A stretch of DNA of 36,919 bases from a virus. Below the pieces are notes generated by a model. The model ran no database searches. It was not told where the DNA came from and saw only the letters and a program-made list of their open reading frames with translations. The stretch lies in IMG/VR virus record IMGVR_UViG_3300030117_005618, positions 1-36,919 of that record; one strand, given 5' to 3'. Made by a program: the position numbers and the translations under genes. Positions 1 through 36,919 of this stretch are shown piece by piece (positions within the stretch are counted from its first letter, which is position 1; every line of letters starts with the position of its first letter).

Positions 1-165
1 ATGTTTAGATACTTCGTGATGGGTGATATTGAAATGGGAGAGTTTGAAATAAGCTTTATATCAACAATATTCGGTGCTATGAGCGCTAAAGTAAATACGG
101 TTGTCGATTTCTTTTTCGGCGGATCGTCTAAGAAAAATGAACAACAACTAAATAATAAAAAATAA
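1..165 (+). CDS. Small hypothetical protein, possibly 5'-partial
   Basis: This open frame begins with an ATG on the first base of the window and encodes 54 residues ending in TAA. Because the window starts exactly here, the true start could lie upstream, and an internal ATG at 19 is also possible. The product has a hydrophobic, amphipathic middle (ISFISTIFGAM) and a polar Asn/Gln/Lys-rich tail. Two bases separate it from the next gene, which fits the tight gene packing seen throughout. No family is recognised. Its position just upstream of small virion-type genes suggests an accessory role, but that is only context. Confidence 0.5.
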   Translation: MFRYFVMGDIEMGEFEISFISTIFGAMSAKVNTVVDFFFGGSSKKNEQQLNNKK

Positions 166-167
166 TT

Positions 168-545
168 ATGAATTCACAAAATGTAGCATATGGTCTAGGG
201 CAACTAGGTAGCGTATTTTTAAATAGCGATAATTGTAGATTTATACCGCCAGACGGAATGGTTATAGTTTCTATAGTAGTTATAGAGCCATGTAAGTTTA
301 CTCACATGATCCCAGATAATCAATCTAACGCCAAACATGTTGGAACAACTGTTGTTACTAATAGCACGGGTGATGGAGGAACTATGTACGCAGATGGTCA
401 AGCTGTTGGTGGTTCGCTAGCTACTAATTTAGATACTATAACGGATGTGGAAATTCCAGCTGGAGTTACTATAAACGGTAGATGGTCACAAGTTATGATA
501 AAAGACAGTGATACTGGTAGTGCAATTTTATACTTTGGGTACTAA
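168..545 (+). CDS. Small beta-rich virion-type protein
   Basis: The gene encodes 125 residues, starting at an ATG preceded by AATAATT and without a Shine-Dalgarno sequence. The sequence is rich in Gly, Thr, Ser and Val, with a C-terminal block (IPAGVTINGRW, then an ILYFG ending) of the kind seen in small structural or fibre-associated proteins of marine phages. It resembles the 97-residue protein at 36549 in style: small, beta-rich, with a Pro-containing turn and an aliphatic C terminus. A decoration, collar or fibre-accessory role is inferred. It is joined to the next gene by a TAATG stop/start overlap, suggesting translational coupling. No catalytic motif is visible. Confidence 0.6.
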   Translation: MNSQNVAYGLGQLGSVFLNSDNCRFIPPDGMVIVSIVVIEPCKFTHMIPDNQSNAKHVGTTVVTNSTGDGGTMYADGQAVGGSLATNLDTITDVEIPAGVTINGRWSQVMIKDSDTGSAILYFGY

Positions 546-892
546 TGTTTAATTTTATATCTAAAACTATTTCATCTAGAAAAACTTCAGGTGGAGTAAG
601 AGTAAAAAGAATTAAAGAAGTTAGAGCGGCCTCGGGTTTTACAGCTTTCCAAGGTTCAGCTTTACAAAGCAGTGACGCCTGTAGCCTTGATAATTCTAAT
701 GTTAATATAACATACTACCATGATGGTAGTGGTGTTCTTCCTCAAGTAGCTGACAAAATTTACACTAGAAAGCGACTAAATACTAGATTTTTAGTAGATA
801 ATGACAAACATTTTAAAGTTGGGCCAGATAGAGGAAGATACTTTAACGTAAACTATAGAAGCGGTGTTGTATCTAGTGTATCAGCTTGCTAA
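545..892 (+). CDS. Hypothetical structural-type protein with Bacteroidota-style C-terminal motif
   Basis: The gene encodes 115 residues, starting inside the stop codon of the previous gene (TAATG). The N-terminal 25 residues are basic (SRKTSGGVRVKRIKEVR). The rest matches a pattern I associate with short domains at the ends of Bacteroidota phage and surface proteins: a YYHDGSG block, then a P-x-V-x-D-x-(I/V)-Y-T block, then an aromatic stretch (FKVGPDRGRYFNV), ending in G-V-V-x-S-V-x-x-C. A terminal Cys and one internal Cys (DACSLD) could form a disulphide. The role is probably virion-associated, but no function can be assigned. Confidence 0.55.
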   Translation: MFNFISKTISSRKTSGGVRVKRIKEVRAASGFTAFQGSALQSSDACSLDNSNVNITYYHDGSGVLPQVADKIYTRKRLNTRFLVDNDKHFKVGPDRGRYFNVNYRSGVVSSVSAC

Positions 893-917
893 TAAAAATT
901 AAATTAAATTAAATATA

Positions 918-1190
918 ATGGGAAAAAAAGAAAAGTTGGTTGACTTAAAACCAAAAGTAGATAAAATATCTAAAGAACATTTAAAACAACTACAAGAAGT
1001 AGTAAATGTAATAAATAACATACAATTTAATATAGGTAAATTAGAAGGTCAAAAACATAATTTGTTACACGAGTTAGGCTTGTCTCAAAAAAACGTTATA
1101 GACTTTCAAGATGTTCTTAATAAAGAATACGGTTCTTATGACGTTAATATAGCAGATGGAACTATTAACTGGCCAAAAGATGAAAAATAA
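918..1190 (+). CDS. Small coiled-coil hypothetical protein
   Basis: The gene encodes 90 residues that are almost entirely helical and charged. A Leu/Ile heptad region covers residues 18-75, followed by a short block (YGSYDVNIADGTINWP) that looks like a small beta hairpin. Proteins with this layout (Lys-rich start, helical core with an E-G-Q-K-H segment, then an aromatic 'YGxxDVNIxDGxI' end) recur in uncultured marine phages with no assigned function. The start at 918 follows a tandem AAATT repeat. The end overlaps the next gene's start. Confidence 0.6.
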   Translation: MGKKEKLVDLKPKVDKISKEHLKQLQEVVNVINNIQFNIGKLEGQKHNLLHELGLSQKNVIDFQDVLNKEYGSYDVNIADGTINWPKDEK

Positions 1191-1404
1191 TATCATAAGA
1201 AAAATAACTATAGGTAAAGATTACAAAAATGACTCCATGCATTATGCCGTTGATCAAGAAGTTTACGGTGGTCATAAGATTTGTGATATAATAGAAGAAG
1301 AAGATAAATATTGTATATACATAAAAAAAGGTGATGTAGTTATACCATGGAAAGATTTTAACAAAAATATGGCTATATCTGTAGAATATAATTTAGAATA
1401 CTAA
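1180..1404 (+). CDS. Small hypothetical protein
   Basis: The frame is open from 1156, but the ATG at 1180 is preferred because it overlaps the stop of the upstream gene by 11 bases. The 1156 start would lengthen the overlap to 35 bases with no better context. From 1180 the product is 74 residues. It is acidic in the middle (IIEEEDKY), rich in Tyr and Ile, with a probable beta structure (CIYIKKGDVVIPWKDF). No family is recognised. It lies in a run of small genes ahead of the terminase, likely a single transcription unit. Confidence 0.5.
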   Translation: MKNNIIRKITIGKDYKNDSMHYAVDQEVYGGHKICDIIEEEDKYCIYIKKGDVVIPWKDFNKNMAISVEYNLEY

Positions 1405-1405
1405 T

Positions 1406-1645
1406 ATGAGAAAATCCCCACTAAAAGGTTTATTAAAAGTTAACGTAACAACAACTGGTTATAGAAAAAATAGCCCAGATGTAAATAATGATATTAATAT
1501 AATACCTAGTGGAAACATAACAATGAAAGATGTTGATTTTGAAGTTGAGGGAACCGATAATTTAGGTAACACTAAAATAATGAAACCTGGCAAAAATTAC
1601 TTTTTTCCTGGAGATTATGTTGTGGAAAGACGTGTTAAAAAATGA
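1406..1645 (+). CDS. Conserved small phage protein of unknown function
   Basis: The gene encodes 79 residues. The central block (IPSGNITMKDVDFEVEGTD) and the C-terminal block (NLGNTKIMKPGKNYFFPGD) form a pattern I recognise from small genes close to the terminase in marine phages. No function is known to me. The protein has a basic start (MRKSPLKG) and is predicted to be mostly beta with a PG-x-NY-x-FPGD turn. Its stop overlaps the next ATG as ATGA. A small structural or assembly role is possible but not demonstrated. Confidence 0.6.
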   Translation: MRKSPLKGLLKVNVTTTGYRKNSPDVNNDINIIPSGNITMKDVDFEVEGTDNLGNTKIMKPGKNYFFPGDYVVERRVKK

Positions 1646-2229
1646 GAGCATATAAAGAGTTTATAATATCACCAATAGGTGAAAGATATAACAATTCTAA
1701 AAAAATAGGTGACAAAGAGCTTGTATTAAATACTGAGGTATATAACCATCAGTTTGTAAATAGAAAAGCACGAGTTCTTGACATACCATTATTATATAAA
1801 ACACCTATTTTAATAGGTGATGAAATTATAGTACACCATAATGTTTTTAGAAGATGGCACGATATGAAAGGTAAAGAAAGGAATAGTAAATCTTTTTGGA
1901 AAGATAATAAGTACATAATTACTGAAGATCAAATATTTCTTTACAAACGGGAAGATTGGAAAGCAATGCCAAATTTTAGTTTTATAAAACCTTTATTATC
2001 TATAGACGACTTTGACGTTGAAAGTGAAAGGCCTTTAATAGGTATAGTTAAATACTCTGATGGTACTTATGAAAAAGAGCAATTAGTTGGGTTTAAACCT
2101 AACAGTGAATACGAATTTATTATAGATGGCCAAAGATTATATAGGGTTATGAACAATTTTATTACAATTAAATATGAATATCAAGGAAACGAAAAAGAAT
2201 ATAATCCAAGCTGGGCATATAGCAGTTGA
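1642..2229 (+). CDS. GroES-like co-chaperonin, probable
   Basis: The gene encodes 195 residues, starting in an ATGA overlap. Residues 41-103 follow a GroES-like order: a short strand (RKARVLDIP), a GD turn (ILIGDEIIVHHNVF, residues 57-69), a long loop (70-90) and a final strand pair (EDQIFLYKR, 95-103). Phage co-chaperonins such as T4 gp31 help the host GroEL fold the major capsid protein, and the position near the head genes fits. Residues 131-183 look like a degenerate second copy, with a G-I-V-K-Y strand, a V-G-F-K turn and a final YRVMNNFITIKYEY strand pair. The product is about twice GroES length. The GroES assignment is by pattern only. Another small beta-barrel protein would be the alternative. 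Confidence 0.5.
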   Translation: MRAYKEFIISPIGERYNNSKKIGDKELVLNTEVYNHQFVNRKARVLDIPLLYKTPILIGDEIIVHHNVFRRWHDMKGKERNSKSFWKDNKYIITEDQIFLYKREDWKAMPNFSFIKPLLSIDDFDVESERPLIGIVKYSDGTYEKEQLVGFKPNSEYEFIIDGQRLYRVMNNFITIKYEYQGNEKEYNPSWAYSS

Positions 2230-2449
2230 AGAATTAATTAAAGTAGCTAAAGAAGCTATTGTAGATTCAGGTGATGACGTTTCAGCTGATAGACTAAAAA
2301 ATGCAGCAGCAACTAAAAAGTTAGCTATATTTGACGCATTTGAAATATTAAATAGAATCCACGAAGAAGAAAATATATTAGAAGGAAAGCCAATAGAAGA
2401 AAAAAAGGAGAATAAATTCAAAGGATTCGCAGAAGGTAGATCTAAATAA
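2174..2449 (+). CDS. Candidate terminase small subunit or terminase-adjacent helical protein
   Basis: The gene encodes 91 residues and starts 56 bases inside the previous gene. It is the only in-frame ATG before the conserved part, so this long overlap is accepted. The protein is helical: an amphipathic helix (EELIKVAKEAI), a block DRLKNAAATKKLAIFDAFEIL at residues 40-60, and a charged tail ending FAEGRSK. It sits immediately before the large terminase, sharing a TAATG junction with it, which is the classic place for the small DNA-recognition subunit. The protein is short for a small terminase and no helix-turn-helix is clear, so the call is positional. Confidence 0.4.
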   Translation: MNIKETKKNIIQAGHIAVEELIKVAKEAIVDSGDDVSADRLKNAAATKKLAIFDAFEILNRIHEEENILEGKPIEEKKENKFKGFAEGRSK

Positions 2450-4683
2450 TGTATAAGCAAACGTTAGTTAAGGTTGTAGAACCTGTAAAGTTAAATACCG
2501 TAAAAAGACTTAATAAGTCTAAAAAGTGGGAGTATGGTTATAACAAAGAAAGTGATATTGTTGTTATTAGTAAAAGCGGTCAAATTGGTGAAATTATAGA
2601 AATACAAGGATTTCAAATAGCTTTACCTAAACAACCTAAAGAAATATATAGCTGTAGTAAAATAAAGAAGGAACAAAAATGGAAACAGTTTCCTGCTAAC
2701 CCTGATTTTAAAAGAATTAAAACTGTATTTGATTGGCAAGAATATCCAGATGATTTTAAAGAAAAGCACTATGGATATATAGACGAAGAGTTTAGAAGAA
2801 GAGAAGAAGGTTTTTGGTTTATGAATAATGGTAAACCAACTTATATAACAGGTACACATTATATGTACTTACAGTGGAGTAAAATAGATGTTGGAGCTCC
2901 AGATTATAGAGAAGCAAATAGATTATTTTATATATTTTGGGAGGCTTGTAAAGCAGATAGAAGAAGTTATGGAATGTGTTATTTAAAAAATAGACGTTCT
3001 GGTTTTTCATTTATGAGTTCAGCTGAAACTGTTAATTTAGCGACTTTAGCTAGTGATAGTAGATTTGGGATATTATCTAAAACTGGTGCTGATGCAAAAA
3101 AGATGTTTACTGATAAAGTAGTACCTATTAGTTTAAATTACCCTTTCTTCTTTAAACCAATACAGGACGGTATGGACCGACCAAAGTCCGAACTCGCTTA
3201 TAGAGTGCCTGCGAAAAAGTTTACTCGTAAAAAAATGAGAGAACGAGAAGAACAAGATGACATGGAAGGACTTGACACAACTATAGACTGGAAGAATACA
3301 GGTGATAACAGTTATGATGGTGAAAAACTTTCACTATTAGTACACGATGAAAGTGGTAAATGGGAAAGACCTGATAATATAAAAAATAACTGGAGAGTTA
3401 CAAAAACTTGTTTAAGACTAGGTAGTAGAGTGGTTGGTAAATGTATGATGGGATCTACTTCAAATGCGCTAGATAAAGGTGGTGATAATTTTAAAAATTT
3501 ATATAATAATTCTGACGTAACAAAACGTAATCGTAATGGACAAACAAAATCTGGATTATATTCTTTATTTATTCCAATGGAGTGGAACTACGAAGGTTTT
3601 ATTGATGAGTATGGTCAACCAGTGTTTAATACGCCTAAAGAAAAAACATACGACCCACATAATGTAGAAATAGATTACGGTGTTATAGACCATTGGGAGA
3701 ATGAAGCAGATGGACTTAAAGATGATCAGGATGCTTTAAATGAATTTTACAGACAGTTTCCAAGAACTGAAGAACATGCATTTAGAGATGAAACAAAAAA
3801 TAGTTTATTTAATCTTATAAAAATATACGAACAAATAGATTATAATGAAGGCAATAAAAATTCTTCTGTAACAACAACTGGTAATTTTCAGTGGTTAAAT
3901 GGTAAAAAAGATACGTTAGTTACTTTTAATCCAGATCCTGGTGGTAGATTTAAAATAAGCTGGGTACCTAATGCAGAGATGCAAAATAACGTTATAATAA
4001 AAAACGGTATAAAATATCCAGGTAATGAACACGTAGGAGCATTTGGTTGTGACTCATACGATATATCTGGAACAGTAGATAGTAGAGGATCTAAAGGAGC
4101 TTTGCATGGATTAACTAAATTTTCAATGGAAGACGCTCCGGCTAATACTTTCTTTTTAGAATACATAGCAAGACCGCAGACAGCTGAAATATTTTTTGAA
4201 GATGTTTTAATGTCACTAGTATTTTATGGCATGCCAATACTTGCTGAAAATAATAAACCTAGACTGTTGTATTATTTACGTAGAAGAGGATATAGAGGTT
4301 TTAGTATGAATAGACCTGATAAAGTTTGGAATAAACTATCTACATCAGAAAAAGAAGTTGGTGGAATACCAAATTCTAGCGAAGACATAAAACAAGCGCA
4401 TGCAGCTGCTATTGAAATGTATATTAATGACCACATTGGTTTACTAAAAGACGGTACTTATGGTACTATGTACTTTAATGAAACTTTAAACGATTGGTCT
4501 AAGTTTGATATAAATAAAAGAACTAAGCATGATGCTTCTATAAGCTCTGGTTTAGCGATAATGGCTTGTAATAGACATTTATATAAACCAAACCCTAAAA
4601 TAAAAAAACAACCGTTAAATATTACTATGTCTAAATATAATAATAATGGTTTTCAATCAAAAATAATAACTAACAAAGTATGA
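2449..4683 (+). CDS. terL: Terminase large subunit
   Basis: The 744-residue protein is the ATP-driven DNA packaging motor with a C-terminal nuclease. The ATPase half shows an atypical, Arg-rich P-loop region (YLKNRRSGFS, residues 178-187) in place of a canonical GKT Walker A. A clear Walker B follows (LLVHDE, with D300 and E301). The C-terminal half opens with a strand and acidic residue typical of the RNase H-like nuclease (GAFGCDSYDIS, D535), followed by AEIFFEDVLM and a late Asp-rich region (KHDASISSGLAIM). The gene is followed by the portal in an ATGA overlap, the usual order. An N-terminal extension of about 100 residues precedes the motor. Length is at the upper end for large terminases. 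Confidence 0.88.
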   Translation: MYKQTLVKVVEPVKLNTVKRLNKSKKWEYGYNKESDIVVISKSGQIGEIIEIQGFQIALPKQPKEIYSCSKIKKEQKWKQFPANPDFKRIKTVFDWQEYPDDFKEKHYGYIDEEFRRREEGFWFMNNGKPTYITGTHYMYLQWSKIDVGAPDYREANRLFYIFWEACKADRRSYGMCYLKNRRSGFSFMSSAETVNLATLASDSRFGILSKTGADAKKMFTDKVVPISLNYPFFFKPIQDGMDRPKSELAYRVPAKKFTRKKMREREEQDDMEGLDTTIDWKNTGDNSYDGEKLSLLVHDESGKWERPDNIKNNWRVTKTCLRLGSRVVGKCMMGSTSNALDKGGDNFKNLYNNSDVTKRNRNGQTKSGLYSLFIPMEWNYEGFIDEYGQPVFNTPKEKTYDPHNVEIDYGVIDHWENEADGLKDDQDALNEFYRQFPRTEEHAFRDETKNSLFNLIKIYEQIDYNEGNKNSSVTTTGNFQWLNGKKDTLVTFNPDPGGRFKISWVPNAEMQNNVIIKNGIKYPGNEHVGAFGCDSYDISGTVDSRGSKGALHGLTKFSMEDAPANTFFLEYIARPQTAEIFFEDVLMSLVFYGMPILAENNKPRLLYYLRRRGYRGFSMNRPDKVWNKLSTSEKEVGGIPNSSEDIKQAHAAAIEMYINDHIGLLKDGTYGTMYFNETLNDWSKFDINKRTKHDASISSGLAIMACNRHLYKPNPKIKKQPLNITMSKYNNNGFQSKIITNKV

Positions 4684-7082
4684 TAGAATATAGCACAAAC
4701 TTTCCTTCACAAGCGGTAAGTGATTTAGAAAAATTATCTGAAAAATATGGATTAGAAGTTGCAAAAGCTATAAAACAAGAGTGGTTTAGCGGTACTACCT
4801 CTAGATATGATGGTAATTTAAATAATTATCATTATTTAAGATTATACGCTAGAGGAGAACAACCAGTTCAAAAATATAAAAATGAATTATCTATAAACGG
4901 TGATTTATCTTATCTTAATTTAGATTGGAAGCCTGTGCCAATTATACCTAAATTTGTCGATATAGTCGTTAACGGTATGTCTCAAAGAAGTTATGAAATA
5001 AAAGCTTTTTCTCAAGATCAACATGGAGTTAATAAAAGAACTGAGTACATGGAATCTATACTAAGAGATATGAGGGCTAAGCAGTTTAACGATATGGTTA
5101 AGCAGGGTTTAGAAATGAACTTATATGAAAATAATCCTGAAACTTTACCAGAATCTGAAGAAGAACTAGCTTTACACATGCAGCTAAGTTACAAGCAATC
5201 TATAGAATTAGCAGAAGAACAGGCTATAAACGTTTTAATGGAAGGTAGTGATTACGAATTAATAAGAAGAAGATGTTTATACGACTTAACTGTTTTAGGT
5301 ATTAGTGCTACTAGAACAACATTTGATTGGTCTGAAGGTGCAAAAGTAAAATATGTCGATCCAGCTAATCTTGTTTATTCTTATACTGAGTCCCCATATT
5401 TTGATGACATATATTATGTTGGAGAGGTAAAAGAAATACCTATTAATGAGCTTGTAAAAGAGTTTCCAGATTTATCAGAAGAAGATATTAAAGAAATAAC
5501 AAACAACTCAGGTGGTAGTTTATATAGAAATGGAAACTATCTTTCAAATTACGATAAAAATAAAGTTCAGGTTTTATATTTTAATTATAAAACTCATATG
5601 AACGATGTTTATAAGTTAAAGACTTTAGGTAGTGGAGCTGAAAGAATTATAGAAAAAAATGACTCGTTTAATCCACCTGTTAAAAGCATGGATGGAGAGT
5701 TTAGTAAATTAGAAAGAGTTGTTGAATGCGTTTATGAAGGGGTTTATATAATAGGTTGCGATAAGTTGTTAAAATGGCAAATGATGCAAAATATGATGCG
5801 AGCTGATTCTGATTTTAGTAAAGTTAAAATGAGTTATCAAATAGTTGCCCCAAGAATGTATAGAGGTAGAGTTGAGTCTTTAGTTGGTAGAATAACAGGT
5901 TTTGCTGATATGATACAGTTAACTCATTTAAAATTACAACAAGTAATGGCAAGAATGGTGCCAGATGGTGTTTATCTTGACGTTGACGGTTTAGCAGAGG
6001 TTGATTTAGGTAACGGAACAAATTACAATCCACAAGAAGCTTTAAATATGTTCTTCCAAACTGGTAGTATAGTTGGTAGAAGCTTTACGTCAGAAGGTGA
6101 TATGAATCCAGGTAAAATACCTATACAACAAATAAATAATGGTGTTAATGGTGGTAAATTACAAAGTTTAATTACCACTTATAATTATTATTTACAAATG
6201 ATAAGAGATACAACCGGTTTAAATGAAGCTAGAGACGCTGCAACGCCAGATAGAAATGCTTTAGTTGGTGTTCAAAAATTAGCAGCTGCAAATTCTAATA
6301 CAGCAACAAGGCATATATTGCAATCTATGTTATATTTAACAGCGGAAGCTGCAGAGTGTTTATCTATTAGAATATCTGATATAATAGAGTATTCTCCTAC
6401 TAAAGAAGCTTTTATAAATGCTATAGGCGCACATAATGTTGCTACACTAGAAGAAATGAAAAATTTACATCTTTATGATTTTGGTATATTTATAGAACTA
6501 CTACCAGACGAAGAAGAAAAACAAATATTAGAAAATAATATACAAGCAGCTTTAGCGCAGCAATCAATAGATTTAGATGATGCTATAGATTTACGAGATG
6601 TAAGAAATATAAAACTAGCAAATCAACTTCTTAAAGTTAAAAGAAAAAAGAAAATGCAAAGGCAACAGCAAATGCAACAACAAAATATGCAAATGCAGCA
6701 ACAGGCTAACGCTCAAGCGCAACAAATGGCAGCACAAGCTGAAATGCAAAAATCTCAAGCTAAAGTGCAGGCAGAAACCCAATTAGAACAAGCTAAAAGT
6801 CAATTTAAAGCACAGTACTTACAACAAGAAGTTCAGGCTAAAAAAGAGTTAATGCAGTTTGAGTTTAATTTAAACTCTCAAAGCAAAAGTGAAGAAATGG
6901 AAATTAACAATAGTAAAGAGATTTATAAAGAAGATAGAAAAGATCAAAGAATAAACATGCAAGCAGCTCACCAAAAAGAAATGATAGAGCAAAGAAAACA
7001 GGGTGATTCCACTAAAAATTTCGAGTCGTCAGGTAATGATATACTTACGGGAGGGGCTAATATGCAAAGATTCACCCGTTAA
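4680..7082 (+). CDS. Portal protein
   Basis: The 800-residue protein is assigned as the portal, the dodecameric ring through which DNA enters and leaves the capsid. It directly follows the large terminase. The core contains a WKPVPIIPKFVDIVVNGM block near residue 85 and a helical stem region (GRVESLVGRITGFADMIQ) near residue 400. An IRDTTGLNEARDAATPDRN block near residue 510 is typical of portals of this phage group. Residues 653-740 are an unusually Gln/Met/Ala/Lys-rich helix that should project into the capsid as a barrel or crown. The last 50 residues are charged and then polar. Length matches the large portals of crAss-like phages. Confidence 0.85.
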   Translation: MIEYSTNFPSQAVSDLEKLSEKYGLEVAKAIKQEWFSGTTSRYDGNLNNYHYLRLYARGEQPVQKYKNELSINGDLSYLNLDWKPVPIIPKFVDIVVNGMSQRSYEIKAFSQDQHGVNKRTEYMESILRDMRAKQFNDMVKQGLEMNLYENNPETLPESEEELALHMQLSYKQSIELAEEQAINVLMEGSDYELIRRRCLYDLTVLGISATRTTFDWSEGAKVKYVDPANLVYSYTESPYFDDIYYVGEVKEIPINELVKEFPDLSEEDIKEITNNSGGSLYRNGNYLSNYDKNKVQVLYFNYKTHMNDVYKLKTLGSGAERIIEKNDSFNPPVKSMDGEFSKLERVVECVYEGVYIIGCDKLLKWQMMQNMMRADSDFSKVKMSYQIVAPRMYRGRVESLVGRITGFADMIQLTHLKLQQVMARMVPDGVYLDVDGLAEVDLGNGTNYNPQEALNMFFQTGSIVGRSFTSEGDMNPGKIPIQQINNGVNGGKLQSLITTYNYYLQMIRDTTGLNEARDAATPDRNALVGVQKLAAANSNTATRHILQSMLYLTAEAAECLSIRISDIIEYSPTKEAFINAIGAHNVATLEEMKNLHLYDFGIFIELLPDEEEKQILENNIQAALAQQSIDLDDAIDLRDVRNIKLANQLLKVKRKKKMQRQQQMQQQNMQMQQQANAQAQQMAAQAEMQKSQAKVQAETQLEQAKSQFKAQYLQQEVQAKKELMQFEFNLNSQSKSEEMEINNSKEIYKEDRKDQRINMQAAHQKEMIEQRKQGDSTKNFESSGNDILTGGANMQRFTR

Positions 7083-7108
7083 TATTTAATATTTTATAAA
7101 ATTTTATT

Positions 7109-8287
7109 ATGATAGAACTAAACGAAGAAGTTACCGAAGAGGTGACTGACTCTGTTGAGGAAACAACAGATGAAAATACAGAGCAACCAGAAGAAGAGGT
7201 TGTAGAAGAAACAATAGATGAATCTAAATTTGAAAGCGCTGGTGACGATAGCGTTATAAAAATAGATTTAAGTAAACCACCTAAACAACCAGAAGAGGTT
7301 GTTGAGGAAAAAGAAAACGTAGTAGAAGAAATTAAAGTTGAAGATTCTAATAAACAAGAAGAACCTGTTATAGAAGAAGTAACAGAGGTAAAAGAAATAG
7401 AAGAAGTAATTACAGAGCCAATTGCAGAATCAAAAACTGAAAGTAAAGAATTACCAGAAAACGTTAGTAAATTAATTAATTTTATGAACGAAACTGGTGG
7501 TGATATAAATGACTACGTAAATTTAAATAGAGACGTTGAAAAAATGGACGACTCTGATGTATTAGATGAGTATTATAAAAATACTAAATCTCATTTAACG
7601 CCAGAAGAAAGATCTTTTTTATTAGAAGATAATTTTGGTTATGATGATAGCGTTGATGATGACAAAACAATACGTAAAAAAAAGATAGCCCTCAAAGAGC
7701 AAGTTGCCGAGGCTAGAGCCTATTTAGACGGGCAAAAGTCTAAATATTATGAAGAAATTAAAGCTGGAAGCAAGCTTACTGAAGAGCAGCAGAAAGCTAT
7801 TGATTTTTTTAATAAACACAATAAAGAATCTGAAGAACAGAAGAAAATAACAGAAGCAAATAAACAAACATTTTTAAATAAAACTGATAATTTATTTAAT
7901 GACAAATTCAAAGGTTTTGAATATAACGTTGGAGATAAAACTTATAGATTTAATGTTAAAGATGTTAATAAGGTTAAAACAACCCAAAGCGATATTAATA
8001 ATTTTGTAAATAAATTTGTTAATAAAGAAACATCAATGATGGAAGATGCCGCGGGTTATCATAAATCTTTATTTACTGCAATGAATGCAGATGCTATTGC
8101 AAAACACTTTTATGAGCAAGGTAAATCTGATGCGGTAAAAAATCAAGTTGCTAAAGATAAAAATATAAATTTAAATCCTAGACAAACTCATGGTGAGACT
8201 AATGTTGGTGGAATTAAATTTAAAGTTTTAGGTGAAACTTCTTCTGATATGAAAAACAGATCTTTTAAAATTAGAAAGAAAAGTTAA
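7109..8287 (+). CDS. Scaffold-like head assembly protein
   Basis: The 392-residue protein lies between portal and major capsid protein, the usual scaffold position. The first 120 residues are extremely acidic, with repeated Glu-Glu-Val and Glu-Glu-Pro runs and few hydrophobics, so they are probably disordered. The middle (residues 120-290) is helical and charged. The C-terminal 50 residues end in a basic segment (SFKIRKKS), resembling the short basic helix by which scaffolds bind coat protein. No protease motif was seen. Assignment as scaffold is based on position and composition. The protein could instead be an internal head protein. The start is preceded by TTTTATT and no Shine-Dalgarno sequence. 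Confidence 0.65.
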   Translation: MIELNEEVTEEVTDSVEETTDENTEQPEEEVVEETIDESKFESAGDDSVIKIDLSKPPKQPEEVVEEKENVVEEIKVEDSNKQEEPVIEEVTEVKEIEEVITEPIAESKTESKELPENVSKLINFMNETGGDINDYVNLNRDVEKMDDSDVLDEYYKNTKSHLTPEERSFLLEDNFGYDDSVDDDKTIRKKKIALKEQVAEARAYLDGQKSKYYEEIKAGSKLTEEQQKAIDFFNKHNKESEEQKKITEANKQTFLNKTDNLFNDKFKGFEYNVGDKTYRFNVKDVNKVKTTQSDINNFVNKFVNKETSMMEDAAGYHKSLFTAMNADAIAKHFYEQGKSDAVKNQVAKDKNINLNPRQTHGETNVGGIKFKVLGETSSDMKNRSFKIRKKS

Positions 8288-8308
8288 ACAATTTAAAAAA
8301 AATATATT

Positions 8309-9754
8309 ATGGCAATTAGTTCAAATGTGGCTCCAGCTGCTGCGCCTATAAAACAAACATTAGCTACGGCTTATATTGATTTTACAGGAGACAGTAACGA
8401 CTGGGCACAACAATACTTACCAGACCTAATGGAAAAAGAAGCTGAGATTTTTGGAAACAGAACTATCGGTGGCTTTCTTTCAAAAGTTGGGGCTGAAGAG
8501 TCCATGACGGCTGATCAAGTCGTTTGGTCTGAACAATCAAGATTACACCTTGCATACGAGGGTACTACTGGTGATACTGGTACAACGTTAACTATTACTA
8601 AAGATGCTGACGGGCAAACTCCTGGTACAAGTATTTATAGTACAAAAGATCACGGTGTTAGAGCTGGTGATATGTTAATTGTAGCAAACGCTAGTGTAAC
8701 ATTAAAATGTTATGTGTTATCTGTACACGCAACTACTGGTGTTATTACTGTTGATGTTTACGATAGAGCGAATATGACTTCTAGTTCTGGTATAGCAGAT
8801 GCTCAAACTGTAAAAATATTAGTTTTTGGTTCTGAGTACGCAAAAGGAGCTGTTGGTAGAGACTCTACAAACAAAGCTATGTTTAAGTCTTATGACAACA
8901 AGCCAATTATCATAAAAGACAAATATGATATATCTGGATCAGATTCTTCTCAAATAGGTTGGGTTGAAGTAGCTGGTGAAGATGGTCAAAGTGGTTATTT
9001 ATGGTATTTAAAATCAGCTGGTGATACAAAATCTCGTTTTTCTGATTATTTAGAAATGGCGATGGTTGAATCTAAAAAAGCTACTGTTACGATAACTGCA
9101 ACACAAACTAACGCTACTGGTACAATCGCTGGTACAGAAGGTTTGTTTGCTGCTATTGAAGCAAGAGGAAATGAGTCAACTGGTATTACTGGTGTAAATG
9201 CTGCTACTGATTTAGCGGAGTTTGATTCTATATTAGCTGAATTTGATAAAAACGGTGCTATTGAAGAAAACATGATGTTTATTAACAGAACTACTGCTTT
9301 GGCGATAGACGATATGTTAGCTTCTATGAATTCTTACGGCGCTGGAGGTACTTCTTACGGAGTATTTGAAAACGACGAAGATATGGCATTAAACTTAGGT
9401 TTTTCAGGATTTAGAAGAGGTTCTTATGATTTCTACAAATCTGACTGGAAATACTTAAACGATAGATCAACTAGAGGTTTAATTAATGATATGGACACTA
9501 CAAACGCTATTAGAGGTGTTATAATACCTGCTGGTGTTTCTTCAGTGTACGATCAAGCTTTAGGTAAAAACCTTAAGCGACCATTCTTACATGTTAGATA
9601 TCGTGCTTCTGCAACAGACAATAGAAAAATGAAAACTTGGACTACTGGATCTGTTGGAGCTGTAACTTCTGACTTAGATGCAATGGAAATGCACTTCTTA
9701 TCTGAAAGATGTTTAGTTGTGCAAGGTGCAAATAACTTTATGTTATTGAACTAG
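8309..9754 (+). CDS. Major capsid protein (HK97 fold, crAss-like type)
   Basis: The 481-residue protein forms the capsid shell. Residues 44-83 (EAEIFGNRTIGGF, then GAEESMTADQVVWSEQ) match a block I associate with major capsid proteins of crAss-like and related marine phages. Residues about 86-170 form a Thr/Ser/Gly-rich beta insertion, with RAGDMLIVANASV and GVITVDVY strands, that may be an extra surface domain. The remainder carries a second conserved block (YAKGAVGRDSTNKAM), a long helix (LAEFDSILAEF) and a C-terminal beta region (MEMHFLSERCLVVQGANN). A strong terminator follows 12 bases after the stop, consistent with high-level expression of this gene. Confidence 0.85.
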   Translation: MAISSNVAPAAAPIKQTLATAYIDFTGDSNDWAQQYLPDLMEKEAEIFGNRTIGGFLSKVGAEESMTADQVVWSEQSRLHLAYEGTTGDTGTTLTITKDADGQTPGTSIYSTKDHGVRAGDMLIVANASVTLKCYVLSVHATTGVITVDVYDRANMTSSSGIADAQTVKILVFGSEYAKGAVGRDSTNKAMFKSYDNKPIIIKDKYDISGSDSSQIGWVEVAGEDGQSGYLWYLKSAGDTKSRFSDYLEMAMVESKKATVTITATQTNATGTIAGTEGLFAAIEARGNESTGITGVNAATDLAEFDSILAEFDKNGAIEENMMFINRTTALAIDDMLASMNSYGAGGTSYGVFENDEDMALNLGFSGFRRGSYDFYKSDWKYLNDRSTRGLINDMDTTNAIRGVIIPAGVSSVYDQALGKNLKRPFLHVRYRASATDNRKMKTWTTGSVGAVTSDLDAMEMHFLSERCLVVQGANNFMLLN

Positions 9755-9766
9755 TATTTATTTAAG

Positions 9767-9794
9767 ATAGGGCGGTTCGCCGCCCTATTTTTTT
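9767..9794 (+). terminator. Rho-independent terminator after the capsid gene
   Basis: A perfect 9-bp stem (ATAGGGCGG pairing with CCGCCCTAT) closes a TTCG tetraloop and is followed by seven T residues. The GC-rich stem stands out against very AT-rich surroundings. It lies 12 bases after the major capsid stop codon and upstream of the head-associated gene at 9819. Confidence 0.92.
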
Positions 9795-9818
9795 ATTAAT
9801 TATATTATATATTATATT

Positions 9819-10649
9819 ATGGCAAAGAAAAAAGAAACAACTAAGGTTAGTGAATCTATAGTTGAAGAAACGGTGGTTGTCGAACAACCTAAGGTTGAAG
9901 CTCCTAAAATAAAAGCTAAACCAGTTAATAAATGGGAGGTAAAAGATAGAGTTTACGTTTTAGTAGGTAATAGATCACCATTAAGTAAATCTATTAGAAC
10001 TTCAAATTTATTTTGGTTTGATAAAGAAAAGGGTTACGAAAGGGAAATAAAATACTGTCAAAATCAAAGAACGGTTTTTGTTGACGAAATGCAAGGCGAG
10101 CAAAGGTTAGAGCATGTTGTGTTTAGGTCTGGTACATTATTTGTTCCTAAAGAAAAAGTAACTTTACAAAAATTTTTAAGTTTATATCACCCACATAAAG
10201 GTAAAGTTTTTTATGAAGTGGATGAAGTCAAAAAAGCTAAAAATCATATAGATTGGTTAGAATTAGAAATAGAAGCGCTAACAACGGCTAAAGACTTGGA
10301 TGTGGACATGGCTGAGGCTATAATGAGAGTAGAAATTGGATCTAAAATTAACGATTTAAGCTCAAAAGAATTAAGAAGAGATTTACTTTTATATGCTAAG
10401 AAAAATCCTTTAATATTTTTAGAGTTAGTTAATGACAAAAATATTCAACTTAGAAATTTTGGTATAAAAGCTACAGAAATGGGAATATTAAAATTATCTC
10501 CAGATCAAAGATATTTTTCATGGGGATCAAACAATAGAAAATTAATGACAGTTCCTTTTGATGAGCATCCATATTCAGCATTAGCTGCTTGGTTTAAAAC
10601 CGACGAAGGTATGGAGATTTATTCAAATATAGAAAAAAGAATAAAATAA
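9819..10649 (+). CDS. Conserved head-associated protein of unknown function
   Basis: The 276-residue protein follows the major capsid gene. The first 35 residues are a charged, low-complexity leader (Lys, Glu, Val). Residues 38-115 are beta-rich (VKDRVYVLVGN, FVDEMQGEQRLEHVVFRSG). Residues 140-210 are helical. The C-terminal third has a distinctive block (SPDQRYFSWGSNNRKLM, then PFDEHPYSALAAWF) that I recognise as conserved in phages of marine bacteria, without known function. Position suggests a head auxiliary, vertex or head-completion protein. The gene is isolated between two terminators, so it probably has its own transcript or depends on read-through. The start follows a run of ATATT units. 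Confidence 0.65.
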   Translation: MAKKKETTKVSESIVEETVVVEQPKVEAPKIKAKPVNKWEVKDRVYVLVGNRSPLSKSIRTSNLFWFDKEKGYEREIKYCQNQRTVFVDEMQGEQRLEHVVFRSGTLFVPKEKVTLQKFLSLYHPHKGKVFYEVDEVKKAKNHIDWLELEIEALTTAKDLDVDMAEAIMRVEIGSKINDLSSKELRRDLLLYAKKNPLIFLELVNDKNIQLRNFGIKATEMGILKLSPDQRYFSWGSNNRKLMTVPFDEHPYSALAAWFKTDEGMEIYSNIEKRIK

Positions 10650-10667
10650 TAATTTTTAATTAATATT

Positions 10668-10697
10668 AATAGCCACTCATTTTGGGTGGCTATTTTT
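10668..10697 (+). terminator. Rho-independent terminator before the connector/tail genes
   Basis: The arms AATAGCCACTC and GGGTGGCTATT form an 11-bp stem (one T-G wobble) around a five-base loop (ATTTT). The T run TTTTT spans 10693-10697, with its first two bases in the stem. It lies 19 bases after the stop of the preceding gene and separates the head genes from the connector and tail genes. Confidence 0.88.
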
Positions 10698-10724
10698 ATT
10701 TAGGGGCTAACCTTCCGCTTTATT

Positions 10725-10746
10725 ATGTAACTATAATATAGTAAAA
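10725..10746 (+). promoter_or_regulatory. Candidate promoter/operator, copy 1 of a shared motif
   Basis: Just after the second terminator lies a motif whose core is ACTATAATATAGT, an imperfect dyad with 6-bp arms and a TATAAT hexamer at 10732-10737. A near-identical motif occurs at 21047-21067. It precedes the connector gene at 10766 by about 20 bases. No TTGACA-like -35 box is evident, so it may be recognised by a phage-modified polymerase or a repressor. The next gene must be transcribed from somewhere after the terminator, which supports a promoter here. Confidence 0.45.
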
Positions 10747-10765
10747 TATATTTAAAAATAAACAA

Positions 10766-11497
10766 ATGGCAATAGATATAAATCGAGTATATCAAAAAGT
10801 TTTAGCTTTAGCTAATAAAGAACAAAGAGGTTATATAACGCCACAAGAATTTAATCTTTTTGCTGATAAAGCTCAAATAGAAATATTTAATAATTACTTT
10901 TATAAAGTAAAAACAGCTGAAGTAAAACCTAAAAATCAAATGACTTACGCTGATGACGTTGAAATGTTAGAGGAAAAATTACATCCTTTTCACGTAGATG
11001 AAACCGTGAGTACAGCTTCATCTAGTCTAACGCTTCCTTCTAATACTAACAAAATAATAAATATAACAAGAAACGGTAACGAGGTTACACAAATCAACAA
11101 AAGTCAAGTTGCTTATACTGAAAATAACCCGCTATTAAAAGCTACATTACTTAGATCAACTTTTGTTAGAGAAGACTCTGGTGTAGTTACTATTTATCCA
11201 GCTCCATCATCTGCAACATACGACACAGACACTACTTCAAATGGCAGTTTTGATCAAGAATCTTTTGAAGTAAGTTATTATAAAAGACCAGCAACACCAA
11301 GTTGGGGTTATGTTGTTATATCTGGCAATCCTTTTTATAATAGTAATACTAGCACTAATTTTGAACTTCATGGATCTGAAGAAGGTCATTTAGTTAATAA
11401 AATATTAACTTTAGCTGGGTTAACTATGAAACAACCTGACGTACAACAAAGTGCTGTGGCAAACTTACAAATGAACAAACAAGAACAAAATAGTTAA
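10766..11497 (+). CDS. Connector (ring/adaptor-type) protein
   Basis: The 243-residue protein opens with a conserved block (NKEQRGYITPQEFNLFAD, residues 17-34) that I associate with the ring proteins below the portal in crAss-like phages. It then has an acidic linker and a beta-rich domain (residues 75-190) with strands such as SSLTLPSNTNKIINITR, then a C-terminal helix pair (EEGHLVNKILTLAGLTM). The position after the head genes and before the giant tail protein fits a head-tail connector. It is the first gene after a terminator and a candidate promoter. The specific ring role is inferred. Confidence 0.7.
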   Translation: MAIDINRVYQKVLALANKEQRGYITPQEFNLFADKAQIEIFNNYFYKVKTAEVKPKNQMTYADDVEMLEEKLHPFHVDETVSTASSSLTLPSNTNKIINITRNGNEVTQINKSQVAYTENNPLLKATLLRSTFVREDSGVVTIYPAPSSATYDTDTTSNGSFDQESFEVSYYKRPATPSWGYVVISGNPFYNSNTSTNFELHGSEEGHLVNKILTLAGLTMKQPDVQQSAVANLQMNKQEQNS

Positions 11498-11499
11498 TT

Positions 11500-12396
11500 A
11501 TGGGATTATTAGATAACCAAACCCAACATCAATATTACAATGGAAGTGATTTTGGTAATTATCAATTTACTACATTAGAGAATATTATAAATGCTTTTAT
11601 GTTTATTTACGTAGGAGAAGGAAAAATAATATCTAAGGCAAATAGAACTGATGTGCAATTTCATGCTATGCGGGCTATACAAGAATTATCTTACGATGTG
11701 TTAAAATCTTTTAAGTCACAAGAAATAGAAGTACCTAACACATTATCTATGACGTTACCGCAAGATTATGTTAATTATATAAAAATAGTAAGAGTAGGTA
11801 CAGATGGTATAGAGAGAATATTATATCCAGCTAGAAAAACATCTAGTCCATTTGCTGTAACTCAAAATGACAATGGTGATTATTTATTTGAAGACACTGA
11901 TTTTGACGCTACTTTAGACTCTGTTATAGAACAATCTCCTAGTAATACTGTTGAAGACTTTACGGAAGACGTGCCTAATACATATCAGTTATATGATATA
12001 AATTGGTCTTCTGATGTAGAAATATTACACGAGGGCAAAAGGTATGGACTTGAACCTGAACACGCTCAGTTAAATGGTAGCTATTTCATAGATAATTTAA
12101 GGGGCTTAATAAAATTTGGTTCTTCATTAGCTGGTAAAACAATAACACTACATTATGTTAGTGATGGTTTAGGCACAGATTCAGAAATGGTTGTTCATAA
12201 GTTTTGTGAAGAGGCTTGTTATAAACATATAGCGTATGGTATATTATCTACAAGATCAAACATACCTGAATATATAATAAATAGATATAAAAAAGAAAGA
12301 TTTGCTGAGACTAGAAAAGCAAAAATAAGATTATCAAATATTAAAATAGAAGAATTTACTCAAGTACTTAAAGGTATGGGTAAACAAATTAAGTAA
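11500..12396 (+). CDS. Second connector (ring/adaptor-type) protein
   Basis: The 298-residue protein follows the previous connector by two bases. An N-terminal helical region (TTLENIINAFMFIYVGEGKI, residues 24-43) precedes a helix with HAMRAIQELSYDVLKSF at residues 55-71, then beta strands (LSMTLPQDYVNYIKIVRV). The C-terminal half has a G-L-I-K-F-G-S strand, a HYVSDGLG turn and a Cys-containing helix (HKFCEEACYKHIAYGIL). This alpha-beta-alpha arrangement is typical of tail-tubular-A or adaptor-like proteins and of crAss ring proteins. It probably links the first ring to the tail protein downstream. Two Cys in the EEAC helix are notable but unexplained. Confidence 0.68.
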   Translation: MGLLDNQTQHQYYNGSDFGNYQFTTLENIINAFMFIYVGEGKIISKANRTDVQFHAMRAIQELSYDVLKSFKSQEIEVPNTLSMTLPQDYVNYIKIVRVGTDGIERILYPARKTSSPFAVTQNDNGDYLFEDTDFDATLDSVIEQSPSNTVEDFTEDVPNTYQLYDINWSSDVEILHEGKRYGLEPEHAQLNGSYFIDNLRGLIKFGSSLAGKTITLHYVSDGLGTDSEMVVHKFCEEACYKHIAYGILSTRSNIPEYIINRYKKERFAETRKAKIRLSNIKIEEFTQVLKGMGKQIK

Positions 12397-12398
12397 TT

Positions 12399-15300
12399 AT
12401 GCCGGAAATTAAAAGAACATTTACAGCCGGTAAAATGAATAAAGATCTCGATGAGAGATTAGTTCAAAACGGTGAATACAGAGACGCATTAAATATTAAA
12501 GTTAGAACCACTGATGGTGACTCTAGTGGTATAGGTAATGCTGGAGTTGTGCAAAATATTAAAGGTACTGACTTTATTGGAGAGGCGTATAAAGTTGAAG
12601 AATATAAAGTAGATGACGTGGTAAATGCTTTATCTACTAAATTTGTTGGATCTGTGTCTGACGAAAAAAATGATAAAGCTTATTTTTTTGCTGCAGCGCC
12701 TTTGGGTGAAGACGGGTTTGATAGCATATTACATACGCACATAATGACTAAACAGGTTACTAACGAGCAAGCAGCTTTGTTTGAGTTTAATAATCCTGAT
12801 GTAATAGAAGAATTAGATACACTCACCTTTTCTCCTAATACCCTTGAAGAGCATGCTAGTGTAATGGACCCTGTTTTAAAGCACTGGGTAGACAGTATTA
12901 TAGAGGTTGATGCATTAACTGAAACAAGTAGGCCTATATTTGTTGATAAATTTGGTGTTACTGGAAGATGGGTTGACGTTATAAAGTCTGGTGAAGAAAA
13001 TATACCTAATTCTAATTTTTCTCAATTAGAGGTAACCGACGGTGCTGCTTTTAGAATTGGCATGATTGTATATTTATATAACAATGATGGTGACCATCTT
13101 TTATTTGGAGAAAATAATGAGTTTGGAGTTGAAATATTAGACATCCAAGAAAATACTTTGATTTTAGCTACAGAGCAAAGTATAGATCTATATAACGAGT
13201 GGCAAGCTGGTAATATAAATTGGAAAAGTGCTTTTAAATTTATTTACCCAGAAAGAGTACTTGAGTTTGATTATAACAAGTTAATACCAAATATTAATAT
13301 ACTTGATAATTTATTGTTTTACACAGATGGTATTAATGAGCCTAAAAAAATAAATATTACTAGAGCGTTAAAAGGTACAATAATTCCAAAACTTGGCCCT
13401 GACTCTGATATGTCAATAGTTCAATCTGCACAAAGTTATTTAGAAAATCCAAAACACACTAAGCTTTTTGTTAATAATACTACAACTGATGCTTTACCTG
13501 AATTTGTAGATGTTGCTGAGTTAGAATGGAGTTTAAGTAATTCTGACATAAAAAAAGAACATATCACTGTTATTAGAAAGGCGCCTATATCTCCACCTAC
13601 TTTATTTATGAATGATACCGCAAGGCAATCAGATGTGAACTTTAGTGTCGAAGGTATTGATTTTTTTAACGCTGAAGATCCAGCAGAATTTGGAGATACA
13701 GTTGTAATAACTAATCAAACTATTTTAAACTCTGACATTAGAGTAAATGATGTATTAAGATTTTCTAACGCTGAAAACACAATTGAGCCTGTTGTTATAA
13801 CTGGTAGAGTAATAGACATAAGTGAAACTCAAGTTACAATAAAACTATTATTTGTTGGTGAAGACTTAGAAGCTCAAGACCCTTCTAATTGGGAAGTTAG
13901 GTTAGAACAAGATAAACCTTTATTTGAAACTAAATTTGGTAGAGTGGGTTATAGATATCAGTATGATGATAATGAATATTCTAGTTTTTCACCTTGGTCT
14001 GAACTAGCTTTTTTACCTGGCACGTTTTCTTACACGCCTAAAAATGGACATAATGAAGGAATGTCAAACACAGTTAGAGAGTTAATAATAAGAGATTTTA
14101 TACCAGATGATTCTATAAGACCTAGTGATGTTAAAAAAGTAGATATACTATGGAAAACAACTGATGATCAAAATGTTTATATAGTAAAAAGTATTACTAG
14201 AGCTAGAGACAAAGAGTGGGACGTGCAAGATAATGAAACTACAGGTTACATGACTTTAACATCTGAAATGATACATAGAGTTTTGTCATCTAAACAGCTA
14301 TTAAGAAATTGGGATAATGTTCCTAAAACCGCTATAACACAGGAAATAACGGCTAGTAGATTAGTTTTTGGTAACTATACTCAAGGTTACGACATAAATA
14401 GAGTAGTAAGTTTAAAGCAAGCTATACTATCAGAAACGGTAAGTTTTCCAGAACCTAAAAAATCAATTAAATCTATTAGAAGTTATAAGTTTGGCGTAGT
14501 TTTTGGAGACAAGTATGGTAGAGAAACCCCTGTAATAGCTCAAGGTTATAAAACTAATGATAACCAAACTGCTACTGGTGAAGTTAGCGTTGATAAAAGC
14601 TTAGCACATCTTAGTAACAAATTTAAAATAACTCAAGATTGGGAAAGTTCACCTGAAAATTGGATGGAGTACGCTAAGTATTACGTTAAAGAAACATCTA
14701 ATGAGTATTATAACTTAATACTAGATAGATGGTACAATGCTGGAGACGGTACTTTGTGGCTTTCTTTTCCATCAGTAGATAGAAATAAGGTAGACGAAGA
14801 AACGTACTTAATATTAAAAAATGAACATGGTAATCAAAATCCAGTTAGTGAAAAGGCTAGATATAAAATATTAGCAATAGAAAACGAAGCGCCAGATTAT
14901 ATAAAAACAGATTATAGAAAAATGGCTAAAGTACCACTAGATAATATAGGTGTATACGGCCCAACTGAAACAACTAGTACTGGTGTTCCAACCGGTATAT
15001 TAGGTACGTTAGAAATAAGAACTAATTTAGAGCTTTGGAACGATATACCAATTAATATTACAAGTTTTAAAGGAACACCGCGAGTTAGGATAGTTGGGGA
15101 ACTAGTATCTAATGAAAACATAAGAGCTGAGGGCCCTTGGAGAACAGTATCAAGAATACATGCGCCCGAAAATTCTGATAGGTATGGTTGTGATATAAGT
15201 GAAGCATTTACAGCTACAGATGTAAATATGGCTAGTTTATTAAGCATTCAAGATCCAACAATAGTAGCTGCTGATGTTGAATTAGGTGAAAGTTCAGCAA

Positions 15301-18300
15301 TACAGTATTATATGGAGTTTAGAGATGAGGTTGTTGAAAACAAGCCTGAATTTGATGGAAGGTTTTTTGTTAAGATAAATAAAGATGATATGTTAGCGGA
15401 AAAAATATTAAACTTAAGTACTAACACATCTTATAACACGATAAAAACATATGACATTGCTTATATAGCAGCTAAATCAATTAGCCCAGCTGACGTAATA
15501 CAATCAACAGCTGGTTATACAAACGTAAACGATCCTGTTTTTCCTACTTACGCTGGCTGGACTAGTAGCACTATAGAAGGAACTGTTGCGGCAGATGAGC
15601 TTAATGAAGACTTTCAACCACAGAATAATAACGAAGGTTTAATACCATCATTTGGGCCTGGTAATAGTAATTTAACAGAAAACTTCTGGTTAAATTGGTA
15701 CAATGATGATGATGGTGGACAAAATACTAAAATATTTATAGATGAAGCGCCTGCTTATTCGCATTTTGACTTTTCACAAACTAATGACGAAGAAGGTCAA
15801 ATAGATGGTACTTTAACGTTTAACATGGCAAATCCTAACGCCGCGTATAATGATTACGTTGTACCTGTTAGTATTCTTAGATCACCATCTACGCAATACG
15901 CTAGAAGTACTTGGAGTGAAAATGAATTAGCTGGATGGTTTCCTCCATTTGAAGCTCCTAATGGATTAATAAGAAACTGGCATCCAGCTGGGCTAAATCA
16001 AGGCGCTGCCCCATCTGGGCAAATGGGTGAAATTACATTTTCCACAATTGGTTTTCAGGAAGGATTTGGTAATGGTATAGAAGGTAGTTTTAAAACAGAC
16101 ATGCAGACTGTTGGCACACACTTTAGATTTGTAGATGATCCATTTCCTAATGTTTATAAAATAATACCAATGCAACTTGACTACACTGAAGCTCAAGGTT
16201 ACTCAGGTTTAGTAGATATTTCTAGTAAAAACTATAATAGTGATAACGCTCTTAGTAAAAGGCATAGTATAGTTACTAGATTTGTTAGATTAGATCCAGA
16301 AACTGGTTCTGAAATGTATGTTGGTGATAGCCCATTAGGTATAGACACTTTTAACTGGGATCCAAGAGGTTTAGTAAAGCATAATGGTATAGGTAGTTTT
16401 AAAATAGAAATAATAGAGCCAGCTGGTGACGGAGGTTTAGTTAATGATGCTATAGTTGAAAATAAAGCTTGTTGGGAAACTGAACCTAAAAAAGATTTAG
16501 ACATAGATATATATTATGAAGCTAGTGGCGCTATACCAATGAATTTAAATAATAAAGCTAATTTAATAGTTTTTACAAAACCTAATAGAAAACCGGTTTT
16601 AGCTAGTAATGTGAAAGTTTTGCCTAGAAAATTAACTTCGAACATAGAAAGTGTTAACATAGACTCTTCAGCGTGGGTTTGGCAATGTATAGGTAATGAT
16701 GCTATAGCAATAGCAGAAGGAACAGAATCTTTTCCAACAGAGTTAATAACAGATGTTCAAAATGTTGATACAGCTGTAGGTATAGCTATAAATGATTTAA
16801 TTACGTTTACACATCCAAATGGTCTTGTTACTCAATCTAAAGTTTTAAATCATTTAAAAGCATTAGATGTAACAGATAATGGTGAGTACGACACGGCAGT
16901 TTTATCTGATAGAGTTACATCGGGTAACACAAGTTTTTCTTTAGGACAATCAACTTTTACACCATTTGGCGTGGTAATAGAAAATATAAATGTTGGAGAC
17001 GAGGTTATAGGAAATGGTGTAGAGCAAGGTACTTTTGTTACAGGGGTAAACCCTATATCTTTTCCAGCTGAAGGTTTTCCTGGAACAGTTAGTATTAATA
17101 AATCTTTTATATCATCACAAGAAAACGTTAGCCTTACATTTATAAACGTAACAGGGTGGTATAAAATAGATACCTCTGTTTGGCAGTACCCAGTAGAATT
17201 AGCTTGGTTTAATTGTTACTCTTTTGGTAACGCTGTAGAATCTGATAGAATTAGAGATGATTTTAATGCTCCAACTATAGACAATGGTATTAAAGTTTCT
17301 TCTATATTTTTAGATTATAAAGAAGAAAAAATTAAAAGCGGTTTAATACACTCTTCTGAATTATACAACGCTGTTTCAAGCGTTAATGGCTTGAATGAGT
17401 TTAGTATGGCTGAAAAAATTACTAAAAATATTAACCCTATATATGGCTCAATACAAGCGTTAAAAACTAGAGACACTGATTTAGTTACTTTTTGTGAAGA
17501 TAAAGTTTTAAAAGTTTTAGCTAATAAAGATGCTGTTTTTAATGCTGATGGAAACGCTCAACTAACAGCTACTAATAAAGTACTTGGTCAAACAGTTCCT
17601 TTTGCTGGAGATTATGGTATATCTAAAAATCCTGAATCACTATCGTCTGATCAATACAGACTTTATTTTACTGACAAGCAAAGGGGTGCTGTACTTAGGC
17701 TATCAATGGATGGGTTAACACCTATATCTAACGTTGGTATGAAAAGTTGGTTTAGAGAAAATTTAGTAGACTGTAAAAATATAATAGGTACTTTTGATTG
17801 GGAAAATGGAGAATATAATGTTACTTTAGATTATACTGAAGTTTCGCAAAAATCACCAATAACAGTATCATTTAATGAAGGTTCTAAAGGCTGGGTTAGT
17901 TTTAAATCTTTTATACCTAATTGTGGTACTTCAGTTAGTGGAAAGTATTTAACGTCCCCTAGTAATACTCATGATGCAATCGGTCCAAATGTTACTTATA
18001 AAGTTTTTAAACATAACTCTAGCGAAATAAGAAATAGGTTTTATGATGATAATAACTTTAAATCTGAAATTGAAATAACTTTTAACGATTTACCGGATGT
18101 TGTAAAGTCATTTAAAGCTATGAATTATGAAGGCACTCAAGGTAAAGTATTAGAATCAACTAATCTAACAACACCAACTTTCCCAGATGCTTTAGGAAAT
18201 TTTGTGTCAACAGATGATAATGAGTTTTACAATTTATCAGAAAAATTAGGTTGGTTTGTTCAATCATTTAACACAGATATTAATTCAGGTACAGTACCAG

Positions 18301-18794
18301 AATTTAGAAAAAAAGAAGGAAAGTGGTTTAACAGAATATTTGGCAGTGAAACAAGTTTTATACCTGATGGAGAGGAAATATTTGTACAAGGTATAGGATT
18401 TCCTGTTCTTATAGGTGAAACGCCATCGTCTGACACTGAAACCCAAACAGAGGCTGATTTAGAAATAGAAGCACAAACTTTAGAATTAAATAATTCTAGT
18501 GTTGTTTATACTATATTATTTGACCCATTGTTTGAAACTTATGCCATACAAATAAATTCCGTTAATAACATAACAAGTACCAGTGAATTTTTAGAAATTT
18601 ATAACTTTGAACTTGAGCAAAACTTACAAGATGGTAGTGATTTAATACCTATTAGCACAAACGATCCGTTTACATCAAATCTAACAGTTGGATATTATCC
18701 AATGACAGTGACCGAAATTAACGATCCTAATAATTCTATTCAATTTTTAATTATTATAAGTGCGAATGTAAATTATGACAATATAAATTCTTAA
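12399..18794 (+). CDS. Very large tail protein, muzzle/stabilisation type
   Basis: At 2131 residues this is the second largest protein here. The N terminus (residues 4-60: KRTFTAGKMNKDLDERLV, then NGEYRDALNIKVRTTDGDSS) is a recognisable opening of large tail-stabilisation proteins of crAss-like and marine phages. Residues about 510-610 carry the conserved YQYDDNEYSSFSPWSE block and the VKKVDILWKTTDD strand. The C-terminal third has GTFDWENGEYNVTLDY, then VVKSFKAMNYEG, then FRKKEGKWFNRIFG. The rest is beta-rich with few cysteines. It should form the distal part of a short tail. Residues about 1521-1582 hold a VGDEVIGNGV module shared with the next gene. No enzyme motif was found. Confidence 0.75.
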   Translation: MPEIKRTFTAGKMNKDLDERLVQNGEYRDALNIKVRTTDGDSSGIGNAGVVQNIKGTDFIGEAYKVEEYKVDDVVNALSTKFVGSVSDEKNDKAYFFAAAPLGEDGFDSILHTHIMTKQVTNEQAALFEFNNPDVIEELDTLTFSPNTLEEHASVMDPVLKHWVDSIIEVDALTETSRPIFVDKFGVTGRWVDVIKSGEENIPNSNFSQLEVTDGAAFRIGMIVYLYNNDGDHLLFGENNEFGVEILDIQENTLILATEQSIDLYNEWQAGNINWKSAFKFIYPERVLEFDYNKLIPNINILDNLLFYTDGINEPKKINITRALKGTIIPKLGPDSDMSIVQSAQSYLENPKHTKLFVNNTTTDALPEFVDVAELEWSLSNSDIKKEHITVIRKAPISPPTLFMNDTARQSDVNFSVEGIDFFNAEDPAEFGDTVVITNQTILNSDIRVNDVLRFSNAENTIEPVVITGRVIDISETQVTIKLLFVGEDLEAQDPSNWEVRLEQDKPLFETKFGRVGYRYQYDDNEYSSFSPWSELAFLPGTFSYTPKNGHNEGMSNTVRELIIRDFIPDDSIRPSDVKKVDILWKTTDDQNVYIVKSITRARDKEWDVQDNETTGYMTLTSEMIHRVLSSKQLLRNWDNVPKTAITQEITASRLVFGNYTQGYDINRVVSLKQAILSETVSFPEPKKSIKSIRSYKFGVVFGDKYGRETPVIAQGYKTNDNQTATGEVSVDKSLAHLSNKFKITQDWESSPENWMEYAKYYVKETSNEYYNLILDRWYNAGDGTLWLSFPSVDRNKVDEETYLILKNEHGNQNPVSEKARYKILAIENEAPDYIKTDYRKMAKVPLDNIGVYGPTETTSTGVPTGILGTLEIRTNLELWNDIPINITSFKGTPRVRIVGELVSNENIRAEGPWRTVSRIHAPENSDRYGCDISEAFTATDVNMASLLSIQDPTIVAADVELGESSAIQYYMEFRDEVVENKPEFDGRFFVKINKDDMLAEKILNLSTNTSYNTIKTYDIAYIAAKSISPADVIQSTAGYTNVNDPVFPTYAGWTSSTIEGTVAADELNEDFQPQNNNEGLIPSFGPGNSNLTENFWLNWYNDDDGGQNTKIFIDEAPAYSHFDFSQTNDEEGQIDGTLTFNMANPNAAYNDYVVPVSILRSPSTQYARSTWSENELAGWFPPFEAPNGLIRNWHPAGLNQGAAPSGQMGEITFSTIGFQEGFGNGIEGSFKTDMQTVGTHFRFVDDPFPNVYKIIPMQLDYTEAQGYSGLVDISSKNYNSDNALSKRHSIVTRFVRLDPETGSEMYVGDSPLGIDTFNWDPRGLVKHNGIGSFKIEIIEPAGDGGLVNDAIVENKACWETEPKKDLDIDIYYEASGAIPMNLNNKANLIVFTKPNRKPVLASNVKVLPRKLTSNIESVNIDSSAWVWQCIGNDAIAIAEGTESFPTELITDVQNVDTAVGIAINDLITFTHPNGLVTQSKVLNHLKALDVTDNGEYDTAVLSDRVTSGNTSFSLGQSTFTPFGVVIENINVGDEVIGNGVEQGTFVTGVNPISFPAEGFPGTVSINKSFISSQENVSLTFINVTGWYKIDTSVWQYPVELAWFNCYSFGNAVESDRIRDDFNAPTIDNGIKVSSIFLDYKEEKIKSGLIHSSELYNAVSSVNGLNEFSMAEKITKNINPIYGSIQALKTRDTDLVTFCEDKVLKVLANKDAVFNADGNAQLTATNKVLGQTVPFAGDYGISKNPESLSSDQYRLYFTDKQRGAVLRLSMDGLTPISNVGMKSWFRENLVDCKNIIGTFDWENGEYNVTLDYTEVSQKSPITVSFNEGSKGWVSFKSFIPNCGTSVSGKYLTSPSNTHDAIGPNVTYKVFKHNSSEIRNRFYDDNNFKSEIEITFNDLPDVVKSFKAMNYEGTQGKVLESTNLTTPTFPDALGNFVSTDDNEFYNLSEKLGWFVQSFNTDINSGTVPEFRKKEGKWFNRIFGSETSFIPDGEEIFVQGIGFPVLIGETPSSDTETQTEADLEIEAQTLELNNSSVVYTILFDPLFETYAIQINSVNNITSTSEFLEIYNFELEQNLQDGSDLIPISTNDPFTSNLTVGYYPMTVTEINDPNNSIQFLIIISANVNYDNINS

Positions 18795-18803
18795 TATTAA
18801 TTA

Positions 18804-20591
18804 ATGAGTAACTATACAATAACTAAATTTAAAGTAACAGAAACTATAGGAGATTCTATATTCCGTGGTAACATGGTTAATAGTGGTACGATGACTATTA
18901 CACCTAACGTTGGATATGTTGTAACAGCGTCTGACTTTTCTGTTTCTACGGTACCTAGCCAACTTTCATCTGTTGTTTTTACTGATACAGGTGTAGCGGG
19001 CCAGCCAAGTAACACGGTCACCGTTACCTCAACGTTTGAAACTAGTTTCATTGTAACTAAAAATATTACTATAAAATTAGATATAATTGGTGATGCGAAA
19101 CCTTGGCAAGAAGAAGAGCAAACTATTAATACAGTAGTTAGAATAGTTGATGACAATAATAATAATAATTTTGGATCTATAACTGTTACTAAATTTAATA
19201 ATTATAGTGTTAACGAAACTATTGATATAGGTACAAACGGTTCTTACAATGTTTACACGAATTTAATAACTGGAAATACAACAAAAAATACTACAACTAA
19301 AATAAGTACAATAACCGTTGATGCTAATACTGGGTATTATTTTTTTAAAAAACCATATTTAAAAACTTTAAATACAAATAACGTTTTTTTAAAGCAGTCT
19401 AAAGTTACTAAAACAGACGAAAAGTATGCAACGAGTTACACGTTTGATATTATGTTTAATAGTAATAAAAACACTTATAACGAAGAACAACAACCGGTTT
19501 TTATTGTTTATTCAGCTACAGCACTACCTGTTAAAAAGAAAGAAATAACAAACGTTGTTTTAGGTGATCCTATAGTTTCTGATTTAGGTGAAACAAGACC
19601 TATAAAAATATATGGAAACGTAGACGCGGAGTTTGACTTAACGATAACAAAAAACAGTGATGAAGTAGCATCTGTTATAAATCTAACACAAGATACTCTT
19701 GTAGATGTTTTTACGGAAAATGGTACTATAAAAGGTGTTAGTAAAAAAATAGAACGCAAAGAAAATATGAATGATTATAGTATAGGCTATTGTACTATAA
19801 CACAGGTGTTTCCTAAAAATATTATACGAGATACTACAACTAATGGAACTATAAGTAATTCAGTTACAATGAACGTTGTTGACAACGATGATGTAGCTGT
19901 AGGAGATAGAATATTAATGAGTGGCATAACTAATGGTAAAACTATAAAAGTAACAGAGGTAAACCCAGGTGGCGTAGATAATAGATTAACTTTATCGGAA
20001 GCAATAACAGTTGGTATTACGCCTTCACCTGTTAAATTTTTAAGAACAGAAACTTATAATATAAACTTATATCCTAAAAGTGGAACAAATACAACTTTAG
20101 GGCCTAATATACCTACAATAAAACCGCATTTTTCCGTTAAACAATACGTTAATCCAGTGCTAACGCTTAAGGCAACATGTTCTACTGGTGTTAATCCTGG
20201 TGATGTTATATTTGTAGGAAGAGCCAATACTGACGCAGAAAAACTAAAGCATTTACCAGGCGCTATTAGTGGTACTAACGCCACTGTAACAAGTAAACAT
20301 AATATTAACTATTTTCAAATATCTTATAGCTTAGCAGCTAGTAGTGGTAATTGGGGCGTTGTAGACGCTACTTTACCAAAGTGGTCAAGTACTAATTCAA
20401 CAGACTCTAGTTGGACTAATTCTGTTTCAGCTGATAACGGAGGTACACACATAGAAATATTATCTAGACCTGTTGCGTCTGGTTTAGGTACTAGTACTTT
20501 AGTATTAACAGTTGATGTTTTAGTTAAACAATGGGGAGATAGCGACGTTACGATGACACTAGATTTAGATCCTGCTTATAGAGCAGCTTAA
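18804..20591 (+). CDS. Beta-rich virion protein, probable tail-associated
   Basis: The 595-residue protein is dominated by Thr, Ser, Val and Asn and is probably a string of Ig-like or beta-sandwich domains. Domain boundaries are suggested by an Asn run (DDNNNNNFG) near residue 118, a Lys-rich linker (PVKKKEITNV) near residue 245, and a VAVGDRILMSGITNG module near residues 363-378 that resembles one in the preceding tail protein. The C-terminal domain ends VLTVDVLVKQWGDSDVTMTLD. No signal peptide, catalytic motif or collagen repeat is present. Location between the large tail protein and the internal proteins suggests a tail needle, fibre base or fibre. The exact role is unknown. Confidence 0.6.
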   Translation: MSNYTITKFKVTETIGDSIFRGNMVNSGTMTITPNVGYVVTASDFSVSTVPSQLSSVVFTDTGVAGQPSNTVTVTSTFETSFIVTKNITIKLDIIGDAKPWQEEEQTINTVVRIVDDNNNNNFGSITVTKFNNYSVNETIDIGTNGSYNVYTNLITGNTTKNTTTKISTITVDANTGYYFFKKPYLKTLNTNNVFLKQSKVTKTDEKYATSYTFDIMFNSNKNTYNEEQQPVFIVYSATALPVKKKEITNVVLGDPIVSDLGETRPIKIYGNVDAEFDLTITKNSDEVASVINLTQDTLVDVFTENGTIKGVSKKIERKENMNDYSIGYCTITQVFPKNIIRDTTTNGTISNSVTMNVVDNDDVAVGDRILMSGITNGKTIKVTEVNPGGVDNRLTLSEAITVGITPSPVKFLRTETYNINLYPKSGTNTTLGPNIPTIKPHFSVKQYVNPVLTLKATCSTGVNPGDVIFVGRANTDAEKLKHLPGAISGTNATVTSKHNINYFQISYSLAASSGNWGVVDATLPKWSSTNSTDSSWTNSVSADNGGTHIEILSRPVASGLGTSTLVLTVDVLVKQWGDSDVTMTLDLDPAYRAA

Positions 20592-20607
20592 TATAAAAAA
20601 TAAAATT

Positions 20608-21036
20608 ATGCCAGAATTAATACTACAATTTCCAAGAGCAGATTACCCATCTTTACAAGTTGGTGATTTAGCCTATTACGTTACAATGGATAATACTGAA
20701 ACAGAAAACGCAGATGGAACAACAACTGTTACTATAAATAATATAGGTGGATTTAACGTCAATGATGAAGACGCGGATTTAACATTAATGGGTAACGTTA
20801 AAGTTATTAATCATACAACTTCTTTAGAAGACGGTACGTTAACAACTAGTATTACTGTTAATATGGCTAATAATGTTAGTGAGCCAACTGTTAATAATTT
20901 TGTTTTTTTTAAAAAAGATAGTGCTAATCTTACCTCATTGTTAGGTTATTACGGTTCAGGTAAATTTGTAAATGATTCAAACGAAGAAGCAGAGTTGTTT
21001 TCAGCTAGTTGTGAAATTAGCGAAAGTAGTAAATAA
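20608..21036 (+). CDS. Small beta-rich structural-type protein
   Basis: The 142-residue protein has a PELILQFPRADYPSLQVGD opening, a Thr/Asn-rich acidic middle and a C-terminal block (LLGYYGSGKFVNDSNEEAEL). The N-terminal GDLAYYV strand and the later HTTSLEDGTLTTSITV strand suggest a compact beta domain. It lies in the tail region just before a candidate promoter and is probably a small tail accessory protein. One Cys (SASCEIS) lies near the C terminus. No family is recognised with confidence. Confidence 0.55.
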   Translation: MPELILQFPRADYPSLQVGDLAYYVTMDNTETENADGTTTVTINNIGGFNVNDEDADLTLMGNVKVINHTTSLEDGTLTTSITVNMANNVSEPTVNNFVFFKKDSANLTSLLGYYGSGKFVNDSNEEAELFSASCEISESSK

Positions 21037-21046
21037 GTACTAAAAA

Positions 21047-21067
21047 ATGTAACTATATAATAGTAAA
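21047..21067 (+). promoter_or_regulatory. Candidate promoter/operator, copy 2 of a shared motif
   Basis: The core ACTATATAATAGT lies in the 43-base gap before the internal-protein genes. It shares its left flank (ATGTA), its outer bases and its right flank (AAA) with the motif at 10725 and differs only in the order of the central A/T bases. It is also an imperfect dyad (5-bp arms). No terminator precedes it, so it may add transcription of the internal virion genes. Confidence 0.4.
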
Positions 21068-21079
21068 TAATAAAATAAT

Positions 21080-22006
21080 ATGAGTAAAATTACACCTTTT
21101 AAGCAAATAGAGACTGATGTAATAGTTAACGCTAATAATCCTTACGCAGCGCAAGACGCTTTTGGGCAAGGTATTTTATTTGGTGATCAAACTATGTCTA
21201 GCGATACCTCTTTGCTAGATCAGGACAATTTTGCCGGAGATAATTTTATAGGTGGTCAAATACTTCCACCACCACCACAGCCTAACATGGGATTGGGTAA
21301 TATTTCCGGATTAATAATGGGAGCGGGTATGAATCCAGGTAGCCTTTTATTAGGTGGCGTTGGTATTGCTCAAAGTATTTTTGCTGGCATAAAAGCTAGA
21401 AAAGATGCTAGAAGAGCACGAAGACAGTTAAGTAAAGAAAATAAAAAACTAAAAGAGTTAGAAAATACTTATAAAAACTTAGATACAAGTAATCCATATT
21501 TAAATATGGAAAATACTATGGAGGACTTAACAGTAAATCAGCAACAAGCAGATTTTCAAAGACAATCATTTCAACAAAGTCAAGCTAATATAATGGATAG
21601 CTTAAGAGGCGCTGCTGGTGGTAGTGGTATAGCTAGTTTAGCTCAATCATTAGCTCAGCAAGGACAAATAGCAGCACAACAACAATCTGCTAGCATAGGT
21701 CAACAAGAAGCCGCAAATCAAATGGCTCAAGCACAAATGGCTGGCCAAATACAAGGTATGGAAAGGCAGGGCGATGTTTTATCTAGACAAATGAAAGAGC
21801 AGCAAACGTCTAAATTAATGAGTATACAACAACAAAGAGCAATGATGAGAGAGCAGCAACTTATGCAGGCTCAGCAAGCTCAAGCCGCTGCTACACAAGC
21901 TGGTATAGGCGCTTTTGGTAACGTAATGCAAGGAGTAATGGGAATATCACAGCCAGATAAAAAAAGTAATAGTTTACTAGAGTTACTTCAAGATCAATTA
22001 AAATAA
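21080..22006 (+). CDS. Internal virion (ejection) protein, gp14-like in style
   Basis: The 308-residue protein has an acidic, disordered N terminus with a PPPPQP run at residues 63-68. A Gly/Ala/Leu hydrophobic stretch follows at residues 71-104 (NISGLIMGAGMNPGSLLLGG), which could insert in a membrane. Next come a basic helix (KARKDARRARRQL) and a long Gln/Ala-rich helical region (150-285) with repeated QQQ and QAQ. This layout resembles small ejected core proteins of podoviruses, such as T7 gp14, that form an outer-membrane pore. It is followed by two further helical proteins, mirroring a three-part ejectosome. Function is inferred from composition and order. Confidence 0.6.
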   Translation: MSKITPFKQIETDVIVNANNPYAAQDAFGQGILFGDQTMSSDTSLLDQDNFAGDNFIGGQILPPPPQPNMGLGNISGLIMGAGMNPGSLLLGGVGIAQSIFAGIKARKDARRARRQLSKENKKLKELENTYKNLDTSNPYLNMENTMEDLTVNQQQADFQRQSFQQSQANIMDSLRGAAGGSGIASLAQSLAQQGQIAAQQQSASIGQQEAANQMAQAQMAGQIQGMERQGDVLSRQMKEQQTSKLMSIQQQRAMMREQQLMQAQQAQAAATQAGIGAFGNVMQGVMGISQPDKKSNSLLELLQDQLK

Positions 22007-22013
22007 ATTTAAC

Positions 22014-22925
22014 ATGGAAAATTTAAATTTTGACGAAACAATAGAAAAAGAACTTAATAAAGAAAACCTTTTATCAAGTAGTGAGTATAACGATTTATAT
22101 AATAAACTTTCTAAAGAAAAAGATATTTTTTTAAGTATTAAAGACAGTCCTAGTCGAAACAACAAATTAAGAGAAACAGCTATGTTTATAAATGGTATTG
22201 GGCAGAATATAGAAAATAAAAATAAGTTAGCTGACTTTGTTAAGACTAACATGAAATATGACGCTAACATTCCAATATTTAAAGTTATTTCTGATTTGTT
22301 TAATAATAATTTAAATTCATTTGTTAATAATGATGGTAAAGTTGTTTACTCTTATAAAGAAAACGCTCCTAAAGGATTTGAAGGTAATTTTACTATGGAA
22401 GATATTAGTAAAGAAGCTGAGTCTAAAAAAATAGATAACTTTGCTGCTCAAAAGTTTAACCTACTAATTGAAAATAGTATGGCAGACTTAGAAAACGCTA
22501 TTAAAACTAACGGCGATACTAAATTTCCTGAAAAAAAGATATACAATCAAATTTTAAATGGTTTTGTAAAAAACCCACAAACCAGTAATTTTTCTATTAT
22601 TAATCACCCTTTATTTGGTAATAATTCTTTTAAGCAAAATTTAGCTAAACATTTAGAAAGTGGTACATATAGTGATTTAGGCATTACACCAGAACAAGTT
22701 GAATTAATGGATCCAACTAAATACGATTCAAAAATAACTGAAGACGATGCTATGTTTATAGCAAATAAATTTGTTGAAAACACAGATAACGAAAGCGTTT
22801 TAAAAGAAGCCGCTAATTACTATACTAAAATAATAGAAAAGCAGTGGCAAGCAAATACACCTAATGATTCTACTATTGTAGATGACACACCAATTAATTT
22901 TGATCCTAGCAAAGGATTAGTATAA
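22014..22925 (+). CDS. Helical internal virion/cargo-type protein
   Basis: The 303-residue protein is charged and predominantly helical, with no Cys. It begins with an acidic helix (FDETIEKELNKENLLSSSEY), has a central region with VISDLFNNNLNSFVNNDG, and ends in a proline-containing, acidic tail (DDTPINFDPSKGLV). The C-terminal half includes SVLKEAANYYTKIIEKQW, a segment type I associate with internal proteins upstream of giant ejection proteins in marine phages. It lies 7 bases after the preceding internal protein and 37 before the giant gene. A gp15-like or cargo role is inferred. No enzymatic motif is visible. Confidence 0.52.
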   Translation: MENLNFDETIEKELNKENLLSSSEYNDLYNKLSKEKDIFLSIKDSPSRNNKLRETAMFINGIGQNIENKNKLADFVKTNMKYDANIPIFKVISDLFNNNLNSFVNNDGKVVYSYKENAPKGFEGNFTMEDISKEAESKKIDNFAAQKFNLLIENSMADLENAIKTNGDTKFPEKKIYNQILNGFVKNPQTSNFSIINHPLFGNNSFKQNLAKHLESGTYSDLGITPEQVELMDPTKYDSKITEDDAMFIANKFVENTDNESVLKEAANYYTKIIEKQWQANTPNDSTIVDDTPINFDPSKGLV

Positions 22926-22962
22926 ATTAAACATTTATTAAACGGGTAACTAACGAAACAGT

Positions 22963-25900
22963 ATGAGTAAACAATATAGGCTATCTGACGGTAGAGTCAT
23001 GAACGTGTTTCCAGAAACGGAAAACGCATTTAATTTTTCTTTAAAACAAAGTGGTTTAACAGCTGAGTTAATATCTCAAGGTAGCGAAATAAAAGACCCT
23101 ACTTTACAAAATGTTAATACACCTAAAATCGATGATTCACTAAGTGAAGAAGAAAAAAAAGATAACGAGGTTAATTCTATTAAAGAGTATCTTTTTTCAA
23201 AATTTCCTATCCAAGCTTTAATCGAGCAAAAAATCAAACAAGACAAAGAAGATAATAAAATAAATAAAGATTTATTTAATCTTAAATCAATGCCTAAAAT
23301 AAATTTAAAAAACTTAGAAAAATTTAAAAAAAGAAATGAGTTGTTAAAAGAAGGCGTATCATTAGAAGAAATAGATTTGCATTTTTCAACAAATAAATAT
23401 GATGCTTACAAAGAAGAGTTTGGAGATAAATACAGTGTTGATTGGTGGAGACGCTCAATGATGGAAAATTGGGGAGTTGATTTTAGTAAAGATAAACCAC
23501 CTAAAGGTCTTTTACAAGATTATTTAAGTGGTCAAGAAATACAATCGTTGGTGTTTCCTGAAAAAAATAAAGATTTTCAATTAATTATTGGTCCAAACGG
23601 TGAATTTGGTTTTGATGAGGTTTCTTATTTAGACCCTCATGGTAAAAATAAAATATACAAACACGAAGGGAGATTAAAAATAGCTGATAAAGAATACGAC
23701 AGTACAGAAGGTGTTAAATTAAATGAAAAGACTGTTGATGAAATTAAAGGATATGTAGATCCATTAGACAAAGGTCAAGTTGAACAATGGCCTAGTATGT
23801 CAGAAGAAGAATTCAAAAAGTGGGATTTAAAACCTGTTGATAATTACGAACTTTATAAAACTAACTATGTTGGAAAAGACATGCACATATTACCACACTT
23901 AGTAGATAGTGGCCGTGGTGATTTTATAAGTGTATCTCCATCTGGTGATTCATATCCTTTGTATAAAGATGCATTTCTTCGGCCTGGTTTACTAAAGGAT
24001 AAATACGAATTAGCAGATGGTAGTTTTGGAACTTATTTTGATTACAAAAAAGAAAATCAAAAACAAATTGACTTTATAAATAGTAAGTATTCTTCATCTA
24101 TTTACAAAGCTAAGTATATTTTCAATAATTGGTCTATGGCCAAAAAATTAGGCCCAATTAAAGAAATAAAACCACTACCTTCATCAATAGACGATTATAC
24201 TCAATTAGATACTGATTCATTAATAACAAATGAATTAGCTAAATTTCATGAACAATTTTATTATAATCCTTTAGAAAGTCAAACTAATTTTATAGACAGT
24301 TACCTAAAACAAAATTTATTAACAAGGGATTTGTTAATGGAAAACATGTCAAGGGAAATGTTTAAATGGGAGTGGGGAGTAGACTCAGATGCTAATTTTT
24401 CCTCAAAAGGCGTACAAATGCAAGTGTTTAACCATTTAGTTGACATTAATTATAGAATAAGTGGGTATAGAGGAGTAGTAGTTCAAGACAAAGAAAATGA
24501 AGATAAAAAATTAGAAATACTTAATGAAACATTTAATAGTCTTTTTTCTGATTTTGCTAAAAATAGAAACGCTAGTGAAAATATATCATATGGAGAATTT
24601 TTAAATTTATACCCAATAAGTAAAGACAAAAAAATTCCATATTTTTATAGTAAACTTGAGGAAACAAGTTTAGGTTTTAAAGAAGTTTGGGCAGAGGCTA
24701 GTATAAACGTAAACACATACGGTAATTATACAACGGCGGATAATAGAACACTTGAGTTATATAAAAATTTAAATGTTAACTATCGCGATAAAAATGAAGT
24801 AGATGCTTTTGAACAATTTACTAAATTAGAATTTGTAGTAAATACTATAAAAAAGGCTGATGAAATAAAAAATACTTCAACTGGTGATTGGTGGGAAGGT
24901 CTTAGTCCAGCTCAAATAGTTTACAAACATAATAATTTTGAAAAAAATGCAGAAGATCGTCAGGTGCTTATGGATCAGTATGGTGGTTACGCTGGTAATA
25001 ATCAAGATATAGATAGACCTTCTTTGGAGGAAGCATTTAAAGCTTCAAATGAAAGATACAGAAATTTAATTTCAAATTATGAAATACAGTCAGAGCAAGC
25101 CATGACCACTCTTTATGAGAGTTTTATGAGTAGCCCTGAATATATAGATCTTCAAAAAAAATTATTTCAAAAACATCAACCTCAAATAGACGAAAAATTT
25201 GAATTTGAAATAAATATTTTAAATAGTAAGTTTGAAAAAGAACAAGACAAAATTTTAAATAAATACTCTGAAATAGCCGCTAATCTTCCTAATATTAATT
25301 TTCAAACTGAATATTTTAAAACTGCTGCTGAAAATAAAAACAAAGAGGCTTTTGCAAAAATTGAAAAAGATTATAATAATGAAATAAACATTTTATATGA
25401 AAATACGTTTGGCGCAATAAATGAAGATAAGTTACAATATTTTGAAGAATTAATTCAAAACGAGCCTGAGTTAATAGAAATGCAAAATAATTGGCAAAAT
25501 ATTGCTGAAGAAAAAAACAAAGAACTTTTTCAAGATTATTTATCAGCTTATAATAATGGTTACGTTAAGTTTACAATAGATGAATTAGAAAAACTTGGTA
25601 ACGCTTTAGATCAAATGGGTTTTTCTGACGATTTATTTGAAGGTGGTGTAAGAGTTGAGGACAAACTTGCTATGTTAGATTCTGTTTTAGAATCAACTTT
25701 AAGTAAAATCAAAGAAGAAGATCCTAATGCTTTTAACAATCCTCAAGATTTAGAAAAGTATATTAATGAATTTTATGGTTATTTTTATAGCGAACTAACA
25801 ACGCAGTATGAAGGTTTTGATAATGAAGCTGATGAAGGGCCAGGAACCACGTTATTTTATCAAAAAGTTTTTGCAGAAGATATAATTGAAGAAGTTGAAA

Positions 25901-28900
25901 GATCTGGTGAACATAGGTTTATTTGGGACGAAGCTTTAGATGGTTACCAAACTAGAGGTGTATTTCTTTATACTCCAAAGGCTTATAACCACATAGGTAA
26001 AATGCCGGCCAATAAAAAAACCGATCAAGGTCTAGATATTAACATGGACGACTATGAAGATAAAGGTTATGGAATGGGTTATTACCACAAAGAATTTGTT
26101 ACAACTCAATATTACTACGTTCCTGCTATTCAAAAAAAATACGGAACTGTACCTATAGATGAAAACGGTAGAGGTTCTAGGTACTTTGAGCCTAATGCTT
26201 CTCAACCTGGTTTAATATCAATGTCTTCTCATGCTTACCCTGGTTTTAATGAAAGTGCGGATTTTACGTATAATGAAGATTACGAGTATACTCCAACGTT
26301 AGATGCTATAGTACAGGATATTGTTAAAAATGGTTATAAACGTGCAGGTGTACATTTTCCAGCTGGAGCTAATCCGTATGATGAGAAATATCGTTTTCAT
26401 TTAGAGCAAGCTGTTGGAGAAATAATGTATAACAAAGTTAACAAAACAAGGCATTTAGCGCTTAAAAACGCTAAAGATGTTTTTGATAGCCCCGAGTCAA
26501 TAAAAGATATAGGTAAACATCCTTTTTGGAAAGGGTTTTTTAGCATGAAAAGTTATGAATATATACCTTGGATCGGTAGCTTAGTTAACGCCTATGATGG
26601 TAAAATAGTACAAGAATTAGTTTCTAAAAAATCAGAAGATCCTAATTACGTGTATACGCCTACTGAAGAAATGTTATTAAGCATGGTTTCTATAAAACAA
26701 ACTAATGACTCTTTTGTGTCGTCGTTATCTCCTAGTTACAACTCTGGTAGATCAATGGCTAATTCTTTAGTATTTATGGGCGAAATGATAGGCTCAAGCC
26801 CAATATTTGTAGGAGTTAGAAGTTTGTTGAAAACGCAATTAAAGAAAAATTTAGTAAAAAATCTAAAAGACGTTACAGTAAAAAACGGTAAAATACAACT
26901 TGGTGGAGGCTTAACTTTACCAACTAATTTTAAAATAGCCGATAAGTTTATAGACACATTTGCTTTTGGTGGCGGTGTTGTTATGCAATCAAGTATTGGT
27001 GGTGGCGCTCGTACTGCAGATCAGTTTTTTAAATTTATAACACCAGAATATACTTGGGCTTTTGCTACAGATAACGATGGTTTAATAGAAAAAATTACAG
27101 CTTATACAGTTTTTGATGAAGAAGGTAAAGCACTTGGTTTAACAAACGAAGGGGATTCATATAGTAAAGCTTTTTTTAAAGCATCGGGTTTAACTTTAAG
27201 TGAGTATAGTGTAGAAAAGTTTGGATATTATTTATCTAAGATGCCTAGAGGTTTTTTAAATGCTTTCCCTGGCAAAAAGAATTTAGGTGATAAATTATTT
27301 GATAGCGAGTTCATGAAAAGAGCAACCCTAGGTCATCTTATAAGAAAATATCCTAGACTTAGACCACCTGGTGAATTAATAAAATATGCTCAAAAAGCAG
27401 GTGGATTTAATGGTATTATACCTGAGGTCATGGAAGAGATAATTCAAATGCCTATTAGTGGTTTAATAACCGGTGATCCACTGTGGCAAGGTCTAAGAAA
27501 GTATGACCAATTTGGAAACGACGTTGGTTGGGATTATAATAGCATGTTTGAAATCGGATATTCTATAGGACACATGCAAGCAATTTTTGGTACTAGCGGT
27601 CTTGTTGTAAATACAGTTAGAGGTAATAACGCTCCTTATTACGAAATAAGTACTAACGGTAGAACACCTCTTAGATTTAACACAAAAAAAGAATTAGACA
27701 AATACATAAAAAAATTAGAGGACCAAGGGTTTTTTGAAGGCGAAAATACTATAAATGTAAAAACTTACAACGATTTTAACGCGGCAGATCAATACAAAAA
27801 AGATTTTGAAATTGCAAAAATAACGGCTAAAGAACTTGATGGTATAAATTTTAGTTTTAATGTTACCGCCGATGGTAGAAATAAAAGTAAAATTGGAGAT
27901 AAATATGTTGCTACAGAATTAGATATTTTAAGTGTAGATGAAAAAGATGGTGGTTTAGATGAAGAAGGTAGAAGCAATCTTGTTGGTATAAATGATAGAT
28001 TAGGCGTTTTAAACGAAAAAGGCATTTTAAATTCTAACGAAATAAAAGAAAAAGAAAATTTAGAAAAAGAAAAAATTAGTTTAATAGGCGCTATAAAACA
28101 AAAAATAGATCAAAGAAAAACTAAAAGAAGATACAAAGAGCAGATTAAAAATGTTAAAAAAATAATTAAAAAGAATAATTTAGATAGAAAATTAGACATT
28201 GTAGAGGCCGATACTGATTTAGAAACAGAAAATGAATTATTAAAACTATTTGGTATAACAAAAAATAAAGAAGGGCAATATTTAGATAGTGATGGCAATG
28301 TAGTTACTGAAATAGCTGGAGAAAATATTGGAGAATTTTTTAGTAATTTAAAAACTACACATGGTTACTACATACCTAGTTCTTTATTAGCTGATGGTGA
28401 AAAAAGTAAAATTATAATAAATAAAACAGCTTCTTTTAAAAATAGAGGAGAAAATGTTGCTGGTCACGAGTTTTATCACTTTTTTCTTGACAACGTTTTA
28501 TCAACAAACCCAGAAACTAAAATAGCGTTAGGAGAGTCTTTTAAGTCTTATTTAATGTCTATAGACAGTAAAGGAATACAAGATAGTAATTTTAGAGAAA
28601 GATTAAATGCTTATAAAAATGCAGATTTAGCAACACAAAGTGAAGAAGCTATGGCATTGTTTTTAGATGCTATATCAAGTGGCGCTATGGAATATAAGGA
28701 AACTACGTTTACTAAAATTGGACAAATAATAAGACATTTATTTAAAAGATTAGGTTTAGATATAACTCTTGATAGCGGCAAAGACGTGTATAACTTTATT
28801 AAAGATTTTAATCATAGTATTAATAATGGTGAATTTTCTAATGAACAAATTAATGCTTTAGAAAAGAAAATTAAAGTAGGTGACAATATAAGAAAAATAG

Positions 28901-31900
28901 CAAATGAAGTAAAAATTGCTCAAGAAAAACAAAAAGAAATTAATATTGAAAGTTCTAAAGAGCAGATAAAACAAGCTATGCTTAGAGCTGGTATAAAGCC
29001 AAATGAAACTGAAATAGACAAATTATTTAAAGAAATTAATAAACTTAATGACGAAAATAAAATAAAAAAATCTGAAGCTGGTGGCTATATATTTAACATA
29101 AAAGTAAACACTGCAGATATAGTTCGTAAAAATGAAGAAATAAACCAAAAAATTATTGATAACGCTAAAAAAATATTTAGTGGAAAGTGGAAAGAAAATT
29201 TAAGTAATTTTACAGAAAAACCAGTTACTGATTATAATGGCAATTTAGTTACACCTACCGTTGGGCAAACTGGTACTCAAGTTGATTTAAAGTTTTTAGA
29301 AAAATTTCCAGAGTTTAAAAACAAGATCATGAAAATTGGTGATCGTTTTGAAGAAGGTTTTTTAGTTGACAGAACTGGAAAAAGAGTAGAAATTTTAACA
29401 AAAAAATATAACGATTCTGTAACAGATAGACTAAGAAATGAGTTAGTTGAAAATAATTTACCACTTGCTTATGATTTAGCTAAAAATGATTTTGAGATTG
29501 AAAAAAATAAAACAAGAAGTTCTGATGAAACTAGGCCTACTGAAACAGCTGTTACCTTAGAAGATTTTCAAGCAGAGTACGTATATGAATTATCAGAAAT
29601 GGCTAGAAGATGGGATCCTAGTAAAGGAGTTCCATTTGGTGCTTTTATAAACGATAAAAGAACCGGTTTACCTATTAAGCAAGGACAAATTTTACGTAGA
29701 TTAGGTTTGGGAGGTCCGCTAACAATGTCTCTTTCTAGTTTTGAAAAGAAAGGTGTTGATCCTACTAATGTAAACACTACAACTAGTGGTAAACAAGTTG
29801 TAGATCTTGTTGAGGGTGATTTTATTAAAGACAGGTTTAAATTCAAGCAATCAACTAATACAGATATAAACGACGTATTAAGTAACGTTAACTACAATCT
29901 TAAAAAACCTAATGGTGAAAATAAAATGTACGAAGACGTTAAAACTGAACTAACGTCTCAAGTAAACGAAGGAGTTAAATCTAAAAACAAGGTTGAGCCA
30001 ACTGGTGAGTTATTTTCTATTTTTGAAACTATTTCTAAAGGAGAATTTGGCGTATCACCACAAGCTATAATGGCAAAACCTCAAAATTTAACAGTGCCAG
30101 AATCATTATCTGCTAGAACAAAGATAGCAGAAGGCGTTAAAGAATTAGGCCCAAAAGGATATTTGCAGTCAATACTACCTGAAACTAACTATAACCCACA
30201 AACTTTTAAATCATTAAAAATACGAAACAGTATATTAAAAGCTTTTTATAAACAAGCTTTAAATGAAAAAGGTAAAGAAATAAGAGTTGATAATATAAAA
30301 GGTAAAGTATTAAATTTAGAAGCAATGTCAGACACTGATATTTTGTCTAATTTAGGACTAGTGCAATCAACTGATAGTAAGGGTAATGTTAACATAGAAC
30401 CTATGCCTCATCAGAAAAAATTTGATGGAGTAATTAAAGGTGTTATAATGGAAACAGCTACTGTTGCAACTAATCAACCTATTAGACAGTTAGCTGGAGA
30501 TCAAGGTGCTGTAATAGGTAGAGGTAAACCTAAAATAATGTTTAGTAGAGTTGTTTCTAACAAAGCTAAGGATTCTAAAACTATAGATACTTATTACGGT
30601 AATAGAACAGCTTTAGTACAAGCTATAGATGAAGCAGGTGACTTTAGTCCCGCAGGTATAAGAAAAGCTTATGACAAAGTGTTTACTAATAAAAACATAA
30701 AAATATTAGATTCTAATAATAAAAATTTAAAACAACCTATAGTAAACGAGGTATACAGATTATTAAAACCGTTTTATACTATAAGAAAACAAGACTATAA
30801 GCAGGATTCTGATTTCATGGGCATCGAAGAATACGTTATGTTAACAGACTTAGACGCTCAACCTGATGTTGTTGTTTCTGATTTTATGAAATTAACAAAA
30901 CCTGTTTCTAAATATTTTCAAGATAAGAAACAGTTAGAAAAATATAGAGGATTTTTAAATACTATACAAATAAAACTTGTTGAAAAATATGAAAGACAAG
31001 GTTTGTCAGAAATGGAAGCAAGAGAAAAGGCAGCGGTTGACGCTTATAGATTTAAATCTTTTATGGAAAATGGAACAAGAGCTGGTAATAGAGGTATGGC
31101 TTTTTATAAAAAAAATGATTTTACAAAAAATATTATTGCTAATATTTTACCTGGTGCAAGTACTTACAAAACATTAGTAAAAAAAGAAAATGGTGTAAAA
31201 GTTAAAAATTTATTAATAATTAATAGTAAAGGAGATGTTATAAACACAATACCTATAAACAAAGATTTTAAGCAGGAGGTCACTAAAGACATGGTTAATA
31301 ACAACTTAAGTAGCACTGAAATACAACAACGAGAACAAGCCGCGCAAGAACATTGGGATTATTTAAATAATATTATGAGTACAGCCGTAAAGGTTATTAA
31401 AAATACTGATAATAGCTATAGTAATATAGAGATTGCTATGCTAAGCTCTGGGTTTTTAGGTAATATGAAAACTTCTTTACGTGCGAGTGCTGTGTTAAAA
31501 TATTTACCTTATAATTTAAATATAAAAAATCCTAAAAGCTTTGTATACGAACATGGTATTCCAGCGAAAGTTGTTATGCTTCATTTAATTGACCATCATT
31601 TATATGGTAATAAAATTAATTTAAAAAAATTAAAAGACAGTTACTCCGTCGGTGTTATTAGTTTAAAAATGAACGATAATTTTGGCCGTATATTTAAAGA
31701 TAAAATGCACTTGGGTTATGCTATAGGAGATCAACCTACTAAAAGATGGTACAATACTTTTACTGGAAAAGGTAATTTACATGCAGTTATAGATACTGAT
31801 GGTAATATTCATGGACAGCAGTTTGTAAAACTATCTAATATTGCGGCACAAAATATTAGCGATATTAAACTAAACGAAAGTGTAGAAACTTCTAATAGAA

Positions 31901-34900
31901 AAAAAATTAAATATAGTAAAACAGGTAAGTCAGTAGGTATGTCAACGTATGATTTTGACGACACACTAGGCTTTACTAAATCGGGTGTTAGAGTAACAAT
32001 GCCTAATCCTAGTGGAAAGCCTAAACCAAAACGTAAAGTTATATTTTTAGCTGGTGGAGCTGGTAGCGGTAAAGGTAACGTTATTAATAAATTAGGTTTA
32101 GAAAAACAAGGATTTAAAATAGTTAATCAAGACATATCATTAGAGTGGTTAAAGAAAAATCACGGTTTACCTGAAAACATGAATGATTTAACTAAAGAAC
32201 AAAGAAGCACGTTAGGTAAGTTAGGTCATCAAGCTAGAGGTATAGCTAGAAGAAAAATGATGAAATATCAAGGAGAAGGTAATGGGGTTATTGTAGATGG
32301 TACCGGTGGTTCTGTAAAACAAATGCAAAATCTTGTAAAAGAGTTTAAATCTAAAGGGTATGATGTTAGTATGTTATTTGTAGATACTTCATTAGATGTA
32401 GCCTTAGGACGTAATAGAGCTAGAAAAGAAAGATCATTATTAGACTCTATAGTTAAACGTAATCACGAGGCTGTACAAAGTAATAAACCAACATTTAAAA
32501 ATTTATTTGGCAATAGATTTATGGAGATTAATACAGATAAGTTGACGCAAGAAAGCCCTATGCCTAAAAAGCTAACAAATAAAGTAAATGACTTTGTTTC
32601 TGGTTACGAAAAAATTAGATTAGATGCTACTGAATTCGCGGAACGAGGATCGGAAATATTAGAACAAGGTGGTAAATTTGATTTTTCAGAATTTAATGAT
32701 GTTGTTGATGGTAAACCTGGCCCATTACTCGATAAGGCTAAAAAAAGAGCCGCTAAGTTTGGTACAAAAGACATGTTTGTTTTAACGGCTAGACCTCAAG
32801 CTTCAGCTAAAGCTATACATGAATTTTTAAAGTCGCAAGGTTTAAATATACCATTAAAAAATATAACAGGTTTAGCTAACAGTAGCGGTCAAGCTAAAGC
32901 TCAATGGATGTTAGATAAATTTGCAGAAGGATATAATGATATGTATTTCGTAGATGACGCACTACAAAACGTCGAGGCTGTTAAAGAAGTTTTAAATCAA
33001 TTAGATATTAAATCTAAAGTAGTTCAAGCTAAAATTAAATTTAGTAAAACGGCTAGTAAAACTTTTAATGAAATATTAGAGCGTAGAACAGGCGTTGGTG
33101 CTGAAAACGTTTTTTCATCTGCAGAAGCTAGAAAAAGAGGTTCTCAGTTTAAAATAGATAGATTTATAAAAAGTCTTTACATACCACCTTCAGCTGAAGA
33201 CTTTAAAGGTTTATTATATCATTTTATTGGTAAAGGTAAACAAGGTGAAGCTGATATGATATTTTTTGGAGAAAATTTATTAAAGCCTTTTGCTAAAGGA
33301 ATAAGAGCTTGGAATACTTATAAGCAAAACATGATAAATGATTTTCATAAATTAAATAAAGAATTTCCAAATGTTAAAAAAAATATAAATAAAAAAGTAC
33401 CTGGAACAAGCTTTACTAATGATACGGCTATAAGAGTTTATTTATGGGATAAAGCGGGTTTTGATATACCTGGAATATCTAAAACTTTACAAAAAAAATT
33501 AGTTAATCACGTAAATAAAAATGAAGAGCTAAAAGCTTTTGCAGAAGGATTATCTGTTATAACAAAAAGAAAAACTGGTTATACTAAACCTAGTGAAAAT
33601 TGGATGGTAGAAAGTATACCAACTGATTTAAGAAATGTTGTAGATAAAATAGGTAGAAAAGAGTTTTTAGAAGAATGGGTTAATAACAAGGATATTATAT
33701 TTTCAAAAGATAATATGAATAAAATAAGAGCTTTATATGGCGATTCTTTTGTAGAAGCTTTAGAAAATATATTGTATCGTATGGAAAATGGTACTAACAG
33801 AATATTTGGGGATAGTAGATCTTTAAATTGGTTTACTGATTGGATTAATGGTTCTATTGGTGCTATTATGTTTTTTAATACAAGATCAGCGTTACTTCAA
33901 ACTATATCTACTGTTAACTTTATAAATTGGTCAGACAATAATATGTTTAAAGCATCTGCTGCTTTTGCTAATCAAAAACAATTTTGGAAAGATTTTGTAA
34001 TGCTTTTTAATTCTGATCAATTAAAGCAAAGAAGAAAGGGTTTGCAAGTAGATGTATCATCTGCTGAGTTAACAAAGTCTTTTAAAGAAAGAGGCTTTAG
34101 CCCAGTAACGGTTGTTAGTTATTTACTACAAAAAGGATTTTTACCTACACAAATAGCGGATAGTTTTGCTATTGCTTTTGGTGGTGCTTCTTTTTACAGA
34201 AACAGATATAACAAGTACTTAAAACAAGGAATGTCTCCTATTAAGGCTAAAAATCAAGCTATGTTAGATTTTCAAGAAATAGCTGAAGAAACCCAACAGT
34301 CATCAAGAGAGGATTTAATATCTCAACAACAAGCAAGTCCTCTTGGTCGTATAGTACTAGCTTTTCAAAACGTTACAATGCAGTATGGTAGATTAACAAA
34401 AAAAGCGCTATCAGATATAATTAATAATAGAGGTGATATGAAAACTAATATATCTAAAGTGATATATTATGGCGCCGTTCAAAACGTTGTATTTGCAGCA
34501 TTACAAAGCGCTCTTGCATTTTTAATTTGGGGCGATGAAGAAGAAGAATTAATTAAAGATAAAACAACAAGAATGTTTAATACTTGTCTTGATTCTTTTT
34601 TACGTGGAACAGGTCTTTATGGAGCTTTAGCTTCTACTCTTAAAAACACTATAATACAATGGGATGTTCAAAAAGATAAATCTTTTGGTAAAGAACGTAT
34701 TGAAAAAATAGCTTTAGAGTTAATTAATTTATCACCACCAATAGGTAGTAAAGTTAGAAAAGTTGTAAAAGCTTATTATGCCGATTCATGGAACGAAGAT
34801 TTATCTAATGAGTTAGGTTGGAAACTAGAAAATCCTAAATTAACTATGGCGGCAAATCTTATAGAGGCTAGTTTTAACATACCTTTAGCCAGATTGTTAA

Positions 34901-35367
34901 ACAAAGCAAATAACTTAGAAGAAGCTATAACAGGTAATCACGAAATGTGGAAAAGAATAGCATTGTTTTCAGGTTGGAGCGCGTGGGAACTTGGTATTGA
35001 AGACGAAGACATTGTTGAGGCAGAAGAAAGTATTAAAGATAAAAAAGAACAAGAAAAGAAAAAAGAAAAAGAAGAAAAAGAAAAATTAAAAGAAGAAGAA
35101 AAGAAAAAAGAAGAAGAAGAAAAGAAAGAAAAAGGTATTAAAACGGTTAGATGTTCTGGTATTAGATCAAACGGTGAAAGATGTAATATGAAAACTGAAA
35201 CAGCAGAAAAAACCTGGTTGTGTGTACACCATATGGAATTTACAGATGGCATGGATAGAGATGGTGATGGAATTAAAGAATATAGATGTACGGCTATTAA
35301 GTCTAATGGTAAAAGATGTAACAACAAAACAGAGAATAAAAATAAAAAATGTTATGCTCACCAATAA
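22963..35367 (+). CDS. Giant multi-domain virion-internal protein
   Basis: The 4134-residue protein is one uninterrupted frame. In order: an N-terminal YRLSDGRVMNVF motif; helical and coiled-coil regions (about 713-895); hydrophobic helices (about 1190-1560); an HEFYH metallopeptidase-like domain (1815-1965); a sigma region-2-like helix set (2150-2236); a HAD phosphatase with an inserted P-loop kinase (2993-3356). A long helical domain follows, with FFNTRSALLQTIS near 3634 and RIVLAFQNVTMQYGRLTKK near 3796, then an amphipathic segment (VIYYGAVQNVVFAALQSALA), a Lys/Glu helix (4025-4057) and two Cys/His repeats (4064-4134). Position after two internal proteins and the conserved late blocks suggest an ejected protein, analogous to T7 gp16 or the giant cargo of crAss-like phages. 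There is no signal peptide. Functions of the domains are inferred from motifs. Confidence 0.8.
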   Translation: MSKQYRLSDGRVMNVFPETENAFNFSLKQSGLTAELISQGSEIKDPTLQNVNTPKIDDSLSEEEKKDNEVNSIKEYLFSKFPIQALIEQKIKQDKEDNKINKDLFNLKSMPKINLKNLEKFKKRNELLKEGVSLEEIDLHFSTNKYDAYKEEFGDKYSVDWWRRSMMENWGVDFSKDKPPKGLLQDYLSGQEIQSLVFPEKNKDFQLIIGPNGEFGFDEVSYLDPHGKNKIYKHEGRLKIADKEYDSTEGVKLNEKTVDEIKGYVDPLDKGQVEQWPSMSEEEFKKWDLKPVDNYELYKTNYVGKDMHILPHLVDSGRGDFISVSPSGDSYPLYKDAFLRPGLLKDKYELADGSFGTYFDYKKENQKQIDFINSKYSSSIYKAKYIFNNWSMAKKLGPIKEIKPLPSSIDDYTQLDTDSLITNELAKFHEQFYYNPLESQTNFIDSYLKQNLLTRDLLMENMSREMFKWEWGVDSDANFSSKGVQMQVFNHLVDINYRISGYRGVVVQDKENEDKKLEILNETFNSLFSDFAKNRNASENISYGEFLNLYPISKDKKIPYFYSKLEETSLGFKEVWAEASINVNTYGNYTTADNRTLELYKNLNVNYRDKNEVDAFEQFTKLEFVVNTIKKADEIKNTSTGDWWEGLSPAQIVYKHNNFEKNAEDRQVLMDQYGGYAGNNQDIDRPSLEEAFKASNERYRNLISNYEIQSEQAMTTLYESFMSSPEYIDLQKKLFQKHQPQIDEKFEFEINILNSKFEKEQDKILNKYSEIAANLPNINFQTEYFKTAAENKNKEAFAKIEKDYNNEINILYENTFGAINEDKLQYFEELIQNEPELIEMQNNWQNIAEEKNKELFQDYLSAYNNGYVKFTIDELEKLGNALDQMGFSDDLFEGGVRVEDKLAMLDSVLESTLSKIKEEDPNAFNNPQDLEKYINEFYGYFYSELTTQYEGFDNEADEGPGTTLFYQKVFAEDIIEEVERSGEHRFIWDEALDGYQTRGVFLYTPKAYNHIGKMPANKKTDQGLDINMDDYEDKGYGMGYYHKEFVTTQYYYVPAIQKKYGTVPIDENGRGSRYFEPNASQPGLISMSSHAYPGFNESADFTYNEDYEYTPTLDAIVQDIVKNGYKRAGVHFPAGANPYDEKYRFHLEQAVGEIMYNKVNKTRHLALKNAKDVFDSPESIKDIGKHPFWKGFFSMKSYEYIPWIGSLVNAYDGKIVQELVSKKSEDPNYVYTPTEEMLLSMVSIKQTNDSFVSSLSPSYNSGRSMANSLVFMGEMIGSSPIFVGVRSLLKTQLKKNLVKNLKDVTVKNGKIQLGGGLTLPTNFKIADKFIDTFAFGGGVVMQSSIGGGARTADQFFKFITPEYTWAFATDNDGLIEKITAYTVFDEEGKALGLTNEGDSYSKAFFKASGLTLSEYSVEKFGYYLSKMPRGFLNAFPGKKNLGDKLFDSEFMKRATLGHLIRKYPRLRPPGELIKYAQKAGGFNGIIPEVMEEIIQMPISGLITGDPLWQGLRKYDQFGNDVGWDYNSMFEIGYSIGHMQAIFGTSGLVVNTVRGNNAPYYEISTNGRTPLRFNTKKELDKYIKKLEDQGFFEGENTINVKTYNDFNAADQYKKDFEIAKITAKELDGINFSFNVTADGRNKSKIGDKYVATELDILSVDEKDGGLDEEGRSNLVGINDRLGVLNEKGILNSNEIKEKENLEKEKISLIGAIKQKIDQRKTKRRYKEQIKNVKKIIKKNNLDRKLDIVEADTDLETENELLKLFGITKNKEGQYLDSDGNVVTEIAGENIGEFFSNLKTTHGYYIPSSLLADGEKSKIIINKTASFKNRGENVAGHEFYHFFLDNVLSTNPETKIALGESFKSYLMSIDSKGIQDSNFRERLNAYKNADLATQSEEAMALFLDAISSGAMEYKETTFTKIGQIIRHLFKRLGLDITLDSGKDVYNFIKDFNHSINNGEFSNEQINALEKKIKVGDNIRKIANEVKIAQEKQKEINIESSKEQIKQAMLRAGIKPNETEIDKLFKEINKLNDENKIKKSEAGGYIFNIKVNTADIVRKNEEINQKIIDNAKKIFSGKWKENLSNFTEKPVTDYNGNLVTPTVGQTGTQVDLKFLEKFPEFKNKIMKIGDRFEEGFLVDRTGKRVEILTKKYNDSVTDRLRNELVENNLPLAYDLAKNDFEIEKNKTRSSDETRPTETAVTLEDFQAEYVYELSEMARRWDPSKGVPFGAFINDKRTGLPIKQGQILRRLGLGGPLTMSLSSFEKKGVDPTNVNTTTSGKQVVDLVEGDFIKDRFKFKQSTNTDINDVLSNVNYNLKKPNGENKMYEDVKTELTSQVNEGVKSKNKVEPTGELFSIFETISKGEFGVSPQAIMAKPQNLTVPESLSARTKIAEGVKELGPKGYLQSILPETNYNPQTFKSLKIRNSILKAFYKQALNEKGKEIRVDNIKGKVLNLEAMSDTDILSNLGLVQSTDSKGNVNIEPMPHQKKFDGVIKGVIMETATVATNQPIRQLAGDQGAVIGRGKPKIMFSRVVSNKAKDSKTIDTYYGNRTALVQAIDEAGDFSPAGIRKAYDKVFTNKNIKILDSNNKNLKQPIVNEVYRLLKPFYTIRKQDYKQDSDFMGIEEYVMLTDLDAQPDVVVSDFMKLTKPVSKYFQDKKQLEKYRGFLNTIQIKLVEKYERQGLSEMEAREKAAVDAYRFKSFMENGTRAGNRGMAFYKKNDFTKNIIANILPGASTYKTLVKKENGVKVKNLLIINSKGDVINTIPINKDFKQEVTKDMVNNNLSSTEIQQREQAAQEHWDYLNNIMSTAVKVIKNTDNSYSNIEIAMLSSGFLGNMKTSLRASAVLKYLPYNLNIKNPKSFVYEHGIPAKVVMLHLIDHHLYGNKINLKKLKDSYSVGVISLKMNDNFGRIFKDKMHLGYAIGDQPTKRWYNTFTGKGNLHAVIDTDGNIHGQQFVKLSNIAAQNISDIKLNESVETSNRKKIKYSKTGKSVGMSTYDFDDTLGFTKSGVRVTMPNPSGKPKPKRKVIFLAGGAGSGKGNVINKLGLEKQGFKIVNQDISLEWLKKNHGLPENMNDLTKEQRSTLGKLGHQARGIARRKMMKYQGEGNGVIVDGTGGSVKQMQNLVKEFKSKGYDVSMLFVDTSLDVALGRNRARKERSLLDSIVKRNHEAVQSNKPTFKNLFGNRFMEINTDKLTQESPMPKKLTNKVNDFVSGYEKIRLDATEFAERGSEILEQGGKFDFSEFNDVVDGKPGPLLDKAKKRAAKFGTKDMFVLTARPQASAKAIHEFLKSQGLNIPLKNITGLANSSGQAKAQWMLDKFAEGYNDMYFVDDALQNVEAVKEVLNQLDIKSKVVQAKIKFSKTASKTFNEILERRTGVGAENVFSSAEARKRGSQFKIDRFIKSLYIPPSAEDFKGLLYHFIGKGKQGEADMIFFGENLLKPFAKGIRAWNTYKQNMINDFHKLNKEFPNVKKNINKKVPGTSFTNDTAIRVYLWDKAGFDIPGISKTLQKKLVNHVNKNEELKAFAEGLSVITKRKTGYTKPSENWMVESIPTDLRNVVDKIGRKEFLEEWVNNKDIIFSKDNMNKIRALYGDSFVEALENILYRMENGTNRIFGDSRSLNWFTDWINGSIGAIMFFNTRSALLQTISTVNFINWSDNNMFKASAAFANQKQFWKDFVMLFNSDQLKQRRKGLQVDVSSAELTKSFKERGFSPVTVVSYLLQKGFLPTQIADSFAIAFGGASFYRNRYNKYLKQGMSPIKAKNQAMLDFQEIAEETQQSSREDLISQQQASPLGRIVLAFQNVTMQYGRLTKKALSDIINNRGDMKTNISKVIYYGAVQNVVFAALQSALAFLIWGDEEEELIKDKTTRMFNTCLDSFLRGTGLYGALASTLKNTIIQWDVQKDKSFGKERIEKIALELINLSPPIGSKVRKVVKAYYADSWNEDLSNELGWKLENPKLTMAANLIEASFNIPLARLLNKANNLEEAITGNHEMWKRIALFSGWSAWELGIEDEDIVEAEESIKDKKEQEKKKEKEEKEKLKEEEKKKEEEEKKEKGIKTVRCSGIRSNGERCNMKTETAEKTWLCVHHMEFTDGMDRDGDGIKEYRCTAIKSNGKRCNNKTENKNKKCYAHQ
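28405..28857 (+). other. Metallopeptidase-like domain within the giant protein
   Basis: Residues about 1815-1965 of the giant protein contain GHEFYHFF, an HExxH zinc signature with H1835, E1836 and H1839. A downstream helix, SEEAMALFLDA, offers E1894 or E1895 as third zinc ligand, as in gluzincins. A further conserved-looking run, IGQIIRHLFKRLGLDI then KDVYNFIKDF, follows. Such peptidase domains occur in large phage 'polyvalent' proteins. Likely targets are the giant chain itself, host proteins or cell-wall-associated proteins. The substrate cannot be read from sequence. Confidence 0.65.
29410..29670 (+). other. Sigma-70 region 2-like segment within the giant protein
   Basis: Residues about 2150-2236 show a helix ending NLPLAYDLAKN, a charged linker, then LEDFQAEYVYELSEMARRWD and PSKGVPFGAFI. 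This order and spacing recall sigma-70 region 2: a helix like 'NLRLVxxIAKxY', then 'EDLxQEGxxGLxxAxxxFDPxxGxxFxTYA'. The W-D-P-S-K-G and F-G-A-F positions align well. Regions 3 and 4 are not evident. The match is by eye and could be convergent helical sequence. Confidence 0.4.
30532..30549 (+). other. Interdomain motif KIMFSR, copy 1
   Basis: Residues 2524-2529 of the giant protein read KIMFSR. This is the first of three copies of K-I-[MK]-[FY]-S-[KR]. It follows a Gly-rich segment (GRGKPK) that looks like a linker and marks the start of a new helical region. Confidence 0.4.
31903..31923 (+). other. Interdomain motif KIKYSKT, copy 2
   Basis: Residues 2981-2987 read KIKYSKT, ten residues before the HAD catalytic motif, so the motif sits at the N-terminal border of the kinase-phosphatase unit. 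Confidence 0.45.
31939..33030 (+). other. Nested HAD phosphatase and P-loop kinase (PNKP-like) within the giant protein
   Basis: Residues 2993-3356. HAD motif I is YDFDDTL (D2997 nucleophile, D2999 acid/base). Motifs II-IV come only after about 270 residues: LTARP (T3275), K3312 in SGQAKAQW, and YFVDDA (D3331, D3332). Between them lies a kinase: VIFLAGGAGSGKGN (P-loop, K3037), VIVDGTGGS (D3112), an Arg-rich lid (RNRARKERS, 3150-3158) and RNHEAV. Kinases of this type phosphorylate polynucleotide 5' ends, nucleotides or, in zeta toxins, UDP sugars. Pairing with a HAD phosphatase points to nucleic-acid end healing as in T4 Pnkp. The activity is inferred. Confidence 0.7.
33031..33051 (+). other. 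Interdomain motif KIKFSKT, copy 3
   Basis: Residues 3357-3363 read KIKFSKT, directly after the last strand of the HAD domain (SKVVQA). With copy 2 it brackets the kinase-phosphatase unit exactly. Confidence 0.45.
35035..35133 (+). other. Lys/Glu-rich single-helix linker in the giant protein
   Basis: Residues about 4025-4057 consist almost only of Lys and Glu, an i,i+4 salt-bridge pattern typical of a stable single alpha-helix. It separates the helical body from the C-terminal zinc repeats and probably acts as a rigid spacer. Confidence 0.6.
35152..35364 (+). repeat. Tandem C-C-C-H zinc-knuckle-like repeats at the C terminus of the giant protein
   Basis: Two copies lie in residues 4064-4134. 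The first has C4064-x9-C4074-x12-C4087-x2-H4090. The second has C4109-x9-C4119-x10-C4130-x2-H4133. Both share the core I-(R/K)-S-N-G-(E/K)-R-C-N. Short Cys/His modules of this shape occur alone or at termini of phage and bacterial proteins and are presumed zinc-binding. An acidic Asp-rich linker (DGMDRDGDGIKE) joins them. Nucleic-acid binding is possible but not shown. Confidence 0.65.
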
Positions 35368-35404
35368 ACGTGTGATTATAATATAGAACCAAAATAAAAA
35401 ATAT

Positions 35405-35590
35405 ATGATAAATTGGATAAATTCTTGGAAATCAAGTAATAAAAAGAATAAAATAGACTTTACTTTTAGATTTGGATGGTTAACAATATGGGAAATAAAG
35501 TGGTGTGCTGCGTGTAAAAGTAGTGATACGTGTTGTAAAAATAAGTTTAGATTAATGTTGCTAAACTTTGGATTTGAAATAGATGTATAA
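35405..35590 (+). CDS. Small Cys-rich hypothetical protein
   Basis: The 61-residue protein has a basic, Asn-rich N terminus, an aromatic middle (FTFRFGWLTIWEIKW), a cluster of four Cys (CAACKSSDTCC, residues 34-44) and a hydrophobic C terminus (FRLMLLNFGFEI). The paired Cys could bind metal or form disulphides. It starts 37 bases after the giant gene, behind an AT-rich gap containing TATAATATAG at 35377-35386. It shares a TAATG junction with the microprotein at 35590. No family is recognised. Confidence 0.5.
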   Translation: MINWINSWKSSNKKNKIDFTFRFGWLTIWEIKWCAACKSSDTCCKNKFRLMLLNFGFEIDV

Positions 35591-35667
35591 TGTGCCCTTG
35601 TCCAATGTGTACAACAGCTGCTATTATTGGTTTAATAATTTTTAAAGTAGCAGTAAAAAGAAAATAA
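35590..35667 (+). CDS. 25-residue Cys/membrane microprotein
   Basis: This frame is very short. It begins inside the stop of the previous gene (TAATG) and ends one base before the next ATG. The product starts MCPCPMC, continues with a hydrophobic segment (TTAAIIGLIIF) and ends in a basic tail (KVAVKRK). That suggests a single membrane-inserted helix with a Cys-x-Cys-x2-Cys head. Exact gap filling between two genes supports that it is real. Location beside tail-fibre and DUF5675-like genes makes a lysis or membrane accessory role conceivable. Confidence 0.5.
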   Translation: MCPCPMCTTAAIIGLIIFKVAVKRK

Positions 35668-35668
35668 A

Positions 35669-36538
35669 ATGAAATGGATAGGTCAGCACATATGGAGCTT
35701 TATATCTAGATTTCGTAGTGATATTTATATTGAAAATAACATTGACACTAGTGATTATGCTAAAATAGAAGTTGGTGAAAATGGTGAAACCACTATAACT
35801 ACTAATGATGGTAGTGGTAGCGCGGCACATTTAAATTTTAGTGTTAATGGTAATACAACTTTAGATACTTTAGGTATGATAAAGTTAGATGCCGCCTCGT
35901 TTGGTTTAACTGAGTTCCAAGAAAGCGGAACGTCGTTTGCCCAGTTTGGTGTAATTAGTTCTACGTCTACATTTACTATGTATGAAGCCGGTGGAGCTAG
36001 CACTGATGATTTATTTAAAATAGGTGTTTCTGCTAATGGTGCTACAGAAATTAGCACTGTTGATACCGCTGGTGCGGCAGCTCATTTAACGTTTACTGTT
36101 GATGGTGATATAATCTTAAATTCAGGCACAGGTGTTGTCAAAGCTGGCTGGCATGGATCTACTACTAGAATAAAAATACTTCATAGTGATTTTATTGCAG
36201 ATGACGGAGGAAGACCTATAATGATAGACGATACTGGTGAAGCTTCTGAAGAATTTTTTTTAGAAACGTTTAGTACATTTCCTACATATGCTACTGTAGC
36301 AATACCGACTGGATATAAAGCTACTCACGTTATGATTTATGGATCAGGAACTGGGGCTGTAGAAGTTTGGGAACATCAAATAAATTCTAAAACAGGTGTC
36401 AGTAAAGGAACTGGTAATGTTGATACTGAAATAAACATAACAGACGTAACAAGTAGCACAACAAACTATTTGTTTATAAAAGTTGCGGCTGGATCAGACG
36501 AGATACACGGCGGCTATGTTACAATAGCAACGGTTTAA
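35669..36538 (+). CDS. Tail fibre or spike protein
   Basis: The 289-residue protein starts MKWIGQHIWSFISRFRSDIY, an N-terminal virion-attachment segment I recognise from tail fibre genes of marine phages. Two repeats follow with a period of 84 residues (30-69 and 114-153), each containing N-G-x-T-x-I-(T/S)-T and A-A-H-L-x-F-(T/S)-V. The C-terminal domain (residues about 155-289) is beta-rich, with TYATVAIPTGYKATHVMIYG and a final DEIHGGYVTIATV. It probably forms a trimeric fibre with a C-terminal receptor-binding head. The gene sits between the 25-aa microprotein and a small beta protein, and its compositional style (Gly, Thr, Ser, Asp) is typical of fibres. Confidence 0.65.
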   Translation: MKWIGQHIWSFISRFRSDIYIENNIDTSDYAKIEVGENGETTITTNDGSGSAAHLNFSVNGNTTLDTLGMIKLDAASFGLTEFQESGTSFAQFGVISSTSTFTMYEAGGASTDDLFKIGVSANGATEISTVDTAGAAAHLTFTVDGDIILNSGTGVVKAGWHGSTTRIKILHSDFIADDGGRPIMIDDTGEASEEFFLETFSTFPTYATVAIPTGYKATHVMIYGSGTGAVEVWEHQINSKTGVSKGTGNVDTEINITDVTSSTTNYLFIKVAAGSDEIHGGYVTIATV

Positions 36539-36548
36539 AATTAATATT

Positions 36549-36842
36549 ATGGCAAGATATCAACACATAAGCTCAGCTACTACTACTACTTTAATAGCAA
36601 AAGGTGGTACAGATGGTGGTGGAATATCAGAAATACTTATAGCAAATGATAGTGCTAATGATGCCACTATTACGTTAGATTTATACACTGGTAGTGGTGA
36701 TCCTTTTATTATAGTAAAAACAGTTATACCTAGTAATGTGTCGCTACTACTTGATAATAAAGTTTATTTTAATAAAGAAGTTTTTAATTTAAGATTAACT
36801 AATACTGGCACTAGCCCAAGTTTAACAGTAATTATAAAATAA
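36549..36842 (+). CDS. Small beta-sandwich structural-type protein
   Basis: The 97-residue protein has an ARYQHISSATTTTLIAKGG opening, a central ISEILIANDSANDATITLDL strand pair, a VIPSNVSLLLD turn and an aliphatic C terminus (LTVIIK). This small jelly-roll-like pattern is common next to fibre genes in marine phages, where such proteins may decorate fibres or capsids. It starts 10 bases after the tail fibre, preceded by TTAATATT, and overlaps the next start as TAATG. No catalytic residues are seen. Confidence 0.6.
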   Translation: MARYQHISSATTTTLIAKGGTDGGGISEILIANDSANDATITLDLYTGSGDPFIIVKTVIPSNVSLLLDNKVYFNKEVFNLRLTNTGTSPSLTVIIK

Positions 36843-36919
36843 TGAGATTAGAAGTAATTAGATTTTCAAGTGGTGCTGATAGCACTAACGGCATATTATT
36901 AGAAGCGATAGAACAAGGT
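36842..36919 (+). CDS. DUF5675-like protein, N-terminal fragment
   Basis: Only the first 26 codons are in the window and the frame is open at the right edge. The N terminus (MRLEVIRFSSGADST, then NGILLEA) matches the start I remember for DUF5675 proteins: a first strand L-x-(V/L)-x-R followed by a short S/T-G-x-(L/I)-L strand. This family is common in phages and often lies near lysis genes, though its role is unknown to me. With so little sequence the call is tentative. Confidence 0.4.
   Translation, partial: MRLEVIRFSSGADSTNGILLEAIEQG

Follow-up and report, generated by a model that had tools for sequence, protein, structure and literature searches.

A P-loop kinase nested within a HAD phosphatase in a giant late protein of an uncultured phage: a candidate PNKP-like enzyme of unusual topology

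The DNA analyzed here, a 36.9-kb virus record from IMG/VR that we call the window, is a fragment with 31% G+C. Its genes run in the order GroES, TerL, portal, structural genes, a giant tail protein, smaller genes, and a giant gene that ends the late block, and this block is syntenic with those of phi38:1, elemoA, and MW202828. The window terminase is 65% identical to that of a Manatee Spring podovirus and about 45% identical to those of Flavobacterium "elemo" phages; the remaining records that match it are mostly from Cellulophaga phages. Judged by these sequence comparisons, the source is an uncultured phage akin to marine Bacteroidota phages. Window positions 12399 to 18794 encode a 2131-aa virion protein with a match to the crassvirus muzzle C-terminal domain that falls below threshold (E 1.7e-4). 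A PADLOC search gave no match. The giant gene (22963 to 35367) is a single, intact ORF of 4134 aa with no interruption, and the elements of the following list all lie within it.

22963..35367, + strand: giant late-gene protein that hosts the module, 4134 aa; a single ORF and the final gene of the late block
31930..32019, + strand: HAD part 1, with the first Rossmann strand, motif I (D2997/D2999/T3001), and the first cap-hairpin strand (residues 3009 to 3014); assigned from sequence, invariance, and model strands E5-10 and E22-27
32020..32604, + strand: inserted P-loop kinase, residues 3020 to 3214, with GGAGSGKG (K3037), D3057, DGTG (D3112), and lid residues R3150/R3154/R3157; assigned from Pfam, VIA-align, and hhalign to T4 PseT
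32605..33048, + strand: HAD part 2, with the second cap strand (residues 3215 to 3220), FDFSEF, T3275-A-R3277, K3312, and D3331-D3332; assigned from invariance and hhalign
33052..35100, + strand: conserved C-terminal block after the HAD, without a known domain; about 45 to 75% identity to relatives

Residues 2988 to 3362 of the giant protein make up a single HAD phosphatase into which an entire P-loop kinase is set. An earlier note on this DNA had proposed such a split HAD with a complete kinase inside it, and its motif placements all hold within the one ORF: YDFDDTL is at residues 2996 to 3002 (nt 31948 to 31968), GGAGSGKG at residues 3031 to 3038 (from nt 32053), VIVDGTGG begins at residue 3109 (nt 32287), LTARP at residue 3274 (nt 32782), and YFVDDA at residue 3328 (nt 32944), and the lysine is K3312. 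The distance from motif I to motif II, which that note put at about 270 residues, is 278. The split itself is borne out by Pfam kinase matches above curated cut-offs, by invariant catalytic residues, and by the existence of uninterrupted HAD relatives.

HAD motifs I to IV are all present, and D2997, D2999, T3001, T3275, R3277, K3312, D3331, and D3332 are invariant in 44 nested sequences, which are tblastn matches 56 to 87% identical to the window, taken without a motif filter. In the same 44 sequences, the invariant kinase columns include G3031, G3034, G3036, K3037, D3057, D3112, T3114, R3150, R3154, and R3157, and the segment as a whole retains 56 to 87% identity in 43 relatives. The module is the best-conserved stretch of the giant protein (mostly 70 to 94% identity to close relatives), and its conservation starts abruptly, since residues from about 2000 to 2950, directly upstream, are mostly 10 to 40% identical. 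Values of dN/dS are about 0.07 to 0.35 across the module (ten comparisons, the top values coming from a short 30-residue N-terminal piece) and 0.06 to 0.24 for the kinase and the C-terminal HAD part taken separately, which indicates purifying selection. We therefore reject chance motifs or an assembly artifact as an explanation, given this selection and the recurrence of the nested form, which many metagenomes supply in about 53 distinct sequences, and the invariance of the catalytic residues in the 44 sequences likewise disposes of a decayed enzyme. That the nested architecture is real is close to certain, and both enzymes are, as far as their sequences tell, very probably active.

A tblastn-confirmed scan of viral contigs yielded 225 relatives, of which 80 were kept, and further scans added more. 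We call a relative nested if HAD motif I is followed by the kinase and then by motifs II to IV, and HAD-only if motifs I and II are about 80 residues apart; in a third, tandem form, found in three contigs (L053, L054, and L089), the HAD is followed by the kinase. With duplicates removed, there are about 53 nested, 58 HAD-only, and 3 tandem distinct relatives. All 114 classified relatives sit in large open frames of at least 1159 codons; the classification was filtered on catalytic motifs, which makes its count of 114 of 114 with those motifs intact partly circular. This series of nested, HAD-only, and tandem forms is the strongest evidence that the kinase is an insertion. A kinase of this kind was found elsewhere in none of 20 HAD-only contigs, which may be incomplete, while the positive control was 5 of 5. 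With the HAD free of a kinase in 58 distinct relatives and none of these 20 contigs carrying one elsewhere, the kinase appears to be dispensable.

In a quick tree of the HAD, the nested group is explained by three changes, of which well-supported branches impose just one; the tandem HADs fall within the main HAD-only clade. In the kinase tree, the tandem kinases group among the nested kinases. From these positions, a kinase of the nested type was attached behind a HAD that had none, and because the tandem form thus unites a nested-type kinase with a HAD of the kinase-free clade, the pairing arose more than once. Both quick trees are unrooted, and gains and losses of the kinase look alike on them. 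We conclude from these comparisons that the kinase is optional and has become linked to this HAD on more than one occasion. A HAD-only query gave no match among cultured phages. HAD-only forms also occur on two MAG contigs labeled Sphingobacteriales and Maricaulis, which are perhaps misbinned phage.

The insertion site can be located by comparing the window with the HAD-only relative L057. After motif I, L057 reads TKSDVLFTAPDGTKGKLNATEFAKRG, and the window reads TKSGVRVTMPNPSG, then the kinase, and then EKIRLDATEFAERG. In an AlphaFold2 model of the window segment (pLDDT 88.5, pTM 0.74, from a shallow, 44-row alignment), strands at segment positions 22 to 27 and 228 to 233 flank the kinase. 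In the L057 model (pLDDT 84.9), the strands are at positions 18 to 22 and 28 to 32, with a five-residue turn between them. Based on this comparison of the strands, the models place the kinase as a replacement for the turn of the two-strand HAD cap hairpin. The idea that the kinase takes the place of the HAD cap, as the earlier note had it, is abandoned: both cap strands and the FDFSEF region are retained, so that by sequence and models the C1 cap is still there and the kinase lies in its hairpin turn. The same note held that its proposal would fall if the two HAD parts failed to form one Rossmann fold. In the model the two parts do assemble: the order of elements matches that of the uninterrupted HAD of L057, which itself matches HAD structures in VIA-align, and HAD part 2 aligns with uninterrupted-HAD relatives over 150 columns at 66% identity (hhalign, E 2.7e-74).

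Sequence comparisons of the kinase point to several families. Pfam matches AAA_33 (E 1.6e-10) and Zeta_toxin (E 3.3e-9), both above curated cut-offs; the Zeta_toxin profile scores 36.9 bits against a cut-off of 22.3, and AAA_33 scores higher. When a kinase profile is compared with PDB sequences, zeta toxin (1.1e-5) and adenylate kinase (2e-5) precede T4 Pnk (3e-4), and for this reason sequence fails to settle the family. The structural ranking puts the Clostridium thermocellum Pnkp kinase first in both Foldseek and VIA-align (Z 17.6, 2.8 Å, 167 residues, model residues 33 to 227), and VIA-align gives lower Z values for PSTK (16.2, the next family), T4 Pnk (14.6), zeta toxin (14.5), and adenylate kinase (14.3). 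An hhalign comparison with T4 PseT (95.5%, E 1.5e-8) aligns K15 with K3037, D35 with D3057, R122 with R3150, and R126 with R3154. In T4 Pnk, D35 is the general base and R38 binds the acceptor 3'-phosphate. The kinase thus has a Walker A motif, an Asp aligned to the T4 general base, and the lid Arg expected of a PNKP kinase. The acceptor arginine is absent at its expected position, where T4 R38 aligns with L3060; a substitute residue is possible, and a polynucleotide acceptor is for this reason not assured.

The HAD of L057 also ranks highest against PNKP enzymes. Its VIA-align Z values are 10.1 for the T4 Pnkp 3'-phosphatase, 9.7 for Pnkp1, and 9.4 for T4 Pnkp, with other HADs at 8.7 or less, which is a modest margin. 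Foldseek of the same model against the PDB gave nothing with an E value below 0.001, and by sequence the HAD has only motif I in common with T4. The likeness of the HAD model to PNKP phosphatase is a lead, not proof. Structure prediction followed by a PDB search, the check that the earlier note had proposed, thus leads from the kinase to the C. thermocellum Pnkp kinase and from the HAD-only relative, by that modest margin, to the T4 Pnkp 3'-phosphatase; PNKP-like folds of the two domains are supported by the models but not proven. The end-to-end domain layout of PNKP enzymes is found only in L053, L054, and L089, the kinase of the window being nested in the cap hairpin.

Because the kinase and HAD halves lead independently to PNKP enzymes, we favor, as the best single reading and at somewhat less than an even chance, a bifunctional PNKP-like kinase-phosphatase that would heal nucleic acid ends. 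The missing acceptor arginine and the half of the family that manages with no kinase count against it. The HAD (nucleophile D2997, acid/base D2999, K3312, and Mg bound via D3331/D3332) would strip 3'-phosphates, the kinase (K3037, D3057, and lid R3150/R3154) would add a phosphate to 5'-OH ends, and the healed ends would then be sealed by a ligase such as the small ATP-dependent DNA ligase of most longer related contigs. If the giant protein is packaged and carried into the cell alongside the genome, it could protect incoming DNA or tRNA in the first minutes of infection. In this scheme we infer the substrate, the coupling to a ligase, and delivery by the virion. The small ATP-dependent DNA ligase (PF01068) is present in 11 of the 15 longer related contigs, in a different gene block from the giant gene, and none was found among the genes examined in the window, which is a fragment. 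DNA ligases are common in phages, and the presence of this one is therefore only consistent with end healing. Matches to PF09414 were discarded as separate ligases, since they are the same small ligases and are better matched by PF01068. The profile of T4-type RNA ligase (PF09511) gave no match, and its control was equally silent. On related contig L110 (2-436), a deoxyribonucleotidase-like HAD protein (MRIYIDMDGVITDF) lies near the small DNA ligase.

The same observations can be read in other ways. The two domains may be unrelated activities in one polypeptide, a constant small-substrate HAD and a kinase whose presence in the cap hairpin is tolerated, a product of mosaic evolution with no coupling. 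Roughly one in two distinct relatives has the HAD without the kinase, none of 20 such contigs encodes one elsewhere, and kinase relatives stand alone in the T4-like phages HTVC008M and Melnitz and are fused differently in Atu_ph07, all of which fits this explanation. We nevertheless consider it unlikely, since in a separate clade a similar kinase has again been joined behind the HAD and each half, taken by itself, resembles PNKP enzymes. Around these kinase relatives, we note that the one in HTVC008M (L084 1209-3615) adjoins a cytidylyltransferase-like protein and lies near a DUF6267 protein whose KWDG motif resembles that of ligases/nucleotidyltransferases, and that gp053 of Agrobacterium phage Atu_ph07 (L086 1721-4057) has, besides the kinase relative, a large N-terminal region that is ADP-ribosyltransferase-like by eye.

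It is less probable still that the module acts on free nucleotides, alarmones, or second messengers, either to counter a nucleotide-based host defense or to adjust the nucleotide pool. Many HADs are nucleotidases, and the kinase has adenylate-kinase-like sequence matches; injected phage proteins with nucleotide-targeting domains are also described in PMC5512222 and PMC7824862. In structure, however, the Pnkp kinase scores about 3 Z units above adenylate kinases, and in the lid the RNxxR pattern lines up with T4 Pnk. The explanation to which we give least weight, as quite improbable, is that a zeta-toxin-like kinase acts on a UDP-sugar and weakens the cell wall, the HAD being a phosphatase that is either separate or regulatory. 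Among PDB sequences the kinase matches zeta toxin best, the Pfam Zeta_toxin match is above its cut-off, and Iyer et al. (2017; PMC5512222) propose a cell-wall role for zeta-like kinases of polyvalent proteins, but the C. thermocellum Pnkp kinase is again about 3 units higher (Z 17.6 versus 14.5).

Compared with known end-healing enzymes, the nested form differs chiefly in topology. T4 Pnkp (PseT) likewise has a 5'-kinase-like P-loop domain and a HAD phosphatase in one chain, is the top structural match of the HAD, and has counterparts here of K15, D35, R122, and R126, but it is a stand-alone protein of 301 aa with the kinase and then the phosphatase end to end, whereas here the kinase is inside the HAD and R38 is not conserved. 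Mammalian PNKP also combines a HAD and a PNK kinase in one chain, in the same HAD-then-kinase order as the three tandem relatives; it is not nested, and its FHA domain is absent here. C. thermocellum Pnkp has the kinase domain that is the top structural match of the inserted kinase, but its phosphatase belongs to a different superfamily, being a metallophosphoesterase (PDB entry name; PMC4411300), and it has a ligase domain of its own. The stand-alone kinase of Pelagibacter phage HTVC008M (AGE60463) is one of the nearest named relatives that the inserted kinase has (37 to 39% identity) but has 220 aa and no surrounding HAD. A survey of jumbo phages describes PNK-HAD enzymes with an N-terminal kinase (PMC7824862), and the literature searched, with incomplete coverage, yielded no description of a kinase nested in a HAD. 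On our best reading, what is new is a PNKP-like enzyme of unusual topology, with the kinase inside the phosphatase. All the end-healing enzymes that we know of join the kinase and phosphatase end to end. The nested, kinase-free, and kinase-behind relatives offer a natural series on the insertion of a whole enzyme with both staying active. A broader proposal, which we regard as on the doubtful side, is that the cap hairpin functions as an insertion point through which a phage lineage has both gained and lost a 5'-kinase and that the nested PNKP is carried in the virion to heal ends of DNA or tRNA early.

Packaging of the giant protein is proposed from gene order, which the window has in common with phages where the gene closing the late block is annotated as a structural protein: the counterpart in this slot carries that annotation in the podoviruses Cellulophaga phi38:1 and Flavobacterium elemoA. 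Giant polyvalent phage proteins encoded near virion genes, with proposed injection and mention of zeta-like kinases, appear in Iyer et al. (2017; PMC5512222). They resemble the window protein in being giant, multidomain, late-gene-coded, and furnished with enzymatic domains (here an HExxH motif at residue 1835), and the searched passages contain no HAD phosphatase or nested kinase-phosphatase. The very large size of the window protein (4134 aa) and its position ending the late block beside virion genes are those of a polyvalent protein, and it is probably polyvalent and virion-borne. If it is packaged, the module could act early in infection as a repair enzyme that counters host nucleases or tRNA-cutting defenses. 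No other function is known for the giant proteins of this group of phages, and an assayable domain gives a handle on them.

Between the giant protein and its giant late counterparts in MW202828, elemoA, and phi38:1, neither BLASTP nor a profile of the C-terminal block detected homology, and we dropped that relationship; only an HExxH motif is shared, with MW202828 and elemoA. The C-terminal block itself (33052 to 35100) has no Pfam match. The HExxH motif of the window protein, HEFYH, is at window positions 28465 to 28479 (residues 1835 to 1839), in a weak match to Peptidase_M1 (E 0.012) that suggests a metallopeptidase domain. Window positions 29410 to 29742 (residues from about 2150 to 2260) resemble sigma-70 region 2, with LVENNLPLAYDLAKNDFE ... 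YVYELSEMARRWDPSKGVPFGAFIN, a stretch for which Pfam gave no match. At the extreme C terminus, window positions 35152 to 35361 (residues 4064 to 4133) encode two C-C-C-H repeats, which are possible small zinc-binding or DNA-binding fingers.
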